From Thermoplasmata archaeon (GTDB lineage Archaea; Thermoplasmatota; Thermoplasmata; Lutacidiplasmatales; UBA184), in NCBI GenBank assembly GCA_022749895.1, contig JAKIWS010000014.1, forward strand, positions 1-40,363: a stretch of DNA of 40,363 bases, written 5' to 3'. The translations under genes and the position numbers were made by a program. Positions 1-40,363 of this stretch are shown here, one piece after another; position 1 is the first letter of the stretch, and each line of letters starts with the position of its first letter. The notes under the pieces were generated by a model. It was not told where the DNA came from and did no database searches. It saw only the letters and a program-made list of their open reading frames with translations.

Positions 1-444
1 GGAACCTCTCGAACCCAGCGGGGTGCCGGGGGGGACGTCGGACACGCCACAGTCTTGGGGGGCGTCAGTACACCTCTCGGCAGGTGCAAGACTCAACACG
101 ACGGCTATCGGGTGGGATACCGTCCTCATTCTCTCGCCTAGGTTGCACACTTTCTCGGTCGCACTCCCTGAGTAGTAGTCGGCGTCGATGCACTCTTCCG
201 CTTTGTCTCTGAGTGGGGTGGAGTTTAGGACTCGGATCCCCTTTCCCCAACTCGCCTCCTCACCGCGCTGGGTGAGCAGAGCAAATTCTTGCCGCGCCTT
301 GGGTTAGTTCACTTACGGTCGGCTCATCAGGAGGCGTCCTCGAGCCGACCTTTGAGGGTGCGGTTCCTGTGCAGGGCATCGAAGAAAAGTTCAGGTGCCA
401 GGGGGGACCTCACCGAAGAGTTCGAATCCCCAAGGATGCGCCCG
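1..444. other. No recognisable gene
   Basis: I see no convincing coding region, RNA gene or repeat here. The short open frames have an arginine/proline-rich composition typical of out-of-frame reading in GC-rich DNA. A T-loop-like string near 420-430 is not part of a foldable tRNA. The stretch lies downstream of the minus-strand TA operon. Confidence 0.5.
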
Positions 445-930
445 TCACGGGCTCCAAGGAGCGGCCTCAAGGCGACCCGTGTGCTTGGATCGCTCAAGAT
501 CAAGTTCGATGCGTACCTGGCCGCGAGCAATGAATCGTGCCTCACTGGCGTATGCCCCCGCCCGGCGAAGTCCCCGTTCAATCCTTCGGGCCGTTCGCTC
601 TGACTCACGCCAACGCTTTCGAATCTCGGCCAATTCTCGTCCTGCCAAGCGAGCATAGCGTCGGCTGGATCGATACCAAACTATCTCTGGAGCAGGGTCT
701 GCCCCAATGCGCCGGTTCGTCCCCTCCAAACGCCCCATCTTCCATTGCTCACGGATCTCGCGGGTGGCGTTCCTTCGGAGTCCATCCAAGGTACACGATC
801 GGGCAAGGGCGACGCCGAAGTCCCCATCCTCTTCCGCCCAGAGTCTGTAACGACTCGCGCCCGAGGATCGACGCACGGTGATGTGAACCACCAACGACGA
901 CTCCCGCATTGCGACTACTCCCTTCATCAC
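445..930 (-). CDS. Hypothetical protein, third gene of the vapBC operon
   Basis: A 161-aa basic protein of unknown function. Its GTG start (930) overlaps the vapC stop codon in a GTGA arrangement, and an ATG at 927 is an equally good start, so it is probably translated by coupling with vapC. The first 60 residues (Tyr-Arg-Leu-Trp-Ala-Glu-Glu-Asp-Gly, then a run resembling an 'alternating strand then helix' pattern) recall the fold pattern of HicB-like partial RNase H domains, but I do not see enough to assign it. The C-terminal half is Arg/Glu-rich and probably helical. Position in the operon suggests a role linked to the VapBC module, for example a modulator or a second antitoxin. Real gene: likely. 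Function: unknown. Confidence 0.55.
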   Translation of the reverse strand: MMKGVVAMRESSLVVHITVRRSSGASRYRLWAEEDGDFGVALARSCTLDGLRRNATREIREQWKMGRLEGTNRRIGADPAPEIVWYRSSRRYARLAGRELAEIRKRWRESERTARRIERGLRRAGAYASEARFIARGQVRIELDLERSKHTGRLEAAPWSP

Positions 931-1295
931 CGGACGTATCGCACGGATGGCAGGCCTTCGAATTCCTCAGCCCCGGTGAGGAACTCGTACCCGTTCTCCC
1001 GCGCGTAGACGTATCCTGAGGCGTCAGCGTACGAGAATCGTCGCCCGGTGGATCCCTTCTTCAGTAGTCGGAACTCGGCTACGCGCGCGATGAGCTCAAC
1101 CGGCAAATCGACCGAGTGTGGACCCAATAGCTTCAGGGAGGAATCGGCGAGCGCGGTCTCCTTGGACTGGGCAAGGATGTAATAGACCTCGAGGAGGTTG
1201 GCTCGCATCGTGATCACAGGCTCGCGAACATAGGGTCGATAGGAGGGATTGCCACGGGCCATCTCGATGATGGCGTAGCTGTCGAGGAAGAACAT
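927..1295 (-). CDS. vapC: PIN-domain ribonuclease toxin (VapC family)
   Basis: A 122-aa PIN-domain protein, expected to be an Mg2+-dependent RNase and the toxin of a type II TA pair. The acidic positions of the family are visible: Asp5 in the opening FLDSYAII strand, Glu36 in the NLLEVYYIL helix, Asp91 in SYADASGYVYA, and Glu110/Glu111 in LTGAEEF in place of the usual fourth Asp. Length is normal for VapC. The ATG start overlaps the last base of the vapB stop (TGATG), so the two genes are translationally coupled. The stop overlaps the start of the next gene. Family assignment is by motif and by the adjacent AbrB-type antitoxin; the RNA target cannot be read from sequence. Confidence 0.88.
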   Translation of the reverse strand: MFFLDSYAIIEMARGNPSYRPYVREPVITMRANLLEVYYILAQSKETALADSSLKLLGPHSVDLPVELIARVAEFRLLKKGSTGRRFSYADASGYVYARENGYEFLTGAEEFEGLPSVRYVR

Positions 1296-1507
1296 CAGTC
1301 GCGTTCGGTGCGTGCTCTGTGAATGAGCTCACCGGTGGCCTCGCGCGTTCGAAACTTTCCCCACACCGAGCTCCAGTCGACCTTCTCCGGAATCACGATT
1401 CGAAGGCGTTGGCCCGGGTGGGCGCCGATTTGAGTCATGACGCGATGCGGAATGATGACTCCCATGGAGTCTCCAACTCGCCGCACCGTGGCCTCGAACT
1501 CGGCCAT
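1295..1507 (-). CDS. vapB: AbrB/MazE-type antitoxin (VapB)
   Basis: A 70-aa SpoVT/AbrB swapped-hairpin protein. Residues 1-45 give the typical pattern: an N-terminal strand (FEATVRRVGDSMGVIIPHRVM), a helix, then QRLRIVIPE. The C-terminal tail (about 45-70) should bind and block VapC. It is the first gene of the minus-strand operon vapB-vapC-hypothetical. Its promoter region carries an 18-bp near-palindrome at 1522-1539 that overlaps the presumed TATA box, which fits autorepression by VapB or VapBC. The ATG at 1507 lies about 31 nt from a TTGTAATG box, suggesting a leaderless message. Confidence 0.85.
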   Translation of the reverse strand: MAEFEATVRRVGDSMGVIIPHRVMTQIGAHPGQRLRIVIPEKVDWSSVWGKFRTREATGELIHRARTERD

Positions 1508-1521
1508 AAGGTCCCCCGGAT

Positions 1522-1539
1522 ATTATAATGCATTACAAT
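1522..1539 (-). promoter_or_regulatory. Promoter/operator of the vapBC operon
   Basis: The sequence ATTATAATGCATTACAAT is an 18-bp inverted repeat with 16 of 18 symmetric positions, centred on ATGCAT. It is strikingly AT-rich for this DNA. On the minus strand it holds TTGTAATG about 31 nt before the vapB ATG, a suitable archaeal TATA position. Binding by the AbrB-type antitoxin would therefore block transcription. The operator role is inferred. Confidence 0.6.
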
Positions 1540-1804
1540 ACAAGAAGCCTTCGATGCACGAGAGAGTTGTCGCGGCGCGTGGCCCCCTTCTGGGCTGAAT
1601 TCTCCCGGGACTGAAGAGGCGATCAGGCGATAGACCACTTCGGTCGCGTTAGAGGTTCACATCCCTACGAACCTGACCGGTATTCGAGGCGATCTCTCGT
1701 CAGCAAACCGGTGACGATGTGTCGGGGGGTGCATTGCCGAATAGTTCGAATCCCTGGACGAGGCCGACTTGAGTATTGGAGAGCATTACATTGTGTGGTG
1801 AAAG

Positions 1805-2050
1805 TTGCTCCCATTCGACCCCGACCACATCCGCATCGAGCCGTCGAAGCATTTTCGAAATGCGAAGATGCGAAACTGGGACTGGGACGTGAACGACTTG
1901 CGCGACGCCCTTCGCTCCCCGGTCAGGGTGGTTTCCCCTGGGCGGAGGAAGTTGGAGGTCTGGGTTCGAACAGGCGGGTCGAAGAACCTGGTGCTCAGTT
2001 ACTTTCGGGAAGAGGGTTTAGTCCACGTGATTACGGGAACAGAGGGGTGA
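1805..2050 (+). CDS. Putative TA toxin, DUF4258/RelE-like
   Basis: An 81-aa protein that resembles DUF4258-type or RelE-like small toxins: a helix with Asp-Trp-Asp-Val-Asn-Asp-Leu, a basic hairpin (RRKLEVWVRTGGSKNLVLSYF) and a closing LVHVITGTEG strand. The TTG at 1805 is the first possible start after an in-frame stop at 1799-1801. It is followed after 7 nt by a zinc-knuckle/AbrB gene, the usual partner of such toxins. A GCATTACA string about 20 nt upstream matches one half of the vapBC palindrome. The toxin assignment rests on size, fold pattern and partner; catalytic residues are not evident. Confidence 0.62.
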   Translation: MLPFDPDHIRIEPSKHFRNAKMRNWDWDVNDLRDALRSPVRVVSPGRRKLEVWVRTGGSKNLVLSYFREEGLVHVITGTEG

Positions 2051-2057
2051 GGGGGAA

Positions 2058-2399
2058 ATGAAGTGCCCAGTCTGTGGCAAAGGAGAACTGGTGGCGGTGG
2101 ACGACATACTCTCCGAGATCGAAGGGCTTGCCTTTGTCGAGCGCGGACACCGGTGTTCTGTGTCCGGCGAAGAGTTCATCGACGAGGCCGACAGCAATCG
2201 CACGATCAAAGTCGCACGTCGTCTGGGAATCTGGGGCGCGCCGTTGAAGCTCCGGAGGAAGCTTTCCCATAGCGGACGAGGGGTCGTGCTCCGGATCCCG
2301 GAGGATCTTCGGCGGAGCATGGGTCTCAAGGGGACGGAATCGATTGCTCTCTCGAAGATTGGATCGAAAAAGATCCTACTTGAGGTCGAAGCAAAGTGA
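2058..2399 (+). CDS. YgiT-type zinc-knuckle/AbrB antitoxin
   Basis: A 113-aa two-domain protein. The N-terminal part has the YgiT/MqsA-like opening MKCPVCGKGELV with Cys3 and Cys6, and a second half-knuckle at Cys33-Ser-Val-Ser36 where CxxC would be expected, so the fourth ligand is Ser instead of Cys (a single-base difference from TGC). The C-terminal part (about 68-113) is an AbrB-like hairpin (GRGVVLRIPEDLRRSMGL, then SKKILLEVEAK). A purine-rich GAGGGGGAAATG provides a ribosome-binding context. It lies 7 nt downstream of the putative toxin, so the order is toxin then antitoxin, as in mqsRA/higBA-type operons. Confidence 0.75.
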   Translation: MKCPVCGKGELVAVDDILSEIEGLAFVERGHRCSVSGEEFIDEADSNRTIKVARRLGIWGAPLKLRRKLSHSGRGVVLRIPEDLRRSMGLKGTESIALSKIGSKKILLEVEAK

Positions 2400-2524
2400 G
2401 CCCCCCCTCAGAGCACGGATGTGAACTGTCCGGTAGTTCCGAGCGAGGACATTGAATCGCGAGGACGTGAGGCCGGCCCTCGATCTGATTCCGCGTTCAA
2501 AATGAGTCTTCGCAGACCCCTCGT

Positions 2525-2926
2525 CTAGGGCTCGAGCTCCCGTCGAACGATGTCGATGAGCCGGCGGGCATGCTTCGCCAGTTCCTGGGCGTCGCGCATC
2601 GATACATTTCGGTCCTGATACTCGACCTCAGTCTTCCGGTTCAAGACACGCTGAAGATGATGACCAATCTCTCGCCGTACTGGAGGCGCTGCGCCGGCGA
2701 GTAGTCTAAGGGCATCGTGATGGTCGGAGCCAGCGGATCGCTGCCCTAAGTAGTGGACAAGGAACGCGTCGTTGGCCGAGATCGCGGCCTGCACGGCGTT
2801 TACTGAGGCCACGTTCGCGAGCCCATTTTCCAATCCCCACTCGACGGCCCTCAGAAGCTCGCTCGCCCGACGCAGATAGACAACATCGCGACTCCGGGGA
2901 ACATCCGCGACTCGGGACGGCGCCAA
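2525..2926 (-). CDS. HEPN-domain protein, partner of MNT
   Basis: A 133-aa all-helical protein with the HEPN signature: a helix around residues 38-60 (ASVNAVQAAISANDAFLVHY), then GQRSAGSDHHDALRLL and a C-terminal helix. Arg84-x4-His89 (RREIGH) could be the RX4-6H RNase motif, although its position in the fold should be confirmed. It begins with TTG only 4 nt after the MNT stop and so is the second gene of a minus-strand MNT-HEPN operon. In known HEPN/MNT modules the HEPN protein is the RNase toxin and the MNT partner inactivates it by adenylylation. That role is inferred here from family knowledge. Confidence 0.8.
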   Translation of the reverse strand: MAPSRVADVPRSRDVVYLRRASELLRAVEWGLENGLANVASVNAVQAAISANDAFLVHYLGQRSAGSDHHDALRLLAGAAPPVRREIGHHLQRVLNRKTEVEYQDRNVSMRDAQELAKHARRLIDIVRRELEP

Positions 2927-2930
2927 GGGT

Positions 2931-3536
2931 TCAGACCCCGAGACGGAGTCCCTCCCGCTCGATAGATGCGAGCAAGGCGGGATTCCGTCCGTTCCGGACC
3001 TCGGCCCGGGTTAGGATTAGACTCGAGAGCGGGTTGCCGAAGCGCACCGCAAACTCAAGACTGGCGCGGCTCAGCGCGTCGGACACAGTCTCCTTCTCTG
3101 CGTCACCTCTCGTCTCGATGAAGAGGTCGATGTCGCTCTCCGGGCGCTCGTCGCCGCGCGCCACGGATCCAAAAAGGACAGCTCGCTCAACCGGGAGGGG
3201 TCGTACAGTCACCTCCAGCCTCTCCCGCAGCTGATCGAACAGCCCAACTTCGCCGTCGAATAGGCGTTGGAGAGGGCCCACGAGGGCGTGTTCGGGTGAC
3301 AGGCTCCACGAATGAACCCGTCCAATCGTTAGGACTCGAGCCAGCCCCTGGGATCTGAGGGTGCGAAGGTGTGCGTTGACCTGAGAGGGGGACGCCCCGA
3401 CGCGACGGGCAAGTTCCCGTCCGCTCAAAGGCGCGCCATGCGCTTGCGATAGTACACGGAGAAGGTCTACTCTGATCGTACTCCCAAGGACCTGAGTGAG
3501 CGGATGGCGGAAGTTCATGTTTGATGCATCGAACAT
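2931..3536 (-). CDS. HTH-MNT nucleotidyltransferase antitoxin
   Basis: A 201-aa fusion. Residues 15-75 form a winged helix of the MarR/ArsR type (VDLLRVLSQ, then LSGRELARRVGASPSQVNAHLRTL and the wing RVHSWSLSP). Residues 115-200 are a minimal nucleotidyltransferase domain with the signature GSVARGDERPESDIDLF (Gly123-Ser124, Asp135, Asp137). The MNT domain probably adenylylates the HEPN toxin encoded next. The HTH should bind DNA, and a 20-bp near-palindrome overlaps the start codon, which fits autoregulation. The fusion is known in archaea, but ordinary MNT antitoxins lack the HTH. Confidence 0.85.
   Translation of the reverse strand: MFDASNMNFRHPLTQVLGSTIRVDLLRVLSQAHGAPLSGRELARRVGASPSQVNAHLRTLRSQGLARVLTIGRVHSWSLSPEHALVGPLQRLFDGEVGLFDQLRERLEVTVRPLPVERAVLFGSVARGDERPESDIDLFIETRGDAEKETVSDALSRASLEFAVRFGNPLSSLILTRAEVRNGRNPALLASIEREGLRLGV
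3517..3536 (-). promoter_or_regulatory. Putative operator over the MNT start codon
   Basis: ATGTTTGATGCATCGAACAT reads nearly the same on both strands (18 of 20 positions symmetric, centre TGATGCATCA). It covers the ATG of the HTH-MNT gene at 3536-3534. A binding site for the N-terminal winged helix of the same protein is the simplest reading (inference). Confidence 0.5.
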
Positions 3537-3656
3537 ACATTCGATTCCTAGTACAAATTCTTTGCCCGTGCGCTGTGCGGGCGCGCACCCACCCTGAGCC
3601 TCATTCCGACCCTTTCGGGTCTCCCGTCAATCGAACCCCCAGTTGAGCCGGGGCGC

Positions 3657-4916
3657 TCATCCCCGGCGAGCACGCGTTCTGCCCGAGTTGCCCCCAGTGA
3701 GGGACCGCACCAGGAACGCCAGGACTTCGGGCTTACGAACGAGTTCGGCAACCTCCTCGGCCAGCGCCTGAACCTTCTCGCTATGCCCGCCTTCGGGAAG
3801 TGACAGGGAACCGCCGCAGGTCATGCAATACGCCGCGCCAGCTGGATTCGCTGAATGGCACTCTCCGCACTTCAATCGCGGATGAGCGTCGACGCGGGTC
3901 TCCTCCTCCTCGGGGGAGTTCACCCCATACCGAGCGTTGAGGGCGCCGATCACGTCCTTGCCGCTCAGGTGGATGTAGTGTCGCGCGACCTTGCTGCCGG
4001 GCACCCAACCGGCGACGCGTTCGAGGATCGAAGTCGAGATCGCGGGGTCCTTGGCCAGCATCGTGAGTCGGGAACGCCGCAAGGCGTAGGGCGTAACCGG
4101 CTTGCTCACCGCCGCTCGATGGGCTGCCACCTCGAGTGACTTGCACATGGCTCGGTACGTTGCCAACTGGCCGGCCCGGCTACCTGTAAGATTCACCCAG
4201 ATCGGCGCGTCTGGAGCATCGTGGCGCGGATGAACGGAAAGCCACCCCAGTAGTGCAGGGACCGCGTCTTCGTACACGGGGGCAGGCTCGGGGGCCGATC
4301 CTTTCTCTCGAACCACTCTCAGCTCGATGAACCCCTCCGGATGAGGTACAACATCTCCGATCCTGAGGCGATAGATTTCGCCGGGCCGGCACCCTGAGTT
4401 GAAGAGAATCCAGAGCCAAGCGCTGTCCCGTGCGTTCCGAGTGCTCTCGGCGATTCGTGCGATGTCGTCCCGGGTGAGCATGTCCGAGGCGCTATTCGTC
4501 GGCTGCCACCTCGCGAGGCGGATCCGAAGCCATCGAGGGATCTCCTCCCCTTTTCGGTCGAACCACCACCGCCAGAAGGACCCAAGGCAGGACGCGGCGG
4601 TTTCCTTCGTCGAACGGGAGTACTCAGCGAAAGCCTCGTGGAACGCCATGGGGGCGCCCCGGTCGGGCGCGAGGAACTCATCACCCAGTCGACTTGCGGC
4701 GACCGGAAGCCATGCAAGTAGTGTCCGGATTCTGAGACGACCGACCTCGCCCGTGCGGGACTTCACGAAGTCGAGGATCGCCTTTCGCTCCGGTTGGCCA
4801 AGTTGGATCGCTCCCTTTCCGACGGGACCTCCAGACGCGAGAGCGCCGAGCCGGCGGTCAATGTACGTGCCGACGCCGTGGATGTCGGCGAACTCCTCGT
4901 GGGGAGGTCTTCTCAC
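3657..4916 (-). CDS. Tyrosine recombinase/integrase with C-terminal zinc ribbon
   Basis: A site-specific recombinase of the XerC/D-phage integrase superfamily. Numbering from the GTG at 4916 (419 aa): an N-terminal SAM-like core-binding region at about 15-140; catalytic Arg177 in NSGCRPGEIYRL; box II as TPYALRRSR with Arg280, in which the usual His is Tyr277; Trp304 in VAGWVPG in place of the second His; and nucleophile Tyr314 in ARHYIHLS. A zinc ribbon follows (Cys350, Cys353, Cys364, Cys367), then a short helix. The frame stays open to an ATG at 5117, but the extra 67 residues are Pro/His/Arg-rich and do not look like protein, so I prefer GTG 4916. It is probably the integrase of the TA-rich element next to it; no att site was found. 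Confidence 0.85.
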   Translation of the reverse strand: MRRPPHEEFADIHGVGTYIDRRLGALASGGPVGKGAIQLGQPERKAILDFVKSRTGEVGRLRIRTLLAWLPVAASRLGDEFLAPDRGAPMAFHEAFAEYSRSTKETAASCLGSFWRWWFDRKGEEIPRWLRIRLARWQPTNSASDMLTRDDIARIAESTRNARDSAWLWILFNSGCRPGEIYRLRIGDVVPHPEGFIELRVVREKGSAPEPAPVYEDAVPALLGWLSVHPRHDAPDAPIWVNLTGSRAGQLATYRAMCKSLEVAAHRAAVSKPVTPYALRRSRLTMLAKDPAISTSILERVAGWVPGSKVARHYIHLSGKDVIGALNARYGVNSPEEEETRVDAHPRLKCGECHSANPAGAAYCMTCGGSLSLPEGGHSEKVQALAEEVAELVRKPEVLAFLVRSLTGGNSGRTRARRG

Positions 4917-5343
4917 GTGCGGGGGAACTCGGCCAGCGGTAGACAGAGCCTCCGCATGCGGTGAATGGTGCGGTAGGGACTGGTGTTGAACGAGGAAGCT
5001 GTGGGGTGAATGATCGCAAGTATCGATTCCGTGACGGCGAACGGGTTCTGCCGGGGCCGCGGCTAGTGCCGTGAACGGGAACCGAGTGTAGTAATTCCTG
5101 ACCCCGACCGGCAGCACCTTCCAGGGGGACGCCTGTCTCCCTCGTGCTCCGCGTCCGAGACCTCTCCCCCGAGGGGGGCGAGTCGATCGCCCGACGGAAG
5201 AATCGGACTCGGGACCCCACGGTCGTCCGCACCTTTCAGGTGGTCTTCCACTCGAACCAGGGTTCCTCTGCGCCGGAGATCCCGGCCACGGCCCGGAGGA
5301 GCGAGCGGCCTAACTAGGTCGCAGGCCTGTCGCGGAAGCTCCC
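4917..5343. other. Intergenic region upstream of the recombinase
   Basis: Divergent spacer between the recombinase and the first unknown 176-aa gene. I see no tRNA, no clear direct repeat and no convincing small gene. A weak TATA-like CTAACTAG at about 5310 lies some 34 nt before the ATG at 5344. Confidence 0.4.
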
Positions 5344-5874
5344 ATGCCAGCCAAGGGCCGGATCACCCGCTTCACCGTGATGGCGATGCTCCAGGCGGCC
5401 CGGGCGAACGCGCTAGGGCTCGAACGGGATTCGGCGTACTCGTGGGGCTTGAACCGGGCTATTTTCTACGCTGCGGCTAAACGCGGATTCCGTGGTGGCT
5501 CAGGCACTCAAGGCACCCCCGGCCCATCCTCGGGCGCGCGCGCCGACGATCGCCCGCTCTACCGTCTGGGCGACGATGAGGCGTACCGCGACCCGTCGTC
5601 GGAGAAGCTGTACTTCGCCATTGGAGATCAGACGCAGACCGAGGCGGAGTTCCATCGTCAAGTCGGTGCCCGCTTCGGCTCGGAAAAGAACTTCCGGGAG
5701 GCATGGGAGGAGGCGCTCCGAATCGTGAAGGAGTATGACCCGGCGACCCTCGGGTCGCGCTCGCAGTTCTATGAGGCCGTGTACCGACCTCGGCGCGACC
5801 CGTTGGCGATCAAGTGGGCCGATCAGTTCGGGGTCCCGCTCGGGCCTACCGTGCGAAGGCCCCGCCCTACCTAG
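5344..5874 (+). CDS. Unknown conserved protein, cassette copy A
   Basis: A 176-aa protein of unrecognised family. It has a very well conserved N-terminal block of about 49 residues (FTVMAMLQAARANALGLE, then DSAYSWGLNRAIFYAAAKRG), a short variable Gly/Ser/Pro linker (about 50-70), and a C-terminal block with LYRLGDDEAYRDP, KLYFAIG, FGSEKNFREAW and a final FGVP. No signal peptide or membrane segment; probably cytosolic. Its paralogue is at 14841-15371, and in both copies the gene converges on a methyltransferase. The linker is where the two differ most. It is certainly a real gene given the paralogue conservation; no function can be offered. Confidence 0.85.
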   Translation: MPAKGRITRFTVMAMLQAARANALGLERDSAYSWGLNRAIFYAAAKRGFRGGSGTQGTPGPSSGARADDRPLYRLGDDEAYRDPSSEKLYFAIGDQTQTEAEFHRQVGARFGSEKNFREAWEEALRIVKEYDPATLGSRSQFYEAVYRPRRDPLAIKWADQFGVPLGPTVRRPRPT

Positions 5875-5886
5875 TCGACCAACGGG

Positions 5887-6594
5887 TCAACGGGGTGGCG
5901 GTTGCGGCGAGGACCGCCGCAACAGACGCGCACTGTAGGACGCCAGCAGTCCCCGGCGCGTCTTCCAGGCACCGCGGGGGGACGCCGGACCGTACTCGGT
6001 CTCGGCGAAGATGAAATCGCGCTCGAAGTACGTCGTCATGTCACCCACCGAAAGTCGGTGGGGGGGGCCGAACGCTTGCGTCGCCTCCCGGGCGATCCAG
6101 GCCGGAAGGTACGACCCTCCGGGTTTCAGGACGCGGTGGACCTCCTGGACGTACCGGTTCCGTAGGTCGACAGGGAGCGTGTGGAAGCAACCCACATCGG
6201 TGACGACGCGGAACGTCCCTCGAGGGAAAGGCAGGTTCAGCGCGTCCCCGACGCGGAACTCGGCGGAAATCCGCGCTCGGCGGGCCCGATGCTGGGCCGC
6301 GGCGATCGCCCCCGGAGAGATATCGACGCCGGTGACCTTGAAGTCGTGGCGTGCGAGCCACAACGCATTCGACCCGGCGCCGCACCCAACGTCCAAGAGC
6401 GGGCCCGGGGGGACGACCTGACGGTCCTCTACGGCCCTAACGAGGGACGGGAACGGCTTCTCCGAGAACCACGGAAGGTCTCGATACGGCGTCTTCGCGT
6501 ACGTTTCGGCCCACGACTTGCGAAGCTCCTCGGGGAGCCCTTTCCGCGGGTGGATGCGCCGGCGGGCCGTTGCAGCGGATTTCGATGACGACAC
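5887..6594 (-). CDS. Class I SAM-dependent methyltransferase, cassette copy A
   Basis: A 235-aa Rossmann methyltransferase. Motif I is LLDVGCGAGSNALWLA, followed by VTGVDISPGAI, VGDALNLPF, and post-motif HRVLKPGGSYLPAW. The N-terminal block YRDLPWFSEKPFPSLV recalls tellurite/thiopurine methyltransferase-like and other small-molecule enzymes. The GTG start at 6594 is chosen because the paralogue (15456-16163, same length) begins with TTG at the matching place, both followed by Ser-Ser-Ser-Lys. The frame is open much further upstream, but that part overlaps the divergent Kelch gene and is not conserved. It converges on the 176-aa gene with only 12 nt between stops. Substrate unknown. Confidence 0.88.
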   Translation of the reverse strand: MSSSKSAATARRRIHPRKGLPEELRKSWAETYAKTPYRDLPWFSEKPFPSLVRAVEDRQVVPPGPLLDVGCGAGSNALWLARHDFKVTGVDISPGAIAAAQHRARRARISAEFRVGDALNLPFPRGTFRVVTDVGCFHTLPVDLRNRYVQEVHRVLKPGGSYLPAWIAREATQAFGPPHRLSVGDMTTYFERDFIFAETEYGPASPRGAWKTRRGLLASYSARLLRRSSPQPPPR

Positions 6595-6616
6595 GGGAGC
6601 GAGGCAGATTCCCCCC

Positions 6617-6634
6617 GCGGAAGAAACCTCGCCC
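6617..6634 (-). promoter_or_regulatory. Conserved promoter island of methyltransferase A
   Basis: GCGGAAGAAACCTCGCCC is identical in both cassette copies (here and 16187-16204), while the DNA around it has diverged. It ends 22-23 nt upstream of the methyltransferase start. On the minus strand it contains GAGGTTTCTTCC, which could be a weak TATA/BRE element serving a leaderless transcript. Confidence 0.5.
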
Positions 6635-6798
6635 GCGACCCCTACCTGCGGGGAATCCGGCACAAGGCTCGCCCTGGAGCTTGCCACGTGATGATTCTCG
6701 CGCCGTCGCCCAAGCCGGCGGTTGGGGAGGGGACTTCGACCTCGAGTCAATTCAACAGTGCGCATATTGACGCATTGATTGAGGCGGCGACCGTGGGG

Positions 6799-6844
6799 TT
6801 TGATATCCCGGAGCCGCCTACGTGCGCCTCCCGAGGAATCGATC
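6799..6844 (+). promoter_or_regulatory. Conserved promoter/leader of Kelch gene A
   Basis: The stretch from CCGTGGGG through TTTGATATCCC to the ATG is nearly identical to 16371-16416 in copy B, with the same spacing (TTGAT to ATG is 45 nt in both). TTTGATAT may be the TATA box, giving a leader of about 15 nt. The function is inferred from conservation. Confidence 0.5.
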
Positions 6845-8968
6845 ATGGCGGAGCTAGGCAGCGAGGGGTCCCGAGGCAGGAGCGGAAAGTCGCCGGGTCG
6901 TCGTTGGGCGGTGCTGGCGCTCGCGGTGGTCGCGATCGAGCTTCTCAGCGCCGGAGGTATCGTCCATGGATCGCGATCATCCGAGGTGGCCACACCGGGG
7001 GTCGCACCGGCGAGGAACGCCGCCGACGCGCCCGCCCAACAGGTCGCAGCCGCGGAGAGTTCGTTGGGGGGAGGCGCCGGACCTGCCGGTGGCGTGCCCT
7101 GGGTTTGCTCCGGCGGAGCCTCGGGGAGCGGGGCGCACTGTGGCGCGGCCGCAGCGCGGAACCTGCCCCGACCCCTCACGACCAACACGCTTCCGACGTG
7201 GTCACCCGCTTCGACGGTGCCGACCAACCGGCAAGAGCTGAACCTGGTGTACGACGCTCGCGACAAGTACGTGCTTCTCTTCGGCGGGGCCTCCCTCACC
7301 GCCACCCTCGGGGATACGTGGTCGTACTCGAGTGGGCTATGGAAGCAGCTCCATCCCGCGACGTCGCCCCCCGCGCGCTTCGGGGCGGGCATCGCGTTCG
7401 ACGTGGTCGACAATTACGTAGTGCTGTTCGGGGGGTCGAATGGGACGGTCGGGCTTTCGGACACCTGGAAGTTCGCGGCGGGGCTCTGGACCCAGTTGAC
7501 CCCCACGTCGAATCCCGGGGCGCTCATCGATTCGTCCATGAGTTACGACGTCAAGGACGGTTACGTCGTCCTCTTCGGAGGGCTCAAGGCCGGGCCCACC
7601 CTCAACGGTCTCACCTGGGAACTCAAGGCCGGTCAGTGGACGCACATCACGCCCACCACGTCACCCCCCGCCCGGTACCAGGCCCGGCTCGCCTACGATG
7701 CGAAGGACGGCTATCTCGTCCTCTTCGGGGGCCTGAACGCCACGTTTGCCCTCTTCGGCGACACCTGGAACTTCACGGGCGGCCAGTGGACCAAACTGAC
7801 TCCCGTCAAGTCCCCGGCGCCCCGGGCCGGCACCGGCTTGGCGTACGACGTGAAAGACAGCGAGCTGATCCTGTTCGGGGGGTCCACCGGTCTCTACGAC
7901 GTCTCCGACACGTGGAGCTTCGTCGGCGGGGTGTGGACGAAGCTCAGCACGACCTTGCACCCGTCCGGCCGCGGAGCGTTCGGGATGGCGGATGGGACCA
8001 CGACCTTGAACGTACTCGTGTTCGGCGGGTCGGGCCCGCAGGGGCTCCGCAACGACTCCTGGGAGTTCCACGGCGCTGTCTGGGCGAACCCGGCCCTCCA
8101 TGCGCCGACGGCTCGCGACGGGGCCGCGATGGCGTACGACGAGGCGGCCGGGTACGTGCTGCTGTTCGGCGGATGGGACTTCGCCAACTTCGGCGACACG
8201 TGGAAGTTCGTTCACGGTCTGTGGACGGCGCTCCATCCGTCGGTGAGTCCCGCCGCCCGCTCGTACGCTTCGATGGTGTACGACCAGGCGGACGGGTACA
8301 TCCTGCTGTTCGGAGGATCGAACAGTTCGGGCCCTCTCGGCGACACCTGGAGCTTCACCGCCGGGGTCTGGACCCAGCTCGCGCCGTCGACCGCCCCGGG
8401 GGCGAGGGACGGGGCGGCGATGGTGTACGACGCCGCCGACAGTTACGTGCTGCTCTTTGGGGGGTACGATACCTTCGGATTGCCCGACTCCAACACCTGG
8501 ACGTTCGCGGACGGGCAGTGGTCAAGCCTGACGTTGACGATCAGTGTGAACCCGAGCGCCCGGAGCTTCTCGCAGATGGCCTACGACTCCGAAGCCGGGT
8601 ACGTCGTCCTCTTCTCGGGCGAACAACTGTACAACGCCTATCCCGACACCTGGACCTACTCTGCCGGTACCTGGACGAACATCAGCTCGGGGCTCGTTGT
8701 GTTCCCGCCCGGCACGCAGCTCGGCGTCCTCGTCGATGACAGCTACGACGGTTACCTAGTCCTGTACGGTGGGCACGGCTACTCGGGCGGCGGCGGCAAC
8801 GCTACGTGGTCGTTCGTCAACGGGGGTTGGACCCAGCTCAACCCTGCCTCGAACCCCGGGCGCAACTACCTGGGGTCGGCGACGTTCGACACGCCCGACG
8901 ATTCGGTGCTTCTCTGGGGGGGTGCCATCACCGGATCCCAACTCCTGCGGGCGGGGTGGCTGTACTAA
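6845..8968 (+). CDS. Secreted/membrane-anchored Kelch-repeat protein, copy A
   Basis: A 707-aa protein. A basic N-terminus is followed by a hydrophobic segment (about residues 22-40, RRWAVLALAVVAIELLS), acting as signal peptide or anchor. A spacer of about 80 residues holds two cysteines shared with the paralogue (VPWVCSGGASGSGAHC). Then come 12 Kelch-type repeats of 50-55 residues, each with the pattern aYDxxDgYVLLFGG...DTWxFxxGxWtxLxPxxxPxAR. Twelve repeats could form one large or two six-bladed beta-propellers outside the cell, suited to ligand or surface binding. ATG 6845 is preferred over upstream starts because the paralogue has ATG at the same place. Its partner is at 16417-18537. Confidence 0.9.
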   Translation: MAELGSEGSRGRSGKSPGRRWAVLALAVVAIELLSAGGIVHGSRSSEVATPGVAPARNAADAPAQQVAAAESSLGGGAGPAGGVPWVCSGGASGSGAHCGAAAARNLPRPLTTNTLPTWSPASTVPTNRQELNLVYDARDKYVLLFGGASLTATLGDTWSYSSGLWKQLHPATSPPARFGAGIAFDVVDNYVVLFGGSNGTVGLSDTWKFAAGLWTQLTPTSNPGALIDSSMSYDVKDGYVVLFGGLKAGPTLNGLTWELKAGQWTHITPTTSPPARYQARLAYDAKDGYLVLFGGLNATFALFGDTWNFTGGQWTKLTPVKSPAPRAGTGLAYDVKDSELILFGGSTGLYDVSDTWSFVGGVWTKLSTTLHPSGRGAFGMADGTTTLNVLVFGGSGPQGLRNDSWEFHGAVWANPALHAPTARDGAAMAYDEAAGYVLLFGGWDFANFGDTWKFVHGLWTALHPSVSPAARSYASMVYDQADGYILLFGGSNSSGPLGDTWSFTAGVWTQLAPSTAPGARDGAAMVYDAADSYVLLFGGYDTFGLPDSNTWTFADGQWSSLTLTISVNPSARSFSQMAYDSEAGYVVLFSGEQLYNAYPDTWTYSAGTWTNISSGLVVFPPGTQLGVLVDDSYDGYLVLYGGHGYSGGGGNATWSFVNGGWTQLNPASNPGRNYLGSATFDTPDDSVLLWGGAITGSQLLRAGWLY

Positions 8969-8972
8969 GAGG

Positions 8973-9200
8973 CTATCCGGAAACCTCGGCCCGTGAGCTC
9001 CGTGCTGGCTTGTCGGGATCCTTCAATGCGTCGGTGACGAGCTCCTTGGCGCAGCTCGCGCAGAGGTACACGACGCCGTCATCCAGCGGGGGGGGACATC
9101 GCGAACCAACCCTTGTGAACGAACGCTGCCGCCGCGTATGGGGGCTCGCCCGGGTAGGCTAGAACCGACTGCGCGTCGCAATCCTCACCGGCGCTCCCTC
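8973..9200 (-). pseudogene. Probable frameshifted zinc-ribbon gene remnant
   Basis: On the minus strand, one frame reads DAQSVLAYPGEPPY then FVHKGWFAMS, and after a run of eight C (plus-strand G at 9088-9095) another frame continues LDDGVVYLCASCAKELVTD to a TAG at 8975-8973. Dropping one C joins them into a single zinc-finger-like protein with a CASC knuckle. No start codon is found in the upstream frame, so further damage is likely. Either a decayed gene or a sequencing/assembly error in the homopolymer. Confidence 0.4.
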
Positions 9201-9286
9201 CCTCAGTCGCTTCTCGGATTCCAACTTGAGATGCCGTGCGCCGTGTGCAGGCGCCGGGCAGGTCTTACTTATCCCCTTCGGCGGCG

Positions 9287-9294
9287 CTTAAATA
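9287..9294 (+). promoter_or_regulatory. TATA-like box upstream of the SnoaL-like gene
   Basis: CTTAAATA preceded by GGCGG looks like an archaeal BRE/TATA. It is only 22 nt before the GTG at 9309, closer than at other genes here. A second candidate, TTACTTAT at 9265-9272, would allow a short leader. Confidence 0.4.
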
Positions 9295-9308
9295 GATGGA
9301 GACCAAAA

Positions 9309-9749
9309 GTGACACAGCTCACCGAGACCCAGGCCCGTGACATGATCGCCGTGGTCAATACCCGCAACCTCGACAAGATCGTGGAACAGTACGCGGAGAA
9401 CGCGACGTTCCAGGTGCCGAACCTCGACAAGCCCCTCAAGGGGAGGGAAGCGATTCGGGCGTTCATGAAGGACAGCTTCGTCGCGTTCCCCGACTGGAAG
9501 ATCGAGACGCGCGGCATCGCCGTCTCCGGCAATGAGAGCTTCGTCGTGAATACCGTTCACGGCACCCACGACGGCCCGCTCGTGGGCCACGACGGCACGA
9601 CCATCCCGGCGACGCACAAGAAGTTCGTCCAGGAGCAGATGACGCACGTCATCCTCAACGAACACGGCAAGGTGCTGTCGCTCCGCGCGTACGGCAACCC
9701 CACCGAACTCTACTACCAGCTCGGCCTCTCGACCGCCTCGCCGAAGTAG
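9309..9749 (+). CDS. SnoaL-like/NTF2-fold protein
   Basis: A 146-aa NTF2-like protein of the SnoaL/ester-cyclase group: opening helix (ARDMIAVVNTRNLDKIVEQYAE), NATFQVPNLDKPLKGREAIRAF, then the sheet with FPDWKIETRGIAVSG, VVNTVHGTHDGPLVGHDG, and a last strand VLSLRAYGNP. Such proteins act as small-molecule isomerases, cyclases or binding proteins, and the substrate is not predictable. GTG 9309 is the natural start; ATG 9342 is the next in-frame choice if transcription starts from the 9287 box. The frame is open upstream to 9138, but that part has no protein-like character. Confidence 0.8.
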   Translation: MTQLTETQARDMIAVVNTRNLDKIVEQYAENATFQVPNLDKPLKGREAIRAFMKDSFVAFPDWKIETRGIAVSGNESFVVNTVHGTHDGPLVGHDGTTIPATHKKFVQEQMTHVILNEHGKVLSLRAYGNPTELYYQLGLSTASPK

Positions 9750-9915
9750 ATCGCCCCTGTCTTTCCCGTTCGGACAACCCCCGCCCAACTTCTTCCCGGC
9801 CCGGAATCCCCGGGCCGGTTCCCACCGTCCGAAGCAAAATATCGACCGACTTGCCTCGAGATTCGGGCTCGAGCCCACCCGGTGCCGGTTGGTCGTCGAG
9901 CCGGTTTTCGGGGGG

Positions 9916-9924
9916 TTCAAATAA
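9916..9924 (+). promoter_or_regulatory. TATA box of the ABC transporter operon
   Basis: TTCAAATAA begins 30 nt before the ATG at 9946, so the transcript of the substrate-binding protein is probably leaderless. Confidence 0.6.
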
Positions 9925-9945
9925 GGGAACCCCGTTTGCCCGTGC

Positions 9946-10830
9946 ATGCCCGAGCCTGAGATCTCACCGGCGCAAGCGCCCCCGGAGGCCCTTCGGCGTG
10001 GCGTCAGTCGCGGCGTCGTTGTCGCGGTCGTCATCGTGGTGGCTCTCCTGATGTTAGGGGCCGGCGTTTACGCCGGAAAAACGATCTACGGCGGCTCGAA
10101 ATCGACCGCGTCGAGCTTCCTCGTAGTCGGGACGAACATCCCGTTCCCTCCGTTCGAGGATTACAACTACTCGACGGGGACGTACTTCGGATTCGACATC
10201 GACCTCGCCGGCATGATCGCCAACGCTAGCCATCGGACGTTGGTCATCCAGAACTACGCGGACTTCTCGGTCCTCCTTTCGACGGTGGGCAAGGGCGGGA
10301 TCGACATGGCCGCGTCCGCCATCACGGAGTCAGGGAGCGCAGGAGCGGCCCGCAACGCGACGATGGCGTTCTCCAACAACTACTACGACGCGAATCAAGC
10401 CGTGCTCGTGCGATCGTCCAGCAGCCTCAGCTGCGCGTCCAACATCTGTTCGGCGAACGATCTCAAGACACTGATCGTGGGTATGCAATCGGGCACCACG
10501 AGCCAGTCTTGGGGCGACCAGTACCTGAAGCCGAACATGACACATCCGAACACCCAGTACCAGTTGTTCACCACCGTCGACACGGAGCTCACGGCCCTTC
10601 GGGCGAGCTCCCTCGATGCGGTCGTGATCGACGCGGCCCCGGCGGCCGCGATCGCGGCCTCTTCCGGCGGCGCCCTCAAGGTCGCCGGAACGATCATCAC
10701 CGGGGAGCTCTACGGTTTCGCCGTGGCGCACGGCGACCCCGAGGGCCTGCTCCCGGTCATCAACAGCGTGCTCGCCAAGGCGATGGCGGATGGCACGTAC
10801 CAGGCCCTGATCCACAAGTGGTTCAAGTGA
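9946..10830 (+). CDS. Amino-acid ABC transporter substrate-binding protein
   Basis: A 294-aa family 3 solute-binding protein. An N-terminal membrane anchor (about residues 24-43, VVVAVVIVVALLMLGAGVYA) has no lipobox Cys, so it is tethered by the helix itself. The binding lobes carry LVVGTNIPFPPFEDYN, the family signature GFDIDLAGMIA, a hinge region around IVGMQSGTTSQSWG, and LDAVVIDAAPAAA. Such proteins capture polar amino acids (Gln, Glu, Arg, His group) outside the membrane and deliver them to the permease. It is the first gene of a four-gene set with two permeases and an ATPase; a GC-rich inverted repeat follows its stop. Confidence 0.9.
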   Translation: MPEPEISPAQAPPEALRRGVSRGVVVAVVIVVALLMLGAGVYAGKTIYGGSKSTASSFLVVGTNIPFPPFEDYNYSTGTYFGFDIDLAGMIANASHRTLVIQNYADFSVLLSTVGKGGIDMAASAITESGSAGAARNATMAFSNNYYDANQAVLVRSSSSLSCASNICSANDLKTLIVGMQSGTTSQSWGDQYLKPNMTHPNTQYQLFTTVDTELTALRASSLDAVVIDAAPAAAIAASSGGALKVAGTIITGELYGFAVAHGDPEGLLPVINSVLAKAMADGTYQALIHKWFK

Positions 10831-10837
10831 GCCGTCC

Positions 10838-10853
10838 CCGGTCGGCCGACCGG
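10838..10853. repeat. Perfect GC palindrome after the binding-protein gene
   Basis: CCGGTCGGCCGACCGG is a 16-bp perfect inverted repeat 7 nt after the stop codon. A hairpin here could protect the 3' end of the binding-protein message or reduce read-through, giving more binding protein than permease. Inferred. Confidence 0.45.
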
Positions 10854-10928
10854 TTTCCTCGGGGCTAATCGGGGGGGCGGTTGGCGGCCCCCTCCATCCA
10901 TCCGGGGGGCACGCCCGCCCCGGTAACA

Positions 10929-11762
10929 ATGCGGCCCGCGAGCCGATGGACCCGCGCGGCGGTCCTTGCCCGGGCTTTACGGGTTGGAATTGGCGTGGCG
11001 GCCACCCTCGCGGGGTACGGGTTCATCGTGTGGCTCGGCACGGTCGGAGTGTACAACCTGGCGTACGCCAAAGGGCTCGTCCCCGCTCTCTGGCAGGGCT
11101 TTGTGCTTAGCGTTCTCATCGTGGCGGTCGTCATCCCCATTGGGTTCGCGGTCGGCTTCTTCGTCGGCTGGGCGCGCACCCTCCGCAATCCGATCGTGCG
11201 GGGACTCGCCTCGGTGTACGTCGACTTCTTTCGCAGCATGCCGCCGATCGTCCTGATCGCCTTCGCCTTCCTGCTCGGCTTGATCGCGCTTCGAACGACG
11301 ATCGCGGACCCCTTCCTCCTCCATTGGATCATCCTCTGGCTCGGGGTGCTGGCGCTCGCCTTCCACACCGCCGCGTACCAGGCGGAGATCGTCCGGGCGG
11401 GCATCCTATCGGTGCCGTCCTCCCAATCCGAAGCGGCCCAGTCGCTCGGCCTCACACGGGGTCAGACGATGCTGCGGGTCGTTCTCCCCCAGGCATTCCG
11501 GGTCTCCCTCCCGGCACTCGGGAACGAGTTCTCCTCGGTGATCAAGGATACCTCCCTGCTGAGCGTGATCGGTTGGCTCGAGCTGAGCGGCCTCGCTCTC
11601 GTCCAGATCTACTCCGGGATCCTCGTCTACCCACTGGCACCTGTCGTCATCTGGCTCGAGGTCGCCGTATTCTACTTCGCGATCACGTTCGCGCTCAATT
11701 CGAGCGTCCGCGTCCTCGAGAACTCGTTCAAAGTCCCTGGACTGGAGGCGGCTCGTCTGTGA
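10929..11762 (+). CDS. Amino-acid ABC transporter permease 1
   Basis: A 277-aa HisM/GlnP-type membrane protein with about five to six hydrophobic segments ([82 protein letters not shown]). The EAA loop that contacts the ATPase is [23 protein letters not shown] 10929 is the best start; the frame is open to 10881, but that part has no hydrophobic or conserved character. Its stop overlaps the GTG of the ATPase gene (GTGA). Confidence 0.9.
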
Positions 11763-12490
11763 GCACGCTGTCCATTCGCGCCGTCGAAAAGTGGTACGGT
11801 GCGCTCCACGTCTTGCGGGGGGTGGACCTGGACGTCGAGAAGAGCCAAACGGTCTGCATCATCGGCCCCTCCGGGTCGGGAAAATCGACGTTACTCCGCT
11901 GCACGAACCTGCTCGTGGCTCCGGACGGCGGGGAGATCCTCCTCGACGGGGTCCGCGTCAACTCTCCCTCAATACGACCGGAGTGGGTCCGGCAGCAGAT
12001 CGGCATGGTGTTCCAGTCGTTCCACCTGTTCACGCACCTGACCGCCCTGCGCAACGTGACCTTGGGCCTGGTCCGGGTCAAGAAGTTGGACCGGACGGCC
12101 GCGGAAGCGAAGGCGCTCCAGGAGCTCGAACGGGTTGGGCTGGGCGCCAAGCTGCACGCCTATCCGGCCCAGCTCTCGGGGGGCCAGCAACAGCGGGTCG
12201 CGATCGCCCGAGCTCTCGCGATGGACCCGAAGATCCTGCTCTTCGACGAACCGACGAGCGCGCTCGACCCGGAGTACATCCGGGAGGTGCTCGACGTCAT
12301 GGCCCAGTTGGCGAAGGATGGGATGACGATGGTCGTCGTGAGCCACGAGATGTCGTTCGCGCGCGAGGTCGCCGACCGGATCGTCTTCTTCGACCAGGGC
12401 CAGGTCGTCGAGCAAGGGACGCCGGAAGAGATCTTCGACCGCCCCGGGCACGACCGAACGAAAGCGTTCGTTGGGAAGATCCTGAGGTGA
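11759..12490 (+). CDS. Polar amino-acid ABC transporter ATPase (GlnQ/HisP-like)
   Basis: A 243-aa ABC ATPase. Walker [13 protein letters not shown]-loop [13 protein letters not shown], signature [15 protein letters not shown], Walker [14 protein letters not shown], and switch His in [17 protein letters not shown] are all intact. The typical polar amino-acid ending [15 protein letters not shown]...L is present. GTG 11759 overlaps the upstream permease stop, so the two are co-translated. The open frame reaches back to 11324, but that extension is antisense-like reading of the permease gene in another frame. Confidence 0.93.
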
Positions 12491-12497
12491 ACCGAAG

Positions 12498-13439
12498 TTG
12501 ATTCGTCCAGATCCGGCCCCGACCCCGCCGACGCCGGCTTCGCACCGTTCTCCCCTCCCGAAAAGCTTGGGGGCGACCGTCCTCCGGAGCCCTGCCGTCG
12601 GGATCGGTGCGGGGGTCGCGATCTCCGTCCTCCTTTTCTTCGCCCTCGGCGAACTCGGGTTTTACAGCCTACCCTTCATCCTCCAGTACCTTCCGACGGG
12701 CGTCGGCCCTGCCGAGGCTTCCCTCGAGCTCACGACGCTCTCGTTCCTAATCGGATTCGGCCTCGCCCTCCCCCTCGGGGTGATCCGGGCGTACCCTCCG
12801 AGGATCGTTCGCAAGCATCCGAACGTTCCGCACCGGGCGGCCGATTCTTTGCCGAAAAAGTTGCTCGCCTGGCCGCTCTACGGGTTCGCCACTGCCTACG
12901 TGGCCGTGATCCGGGGAACGCCGTTCCTCGTCCAGGTCTTCCTGGTCTACTACGCGGTGATCTTCGCCTACCCGCGCCTCATGCTCTTCGGCCTGAGTGC
13001 GCCCTTCTGGGCCGGGCTCCTCGCGCTGACCATCAACACGACCGGTTACCAGGCCGAAGCCCTCCGGGGCGGATTCCAGTCGGTCGAAGGCTCCCAGATC
13101 GAGGCGGCCCGGGCGATCGGCATGACCAAGTTCCAGACGTTCTGGAGCGTCACGTTCCCTCAAGGGATCCGCCTCGTCACGCTCCCCCTAACGAACGAAT
13201 GGATCTCCAATTTCAAGACGAGCGCGATCTTGAGCTACATTGCTTTCGCGGAGCTGTTCTTCTGGAGTCGGACGTACATCGCCTACCAGCTCGCCCGCCC
13301 GATCGAGGCGTTCGTGATGATCGCGATCTTTTACCTCGTGATCAACGTCACGCTGAGCCGCGTCGTCTGCTACGTCGAAGCGCGCCGACGTATTCCGGGA
13401 CTCGGAACCCAGATCATGCCGGGGCCGCACCGCGTGTAG
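12498..13439 (+). CDS. Amino-acid ABC transporter permease 2
   Basis: A 313-aa HisQ/HisM-type permease that starts with TTG 7 nt after the ATPase stop. It has a Pro-rich cytosolic N-terminus, about five to six membrane segments ([85 protein letters not shown]) and an EAA loop [20 protein letters not shown]. Longer than permease 1 through an extra charged loop at about 95-120. The two permeases probably form a heterodimer with the ATPase at 11759. Organisation of the set: binding protein, permease, ATPase, permease. Confidence 0.9.
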
Positions 13440-13563
13440 CGCCGGCCCCGGAGGGGAGGTTTCCGCGGGAATCCTCCGCCACCTGGCCCGTGGCCGGGGA
13501 TCGCGCTTAGTGCTCGAGATTTAGCGAAAGCTAGGCCGCGACCTGTTCGATCGGCCGATGCGG

Positions 13564-14655
13564 TCAGATCCCCAGTGAAACCGGGTAGCCCCCGAACATC
13601 CAGGGGACGCCGAAGCCTCCTCCGCCGGGGATCCCGATGAATCCCGCGGACGCGGAGGTGACGGCGTTAGCGAACAGGAGGGTCCCATTGAGAGCCCCGA
13701 TGATGGCGATGAACAATGGCGCCGGATACGAGCAGGGACCGCCAATCGAGCAGGTCGAGTAGGAGACGGCCCAATTGCTGGGAATCGTGTAGTTGAGGAG
13801 GAACGGAGGCGGGGGAGGCGGCGGGGGCGGAGGCGGTGGCGGGCTCCCGTTCGCCGGGGGGCCGCCACCACCAGAAGGCGGGCCGACGAATGGCCCGGAC
13901 GCGAACGTCAGGTCCCCGTGGATCATGAGCGTCGCGCTGGCACCCGAGTAATTGGCCCGGAACGCGGCGCCTCCCCAAGCGTCCGCGACCGACATGGCGT
14001 TAGGCGAATCGATGGCCGCCGAGGAGATCGGGCTGAATTGCGCGTAGGGCCGCGTGCACGGACCGGCCCCGAGAAGGGCGTAGAGGCTGGCATGCCCGTT
14101 GAAGACTTTCACCAACTGGAGAGCTCCCGCGGCGTCCCGGAACAACACGAACCAGGCGGGAGAGCGACCCGGTGACCCGCCGGTCGACGACCCCGGAACA
14201 GGCGTTCCGGAGAGATTCTCGCCCGCCCCTACGATCCAGGCACATCCGCCCGGAGAGGTGGTTCCGTTCACCGTGTTAGGTCCAGGAACCGTAAGGGGGG
14301 CACGGAAGTTGAACGCGACCGCGAGGATCGGCGACCACGGACCGCCGGGCATGGAGGCGATCGTGAACTCGGCCGCCGCACGCGCTTGCGAAAAAGTGAC
14401 CGAGGAGGTCGCCGGGGATCCACCGGACTTGAAGAAAGGCAGGGCCTTCGACCACGGGGCCACGCCCGAATAACCCGGGACGAGCACGATCGCAACGACG
14501 ATCGCGGTCATCAGGAGAATCACGATCCGCCGGCTCGTCCCCGTCTTTCGAAAGTGTCCCTCGATGGGGAGAACCTTGGAATCTTGAGGCCCAGGGGGCG
14601 CCGAATCCGGGCCCCGCGGCTCCGCTGGCCCCGACCCTAGTGAGTCCGCGATCAT
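13564..14655 (-). CDS. Membrane-anchored secreted protein with a poly-proline run
   Basis: A 363-aa protein of unknown function. A cytosolic Pro-rich N-terminus (1-42) is followed by one membrane helix (about 44-60, IVILLMTAIVVAIVLVP) and an outside domain rich in Gly/Ser/Pro with two Cys pairs. An extracellular domain of about 190 residues is followed by a run of 13 prolines after Asn-Gly-Ser and then a C-terminal domain (NYTIPSNWAVSYSTCSIGGPC) that ends in Gly-rich hydrophobic strands. ATG 14655 places the helix as expected for a signal anchor; the frame runs to 14838 but overlaps the promoter of the next gene. It converges on the ABC operon. Confidence 0.75.
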   Translation of the reverse strand: MIADSLGSGPAEPRGPDSAPPGPQDSKVLPIEGHFRKTGTSRRIVILLMTAIVVAIVLVPGYSGVAPWSKALPFFKSGGSPATSSVTFSQARAAAEFTIASMPGGPWSPILAVAFNFRAPLTVPGPNTVNGTTSPGGCAWIVGAGENLSGTPVPGSSTGGSPGRSPAWFVLFRDAAGALQLVKVFNGHASLYALLGAGPCTRPYAQFSPISSAAIDSPNAMSVADAWGGAAFRANYSGASATLMIHGDLTFASGPFVGPPSGGGGPPANGSPPPPPPPPPPPPPFLLNYTIPSNWAVSYSTCSIGGPCSYPAPLFIAIIGALNGTLLFANAVTSASAGFIGIPGGGGFGVPWMFGGYPVSLGI

Positions 14656-14840
14656 CTCGATCTGCGGTCCGCCTTCGCGGCCGACACGGCTTCGACGTAC
14701 ATCACGTTCGCGCACGGGCACGCGTCGTGCCTCGCGAACCCCGCGCAAGGCCGACGACCGAGGGCGCGGTCGGATCTCCGTTCGACCAAACATCCTTCGG
14801 ATGAAGTTGCTACACCTCTGAGCCGAGTCGGGAGCCAACC

Positions 14841-15371
14841 ATGCCGACCAAAGCGGGGATCAGGCGCTTCACGGTGATGGCAATGCTCCAAGCGGCGCGA
14901 GCGAGCGCGCTCGGCCTCGAGCAGGACTCCGCGTACTCCTGGGGATTGAACCGGGCGATCTTCTACGCCGCCGCCAAGCGCGGGTTCCGCCAGTCTTCGG
15001 GAGAGCCCTCGTCCGGTGCCAGCTCGCCCGCCGCTCGGCCCGACGAGCCCACGCTCTACCGATTGGGCCACGACGAAGCGTACCGCGACCCGACGAGTTC
15101 GAAACTCTACTTCATGATCGGCGGCAAGCGGCAAACGAAAACGGAGTTCGAGCACTCGGTCGGCGTCCGATTCGGCTCGGCGAAGAACTTTCAGGTGGCC
15201 TGGGCCGAGGCGCTTCAGATCGTGAAGGGATTCGACCGCCGAACGCTCGAATCCCCCCAGGAGTTCTACGCGCAGGTGTACAAACCCCGCCGCGACGAGC
15301 TCGCTGCGGCATGGGCCGAAAAGTTCGGCGTGCCGTACGCCCCGTCGCCCGGATCAAGACGCTCGAAATAG
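14841..15371 (+). CDS. Unknown conserved protein, cassette copy B
   Basis: A 176-aa paralogue of the protein at 5344-5874, with exactly the same length. The N-terminal block and the C-terminal motifs (LYRLGHDEAYRDP, KLYFMIGG, FGSAKNFQVAW, FGVPY) are kept, whereas the Ser/Pro/Ala linker differs. Basic at the C-terminus (SPGSRRSK). No membrane segment. Equal length despite a divergent linker suggests that selection holds the spacing of the two blocks. Function unknown. Confidence 0.85.
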   Translation: MPTKAGIRRFTVMAMLQAARASALGLEQDSAYSWGLNRAIFYAAAKRGFRQSSGEPSSGASSPAARPDEPTLYRLGHDEAYRDPTSSKLYFMIGGKRQTKTEFEHSVGVRFGSAKNFQVAWAEALQIVKGFDRRTLESPQEFYAQVYKPRRDELAAAWAEKFGVPYAPSPGSRRSK

Positions 15372-15455
15372 TCGTTCCGGAAGGATCGACGATCGCCCTC
15401 GGCATCGCCCCCGAGCTGGCGTGGAAATCCTGGGGTTGATCGGTAGCCGGTTACC

Positions 15456-16163
15456 CTAGCGGGGACGCGGCTGCGGCGACGACCGGCGAAGCAATCGGGC
15501 GCTGTAGGAGGGCAGCAAACCGCGCCGGGTTTTCCAGGCCCCGTCGGTCGAGGCGGGGCCGTACTCGGTCTGTGCGAAGATGAAATCGCGTTCGAAGTAC
15601 ACCGTCATGTCGCCCAGCGAGAGCCGGTGCGGCGGGCCGAACTTTTGCGTCGCCTCCCGGGCGATCCACGCCGGAATGTAGGTCCCGCCGGGTCGAAGCA
15701 CCCGTCGAACCTCGCGAACATACCCCGGGCGGAGATTCACCGGAAGCGTGTGGAAGCACCCAACGTCCGTGACGACCCGGAATCTCCCCCGGGCGAACGG
15801 AAGGTTGAGCGCGTCCCCGACGCGAAACTCGGCGGCGACCCGACCCGATTCTGCCCGCCGTTGCGCCCCGGCGATCGCGCCCGGGGAGATGTCCACGCCG
15901 GTAACACGGAAGCCCTGGCGCGCGAGCCACAACGCGTTCGTCCCCGCCCCGCATCCCACGTCGAGCAGGGGTCCGGGCGGCACGATTTGGCGTTCCTTAA
16001 CGGCGCGAACAATGGAGGGGAACGGCTTCTCGGAGAACCAGGGAAGATCCCGGTACGGCGTCTTCGCGTACGTCTCGGCCCACGCTTTGCGGAGCTCCGA
16101 GGGCAACCCTCCCCCGGGGGCGGCGCGGCGGTCAGGTTTCCTAGCGGGTTTCGAGGACGACAA
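15456..16163 (-). CDS. Class I SAM-dependent methyltransferase, cassette copy B
   Basis: A 235-aa paralogue of 5887-6594: motif I LLDVGCGAGTNALWLA, VTGVDISPGAIAGAQ, VGDALNLPFARG, RRVLRPGGTYIPAW. TTG start at 16163 followed by Ser-Ser-Ser-Lys, matching copy A. The differences are spread over the whole chain while the SAM-binding motifs and the block DVGCFHTLPV are the same, so both copies look active. Shares a divergent intergenic region of about 250 bp with the Kelch gene. Confidence 0.88.
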   Translation of the reverse strand: MSSSKPARKPDRRAAPGGGLPSELRKAWAETYAKTPYRDLPWFSEKPFPSIVRAVKERQIVPPGPLLDVGCGAGTNALWLARQGFRVTGVDISPGAIAGAQRRAESGRVAAEFRVGDALNLPFARGRFRVVTDVGCFHTLPVNLRPGYVREVRRVLRPGGTYIPAWIAREATQKFGPPHRLSLGDMTVYFERDFIFAQTEYGPASTDGAWKTRRGLLPSYSARLLRRSSPQPRPR

Positions 16164-16186
16164 CGGGCCGTCGCAGAATCCGTTCG

Positions 16187-16204
16187 GCGGAAGAAACCTC
16201 GCCC
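16187..16204 (-). promoter_or_regulatory. Conserved promoter island of methyltransferase B
   Basis: Identical to 6617-6634 (GCGGAAGAAACCTCGCCC), at the same distance from the methyltransferase start. See copy A for interpretation. Confidence 0.5.
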
Positions 16205-16370
16205 CTGTCTCGGAGATCCCACCAACCTGGTCTCTGGGCTCCAGGACCCTGAGCCCGGAAGCCGGGTTCTGACAGTGGCCAATCTACGGCCCACCCGGGG
16301 TGGATCTTCGGTTCGGGGTCCAAGGGACCGTGCGCATGAAGACGCACCTGTAGGGATGCCGACCGTGGGG

Positions 16371-16416
16371 CTTGATATCCCGGTGCCGTCTACCTGCGCT
16401 TCCCGGGGATTCGATC
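16371..16416 (+). promoter_or_regulatory. Conserved promoter/leader of Kelch gene B
   Basis: CTTGATATCCC and the following leader match 6799-6844 with only scattered differences, up to the ATG at 16417. Confidence 0.5.
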
Positions 16417-18537
16417 ATGGTGGAGCTGCGCACGGTTGAGTCACGAGCCAGAATCGGAACATCCTTGGGCCGTCGCTGGGCGGTCCTGGCCCTCGCCGTT
16501 GTCGCAGTTGAGCTGCTCAGCTTCCTTGCCGTCAGCGCCGGTCCCTACCCGCCCCGATCCGTCGGTACCCTCACGGCGATCGTCGCGCCCGGTGGGGACG
16601 TCGCGGGCGTGGCCGCCCAACAGCTCTCCGCCGCGGCGAGCTCGTTGCGGGGAGGTGCCGGTCCTGCCTCGGGCGTGCCGTGGGCTTGCGCCGGAGGAGC
16701 CCGGGGGAGCGGTGCCCACTGCGCGGCCGCCGGGGCTCTAGGTTCGCCCCGGCCCCTTTCCCTCACCACGCTCCCGTCCTGGTTGCCGGCCGCGCCGGTA
16801 CCCCCGATTCGACAGGATCCCGCGCTGGTATACGATGCGCGGGACAAGTACGTCCTGCTGTTCGGCGGCACCGACGGCGTAACCGTCTATGGCGACACTT
16901 GGTCGTTCTCGGGCGGGCTGTGGACGCACCTTCAACCCGCGACCTCGCCGCCCGCCCGCTACGGGGCGGGGATGACGTTCGACTCGCTCGACAATTACGT
17001 TCTCCTCTTTGGGGGTTTCAGCGGGAGCATCGGGCTCTCCGACACGTGGAAATTCGCCGCCGGGCTATGGACCCACCTGACCCCGACGTCGAATCCCGGG
17101 GCGCTCTTCTATGGGTCGTTGAGCTACGACGCCAAGGACGGCTACGCCGTCTTCTTCGGGGGCTCGACGGCGGCGATCACCGTGAAGGGCCTCACGTGGC
17201 AGTTCAAGGCCGGGCAGTGGACCCAGCTCACGCCGGTCTTGTCTCCGCCCGCGCGGTATTTCGCAAGCCTCGCGTACGACGCGAAGGACGGCTATCTCGT
17301 GCTGTTCGGGGGTACGAACGCCACCGTCCTTGTCTTCGGCGACACGTGGAACTTTACCGCCGGCAAGTGGACGAAACTAACCCCCGCCAAATCGCCCTCG
17401 TCGCGGGCGGCGAGCGGCATGGCGTACAGCGCGAAGGACGGTGAACTGATCCTGTTCGGGGGATACACCGGGATCACCTACACCTCCGACTCCTGGACGT
17501 TCGCGAGCGGCGTGTGGACCAAGATCAGCGCGAGCGTGCACCCATCGAGCCGCGGAGACTTTGGGATGGCGGACGGCACCACGACCCTGAATGTGGTCCT
17601 GTTCGGCGGGGTGCGGGCGACCGGTGCCTTCCTGAACGACGCGTGGTGGTTTCACGGCTCGGTCTGGGCGAAAGCACTCCCGCATGCGCCGGCCGCCCGC
17701 TGGGGCGCCGCCATGGCGTACGACGAGGCGGACGGTTACGTGCTCTTGTTCGGAGGGTACAATTTTGCCGGGGTCGACGGAGACACCTGGAAGTTTGTCC
17801 ACGGGCTATGGACCGTACTTCATCCGTCGGTGAGCCCCGCGGCCCGCCTGGACGCGATGATGGCCTACGATCAGGCCGACGGGTACGTGCTGCTGTTCGG
17901 AGGCTCGGGCGTCAGCGGGGCGCTCGCCGATACCTGGACGTTCCTCGCGGGCGTTTGGACGCTGGGCACACCCACGTCCGCGCCGGCCGCCCGTGAATCG
18001 GCGGGGATGACGTACGACGCCGCCGACGGCTACGTCCTGCTCTTCGGCGGAGCCGGGGCCACGTTGTTCTCGGACACCTGGTCGTACTCGGACGGACAGT
18101 GGACGAACGTGGCTCCCTCCTACAATCCGAGCGCGCGGGCCATTCCCCAGATGACCTACGACTCCCAGGATGGGTACGTCCTGCTCTTCTCGGGCGGCCA
18201 ATCCGCCACCAACTACCCGGACACCTGGACGTACTCCGCCGGGAACTGGACCAACCTCACCTCGGGTCTCGGCACGAGCCCGGCCGGCACCATTGAAGGG
18301 GTCCTAGTCGACGATACGTACGACGGCTACGTCGTCCTGTACGGTGGGTGGGACGGCGGGGGAGGTTTCTACAATGATACGTGGTCGTTCGTCAACGATG
18401 GCTGGACGAAGCTCTATCCCGCCGTGAACCCGGGGCACAATCTCCGGGGGGCCGCCGCGTTCGACACGGCGGACAATTCGATCGTGCTCTTCGGCGGCTG
18501 GAATTCACGGTACTTGGGGTACAGCTGGTTGTACTGA
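16417..18537 (+). CDS. Secreted/membrane-anchored Kelch-repeat protein, copy B
   Basis: A 706-aa paralogue of 6845-8968. Hydrophobic signal/anchor segment at about 23-45 (RRWAVLALAVVAVELLSFLAV), the same two-Cys spacer (VPWACAGGARGSGAHC), and 12 Kelch repeats ending at FGGWNSRYLGYSWLY. Repeat signatures (YVLLFGG, DTWxFxxGxWT) are well kept, and the variable loops between FGG and DTW differ most from copy A. In beta-propellers these loops often shape the binding face, so the two may recognise different ligands (inference). Expected to be exported. Confidence 0.9.
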   Translation: MVELRTVESRARIGTSLGRRWAVLALAVVAVELLSFLAVSAGPYPPRSVGTLTAIVAPGGDVAGVAAQQLSAAASSLRGGAGPASGVPWACAGGARGSGAHCAAAGALGSPRPLSLTTLPSWLPAAPVPPIRQDPALVYDARDKYVLLFGGTDGVTVYGDTWSFSGGLWTHLQPATSPPARYGAGMTFDSLDNYVLLFGGFSGSIGLSDTWKFAAGLWTHLTPTSNPGALFYGSLSYDAKDGYAVFFGGSTAAITVKGLTWQFKAGQWTQLTPVLSPPARYFASLAYDAKDGYLVLFGGTNATVLVFGDTWNFTAGKWTKLTPAKSPSSRAASGMAYSAKDGELILFGGYTGITYTSDSWTFASGVWTKISASVHPSSRGDFGMADGTTTLNVVLFGGVRATGAFLNDAWWFHGSVWAKALPHAPAARWGAAMAYDEADGYVLLFGGYNFAGVDGDTWKFVHGLWTVLHPSVSPAARLDAMMAYDQADGYVLLFGGSGVSGALADTWTFLAGVWTLGTPTSAPAARESAGMTYDAADGYVLLFGGAGATLFSDTWSYSDGQWTNVAPSYNPSARAIPQMTYDSQDGYVLLFSGGQSATNYPDTWTYSAGNWTNLTSGLGTSPAGTIEGVLVDDTYDGYVVLYGGWDGGGGFYNDTWSFVNDGWTKLYPAVNPGHNLRGAAAFDTADNSIVLFGGWNSRYLGYSWLY

Positions 18538-18674
18538 ACTCGTCCAACGCGGCACCCTCGCATCGCCGATCTCCGCCCGAGGTCACTAAGGACGCGCTGC
18601 TCGCGCCGAGGGATGGGTCGAAGTTCGGCGGGGCATCGGCGCATCGAGAAAGGGGTCGTCGCCGTGCGGCTTCG

Positions 18675-18971
18675 CTACTTCAGCTCGATCAGGTAGCCTT
18701 CGAAACGATTCGCGGTCGTGTTGGTCGGTTGGTGGGTGTTGGCCGGCATGAACGTCGCGGTCCCGGCCGGGACGACGACCTCCTCCGACCGACCGTCGGG
18801 GTACGAGAAGGTGCCGTTCATCTCGGTGAGGCAGACCAGGACGCAATCCGGGTGGGAGTGCATGGCGCCCTTCTCGTAGGGCCCATACGAGATCCGGAGG
18901 ACGCGGACCCGGTCGTTGTCGACGACGACGCTGTACTGTTTGCTTGCGACGACGACGGGATCCAGCGACAA
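18675..18971 (-). CDS. Small cupin protein 1
   Basis: A 98-aa single-domain cupin. Motif 1 is EKGAMHSHPDCVLVCLTEMNGTF (metal-binding HxH), motif 2 PAGTATFMPANTHQPT. It is one of three paralogues of identical length here (also 19121 and 20396), all ending NRFEGYLIELK or similar. The TTG start at 18971 is set by alignment with the other two (MTLDxxVV). The frame is open far upstream, but without homology. May bind a metal and a small ligand or act as an enzyme of the dioxygenase/isomerase type; substrate unknown. Confidence 0.8.
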   Translation of the reverse strand: MSLDPVVVASKQYSVVVDNDRVRVLRISYGPYEKGAMHSHPDCVLVCLTEMNGTFSYPDGRSEEVVVPAGTATFMPANTHQPTNTTANRFEGYLIELK

Positions 18972-19120
18972 CCAAAGCCGCGAACGGGGCGGACCGCATA
19001 GTCCTTTCGACGAACGGTGGACCTCACCGCCCCGCCCTCCCGGGGCGAACCCGAGCCGGGCCCGGTCCAGTCTCCCGCTCCGGAACCCGGCGGGGGGCCT
19101 CGGCCTCGTTCCGCGGACCG

Positions 19121-19417
19121 CTACTTCAGCTCGATCAGGAATGCTTCGAACCGGTGGGCGGTCTTCTGCCCGCCCTGGTGTGTCGTCGCGGGCATGAACA
19201 CGGCCGCGCCCGCCGGGACCAACATCTCCTCCGTTCTCCCGTCGGGGTAGGTCATGTAGCCGTTCATCTCGGTCAGACAGACGAGGACGCTGTCCGGATG
19301 GGAGTGCATGCCCCCGGATTCGTAGGGGCGATAGGAGATCTTCAGCACCCGAACCTTGTCGTTTTCGAAATCCAGCTTGTAGTGGTCGGGCGAGACGACG
19401 GTCGCGTCGAGCGTCAT
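19121..19417 (-). CDS. Small cupin protein 2
   Basis: A 98-aa cupin that starts ATG-Thr-Leu-Asp. HxH in GGMHSHPDSVLVCLTEMNGYM, second His in ATTHQGGQKTAHRFEAFLIELK. Closest in pattern to cupin 3 (shared KVRVLKISYRP). It lies 149 nt downstream-facing of cupin 1 on the same strand; separate promoters are possible. Confidence 0.85.
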   Translation of the reverse strand: MTLDATVVSPDHYKLDFENDKVRVLKISYRPYESGGMHSHPDSVLVCLTEMNGYMTYPDGRTEEMLVPAGAAVFMPATTHQGGQKTAHRFEAFLIELK

Positions 19418-19516
19418 CCCGACGGCTCAGGGGCGCCGTCCCCTTAGAGCTTCCGACGAACGGGGTGGGTCCGGAGCTCGGACCGTCGCCCTCCCTCGCC
19501 GCGGCCGCCCCCGGGG

Positions 19517-20149
19517 TTACTCGATTTCCTTCTCCGACCGGTCGCTGGCACGAAAGGCGACCCACCCGTCGTTGGCCTCGAGGCTAAGGTCGCCTTTCAA
19601 CGACGCCCGCCTGGTTCCGTTGGCGACCGCGAATTCGACCTCGAGCGGATGACGGAGGGTCGTCCGGTCTTCGGCACGGAGTAGGCCCTCCAAGATGGCG
19701 GGGTTCCGGGTCCAATGGAGTTCCGCGAACCCCTGGGGGATGAGGGCCGGTTCGTAGGCGACCTCGACCCCGCCGACCTTCGCCCGGAGCTCCCGCAGAG
19801 TCTCGGAGGAGCAATTGTACACGAAGATCCGGTGGGAGGCCCGTCGCAGGGCCGGGCGAGCCCGGAACGACGGCTCCACGCCCTGTCGCTGTTTCTCCCC
19901 CATCGGCCATAGGAACGTGTAGGCGGTCTTGGCGCGCGCCAGCGGGCCCGCGGCCCGAAATCCCGTGCGCCACCGCTGCACTTGCCGCAGGCGCGACTCC
20001 AAGCTCGGCGTGTCGTCCGTCCAGTTCCCGTAACTGACCGCCGCGCGCTGGGCGAGCTCGCGCTCGATGTCGGCGGCAGGCCAGTCCGGGTGCTGCCGAT
20101 CGAGCGTCTGGACGAGACGTTCGAGTTCCGCGCGGTCCGTCCTCGTCAC
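19517..20149 (-). CDS. Unknown conserved-looking protein between cupins
   Basis: A 210-aa protein, GTG start at 20149. The N-terminal half is helical and charged (AELERLVQTLDRQHPDWPAADIE; SLESRLRQVQRWRTG); the C-terminal half reads as a beta-rich domain (HRIFVYNCSSETLRELRAKVGGVEVAYEPALI, then LEVEFAVANGTRRASLKGDLSLE). No signal peptide. No family recognised. The composition and lack of arginine/proline-only runs support a real gene. It precedes cupin 2 by 99 nt on the same strand and may be co-transcribed. A TATA-like CTCTTATC sits about 60 nt upstream. Confidence 0.65.
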   Translation of the reverse strand: MTRTDRAELERLVQTLDRQHPDWPAADIERELAQRAAVSYGNWTDDTPSLESRLRQVQRWRTGFRAAGPLARAKTAYTFLWPMGEKQRQGVEPSFRARPALRRASHRIFVYNCSSETLRELRAKVGGVEVAYEPALIPQGFAELHWTRNPAILEGLLRAEDRTTLRHPLEVEFAVANGTRRASLKGDLSLEANDGWVAFRASDRSEKEIE

Positions 20150-20395
20150 GTACCGGGACCTGCCCCGTCTCGGGGCTTCTCCGGACCCGTTGAATCGGCG
20201 TCACCTGATAAGAGTCCCGCGGCGGGGGCGAGGTAGCGTTCCGTGGGTGCTCGCGACGACGCGTCCTCGCGGATGCCTCCGGCCCTGTCCCGCGAATCGA
20301 TACGCGGTGCGAGGGAGGGTCGGCGTCTCTGCGCCGCGCCCCGAAGCGCTCGGAGAACCAATGTCGTCCCCCGGTGACGCTCGCCGAGCGGGTCG

Positions 20396-20692
20396 CTACT
20401 TCAACTCGATCATGAAGGCTTCGAAGCGGTTCGCGCCCTTTTGCCCCGGTTGGTGGGTCGAGGCCGGCACCCACGCCGCGGCGCCCGCGGGGACCACCAT
20501 GTCCTCCGATCGTCCGTCCGGGTAGTTCATGTAGGCGTTCATCTCGGTCAGAAACACGACCACACTATCGGGATGAGAGTGCATGGCCCCCGATTCGAAG
20601 GGGCGATAGGAGATCTTCAGCACGCGGACCTTTTCGTTCTCGAGCACCACTTGGTAATGTTCGGGAGCGACGACCGCCGCATCGAGCGTCAC
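20396..20692 (-). CDS. Small cupin protein 3, coupled to the ATPase gene
   Basis: A 98-aa cupin (GAMHSHPDSVVVFLTEMNAYM; ASTHQPGQKGANRFEAFMIELK). Its GTG start overlaps the stop of the 957-aa ATPase/TPR gene (GTGA), indicating translational coupling. This suggests that at least this cupin works with, or senses a signal for, the ATPase protein. Confidence 0.85.
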   Translation of the reverse strand: MTLDAAVVAPEHYQVVLENEKVRVLKISYRPFESGAMHSHPDSVVVFLTEMNAYMNYPDGRSEDMVVPAGAAAWVPASTHQPGQKGANRFEAFMIELK

Positions 20693-23562
20693 ACCGTTCC
20701 CCCACGGTCTCCCGGGACTTGGTTTTTCCGACGAGGCGAGCGAGCCGGGCGGCCGGCCGGAGCGGGACTGGGTCTGGCAGGCTTCCCGACGGGATTCGCC
20801 GTGTCCGGACGGATGCGCGCAAGATCGAGGCGCGAGCCGGCCGCTTCGCAGAGCGCGACCGCCTGAGCGCGCAGCTTCTCGCTCTCGGAACGATCACCGT
20901 GCCGGGCCAGAAGCTCCGCGAGCGACGCAAGCTCGCGGGCCAGTTCCAGCTTCCACCCGGCTTCGGTCCACATCGGGATGCTCCGGCGGAACCACTGCGC
21001 AGCCGCGTCGTTCCTCCCTTCCGCGGCCGCCACCTGGCCCTCCGCCCGGCAGGCGAAGGCCAGCGCGGGAGTTCCGCCGATCACCGCGGAGAGTTGGACG
21101 AGCTCCGCGAGGTGGGAGCGAGCGCGGTCGAGGTCGCCCGTCCCAAGCGACGCTTCGACGAGCCCGGAATAGTAGAAGATCCCGACCGAACCGTCGAGCT
21201 CGACCCACCCTCGGTGACGCAGCACCACGAGGCACTGGACGAGCTCCGCCGCGGCACGAGCCGGCTCGCCCCGGGCGAGCTCCAGCCGCGCGATGAACAC
21301 CCCGAGCCACAGGTCCGGGAACCACCCGTCCTCGATGGAGAACGTCACCTTGGCCTGGTCCAGCGCTCGGGTCGCCTCCTGGAGGTCGCCCGCGAGCGTG
21401 GCGAGCGCTCCCACCATCATGAGATTGTGTGCGCTGGGGGGTTGGCCGTGCGTCCGAAGGAACTCGGCGTAGTCGACGGATCCGCGGCGCGCCTCATCGA
21501 GGTCGCCCCGCATCAGCGCGACGAAGCAGCCGACCCCCCCGCGGATCGTCGCCAGCAGGGCCGAGGCCTCGCGGCCGGCGGAGGACCGTACCGCCTCGTC
21601 CACCCATCGCGCGGCCTCCTCGAGGTCCGCGTACCCGTACGCCGACAGCAAGGCGAGGAAATGGTACGTCCGCAACGCCATCTCCGGGCTCTCTTCCCGG
21701 GTCAGCTCGAGCGCGGTCTGGAGCTCGCGGTGTACTTCCGCCCGGCCGCCCAACGCCACGATCTGGGCGAGCGCCAGGTGGACCGCGCCCTCCGCCGATC
21801 GATCGCCGATCGTCGTGGCCGCCTCGAGCGAGCGCGCGAGGAGGGTGCGCGCTTCATCGAGCCGGCCCCACTTGGCGATCAGGTTCGCGTGGTCGAGGTA
21901 CAACTGGGCCAGTTCGGAACTCGGGGAAGTCCCCTCGAGCAACGACCGGGCCTGTTGCAGCTGCACCTCCTTCGGTCGGAACTCCCGCGGGGTCCAGACC
22001 GTGTGGGCCGCCTGCGCCATCAGCGACCCGGCCCGAACGAGGTTGCCGAGGCCCTCTTCGAGCTTCGCGGCCTCGATGAGACACTTCACGGCGGCCGCAT
22101 AATCCCCGAGGATCGTGAGCTGAACGGAGAGGGCGTTGAGCACCTGCGCGGAGGTCGGCGGGTCCGGATGCTCCGCGAGGAGGGCGAGCGCGGTCCGGTA
22201 GTGGGCGACGGCATCCGTCCGGGCGAAGAGGCGGGCGGCCCGGTCGCCGGCGAGGATCGAGTGCCGGAGCGCCATGGGGCCGTCGTTCGCCCGGAGGTAG
22301 TGGTAGGCGAGGCTGGCGGCGAGGTCGTCGCCGTCGTGCGCCTTCGCTTCGAGGGCGCGGGCCGCCCGGAGATGGACCCGACGGCTCCGATCCGGACCCA
22401 CCTCCCCCGCGAGCACCTCCTGGATGAGGGGGTGGGCGAACGCGTAGGTCGCCCCACCGGGCGTCGAGCGCGCCACGGCGATGAGCCGGAGCCGAAGGGC
22501 CTGCTCCAGCGACGTCAGAAGAGGTTCCTCCTCCAGCTTCGAGACCGCTTCCAGGAGCTCGAAGGAGAACTCCAAGCCGAGGAGGGACGCGACGCGCAGC
22601 GCGCGACGGGTCGGATCGTCCAGCCGGTCCAATCGCTGGGAGATGACCCCCCGGATGCCGGCCGGGATCCGCAGGCGCGCCTCCGCGGCGGTGTCGCCCG
22701 GCTCCCACTCCGCGGCGAGGTCGGTGGAGTCGTCCAACGAGCGAAGAATCTCTACAGCGAAGAACGGATTGCCGCCGGACCGCCGCCAGACCACCCCGCG
22801 GAACCCCCGCCCGACATCGCGTCCTTTCCAGGCCGAACGGATCAATTGGTCGACCTGGACCCGGTCCAGCGGTTTCGGTGAGAGGTCGATCGCGAGCCGC
22901 GCCCGCTCGAGTTCCTCCAGGGCCCGGTCCAGCGCGCGGTTCGATTCCTTGTGGGCGTCGCGATACGCGGCGACGACGGCGATCCGGTGGCCCCGGCAGC
23001 TTTTGCCGAGCGTCGTCAAGAGTTCCAGCGTCCCGGCGTCCGCCCAACCGAGATCGTCGAGCACGATCAAGGCCGGGTGGTCCTCCGAGAGGGTAACGAA
23101 CATCCGGACGATCGCGTCGAGGAACTCCCGCGCGTTGAGCTCGCCCGCCCCCGCGACCTCCGGGTCGTGCAGCCACACCCGCTCGCTCAGCTCCGGTAGC
23201 AGCCTCAGCACCGCGGGCCGGCTGGTCCCGAGCACGCGGTACAGCAGTTCCTTCGAGGAGCGTTTTACCAGCTCGCGGATGATCTCGATCCAGGGCGCGT
23301 ACGGGACGCCTTGATCGCGCTCTTGGCAAAGACCGGCAAGACATTGGACGCCGTCGACGGTGGCGCGAGCCCGGATCTCGGAAAGGAGACGGGTCTTCCC
23401 GATCCCGGCCTCGCCGTGGATCATCACGACCCCACCCGCCCCGTCCACGGCCTCCCCTACCAGCGTGGTGAGTTGGGAGATCTCCGAGTCCCGCCCGACC
23501 AGGGCGGGGTCGCCTTCGAATCCCGTCCAAGCGGGTGGAGTTGGAGGACCATCGGCCGCCAA
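20689..23562 (-). CDS. AAA ATPase/TPR signalling protein (MalT/LuxR-like core, no HTH)
   Basis: A 957-aa protein. Residues 1-330 form a STAND/AAA_16-type ATPase: Walker A HGEAGIGKTRLL (about 49-60), Walker B ALIVLDDLGWAD, sensor-like VVAAYRD, and SGGNPFFAVEIL. A winged-helix-like region follows (RRALRVASLLGLEFSFELLEAV), then about 500 residues of TPR-type helical pairs (for example HYRTALALLAEHPD; LYLDHANLIAKWGRLDEARTLLARSLEAA). MalT and LuxR-family relatives end in a DNA-binding HTH, but this one ends in a Pro/Arg-rich tail, so it probably signals through a partner. TTG start at 23562. Typical of bacterial regulators, so acquisition by transfer is possible. Coupled to cupin 3. Confidence 0.88.
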   Translation of the reverse strand: MAADGPPTPPAWTGFEGDPALVGRDSEISQLTTLVGEAVDGAGGVVMIHGEAGIGKTRLLSEIRARATVDGVQCLAGLCQERDQGVPYAPWIEIIRELVKRSSKELLYRVLGTSRPAVLRLLPELSERVWLHDPEVAGAGELNAREFLDAIVRMFVTLSEDHPALIVLDDLGWADAGTLELLTTLGKSCRGHRIAVVAAYRDAHKESNRALDRALEELERARLAIDLSPKPLDRVQVDQLIRSAWKGRDVGRGFRGVVWRRSGGNPFFAVEILRSLDDSTDLAAEWEPGDTAAEARLRIPAGIRGVISQRLDRLDDPTRRALRVASLLGLEFSFELLEAVSKLEEEPLLTSLEQALRLRLIAVARSTPGGATYAFAHPLIQEVLAGEVGPDRSRRVHLRAARALEAKAHDGDDLAASLAYHYLRANDGPMALRHSILAGDRAARLFARTDAVAHYRTALALLAEHPDPPTSAQVLNALSVQLTILGDYAAAVKCLIEAAKLEEGLGNLVRAGSLMAQAAHTVWTPREFRPKEVQLQQARSLLEGTSPSSELAQLYLDHANLIAKWGRLDEARTLLARSLEAATTIGDRSAEGAVHLALAQIVALGGRAEVHRELQTALELTREESPEMALRTYHFLALLSAYGYADLEEAARWVDEAVRSSAGREASALLATIRGGVGCFVALMRGDLDEARRGSVDYAEFLRTHGQPPSAHNLMMVGALATLAGDLQEATRALDQAKVTFSIEDGWFPDLWLGVFIARLELARGEPARAAAELVQCLVVLRHRGWVELDGSVGIFYYSGLVEASLGTGDLDRARSHLAELVQLSAVIGGTPALAFACRAEGQVAAAEGRNDAAAQWFRRSIPMWTEAGWKLELARELASLAELLARHGDRSESEKLRAQAVALCEAAGSRLDLARIRPDTANPVGKPARPSPAPAGRPARSPRRKNQVPGDRGGTV

Positions 23563-23908
23563 GCGTCGTTCCCCTCGGGCGGGAGGTCGAAAGTCCGTTC
23601 CGAACTACCCGGGAAACCCAAGAAGCACCATCGTTTAGCCTCCTCGGAGCATCGATTCGGGGTCTCCCCCACTTCGCCGCCGATGGCGGCCACCGCCTCC
23701 GACCGGATTCCCCCTCGCGCCGACCGTCAGCCGGGGCGGGTGGACCCCCGCTGAATCGACTCGGTCCCCGGGAACTCGGGCCCCCGCATTCTGGCGACAA
23801 GTGTCGGGCCATCTCCCGACACGAAACTTCGCCCATTTCGAGGGGAGCCCCGACAGTTCCGACTTCCGGAGCGAAAGGTCCGCGCTACTAAGAAAGCAGG
23901 GACGAGCG
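23563..23908. other. Divergent intergenic region
   Basis: Contains the promoters of the minus-strand ATPase gene and the plus-strand 109-aa gene, but no coding region I can support. A perfect 8-bp stem hairpin lies at 23801-23822. Confidence 0.45.
23801..23822. repeat. Hairpin or operator-like inverted repeat
   Basis: GTGTCGGG, a 6-nt spacer, then CCCGACAC: a perfect 8-bp inverted repeat 87 nt before the ATG at 23909. Could be a regulator site or an RNA hairpin. Confidence 0.4.
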
Positions 23909-24238
23909 ATGACGGCAGTCAACGCAAACTGGAACCTGGAGACGGCGGCGAACGCGACACGAGCCGAGACGGCACCCGCGGCCTCGCGCCGTGGGGGTCG
24001 GATGCGGCTCCGCCTCGACGAGGCGATCGGGGGGATGAACGTCCACCTCGACCGGTGCGCGGCGTGCCTCGTCTACGGCAACGAGCTGTGCGACGAGGGG
24101 ACGTACGCTCGGGACGAGGTCGAGTTCGCCCGAGCCGCTCTGCTCCGCTTTGAGCTGCGTCGGCTGCGGACACCAATCGACACGACGGCCCCGCGGATCG
24201 CTGCGATTCGCGCTGCGCTGCGACCCGTGGAGCTCTGA
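23909..24238 (+). CDS. Hypothetical 109-aa protein with three clustered Cys
   Basis: A small protein of unknown function. The N-terminus is Ala/Thr/Asn-rich and probably disordered; the remainder is helical with DRCAACLVYGNELC (CxxC-x7-C) that may bind a metal. ATG 23909 is preferred because the frame upstream (to 23801) runs through the hairpin. It ends 21 nt before the large surface-protein gene and may be co-transcribed with it. Confidence 0.6.
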   Translation: MTAVNANWNLETAANATRAETAPAASRRGGRMRLRLDEAIGGMNVHLDRCAACLVYGNELCDEGTYARDEVEFARAALLRFELRRLRTPIDTTAPRIAAIRAALRPVEL

Positions 24239-24259
24239 CCGCGGGCGGGTCGGCTCGAA

Positions 24260-26926
24260 GTGGGGCAGAAGTTGAGAAGACCCTCCGTGTCGATCGTGAG
24301 CAAGGGGCCGACGCGTCGGCCCCCGGACCCTCGTTCCCGATTCCGCCTTCGGATGCTGGCCCTGAGCCCGATTGCGGTCGCATTGCTCTTGATCTCCTCC
24401 CTCGGAATTCCGACGCCGACGGCCCACAGCTCCGCCCCGTACTCCGGGAGCCTGTCCGCGGCGATCGGACCCAACGGCGCGCCGTTTTCGGCGTCGACCG
24501 GCGAAGCCCTCACGTACCCGACCGGAAACGGCTCCGGCGCAGCGGCCGGGGCGGGCTCCTTGGCGCCGGAGTCGAGGGTCATGGCCGAGGTGCCGACCCC
24601 ACGGCCTCCGACAGCGGAGGAGGCTCACGTGCCTCTGGTGAGCTACACCCTTGCCAACGCGGGTTCAACTCCCGCGGCCGCCGGGTTTGGTTGGACGCCC
24701 TACTACGGGTTCTGCTCGTCGTCGTTCTTGGAGATCTCTTCCCAGGGATCGACCGGTCCTTGGGGGACTCCGAATGGATACCGGGCGTCGACCACCTCGA
24801 CCTTTGTGGCGGGACTGGTGCCGGGTCATACCTACTGGTGGCAGGTCGTCTACCACTCCTACTTCCACAGTCGTCTGGGCTGCCGGGGATTGATGACCTG
24901 GTACTCGAACGTTGTCAAGTTGACCCAACCGAAGGTCGCCACCCTCTCTGCGACCGGACCGGTCAACCGGTCGCTCCAGCTATCGTGGACCAACTCGGGG
25001 ACCTACGCCGGCCTGGTGACGTTCGGGTCGTACGACCTCATGCGTTCGACCAACGGAAGCGCCTTCACGGAGGTCCTGCATGGAACGAATTCGTCGATCC
25101 GATCGATTTTGGTCACCGACTTCACCCCCGGGATCTCGGAGGTGTTCTACCTCAACACGACGGATAGATGCCGCACCTGCCCCACGTCTCTCACTCCCTC
25201 GAGTAGCTACTCCAACGCATTGGCCTACGGTCCGCGCGTCCCACTGAACACCTCGATCTCCGCCTCCCGGCCTTGGGCGGACGTAGGACAACCGTTCCGG
25301 CTCACGTGCCTCGCGACCGGGGGGATCCACCCGTTCGGCTACCGGTACGCTTGGTCGTTCGAGGACGGAACGAAGGCGACGGGGCCCGTCGTGGATCGAA
25401 TCTTCACGGCGCCAGGCCCGGCGACCGCGAACTGCACCGCGACCGACGCCACGGGGGCGAATGCATCGACCACGTTCACGCTCGTGGTGGCCGCGGACCC
25501 GACCGTGGCTCCCCCGACCGCGGACCCGGTCCAAGGCACGGTCGACCAGACCGTTACGCTAACGACCGCGGTCACGGGAGGCTCCGGCGGCGACCAGTTC
25601 AACTGGTCCGGTCTACCCACGGGCTGCTCGTCGGCCAACGTTGCCCGATTGACGTGCCCGCTGTTCTGGCCCGGAAACTTCACCATCACCGTGACGTTGA
25701 CCGACGCGAGCGGCTACACCACCACGAGCTCGCCGACCCCGTTCGATGTGATCTCGGACCTCGGCATCGCACCGCCCACCGCGCATCCCGCGCGCGGCGA
25801 GGTGGGCGAAATCGTGACCTTCACGACCGCGGTGTCGATCCACGCCGGCGGCGATCAGTTCACCTGGTTCGGTCTCCCCTTGGGCTGCTGGTCGGCCAAC
25901 GCCACGAGTTTGGCATGCCACCCCCAGTCGCCCGGTAATTTCAGCATCACGGTGGCGCTGTCCAACGCGGGCGGCTACGTCCTCCGGAGCCCTCCCACCC
26001 CGTTCGAAGTCGCACCGGCGACCGCCATCGCCCCGTTGACGGTGACCCCGGGGGCGGTCGACGTGGGGCAAGCGTTGGCGTTCGGCGTCTCCGTCCTTCG
26101 GGGCAGCGGCCCGTACTCCTACACGTTCACCGGGTTGCCCAACGGCTGCATGTCTTCGGACCAGCCGACCGTGACCTGCCACCCGACCACCAGCGGGAGC
26201 TTCCAAGTCGAGGTCCGCATCACGGACGGGGCCAATTTCACGTCGCGCTCGACCGCGAGCGTGTACGTGTTTCCCATTCCCGCCGTGGTTTGGTTCAACA
26301 GCAGCCCCGCACCCATCGAGCTGGGCCAAACCCTGACCCTCCTGGCCCAAGTGTCCGGAGGAGAGTGGCCGCTCGCGATCTCGTACCAGGGATTGCCACC
26401 CGGATGCGCTTCGGTGAACTCATCGTACCTGTCGTGCGTTCCGATGGCGGGGGGTTCCTACAATGTCAGCATCACGTTCGTCGATGCGCTCGGCAGCGTC
26501 ACGAGCTCGTTCGTGACGGTCGCGGTGGCCGCCCCGCTCGCCGTGACCACTCTCACGGTGTCGAGTCACCTCCTCGCGCTTGGTGAACCCCTAGCGCTGG
26601 GCACACACGTTCAGTCCGGGGCGCCGCCGTACTCGTTCCGCTACGATGGCTTGCCTTCCGGGTGCACGTCGGCCAACACGACCACCTTGGTCTGCGTCCC
26701 GACCGGAACAGGGTCGTTCCGCCCTTCGGTCACGGTCGTCGATGGGGCCGGGGTGGTGGCCCACGCCTCGGCGGAGGTCGTCATACGGGAAACGCCGCAT
26801 GGATTCCTAGGCTTCGGCCTAACGGCGAACGCCGTCCTGCTGGCGTCGGTTCTATTGGGAATCGCCGTAGTGGTGGTCGCAGCGGCGATCGGGGTCACTC
26901 GCCGGCGCCGACGATCCCGGGAGTAG
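24260..26926 (+). CDS. Large surface protein with fibronectin/PKD-like repeats
   Basis: An 888-aa membrane-anchored surface protein. A signal segment at about 33-50 (LALSPIAVALLLISSLG) is followed by a Thr/Ser/Pro-rich stretch, a fibronectin-III-like domain (about 230-310), a PKD-like domain (PFGYRYAWSFEDGTKATG) and five tandem beta-sandwich repeats of about 80-90 residues, each with GLPxGCxSxNxxxLxCxPxxxGxFxVxVxVxDxxG. The paired Cys in each repeat should form a disulfide. It ends with a membrane helix (VLLASVLLGIAVVVVAAAIGV) and a basic stop-transfer tail (RRRRRSRE). Many Asn-x-Ser/Thr sites suggest glycosylation. GTG 24260 is only one of several possible starts (TTG 24272, ATG at residue 32). 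Confidence 0.85.
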   Translation: MGQKLRRPSVSIVSKGPTRRPPDPRSRFRLRMLALSPIAVALLLISSLGIPTPTAHSSAPYSGSLSAAIGPNGAPFSASTGEALTYPTGNGSGAAAGAGSLAPESRVMAEVPTPRPPTAEEAHVPLVSYTLANAGSTPAAAGFGWTPYYGFCSSSFLEISSQGSTGPWGTPNGYRASTTSTFVAGLVPGHTYWWQVVYHSYFHSRLGCRGLMTWYSNVVKLTQPKVATLSATGPVNRSLQLSWTNSGTYAGLVTFGSYDLMRSTNGSAFTEVLHGTNSSIRSILVTDFTPGISEVFYLNTTDRCRTCPTSLTPSSSYSNALAYGPRVPLNTSISASRPWADVGQPFRLTCLATGGIHPFGYRYAWSFEDGTKATGPVVDRIFTAPGPATANCTATDATGANASTTFTLVVAADPTVAPPTADPVQGTVDQTVTLTTAVTGGSGGDQFNWSGLPTGCSSANVARLTCPLFWPGNFTITVTLTDASGYTTTSSPTPFDVISDLGIAPPTAHPARGEVGEIVTFTTAVSIHAGGDQFTWFGLPLGCWSANATSLACHPQSPGNFSITVALSNAGGYVLRSPPTPFEVAPATAIAPLTVTPGAVDVGQALAFGVSVLRGSGPYSYTFTGLPNGCMSSDQPTVTCHPTTSGSFQVEVRITDGANFTSRSTASVYVFPIPAVVWFNSSPAPIELGQTLTLLAQVSGGEWPLAISYQGLPPGCASVNSSYLSCVPMAGGSYNVSITFVDALGSVTSSFVTVAVAAPLAVTTLTVSSHLLALGEPLALGTHVQSGAPPYSFRYDGLPSGCTSANTTTLVCVPTGTGSFRPSVTVVDGAGVVAHASAEVVIRETPHGFLGFGLTANAVLLASVLLGIAVVVVAAAIGVTRRRRRSRE

Positions 26927-27078
26927 GGGGGTCGCTCTACGTAGGGGCGTACCCGCCTCCCTGGGTTCGATCCACCGATGAGCAGATGCCTCTCCCCCGG
27001 GATTCCGAAGGACCCCGCGAAAGCCGGCGCGGTCCTACTCGGAAGCTGGCCAATCCCGGTGTACGTAACGGCCGGGGC

Positions 27079-27216
27079 TCAATCGTAGGAACTGTCCTCG
27101 CCCATGCGGGTGACCATGCTCCCGCACTTGGGGCACTGGACGAGCCGCCACTCGGGGTCGACGGGGACCGGCGCGTGGCAGGAGGGACACGAGACGACTT
27201 TTTCCCCCTCGGTCAT
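27079..27216 (-). CDS. 45-aa zinc-ribbon protein
   Basis: A very short gene: ATG at 27216, stop TGA at 27079-27081, 45 codons. The protein has two CxxC knuckles, CPSC at about 10-13 and CPKC at 28-31, separated by HAPVPVDPEWRLVQ, with a short tail. This is a complete rubredoxin-like zinc ribbon as found in many small archaeal proteins. It is divergent to the methyltransferase at 27330. A role in RNA or protein binding is possible; function unknown. Confidence 0.75.
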   Translation of the reverse strand: MTEGEKVVSCPSCHAPVPVDPEWRLVQCPKCGSMVTRMGEDSSYD

Positions 27217-27329
27217 GGCTCGCCCCCGTCCATGCCGCTCGCTCGTAAGGGGCTGACGCTCGCGACGGACACTACCCGACGACGTCCTTCGGCGCTAGCA
27301 TGATAACGCCCCGAATTCTCCGAACCGGT

Positions 27330-28187
27330 ATGACGGGGGGTGACGACCCATCCGCGTCCCCGTCGCCGAGCAGTTCGGCGGAGCAAGACCCGGAGATCGG
27401 GGGGAAGGTGGCCGCGGTCTGGGATGCGAACGCCGCGTTCTGGGACGCCCGCATGGGTGAGGGAAATCTCACGCACCGAACGCTCGTCGCGCCCACCATG
27501 GAGCGCCTCCTCCAGCTCCGGAAAGGTGAGGTCGTTCTCGACATCGCGTGCGGCAACGGTCAGTTCGCCCGGCGTCTCGCGGAGCTCGGCGCCACGGTCG
27601 TCGCCGTCGACCTGAGTGGCGGCATGCTGGCGCACGCTCGGGCTCGGAGCGCCCAGGTCGGCGACCGGATCGACTTTCGCCGGCTGGATGCGACGGACCC
27701 GGCGGCGCTCGACGAGCTCGGCCGCGGTCGGTTCGCGGCGGTCGTCAGCGCCATGGCGCTCATGGACATGACGGAGATCGCACCGCTCGCCCGCGCGCTC
27801 CCCTCGCTCCTGGCTCCCGGAGGGCGGTTCGTGTTCGCTGTGACTCACCCGGCGTTCAACGGGACCGGGATGCGGAGGATGATCGAAGAGGAGGATGTGG
27901 GCGGCACGATGGTCCAGCGATCCGGGGTCGTGGTGTTCCGCTACGGGACCCCGACGACCGCGAAGGGTCTCGCGATGGTCGGCCAGCCCGAGCCGCAGTA
28001 CTACTTCGACCGACCCCTGAACGAACTTCTCCGGCCGTTCTTCGCCGCCGGCCTCGCGGTCGACGCGCTCGAAGAACCGCGTTTCGGCCCTGACTTGCCG
28101 ACGACCCGCCCCCTCTCCTGGGCGGCGTTTACAGAGATCCCGTCGGTGCTCGTCGTGCGCATGCGCCTTCTCGGTTCCAACCCGTAG
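27330..28187 (+). CDS. SAM-dependent methyltransferase
   Basis: A class I methyltransferase of about 285 aa. A Ser/Pro-rich N-terminus is followed by WDANAAFWDARMGEGN, motif I VVLDIACGNGQFARRLAELG, motif II VVAVDLSGGML, RFAAVVSAMALMDM, and ARALPSLLAPGGRFVFAVTHPAFN. The latter block and the C-terminal YYFDRPLNELLRPFFAAG resemble the ubiquinone/menaquinone-type and other small-molecule methyltransferases. The frame is also open from an ATG at 27300; a TGATAACG box about 29 nt before 27330 favours the shorter form. The next gene starts 89 nt downstream. Confidence 0.88.
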   Translation: MTGGDDPSASPSPSSSAEQDPEIGGKVAAVWDANAAFWDARMGEGNLTHRTLVAPTMERLLQLRKGEVVLDIACGNGQFARRLAELGATVVAVDLSGGMLAHARARSAQVGDRIDFRRLDATDPAALDELGRGRFAAVVSAMALMDMTEIAPLARALPSLLAPGGRFVFAVTHPAFNGTGMRRMIEEEDVGGTMVQRSGVVVFRYGTPTTAKGLAMVGQPEPQYYFDRPLNELLRPFFAAGLAVDALEEPRFGPDLPTTRPLSWAAFTEIPSVLVVRMRLLGSNP

Positions 28188-28276
28188 GTCGGCCGGGGGC
28201 AAGCTGCTCCCGTGGTACCGGCCGCCTGACCCGGCGGCGGCGGTGGCTCCAAGAACCCCCTCGAGCTTGGGGTCGC

Positions 28277-29074
28277 ATGGACGCCAAGCCGGCGAGCGCT
28301 CCGGGGGCGGAGGCGGGGATCGGGGACGACCCACGGATCGTCTATCTGCATGGGTACCCGCTGGACCACCGTATCTGGGAGCCGTCGGTCGCCCGGTCGG
28401 AGGATCCCTCTCGAGCGTGGCTGCTCGACCTTCCGGGCTACGGCCGTTCCCAGGGCCTTCCGGTTCCCGATACCCTTCGTGGGTTTTCCGACTGGGTCCA
28501 CCGCACCCTCGTCGAGCGATCGTCCGACCCGTTCGTCGTCGTCGGCCATTCGTTCGGGGGGTATGTGGCCCTGGAGCTGTACCGCGACCATCCGGACGTC
28601 GTCCGAGGACTCCTCCTCGCGGACACCCGATCCGAGGCCGACTCGGAGGAGGCACGGGCCAAGCGGGCGGCGACGATCGATCGGCTGCGAAAACCGGGCC
28701 AGGGCCTGGACGTTGACGCCGCGGTACGAACCCTCGTCGCCCCCCCGACCTGGTCGGCCCAGGGAGCCGTCGTGGACCTGCTCCGGATGGTCGTAGCGTC
28801 CGTGCCCGTGCCGACGCTGATTGCAACCTTGACGGCGATCGCGGACCGACCCGACCTCACGCCGACGCTGGCGACCGTCACGGTGCCGACGGTGGTCGTC
28901 TGGGGTGAAGAGGACCAGCTCATTCCTCCGGCCGAGTCGCGGGGGATGGTCGCGCGAACGCCCGGCGCGGTGGGCGTGGGGATACCAGCGGCAGGGCATC
29001 TTCCTTCGCTCGAGGCGCCCGGCGCCTTCGCGGACGCCACCCGGGAGCTCCTCCGGCGGGTGGACGGCCCGTAG
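28277..29074 (+). CDS. Alpha/beta hydrolase
   Basis: A 265-aa alpha/beta-hydrolase fold enzyme. Oxyanion HGYP (residues 25-28), nucleophile elbow VVGHSFGGYVALEL, acid Asp in VWGEEDQLIPP, and His in IPAAGHLPSLEAP give a complete Ser-Asp-His triad. The short lid region contains a charged helix (EARAKRAATIDRLRK). Substrate unknown: esterase, lactonase or similar. It follows the methyltransferase in the same direction. Confidence 0.9.
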   Translation: MDAKPASAPGAEAGIGDDPRIVYLHGYPLDHRIWEPSVARSEDPSRAWLLDLPGYGRSQGLPVPDTLRGFSDWVHRTLVERSSDPFVVVGHSFGGYVALELYRDHPDVVRGLLLADTRSEADSEEARAKRAATIDRLRKPGQGLDVDAAVRTLVAPPTWSAQGAVVDLLRMVVASVPVPTLIATLTAIADRPDLTPTLATVTVPTVVVWGEEDQLIPPAESRGMVARTPGAVGVGIPAAGHLPSLEAPGAFADATRELLRRVDGP

Positions 29075-29150
29075 TGATCGGCCGCGATCTCTCGGGGCGA
29101 GACTCCTCACACGGCTCTCCGGTTTCTGCGGCGCTGCGCGCCCGCCGGCT

Positions 29151-29459
29151 CTACGGGAGGTCGACGACCAGATGCCCGTTCTCGATCCGGACCGGGTAGC
29201 TCGTCACCGGGCGAGCGGCGGGACCCCGACGTACGGCGCCCGTGGCGAGCTCGAACTGCGAACCGTGCAAAGGGCAGGTGACCACGCCAGCGTTCACGGT
29301 GCCCTGGTCGAGAGGGCCGCCGACGTGGGTGCAGCGCGCATCGATCGCGCGAAGTGTACCGGCTACGTTGAAGATCGCAACCGTCTTCCCCCCGACGACC
29401 GCACGAACGGCCCCGCCGGGGGCCGGAGGGGTGACGCCAGGAACGAGAGTGGCTGTCAT
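29151..29459 (-). CDS. Rieske-type ferredoxin
   Basis: A 102-aa small Rieske [2Fe-2S] protein. Ligands: Cys43-x-His45 (RCTHVGGPLDQG) and Cys62-Pro-Leu-His65 (TCPLHGSQFEL), then the closing strands ending NGHLVVDLP. Soluble, and resembles the electron-transfer ferredoxins of dioxygenase systems or NirD-like proteins; no oxygenase component is next to it. ATG 29459 gives a normal family length. A longer form from ATG 29576 (39 more Arg-rich residues) is possible, because the palindrome at 29591-29606 could supply a TATA box about 30 nt before it. Confidence 0.9.
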   Translation of the reverse strand: MTATLVPGVTPPAPGGAVRAVVGGKTVAIFNVAGTLRAIDARCTHVGGPLDQGTVNAGVVTCPLHGSQFELATGAVRRGPAARPVTSYPVRIENGHLVVDLP

Positions 29460-29590
29460 CCCGCGCGAAAGGGCGAAGCATCGAGGGCGTATCTCACTTC
29501 GTACGTCGGGTCCGTCGCGGCCGCGATCGACGACCGGCGACGTCCACCCCCCTGAACTCCTCGACCGGGCACCCATGGCACCTGGTATGA

Positions 29591-29606
29591 AATTAGAATT
29601 CTAATT
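29591..29606. promoter_or_regulatory. AT-rich palindrome 1 (TTAG-AATT-CTAA)
   Basis: AATTAGAATTCTAATT is a perfect 16-bp palindrome in otherwise GC-rich DNA. It shares the core TTAG-N4-CTAA with 29625-29638 and 30310-30321. The centre-to-centre distance to the second palindrome is 33 bp, close to three helical turns. Probably an operator for a dimeric regulator. Confidence 0.65.
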
Positions 29607-29624
29607 ACTTGTGTAGTTGGCGTG

Positions 29625-29638
29625 TTTAGAATTCTAAA
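29625..29638. promoter_or_regulatory. AT-rich palindrome 2 (TTAG-AATT-CTAA)
   Basis: TTTAGAATTCTAAA, a perfect 14-bp palindrome, ends 10 nt before the TATA-like box at 29649. Confidence 0.65.
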
Positions 29639-29648
29639 TGAAGAGTCA

Positions 29649-29656
29649 TTTATGTA
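29649..29656 (+). promoter_or_regulatory. TATA box of the 113-aa gene
   Basis: TTTATGTA starts exactly 30 nt before the ATG at 29679, the same spacing as at other leaderless genes here. Confidence 0.55.
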
Positions 29657-29678
29657 GGCGAAAGCGAGTGGTGGAACT

Positions 29679-30020
29679 ATGTCCGCCACTGCGCGCCCTA
29701 CCGTGCTTTCCCCCGAACTTGCCCAGATCGCTGGTCGGTACTCCTCGGAGCCGTCCGAGGCGATTCTCGTCGAAGTTCGAGCTGGGTATCTCGAGGTCCC
29801 AAGAACCGCTCCCGCCGATCGACCCGGCCGCCGGTTCCTTCGCAGGCTCGGAGGGGGGTGGCTACGGGCCAAGACGAGGGACCGTTCACGGTCCTCGGCC
29901 ACCGAGAAGGTCCCCGGTTTCGCCTTCGATAAGACCGGGACGATGCTCTACGTTGCTTCCCACGCGGATCTCGGAGGCGTCCCCCCGGCGCCGTGTGTCG
30001 CACCTCGCTCGAGGGCCTAG
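29679..30020 (+). CDS. Unknown 113-aa protein behind the double palindrome
   Basis: I recognise no family. The first 40 residues (PTVLSPELAQIAGRYSSEPSEAILVEVRAGYLEVP) look protein-like; the middle is Arg-rich; the C-terminal part FAFDKTGTMLYVASHADLGG resembles a beta-propeller strand. The evidence for expression is the promoter: two palindromes and a TATA box placed for a leaderless ATG. It overlaps the convergent AbrB gene by 4 nt. It could be the truncated remnant of a longer gene. Confidence 0.4.
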   Translation: MSATARPTVLSPELAQIAGRYSSEPSEAILVEVRAGYLEVPRTAPADRPGRRFLRRLGGGWLRAKTRDRSRSSATEKVPGFAFDKTGTMLYVASHADLGGVPPAPCVAPRSRA

Positions 30021-30280
30021 GACTTCGGGTCGATCTCATCGAACCTGTGTCGGGTCCTCGCGACGACCTCTTCCCGGAGCGTGTCCCTCGACCCCCGCGG
30101 TCGGCGAGCGACGGGATATCGGGTGGGCTGGAGGGTCAGGATGCTACCGCGCGCGAACGACTCCAGCTGCTGGCCCGCCACCCACCCGAGACTGCGGACT
30201 TCGCGGGGAGGGATCGTGAGGACCCATCGGTAGTAGACCGTTCCCCGAACGACGCGGTTGATCACCTTGTGGAGTCTCAC
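30017..30280 (-). CDS. AbrB-family DNA-binding protein
   Basis: An 87-aa SpoVT/AbrB protein. It reads NRVVRGTVYYRWVLTIPPREVRSLGW, then GQQLESFARGSILTLQP, the swapped-hairpin core, with a basic C-terminal tail. The GTG at 30280 has a strong GGTGGAGG ribosome-binding site 4-5 nt upstream, unlike the leaderless genes around it. Its own upstream region contains the third TTAG-N4-CTAA site, so it is the best candidate for the protein that binds all three palindromes (inference). No toxin gene is next to it, so a regulator role is more likely than an antitoxin role. Confidence 0.78.
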   Translation of the reverse strand: MRLHKVINRVVRGTVYYRWVLTIPPREVRSLGWVAGQQLESFARGSILTLQPTRYPVARRPRGSRDTLREEVVARTRHRFDEIDPKS

Positions 30281-30309
30281 GTTCCTCCACCGCCTGGCAT
30301 GATTGCCGA

Positions 30310-30321
30310 TTAGTAATCTAA
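30310..30321. promoter_or_regulatory. Palindrome 3 (TTAG-TAAT-CTAA)
   Basis: TTAGTAATCTAA lies between the divergent AbrB gene (start 30280) and the M29-like gene (ATG 30365). It has the same TTAG/CTAA arms and spacing as palindromes 1 and 2. Confidence 0.55.
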
Positions 30322-30332
30322 ATTCGCCACTG

Positions 30333-30340
30333 TCTTAATA
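30333..30340 (+). promoter_or_regulatory. TATA box of the M29-like gene
   Basis: TCTTAATA starts 32 nt before the ATG at 30365, suggesting a leaderless transcript. Confidence 0.6.
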
Positions 30341-30364
30341 CTCTTCTCCCCTACGAGGTTCCCG

Positions 30365-31498
30365 ATGCCCCCGTTCCTCCCCCCGAAGACGATGACCGCC
30401 ATCGCGCGGAGCGTGCTGGAACGGAACCTTTTGCTACGTCGCGGCGAGAACCTGACGGTCGAAAGTTGGACCGAGGGCCTCGCGCTGGCCAACGTCTTCG
30501 TTCTCGAGGGATTCGCCCGTCAGCTTCGGCCCATGCTCCTCTACCGCGACGAGGAGTCGTTCTGGGAGGCCGTTCAGAAGCTCCCACCCGCGAACTTGGG
30601 CCGGGTAGGAAGCCATGAGTGGGCGGCGCTGCGCCAGACGAACGGGTACGTGTTCCTCTGGGGACCCTCGGACACTGCGCGCGAGGAGGCCCTCTCCCCC
30701 GCGAAGCTCCGGGCCATCACGGCGTACGAGGACGAGTGGTTCCGGATCGTGGAGAAATCCGGCGTGCGCGGCGTCCGGATCGCCCTGGGTCGTATCAACG
30801 CCGCGGAGGCACATCGTCACGGGATCGACGTCGACGCCTGGAAGCAGGAGATGGTCCAGGCAATCCTGACCGACCCCCTCGCGATGAAGCGGTCGGGCAG
30901 CGCCGTGGCGCGGCGGTTGCAACGCGGCCGAACGGTCCGCATCAACCACCCGAACGGCACGTCCCTCGAGTTACGCCTGAAAGCTCGGCGTCCCCGCGTC
31001 CACGATGGTGTCATCGACCAGAACGACGTCCGACATGGCGACGTCTTCGAACCGCTCCCCTCCGGTTGGGTCAACGTGGCGCTCGACGAGCAGTACGCCG
31101 AAGGTGAGTTCTTCGCCAACGTCACGAGCTCCTCCGCCGCGTCGGGGATGGAGGCGGGGACGATCCCCCCCGCGAAGGGCGGTCGTTGGGTGTTCAAGGA
31201 CGGAAAGCTAGTCCGGTTCACGTACGCGAGCGGCGGGGAGGAGTTCGGGGCGCTTTATCGTCGCCTCGGACCCGGTAAGGAACGTCCGGGGGTCCTCAGT
31301 GTCGGCTTGAATCCCCTCATACAACGGTTGCCGAACATGGAAGACCAGTGCCTCGGCCGCATCACGCTCCAGATCGGGAAGAACACGTTCCTCGACGGGG
31401 CGACCCATAGCCCCAGCTTCCACGGCTACCTCTGTCTCGACGGGGCCGATGTCCGTGTGGACGACCGGCTGCTCCTCCACGACGGCGTGATCGTCTGA
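30365..31498 (+). CDS. M29 aminopeptidase-like protein, diverged active site
   Basis: A 377-aa protein with the overall plan of family M29 (AmpS/thermophilic aminopeptidase): N-terminal RSVLERNLLLRRGENLTVESW, a helical middle, VRINHPNGTSLELRL, YAEGEFFANVTSS, and a C-terminal region HSPSFHGYLCLDGADVRVDD. In M29 enzymes the two metals are held by Glu, Glu, His and a final H-x-D. Here the C-terminal motif reads His-Gly-Tyr, and the matching His of the GxVHxAxG strand appears to be Thr (GRITLQIGKN), so metal binding may be altered. Alternatively a related but non-peptidase subfamily. Confidence 0.75.
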   Translation: MPPFLPPKTMTAIARSVLERNLLLRRGENLTVESWTEGLALANVFVLEGFARQLRPMLLYRDEESFWEAVQKLPPANLGRVGSHEWAALRQTNGYVFLWGPSDTAREEALSPAKLRAITAYEDEWFRIVEKSGVRGVRIALGRINAAEAHRHGIDVDAWKQEMVQAILTDPLAMKRSGSAVARRLQRGRTVRINHPNGTSLELRLKARRPRVHDGVIDQNDVRHGDVFEPLPSGWVNVALDEQYAEGEFFANVTSSSAASGMEAGTIPPAKGGRWVFKDGKLVRFTYASGGEEFGALYRRLGPGKERPGVLSVGLNPLIQRLPNMEDQCLGRITLQIGKNTFLDGATHSPSFHGYLCLDGADVRVDDRLLLHDGVIV

Positions 31499-31505
31499 CC
31501 GGCGA

Positions 31506-32312
31506 CTAGCGCCCCGGAGACGCGCTCGACCCGGCGGTCGGCGGGGTCGTGGGGGCCTTCTCGGCGGTGGCGGGGACCGGCACGGGCTTGCCGCGCGACT
31601 CGGTGATCCGCTTCTGGACCTCGGTGATGATGACGTCCCGGTCCTCGGGCCGCCGGATCATCACGGTCACGGTCAGGTCGGTCGAAAGGGCGCTGCGCGA
31701 ACGGGTCGTGATCACCGGAGGGAACCGGCGGTCGAGCCGCGAGCGGAGCTTAGCCAGGCTCCGGAACACCGTCGCCTCGAAGGCGGCGAGGTCGACGTTC
31801 GCCCCGATCGAGATCGGGATCGCGACCTCCTTCCACGCCTGGGGCGTCGTGTTCACGACGACCTCCTTCATGAACATGGAATTCGGGATCGCGATCAGGT
31901 GGTCATCGTCGGAGAGGAGCACCGTCGTCATCGCGTTGATCTCGATGACCTTCCCCGCGTGCCCGCCGATCGTGATCGAGTCCCCGAGCTTGAACGGGCT
32001 GTAGACATCAGAGAAGTACTTCCCGCCGTAGTTCTCCAGCTGCTCGCGCAGTCCGATCAATGCCGCCGCACCGAGGAGGGCGACAACGATGAACAGGATG
32101 TCCGGCGAAATGCCGAGCTCCTGAATGGCGATGACGCCGCCGATCAGGTAGACGACCGCGGACGCGAGCACGCCGACGCTCGCCGCCACCTGCGGGCGGC
32201 TCAAGCCCATCGCCCGAACGGCCAGGAGCTTTGCCAGCCGTCCTACGAGAAACGTCAGCGCGACGAGGATGCCGAAGGTGAGGAGCGTGATCAGGATCGG
32301 GTTGAGCGCCAT
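31506..32312 (-). CDS. mscS: MscS-family mechanosensitive channel
   Basis: A 268-aa small-conductance mechanosensitive channel. Three N-terminal membrane helices (LITLLTFGILVALTFLV; VAASVGVLASAVVYLIGGVIAI; DILFIVVALLGAAALIGLREQL), then the MscS beta-domain (FKLGDSITIGGHAGKVIEINAMTTVLLSDDDHLIAIPNSMF, cut here only for description) and an alpha/beta end. The C-terminal tail is Thr/Pro/Ala-rich. It begins 3 nt after the glycosyltransferase stop, so the pair is an operon. Opens under membrane tension to release solutes. Confidence 0.93.
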   Translation of the reverse strand: MALNPILITLLTFGILVALTFLVGRLAKLLAVRAMGLSRPQVAASVGVLASAVVYLIGGVIAIQELGISPDILFIVVALLGAAALIGLREQLENYGGKYFSDVYSPFKLGDSITIGGHAGKVIEINAMTTVLLSDDDHLIAIPNSMFMKEVVVNTTPQAWKEVAIPISIGANVDLAAFEATVFRSLAKLRSRLDRRFPPVITTRSRSALSTDLTVTVMIRRPEDRDVIITEVQKRITESRGKPVPVPATAEKAPTTPPTAGSSASPGR

Positions 32313-32315
32313 CGC

Positions 32316-33695
32316 CTAGCCTCCGGTAACTTCGCGCAGCAGCTTCGCCTCGGCCGGGGCCGCGGCATCGACGGTACACCTCTTCGACGCCTTGTAGCCT
32401 TCCCTTCCGAGGCGACGGCCGAGTTCCCCGTCGTCGGCCAGGAGGCGGTGCATCTTTTCCGCGAGCTTCTTCGGCTGGTCGGGGTCGACCAAGAGTCCGT
32501 TGCGGCCGTCGTGAACCAGCTCGGCGATCCCGGCGCGGCAGGTGACGATCGTCGGCTTGCGGTGGAGCCAGCTCTCGACGACCACGAGTCCGAAGCCCTC
32601 CTGCACGGAAGGCAGCACGGTGAAACGGGCGGCCTCGTAGAAGCAGTCGAGCTCGCGCTGGGGAAGGTGGCCGGTGAAGATGACCCGTCGTCCGAGCCCC
32701 AGTTTCTTTACGAGCGCCTCGAGGTGGCTCCGCCATCGCGCCCCCTTGGAGAGACCGGGGCCACCCCGGGAGCCGGAGAAACTTCCGTTGCCCACGAGCA
32801 CGAGCCGGGCGTCGGGGAACTCCTTCGCGAGCGAGCCGAAGGCGCGGATCGCCCGGTCCTGTCCCTTCATCGGGTCCATGCGTCCGACGACGAGGATGAT
32901 CTCCTCGTCGTGGAGTCCTCGCGCGCGGAGCGTCGCGGCGACCTCGTCGCGCGGGGGTCGGGAGAACTCCGCCGGGTCGACGTACGGATAGAGCTGTTTC
33001 ACCGTCCCGGTGTGGCCGAACGCCTTCAGCGCCGCTCGGTAGCGGCGGGCGCTGACCACGACCACGTCGTAGCTGTTGAAGTAGGCGGCCATCCACAGCC
33101 GCCACTCCTCCGGGATCATCGTCGCGTCGAACGGGATGTGCCAGCGGAAGATCTTCGGCTTGAGCGTGTTCAGCATGTGGCCGACGGCCAGCTGCTGGAA
33201 GTCGTGGACGTAGAAGGCGTCGAAATCGTACCGCCGGTCGAGTTGCTGGATGACCTCGGCGCTGGCCCGGTTGTAGTAGGCGTACTCGCTGTACTGGTCC
33301 GTCCAGAGGAGTTCCTGGTCGCCCCCGCGCCCGTCCAGCCCATGGACCGCCCCCCAGATCGCCTCCTTGACGTGGCCGTAGCTCGCCATCCGATCCGGGT
33401 CCAGGGCGACGTTGTGCAACGTGAAACCGTCGGCATCGATGGTGCGAGGTCCAGAGGGGTTGAGGGCGACCCAATGGACCTCGTCCAACACGCCGTCCGA
33501 CTGGAGCCGCCGAACGAGGGGGGCGATCATGCGGGTAACTCCGCCGGGAGAGAGGCGGTAATCCGTCCCCTCCACGAGCCGCGAGAGCCGGACCGTCGCG
33601 GCCACGGAACGGCGCGTCACCCCGCCCGGCCGCGTCCCGATGACCTGGACGAGCGGCGTCTGCGTGTTGACGCAAAGGCTCAAGCTATCGACCAT
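32316..33695 (-). CDS. GT4 glycosyltransferase, trehalose-synthase-like
   Basis: A 459-aa GT-B enzyme. C-terminal nucleotide-sugar domain with VVGRMDPMKGQDRAIRAF, GHLPQRELDCFYEAARF and the EX7E motif in EGFGLVVVESW. In the N-terminal half, FYVHDFQQLAVGHML and FRWHIPFD resemble trehalose synthase (TreT) and trehalose-6-phosphate synthase acceptor-side motifs; GGVTRMIAPLV is the glycine loop. Coupling with MscS fits a role in making a compatible solute such as trehalose or a glucosylated acid (inference). Confidence 0.82.
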   Translation of the reverse strand: MVDSLSLCVNTQTPLVQVIGTRPGGVTRRSVAATVRLSRLVEGTDYRLSPGGVTRMIAPLVRRLQSDGVLDEVHWVALNPSGPRTIDADGFTLHNVALDPDRMASYGHVKEAIWGAVHGLDGRGGDQELLWTDQYSEYAYYNRASAEVIQQLDRRYDFDAFYVHDFQQLAVGHMLNTLKPKIFRWHIPFDATMIPEEWRLWMAAYFNSYDVVVVSARRYRAALKAFGHTGTVKQLYPYVDPAEFSRPPRDEVAATLRARGLHDEEIILVVGRMDPMKGQDRAIRAFGSLAKEFPDARLVLVGNGSFSGSRGGPGLSKGARWRSHLEALVKKLGLGRRVIFTGHLPQRELDCFYEAARFTVLPSVQEGFGLVVVESWLHRKPTIVTCRAGIAELVHDGRNGLLVDPDQPKKLAEKMHRLLADDGELGRRLGREGYKASKRCTVDAAAPAEAKLLREVTGG

Positions 33696-33827
33696 GCAAC
33701 CATTCGCCGGACGGCCCGACCCGTCCCGCCCGGCGCCTTGCTCGCCTTAGCTCCGTCGCGGCACTAGTAGTTTCCGTTCTATGCCGGACGCGCACCCGAC
33801 GACCGGGTCCGCCGAGTCGGGACCGGC

Positions 33828-34610
33828 TCAGTACCCGTCGAATTGCTCGGTGCGAATGGAGGACTCGCTTACGCCGGTTCGTACGAGAACCTCGTGGAGA
33901 CCGTTCACCATCGCCGGCGGCCCCGCGACGTAGTAGATCGGAGCCTCCTTCGATGGGGCATGACGCGCGATCATCTCTGCGTCGATCTTCCCCACTTCGC
34001 CGTGCCAAGGTCGACCCGACTCCGCCATGTCGGTCATCGTCGCCACCAACTGGAATTCCGGGAGAGACCCGATGCCGCTCGTCACCGTCCGGTGGGTTCC
34101 CACGAGCTTTTCGAGCTCCCCCAGAAACACCGCGTCCTCCGGCCGCCGGTTCGAGTAGAACAGCCAGATCCTCTTGGGGGACCTCAGGTGCTCCCAGTGA
34201 TGCACCCAATCGACGATCATGCTCCGGAACGGCGTGATGCCGACCCCTCCCGTGAGGATCACGACCGGCCGGGACCCGTCCCTGTCGAGAACGAAATCTC
34301 CGAAGGGTCCCTTGATGGTCACTTCCGACCCGAGAGGAAGCGACATCAGATTCCGCTTGAACGCGGTGTCGCGGATCCGGGTGGCCACCATCAGGAACGG
34401 CTCGTGCGGCGCGCTCGCGATCGAGAACGCATGGGTGTTCGCACTGCCGTCGGTCCCCGCGGGGCTGGGGATCGTGAGGTCGTTGAACTGGCCGGGAACG
34501 AAGCGGTAGCCGGCGGGTTTCTCGAAATGGAAGGCGAACGTCCGCTCGGCGACCTCGTGTCGTTCGAGCAGGCGAACCGCGTAGGTCGGGGGGTCGTCCT
34601 CGGGGGTCAT
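33828..34610 (-). CDS. Ferredoxin-NADP reductase-like flavoprotein
   Basis: A 260-aa FAD/NAD(P) oxidoreductase. FAD domain: PGQFNDLTIP and THAFSIASAPHE (variant of RxYS). NAD domain: VVILTGGVGITPFRSMI, SNRRPEDAVFLGEL, YYVAGPPAMVNGL and the closing RTEQFDGY. No iron-sulfur cluster domain, so it resembles the simple FNR type that passes electrons to a separate ferredoxin. ATG 34610 overlaps the stop of the HExxH gene (ATGA). The open frame runs to 35003, but that overlaps the HExxH gene in another frame. Confidence 0.9.
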   Translation of the reverse strand: MTPEDDPPTYAVRLLERHEVAERTFAFHFEKPAGYRFVPGQFNDLTIPSPAGTDGSANTHAFSIASAPHEPFLMVATRIRDTAFKRNLMSLPLGSEVTIKGPFGDFVLDRDGSRPVVILTGGVGITPFRSMIVDWVHHWEHLRSPKRIWLFYSNRRPEDAVFLGELEKLVGTHRTVTSGIGSLPEFQLVATMTDMAESGRPWHGEVGKIDAEMIARHAPSKEAPIYYVAGPPAMVNGLHEVLVRTGVSESSIRTEQFDGY

Positions 34611-35209
34611 GCGCGGGGCCGGGTGGGAGTGGGGTCCTTGAGGGAAACTCCGAGGTTCTTGAGGAGGCGACGGTGGTGCCGCTCCGAGACCCATTCGACC
34701 CGAAGGTACTCGCGCAGGAAGGAATCGGGGGCGTTCAGCCGTCGTGCCTCCTCGACGGCGAACCGGTACGCCTCGACCTCCGTCGGTCGGTCGACGTAAT
34801 CGTAGTCGTCGTCCCACAGTTCGCGGCCGGCTTGGCGCTGCACGACGTGGTACAGCTCGTGCAAGATATCCATGTACAAGACGACGGCCGGGCTGCGCGT
34901 AAGATGGTAGTTGCTGACGACAACGCAGTCGTCCGCGGTGACGATCGGCTTCCACCGCTTGTCCGCGTCCGGCGGAATCTCGTGGGGGGCGACGTACATC
35001 CACTCGCCCTTCCGGTTGACGATCTCGACGAACGAACGGCGGGCGAGGTTCCGCCGCGCCGTCGGCGCGCAGGGGTACCCGCGGAAGGCGTGGACACGGT
35101 TCAATCCCGGAAAGACGCGGAGCAACGGGTAGCGGCCGGGCTTGAGCCGCCGCGCGATCCGAAACGGTGCGGGTGGCCTAAGGCCCTTGGGGGCCGGGTG
35201 GGGGGCCAT
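34607..35209 (-). CDS. Predicted HExxH zinc metalloprotein
   Basis: A 200-aa protein with His117-Glu-Leu-Tyr-His121 in LYMDILHELYHVVQRQ, followed by PTEVEAYRFAVEEAR, where Glu144 or Glu146 could be the third zinc ligand, as in ImmA/IrrE- and gluzincin-like peptidases. N-terminal half: RGYPCAPTARRNLARRSFVEIV, then a beta-rich stretch. Probably cytosolic. It overlaps the start of the reductase by 4 nt, so the two are translationally coupled, an unusual pairing. Confidence 0.75.
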   Translation of the reverse strand: MAPHPAPKGLRPPAPFRIARRLKPGRYPLLRVFPGLNRVHAFRGYPCAPTARRNLARRSFVEIVNRKGEWMYVAPHEIPPDADKRWKPIVTADDCVVVSNYHLTRSPAVVLYMDILHELYHVVQRQAGRELWDDDYDYVDRPTEVEAYRFAVEEARRLNAPDSFLREYLRVEWVSERHHRRLLKNLGVSLKDPTPTRPRA

Positions 35210-35342
35210 GGGGCACCCCTGTTGCCCGGTCGGCTTTCAAACTTGCCCTGACCGCCGACGGTCGCGGAGCGAGAAGCGCTCGGGGCCGTCGGAACGGGGG
35301 TCTCGAGGGAGTTGGCCTCGTACCATCCCCGCCTCCGAGTCC

Positions 35343-35348
35343 ATTAAT
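35343..35348 (+). promoter_or_regulatory. TATA box of the VOC gene
   Basis: ATTAAT lies 28 nt before the GTG at 35371, supporting this start and a leaderless transcript over other candidates. Confidence 0.55.
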
Positions 35349-35370
35349 CCCGCGGCCGGATGACGCTCCC

Positions 35371-35823
35371 GTGCGCCGGGCCACTCCCCACTTCATCGGC
35401 TCCGACGTCCGCGTGGCGGACCTCGCTCGGAGCGTCCGATTTTACCGGCTCCTGGGTCTCGAGGTCGCGGCCCGGCACCGGATGCCGGACGGGACCCGGA
35501 TCATCTGGATGCGGGACCCGCTCACGGGTCAGCTCCTCGAACTTTTCCATCTCTCCCGTCGGTCTCCGCTCTACCGGCCGTTCCGGCCGGCGACCGGAGC
35601 GGAGCACGCCCTGATCTTCGGCGTTCCCGACCTCCCCACCTTGCTTCCGCGGCTGCACCGCTCCGGTGCGAGAGTGGTCGCGGATTTCGTGGAGGGAAGG
35701 GTGCGGTACGTGTTCGTGCGGGACCCCAACGGGACGTGGATCGAGCTGCTCGCCTGGATCGACCGGGCCGGGGGGGTCCGCCGACTCCTCCCGCGGATGG
35801 ACCTCGCTTCGCCCGTCAGGTGA
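35371..35823 (+). CDS. Glyoxalase/VOC superfamily protein
   Basis: A 150-aa vicinal-oxygen-chelate fold protein made of two beta-alpha-beta-beta-beta units: HFIGSDVRVADLARSVRFYRLLGLEVAAR with GQLLELFH, then EHALIFGVPDLPTLLPRLHRSGARVVAD with FVRDPNGTWIELLAW. Metal ligand candidates are His8, Glu in QLLELFH, His in EHALIF and Glu in WIELLAW. Function could be lyase, dioxygenase or resistance-type; not resolvable. It converges with the aldo/keto reductase, overlapping by 8 nt. Confidence 0.85.
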   Translation: MRRATPHFIGSDVRVADLARSVRFYRLLGLEVAARHRMPDGTRIIWMRDPLTGQLLELFHLSRRSPLYRPFRPATGAEHALIFGVPDLPTLLPRLHRSGARVVADFVEGRVRYVFVRDPNGTWIELLAWIDRAGGVRRLLPRMDLASPVR

Positions 35824-36676
35824 CGCCGGCCGGATCCCACGCGGTGTGATAGCCGCCGTTGAGTCGGTCCAGGGTCGTCATCTCCGCGGGGCTTAAGGTG
35901 AAGTCGAACACGCCGGCGTTCTCGCGCATCCGTTCGACGTGCACGGTCTTCGGGATCACGATGGCTTGGTGCTGGAGCGCCCACCGTAGGACAACCTGCG
36001 CCGGAGTTTTTCCCCGGTCGCGGCCGACCTTCATGATCGCCGGATCCATGAGGCGCTGACCCCGGGTCAACGGGGCATACGCTTCGAGCTGGATGCCGTG
36101 CGCCCGGCCGTGCTCGAGCAGCTCGCGTTGGAAGAGGAACGGACTGAACTCGACCTGGTTGACCGCGGGGACCGTTGAGCTGTGGGCCGCGAGCTCGTCC
36201 AGATGTTGGACCGAGAAATTGCTGACCCCGATGGCGCGACAGCGCCCCTCCCCCAGGAGATGCTCCAACGCGCGCCAGCTATCGAGACGGCGCCTCGGCA
36301 CGGGCCAATGCAGGAGGTACAGGTCGATCTCGCCCACCCCGAGGTCCTTCTGGCTTCGGTCGAAGGCGGCGAGGGTGGGCTCGTACCCCTGATCGTCGTT
36401 CCAGACCTTCGTCGTGACGAAGATCTCGTCCCGCGGGATGCCAGAGGCTCGGATCGCGGCGCCCACGTCCTTCTCGTTGCCGTACAGTTTCGCCGTGTCG
36501 ATGAGCCGGTAGCCGACCTCCAGCGCCCGGGCGACGGCGTCCTGGGTGACGCGGCCGGGCGGCGTCTTCCACACCCCCAGGCCGAGGACCGGCATCCGGA
36601 CGCCGTTGTTGAGGCGGACCGTGGAACGGAGCCCCGCGGTGAGGTCGAACTCGCCCAACCGCTCGGTCGGTGACAT
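35816..36676 (-). CDS. Aldo/keto reductase
   Basis: A 286-aa NADPH-dependent AKR with all four catalytic residues: Asp60 and Tyr65 in IDTAKLYGNE, Lys90 in VTTKVWN, His123 in LLHWPVP. Also GVSNFSVQHLDEL and the NADP-binding IPKTVHVERMRENAGVFDF. ATG 36676 is preferred to 36736 because the latter lies inside the divergent SDR promoter. Probably cytosolic carbonyl reductase. Confidence 0.92.
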   Translation of the reverse strand: MSPTERLGEFDLTAGLRSTVRLNNGVRMPVLGLGVWKTPPGRVTQDAVARALEVGYRLIDTAKLYGNEKDVGAAIRASGIPRDEIFVTTKVWNDDQGYEPTLAAFDRSQKDLGVGEIDLYLLHWPVPRRRLDSWRALEHLLGEGRCRAIGVSNFSVQHLDELAAHSSTVPAVNQVEFSPFLFQRELLEHGRAHGIQLEAYAPLTRGQRLMDPAIMKVGRDRGKTPAQVVLRWALQHQAIVIPKTVHVERMRENAGVFDFTLSPAEMTTLDRLNGGYHTAWDPAGVT

Positions 36677-36728
36677 CGCCGCCGCACCGCCAGCGAATAT
36701 TTGTCTGAGGAGGTACCCGTTGGTACCC

Positions 36729-37583
36729 ATGCCCAACGTCGCGCTCGTGACGGGGGCGTCGCGCGGCGCCGGGAAGGCGATCGCGACCGAGCTCGGCCGC
36801 TCCGGCTGGACCGTCTACATCACCGGGCGGAGCCTTCGGACCGCCCCAAGCCCGGAGGGTGTGCCCGGAACGCTTGAAGAGACGGCGGAAGCGGTCGACG
36901 CCGCCGGGGGTCAAGGGATCATCGTTCACTGTGACCACACGCGCCTCGAGGAGATCGACGCCCTCGCCTGGCGTCTTCGGAACGAGGCGGGTCACCTGGA
37001 CCTCCTGGTGAACAACGCGTGGGGCGGCTACGAACACCACGACGTGTCGACGTTCGGGCGTTCGTTCTGGGAGCAACCCGCGCAGCACTGGGACGGGATG
37101 TTCGTCGCCGGGGTCCGCTCGACGCTTCTCACCTCGGCGAGGATCGCCCCGATGATGATCGAACGGAAGCAGGGGTTGATCGCCAACACGGTGGCGTGGC
37201 TCGACGGGGCCTACTTGGGGAATCTCTACTACGATGTCGCCAAGAGCGCCCTCGTCCGGATGACGCAGGGGATGGCGGCCGAACTTCGGCCAACGGGCGT
37301 AACGGCCGTCGCGGTCGCGCCGGGGTTCATTCGGACCGAACGCGTCATGGCCGCCCACGCGGCCCAACCGTTCGACCTCGCGCCGACGGAATCCCCCACG
37401 TACCTCGGGCGGGCGGTCGCCGCGCTGGTGGCCGACTCCAACGTTTCCCGATTTGCCGGTTCGGTCCTGTACGTCGGCGATCTCGCTCGGATCTACAACT
37501 TCCAGGATATTGATGGGCGGCAGCCTCCCCGGTTCGTGCCGTCGGATCCCACGGCGGCCCCCTCCGGCGCTGAACCGGGGTGA
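36729..37583 (+). CDS. SDR oxidoreductase, DHRS1-like
   Basis: A 284-aa short-chain dehydrogenase. Cofactor motif TGASRGAGKAIA, NNAWGG, catalytic YYDVAKSAL (Tyr-x3-Lys), and PGFIRTER. The middle, FWEQPAQHWDGMFVAGVRS, matches DHRS1-like SDRs. The usual catalytic Ser before the Tyr is not evident (ANTVAWLDG), so activity may be altered. A TTG at 36720, in frame and nearer to a GAGGAGGT site at 36707-36714, is an alternative start. Divergent from the aldo/keto reductase. Confidence 0.88.
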   Translation: MPNVALVTGASRGAGKAIATELGRSGWTVYITGRSLRTAPSPEGVPGTLEETAEAVDAAGGQGIIVHCDHTRLEEIDALAWRLRNEAGHLDLLVNNAWGGYEHHDVSTFGRSFWEQPAQHWDGMFVAGVRSTLLTSARIAPMMIERKQGLIANTVAWLDGAYLGNLYYDVAKSALVRMTQGMAAELRPTGVTAVAVAPGFIRTERVMAAHAAQPFDLAPTESPTYLGRAVAALVADSNVSRFAGSVLYVGDLARIYNFQDIDGRQPPRFVPSDPTAAPSGAEPG

Positions 37584-37630
37584 GCCGGCGGGCCGACCCC
37601 CCCGCGGGCCGAAATGATGAGAGACGGTAA

Positions 37631-37681
37631 AATCAGAATAATCAGATAAATCAACTAGAGCTAAATAGTCTGATGCTCTGA
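37631..37681 (+). promoter_or_regulatory. Promoter of the arsenic operon, with bracketing repeats
   Basis: Three direct 9-bp repeats (AATCAGAAT, AATCAGATA, AATCAACTA) occupy 37631-37657. A TATA box CTAAATAG is at 37661-37668, 35 nt before the ATG at 37696. TCTGAT (37669-37674) and CTCTGA (37676-37681) follow, reverse complements of the ATCAGA core. The promoter is thus bracketed by inverted copies, as expected for a repressor site. Confidence 0.62.
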
Positions 37682-37695
37682 GGAGTTCGGTCACC

Positions 37696-38034
37696 ATGCC
37701 GAAAGCAAAGAGCGCGGCGAAGAAGTTGGGCGCCACCGAAAGCGGAGCCTGTTGCGGGGAGGACTGCTGCGGCGGTGGGATCAGCTGCTGCGGGATGCCC
37801 GCCGTCGGCTGCTGCGAAGTCGAGGCCGTGGTCGGGGTCGACGGACGCGGCCAGATGGTCCTCCCAAAAGAGATCCGGGAGAAGGCCGGCATCAAGCCCG
37901 ACGACAAGCTCGCAGTCGTCACCTGGAAAAAGGGGGACGAGGTCTGCTGCCTGACCCTGCTCAAGGTCGATTCACTTGCGGAGGCGATCCGGACCGCCTA
38001 CGGACCGATGCTGACCGAGATCCTGCACGCCTAG
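37696..38034 (+). CDS. Ten-cysteine AbrB-family regulator (HgcC-like)
   Basis: A 112-aa protein. N-terminus of about 40 residues has four Cys-Cys pairs (19-20, 24-25, 31-32, 39-40). An AbrB hairpin follows (VEAVVGVDGRGQMVLPKEIR, KLAVVTWKKGDE) with a fifth pair, Cys84-Cys85, inside it, and a helix to the end. It resembles the Cys-rich AbrB proteins found near hgcAB and arsM. Cys-Cys pairs can bind As(III) or soft metals, so it is likely the sensor-repressor of this operon, replacing ArsR. Promoter repeats support this. Inferred role. Confidence 0.82.
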   Translation: MPKAKSAAKKLGATESGACCGEDCCGGGISCCGMPAVGCCEVEAVVGVDGRGQMVLPKEIREKAGIKPDDKLAVVTWKKGDEVCCLTLLKVDSLAEAIRTAYGPMLTEILHA

Positions 38035-38042
38035 AGCGGCCC

Positions 38043-38507
38043 ATGTCCGGGCTCAACGATCGTCCGAGGACGGTCCTCTTCATCTGCGTGGGGAACGCCG
38101 GCCGCTCCTTGATCGCGGAAGCGATCTTCAACCACGCCCCGCCGCCCGGATGGCGGGCGGAATCCGGGGGCGTCCGACCGGCCTCGCAACCCCATGACCG
38201 GACGGGACGTATGCTGCAGGAGATCGGGCTGGAGCTCCCCCCTCATCCCCCTCAGATGGTGAGCGCGGAAGCCATGGAACGCGCGGCGATCCGCGTGACG
38301 ATGGGCTGCCTCGACGACGCGAGCTGCCCGGCGCGCCTCAAGACGCTCGAGGTACGCGATTGGGGACTGCCGGATCCGGCGAACCTCGACGACGCCGGAT
38401 TCCGCGGCGTCCGCGACCAGCTTCAGCTCCGCATCGACGGGCTCCGGAGGGAGATCGAGCTCGACGACCTCCGAACCGCGGCCCGTCGCCCAGCGACCGC
38501 CCCGTGA
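38043..38507 (+). CDS. arsC: ArsC-like arsenate reductase (low-Mr phosphatase fold)
   Basis: A 154-aa protein. The P-loop CVGNAGRS gives Cys15-x5-Arg21, and a redox pair appears at Cys89 (TMGC) and Cys95 (DDASC), followed by DWGLPDP, the ArsC version of the acid loop. Cys15, Cys89 and Cys95 fit the three-cysteine thioredoxin-coupled arsenate reductase mechanism. It reduces arsenate to arsenite. It starts 8 nt after the regulator stop and overlaps the channel gene (GTGA). Confidence 0.85.
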   Translation: MSGLNDRPRTVLFICVGNAGRSLIAEAIFNHAPPPGWRAESGGVRPASQPHDRTGRMLQEIGLELPPHPPQMVSAEAMERAAIRVTMGCLDDASCPARLKTLEVRDWGLPDPANLDDAGFRGVRDQLQLRIDGLRREIELDDLRTAARRPATAP

Positions 38508-39205
38508 GTCGTCCGCTCCCCCAACGCCTCCTCGCGGAGGCCGTGGGGACCGCGATCTTGGTCGGGGTCGGCACCGGCGCCATGGTGGCGACGGCCGGTC
38601 AAGCGACCTTGCGAGCCTGGGCGCTCCCGTTGGCGTGGTTCCTAGCGGTGACGGGCCCCGTCGCGTTGTTCGCCTCGATCTCGGGGGCCCACCTCAACCC
38701 CGTGGTCACGCTCGCCGCCGTCGCCCGACGGAGGCTCTCGATTCTCCACGGGATCGGCTACGCCCTCGCCCAGTTCGGAGGAGCCCTCCTCGGGAGCGCG
38801 CTCGTGCTCGTCACGCTCGGAAGGGCGGACCGCCTGGGATCTACGGTTCCGATCGGTGGCCTGGTCCGCGCGTTCGTCGCGGAACTGGGCTTCACCTTGC
38901 TCCTTGTACTCGTGGTCCTCTTCCTGATGGAACATGGGGCGGGCCGCGGGCGGTGGAAGCTTCTCCTCCCCGGGGCCGTCGTGGCCCTCTCCACGTACGT
39001 CATCGGACCTTGGAGCCGAAGTTCGTTGAACCCCGCCCGAACGTTGGCCCCCGCGATCCTCTCCGGGACGTACACGAATCTTTGGCTGTACTTTGTCGCC
39101 CCCACGCTCGGCGGAATCTTGGCGATCCTCGCGTGGTCGATTGGTTGCCCCCAGCGTTCGGATCAACGGCGCGCGCTCCACCCCGACGGCGCGCCTACCG
39201 GCTGA
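38504..39205 (+). CDS. MIP-family channel (AqpS-like candidate)
   Basis: A 233-aa aquaglyceroporin-like protein with six hydrophobic segments. First half-helix motif HLNPVVTL (NPV instead of NPA), second SLNPARTLAP (NPA intact). GTG 38504 overlaps the arsC stop. In rhizobial ars operons, AqpS takes the place of an arsenite pump, letting arsenite leave down its gradient; the same logic fits here. No arsB or acr3 gene is in the operon. Substrate inferred from context. Confidence 0.85.
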   Translation: MSRPLPQRLLAEAVGTAILVGVGTGAMVATAGQATLRAWALPLAWFLAVTGPVALFASISGAHLNPVVTLAAVARRRLSILHGIGYALAQFGGALLGSALVLVTLGRADRLGSTVPIGGLVRAFVAELGFTLLLVLVVLFLMEHGAGRGRWKLLLPGAVVALSTYVIGPWSRSSLNPARTLAPAILSGTYTNLWLYFVAPTLGGILAILAWSIGCPQRSDQRRALHPDGAPTG

Positions 39206-39390
39206 ATCAGCCCCTTCCGGACGCACTGTGGGGACACGTGGGGGACACAAGCGAGTATCTACCCCCGCCGGCTCCCACCGCGTGTGATCGTCGGCCCCCT
39301 CCGCGGTCGGACCTTGGGCCGGGCGTCTCCCATCCTTGTTTTCCACCCCCGGCGTCGACTGCCTCGCGGCAGCGCTTCGAAGGGAGGCGG

Positions 39391-40317
39391 ATGAAGGAAA
39401 ACATGGAGACCAAGAGATCCGGACCTCGTCATCGAATCGAACGGTTGCCTCGGCTCCGACTCGCGGCGCTGAGCTCCGCCGGGGCTTCGGTCGGCCTGGC
39501 GGTGCTGATGCTGCTGGCCCCCGCCGCCGCCGGCAGCCCCGCTCTCACCGCGGTCAAGCTCGCTCCGCCGTTCCACGCGACGGTGACCACGTCGCAGTTC
39601 GTCGCCTCGTCGGGATGCGCCGCCGCGAAGGAACCCGACCCGCCCCAGTTCTCGAACGCGAACGGCGTCGGGTTGGCCCGCGAATGGACGAGGGCGAGCA
39701 CCGGTTGCAGCCCGGGGAGCGGCTACGGCTACGTCTACAACTCGCTGACCATCGCCTGGGCGATCCCGATCGCAGCGAGCGGGCCCCACTCGATCAAGAT
39801 CAACGCCGCCTACTCGTTCAACGCGTCCGCCGCGATCTCCTTTGCCGGCCCGTGCCCGACCACGACGACGACCTCCTCGTACGGGACGTTCACGAGCGGC
39901 TACTGCACGGCGAGCGCTTCGGTCGGCTTCCAGGGGCCGTTCTACCTGTTCGACACGACCAACTTCAGCTCGCTCGCGAGCCCCCATAACCTGCCGCCGT
40001 TCGCCCTCACCGCGGAGAACTCGGTGAGCACCTACTACGGCTGCTATAGCCCGTCGTACGGCGGAACGTGCTTCAGCTACAACTCGACCACGTACTCGCT
40101 CCACCACAGCTACGCCGTCCCCACGACCGGACCGATCCCGGTGGTGTTCTGGATCAACGGGACGCTCGACAGCTCGCACACGTACGTGCTCTACTGGTAC
40201 GGAAGCACGTTCACCACGGCGTACGCCAGCGGGTGGCCGACGGCGACCGCGAAATCGCATCTCGACTTCCAAACCGGCGGCAATGGGGTGTTCTTCCACT
40301 CGATCACCATCCACTAG
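39391..40317 (+). CDS. Secreted protein of unknown function
   Basis: A 308-aa exported protein. Basic N-terminus, hydrophobic signal segment (about 26-47, LAALSSAGASVGLAVLMLL, then APAAAG), then a beta-rich Ser/Thr/Tyr domain with six or more Cys, including SSGCAAAKEP, STGCSPG, FAGPCPTT, GYCTAS and the pair YYGCYSPSYGGTCFSY. Many Asn-x-Ser/Thr sites. No membrane anchor at the C-terminus, so it is probably released or bound non-covalently. A GGGAGG ribosome-binding site precedes ATG 39391; ATG 39403 is an alternative. Confidence 0.75.
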   Translation: MKENMETKRSGPRHRIERLPRLRLAALSSAGASVGLAVLMLLAPAAAGSPALTAVKLAPPFHATVTTSQFVASSGCAAAKEPDPPQFSNANGVGLAREWTRASTGCSPGSGYGYVYNSLTIAWAIPIAASGPHSIKINAAYSFNASAAISFAGPCPTTTTTSSYGTFTSGYCTASASVGFQGPFYLFDTTNFSSLASPHNLPPFALTAENSVSTYYGCYSPSYGGTCFSYNSTTYSLHHSYAVPTTGPIPVVFWINGTLDSSHTYVLYWYGSTFTTAYASGWPTATAKSHLDFQTGGNGVFFHSITIH

Positions 40318-40363
40318 GCCGGTCGCCGCGGGGCGGGCCCAAGGCCGCCCACCCCCCGAACCC

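Follow-up and report, generated by a model that had tools for sequence, protein, structure and literature searches.

On the forward strand of a 40,363-nucleotide stretch of DNA from a Thermoplasmata archaeon (the window, by which we mean the whole stretch analysed), we found a three-gene operon encoding an AbrB protein with ten cysteines, a thioredoxin-type arsenate reductase (ArsC), and a channel of the MIP family, preceded by an array of short repeats (Table 1). The regulator gene and arsC are separated by 8 bp, and the GTG start codon of the MIP gene shares four bases with the TGA stop codon of arsC (GTGA). The original prediction had described this gene order and the start/stop overlap of the last two genes, and both are present in the sequence where it had placed them. 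The genome has a size of 2.02 Mb at a completeness of 83%, and gene absences in it are therefore provisional. Among the best 80 of the 477 stretches obtained in a GTDB contig scan, its nearest named kin include the Thermoplasmata MAGs AcS5-107 and AcS5-34, which are Lutacidiplasmatales genomes from acidic forest soils (PMC9287336); this placement relies on the relatedness of the loci compared.

Table 1. Positions of the genes and promoter features of the operon in the window.
Feature	Position	Strand	Remarks
Operator array	37633..37681	+	9-bp units TCAGAATAA / TCAGATAAA / TCAACTAGA, TATA unit GCTAAATAG, TCTGA, overlapping 8-bp-spaced TCTGA (37677-37681)
Starts of the units	37633; 37642; 37651; 37660; 37669	+	TCAGAATAA; TCAGATAAA; TCAACTAGA; GCTAAATAG (TATA); TCTGA
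TATA-like element GCTAAATAG, fourth 9-bp operator unit	37660..37668	+	same register in most Thermoplasmata loci
HgcC-family (NF040962) Cys-rich AbrB regulator	37696..38034	+	112 aa
ArsC, thioredoxin-type arsenate reductase, LMW-PTPase fold	38043..38507	+	CVGNAGRS P-loop; MGCLDDASCP
MIP channel, NPV/NPA, ar/R filter W/T/S/R	38504..39205	+	closest solved relative rice NIP2-1 (Lsi1)

The regulator and its relatives

The regulator matched the NCBIfam family NF040962 (HgcC, "HgcAB-associated protein") with 103.6 bits at a cut-off of 70, the AbrB family TIGR01439 with 33.3 (cut-off 28.3), and Pfam PF04014, which is named MazE_antitoxin, with 30.5 (cut-off 24.7). No match to the ArsR families of NCBIfam and Pfam, whose members have a winged helix with an ELCxC As(III) site, was obtained. 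Its cysteines form the predicted five Cys-Cys pairs, and eight of them are located in an N-terminal stretch comprising residues 19-41. An AlphaFold model computed with 27 relatives displayed an ordered region (residues 41-112) consisting of an AbrB-like core and a C-terminal helix (91-111), while the Cys-rich tail is predicted to be disordered, with residues 6-38 below a pLDDT of 50 (overall pLDDT 71, pTM 0.51). The best Foldseek matches of this model were SpoVT and AbrB at probabilities of 0.96-1.00, yet with E-values of 0.036 or worse, and a phmmer search of the PDB yielded weak AbrB matches only. The regulator thus has its fold in common with the swapped-hairpin proteins AbrB, SpoVT, and MazE, but differs from them in its N-terminal Cys array, its metal-gene regulon, and the lack of a toxin partner.

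Proteins scoring above the NF040962 cut-off occur in 44 of 400 genomes of the class. When the window protein alone served as query, no match was obtained among the GTDB contigs, while the 27-member alignment retrieved 477 stretches. The best 80 of these were combined with the loci from the class genomes, and removal of duplicates left 111 loci from bacteria and archaea. Reference ArsM, HgcA, and HgcB proteins pass the NCBIfam cut-offs, and the remaining neighbours were assigned to these references by phmmer. In this set, whose GTDB part is biased towards the window's sequence because only the best 80 of 477 stretches were used, the gene 3' of the regulator is arsM at 61 loci, hgcA at 36, arsC-MIP at 4, and another gene at 10. 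This bears out the predicted link of Cys-rich AbrB relatives to hgcAB and arsM. As arsM is the commoner neighbour, the name "HgcAB-associated" fits a minority of the sampled loci. In the window's own genome (83% complete) HgcA was not found, and it is arsC and the MIP gene, rather than hgcA or hgcB, that adjoin the regulator gene. Some loci combine several of these genes: at the bacterial locus L142, arsM and then arsC lie behind an HgcC-type regulator, and at L157 such a regulator is followed by arsM, with hgcA 2.8 kb further on.

An abrB/prlF gene upstream of archaeal hgcA has been described previously and was interpreted as an AbrB/PrlF/MazE-like toxin-antitoxin regulator (PMC10349881). Its product, HgcC, shares family, AbrB core, CC motif, and operator with the window's protein, which differs in heading arsC-MIP without hgcAB. 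In the open-access literature on AbrB-type regulators we found no description of the link to arsM, of the operator, or of an exchange with ArsR. By analogy with that interpretation, and in line with the Pfam fold name, the regulator could be a MazE/PrlF-like antitoxin whose toxin is lost or hidden. However, the next gene is arsM, hgcA, or arsC at 101 of the 111 loci and none of these is a toxin, searches of NCBIfam and Pfam gave no toxin-family match at the locus, where the next gene encodes ArsC, and both the cysteines and an operator shared with metal-gene promoters are conserved. We rejected this reading for want of a toxin partner and consider it highly improbable.

The pair C84-C85, located in the last strand of the core, is invariant across the aligned relatives. 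Another CC pair is located directly ahead of the AbrB core in 54 of 61 arsM-linked members, in 3 of 4 members heading arsC-MIP, and in 7 of 36 hgcA-linked members, a distribution that fits a putative three-thiol binding of As(III) in the arsenic branch. As a clean divider of arsenic from hgcAB members the N-terminal CC pair was discarded, as the correlation is confounded with phylogeny. The eight cysteines in a disordered tail, more than in arsM-linked members (N-terminal averages 7.5 versus 3.5), might also suggest that the tail acts chiefly as a metallothionein-like arsenite sink or as a chaperone for ArsC and the channel, with regulation being secondary. Against this, the conserved parts are the AbrB core and the operator, and several hgcA-linked members have just one or two N-terminal cysteines left; we thus regard a sink as a rather improbable main function.

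The operator at the promoter

Upstream of the regulator genes, a consensus operator TCWGA-N4-TCWGA-N4-TCWGA was identified that is conserved in bacteria and archaea. With at most one mismatch it is present in 77 of the 111 relatives' promoters, compared to 2 occurrences in 818,860 flanking positions. At most archaeal loci the TATA box occupies the next 9-bp unit after the array, with one more TCWGA-like unit behind it, while at several bacterial loci the array lies directly 3' of a TATAAT-like -10 element. An exact search of the 400 class genomes returned about 33 matches, 15 of which are located at promoters of this kind, all adjoining NF040962 genes. At the window's regulator promoter, this feature of the HgcC relatives is present at 37633-37673, where the units read TCAGA, TCAGA, and TCAAC, followed by GCTAAATAG (TATA) and TCTGA, which is the plan of the archaeal relatives. 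In the four genomes that have the regulator-arsC-MIP triad, the regulator promoter departs from the strict consensus by 1-2 mismatches and thus fits less well.

The original prediction had noted repeats around the TATA box and had taken them as the operator. A five-unit 9-bp register holding at least three TCWGA units occurs at a single place in the 40-kb window, and such an array was absent from all 100 sequences simulated from the window with a first-order Markov model. The repeats are therefore real and not due to chance, and their conservation in the relatives' promoters supports their assignment as operator. When the 2.02-Mb genome was searched allowing two mismatches, 37633-37673 was the sole site; the reversed pattern, used as a control, likewise matched once. 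A strict three-unit search of the window's genome and its sister genomes revealed no second regulon site in the window's genome, the other matches being scattered. The conservation strongly suggests that the regulator binds the TCWGA operator, and the layout is consistent with autoregulation by a protein that would cover the core promoter, pointing to repression rather than activation. Relatives of the regulator that have a TCWGA-type operator with no arsenic gene behind them were also observed (L081, L084, L091, L041-L043, and L045). They precede MptA (GTP cyclohydrolase) or a dienelactone-hydrolase-like protein or are orphans, and L041 is cut by a contig end.

Exchange of the regulator and a proposed mechanism

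ArsC was found in 89 of 103 genomes of the window's archaeal family, and 64 ArsC loci of this family were examined in wider context. ArsR is encoded upstream at 27 of the 64 loci, 26 of these proteins having the arsenic site ELCACE or ELCGCE, and the gene order is usually arsR-arsM-arsC-MIP or arsR-arsC(-MIP). At four loci, those of the window and of the genomes G025, G011, and G306, an HgcC protein is encoded instead, at an equal distance from arsC. No ArsR of the ELCACE/ELCGCE type was found anywhere in these four genomes, which are incomplete. Compared to the ArsR-headed operons of the same family, ArsC, the MIP channel, the gene order, and the position of the regulator are the same, whereas ArsR with its winged helix and ELCACE site is replaced by the Cys-rich AbrB-fold protein and a TCWGA array is present at the promoter. 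The original proposal that an AbrB-fold regulator substitutes for ArsR is thus supported by a direct displacement within the family, and the neighbourhood turned out to be conserved in the three other genomes. In an ArsC tree, the four HgcC-headed loci fall in three places, corresponding to three changes on the tree, of which well supported branches force just one; the swap may have had a single origin or three, both being compatible with the support. With the rest of the operon unaltered, this exchange of regulators provides the strongest argument from sequence for a response of the AbrB protein to arsenic. A gene 3' of the MIP gene (39391-40317, +) encodes a predicted secreted protein, and a clear homologue (L038:3777-4715) likewise lies behind the triad of G025.

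Taken together, we propose, with a probability of roughly 0.7, that the locus is an autoregulated operon for arsenic detoxification, and that ArsR has been displaced here by a thiol-rich repressor with an AbrB fold that belongs to the HgcC family (NF040962). The regulator, as a dimer or tetramer, would bind the 9-bp-periodic TCWGA array around the TATA box and would thereby keep TBP/TFB off the promoter. As(III), the presumed inducer, or a similar thiophile would be bound jointly by C84-C85 and the Cys-rich N-terminus. The loaded regulator would then leave the DNA, allowing the regulator, ArsC, and the channel to be made. Based on family knowledge and precedent, ArsC would reduce arsenate, and the resulting arsenite would exit as neutral As(OH)3 down its gradient via the wide W/T/S/R pore of the MIP channel.

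An alternative with regard to the signal is that the regulator binds the operator but responds to Hg(II) or another thiophilic metal, or to thiol or redox stress in general, the arsenic genes being part of a broad response to thiol toxins. The hgcA-linked relatives, which make up 36 of 111, and those with non-arsenic neighbours would be in line with such a signal, and CC pairs are able to hold Hg(II). On the sequence evidence, As(III), Hg(II), Sb(III), and redox stress are all candidate signals. However, hgcA was not found in the window's genome, the genes are arsenic-specific both here and at the 61 arsM loci, and the regulator occupies the place of an As-sensing ArsR. Bacterial hgcAB itself is reported, in a statement in PMC10349881 that cites Gionfriddo 2023, to be under an arsenic-responsive ArsR. 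We therefore consider a signal other than arsenic unlikely, while giving it some weight.

In many other organisms, the same unit of regulator and operator precedes arsM and hgcAB. It appears somewhat probable, though less so than the reading of the locus itself, that a family of AbrB-fold thiol repressors, spanning bacteria and archaea and sharing one conserved 9-bp-periodic core-promoter operator, forms a class alongside ArsR and controls arsM, hgcAB, and arsC-MIP. If true, this class would tie the expression of hgcAB to arsenic sensing. One regulator family with a readable operator ahead of hgcAB, arsM, and arsC-MIP would make the role of hgcAB and its switch in archaea, as well as the little-known regulation of archaeal arsM, testable in vitro. 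With the operator, regulons could also be predicted directly from DNA, and the regulator could serve as an alternative to ArsR in biosensors for arsenic or mercury. With respect to what the regulator senses, the swap from ArsR to AbrB within one operon is unusually direct genomic evidence.

Arsenate reductase, channel, and predicted arsenite exit

ArsC carries a C-X5-R P-loop with the Asn residue and two resolving cysteines (see Table 1), as is typical of the thioredoxin type, the first resolving Cys being one residue off relative to C82 of pI258 ArsC. The protein scored above the cut-off of Pfam LMWPc but below those of the curated ArsC families TIGR02691 (45.3 bits, cut-off 174.3) and NF010053 (55.3 bits, cut-off 215) of NCBIfam, indicating a divergent member. 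Its best solved relatives are the ArsC proteins of S. aureus pI258 and Archaeoglobus. The arsenate reduction originally assigned to the second gene is thus supported as the likely role of ArsC, the activity being predicted.

The MIP channel matched Pfam PF00230 with 122.2 (cut-off 25) and has the half-helix motifs LNPV and LNPA. Its closest relative in the PDB is NIP2-1, that is, rice Lsi1, which transports silicic acid and arsenite as well (PMC9510833). The W/T/S/R filter, derived from an alignment with Lsi1, is identical in all 36 parsed MIPs of the family. In these 36 proteins the motif is NPA in 28, NPV in 5, and NPI in 3; NPV as a special channel motif was therefore ruled out. Based on the context and the filter, the channel is predicted to conduct arsenite with an AqpS-like permeability for As(OH)3.

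It had been proposed that the operon contains a channel instead of a pump. There is indeed no pump gene in the operon, and a search of 11 related genomes did not yield Acr3. However, an unlinked ArsB/NhaD-superfamily permease is encoded in the window's genome (62.5 bits) and in those of G025 and G306, and passive exit as the sole route for arsenite thus stays a prediction. In addition, the arsC-MIP arrangement is the norm in the family rather than a peculiarity of this locus, with MIP located directly 3' of arsC at 42 of 64 family loci. In bacterial ars operons, MIPs account for 18 of some 730 transporters and always occur without another transporter (PMC4435449), and AqpS and the AqpS-ArsC fusion are established as arsenite exits (PMC6205960, PMC4435449). 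The ars operon of Sinorhizobium with AqpS and the actinobacterial AqpS-ArsC fusion likewise combine an arsenate reductase with an MIP and lack ArsB/Acr3, whereas the window's system is archaeal and AbrB-regulated and has a W/T/S/R filter and separate polypeptides encoded by overlapping genes. A channel in an ars operon is thus a known minority solution that is a lineage habit in these archaea.

Given the unlinked permeases, the channel could be an ordinary facilitator of water, polyols, or metalloids, with arsenite leaving mainly via another permease. We judge this doubtful, since the position behind arsC recurs in the family with an invariant filter, G011 has the triad but no PF02040 match, Acr3 was not found in the 11 genomes searched, and all 18 bacterial MIPs are the only transporter of their operon. 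An exit of arsenite through the channel remains the preferred reading. The operon arsR-arsM-arsC-MIP is common in the archaeal family (L219-L278), combining arsenic methylation with channel exit without a linked pump.

The unlinked permease gene of the window's genome (L279; G000:C1:132672-133895) lies beside a potassium-channel/TrkA-like gene, and its product may pump arsenite or act as an ion antiporter. The same genome contains an ArsM-like gene (L283; G000:C52:57905-58651) that scored below the ArsM cut-off, has an in-frame TGA, and encodes Gly in place of a conserved Cys; its product is probably not an arsenite methyltransferase, or is a decayed one.
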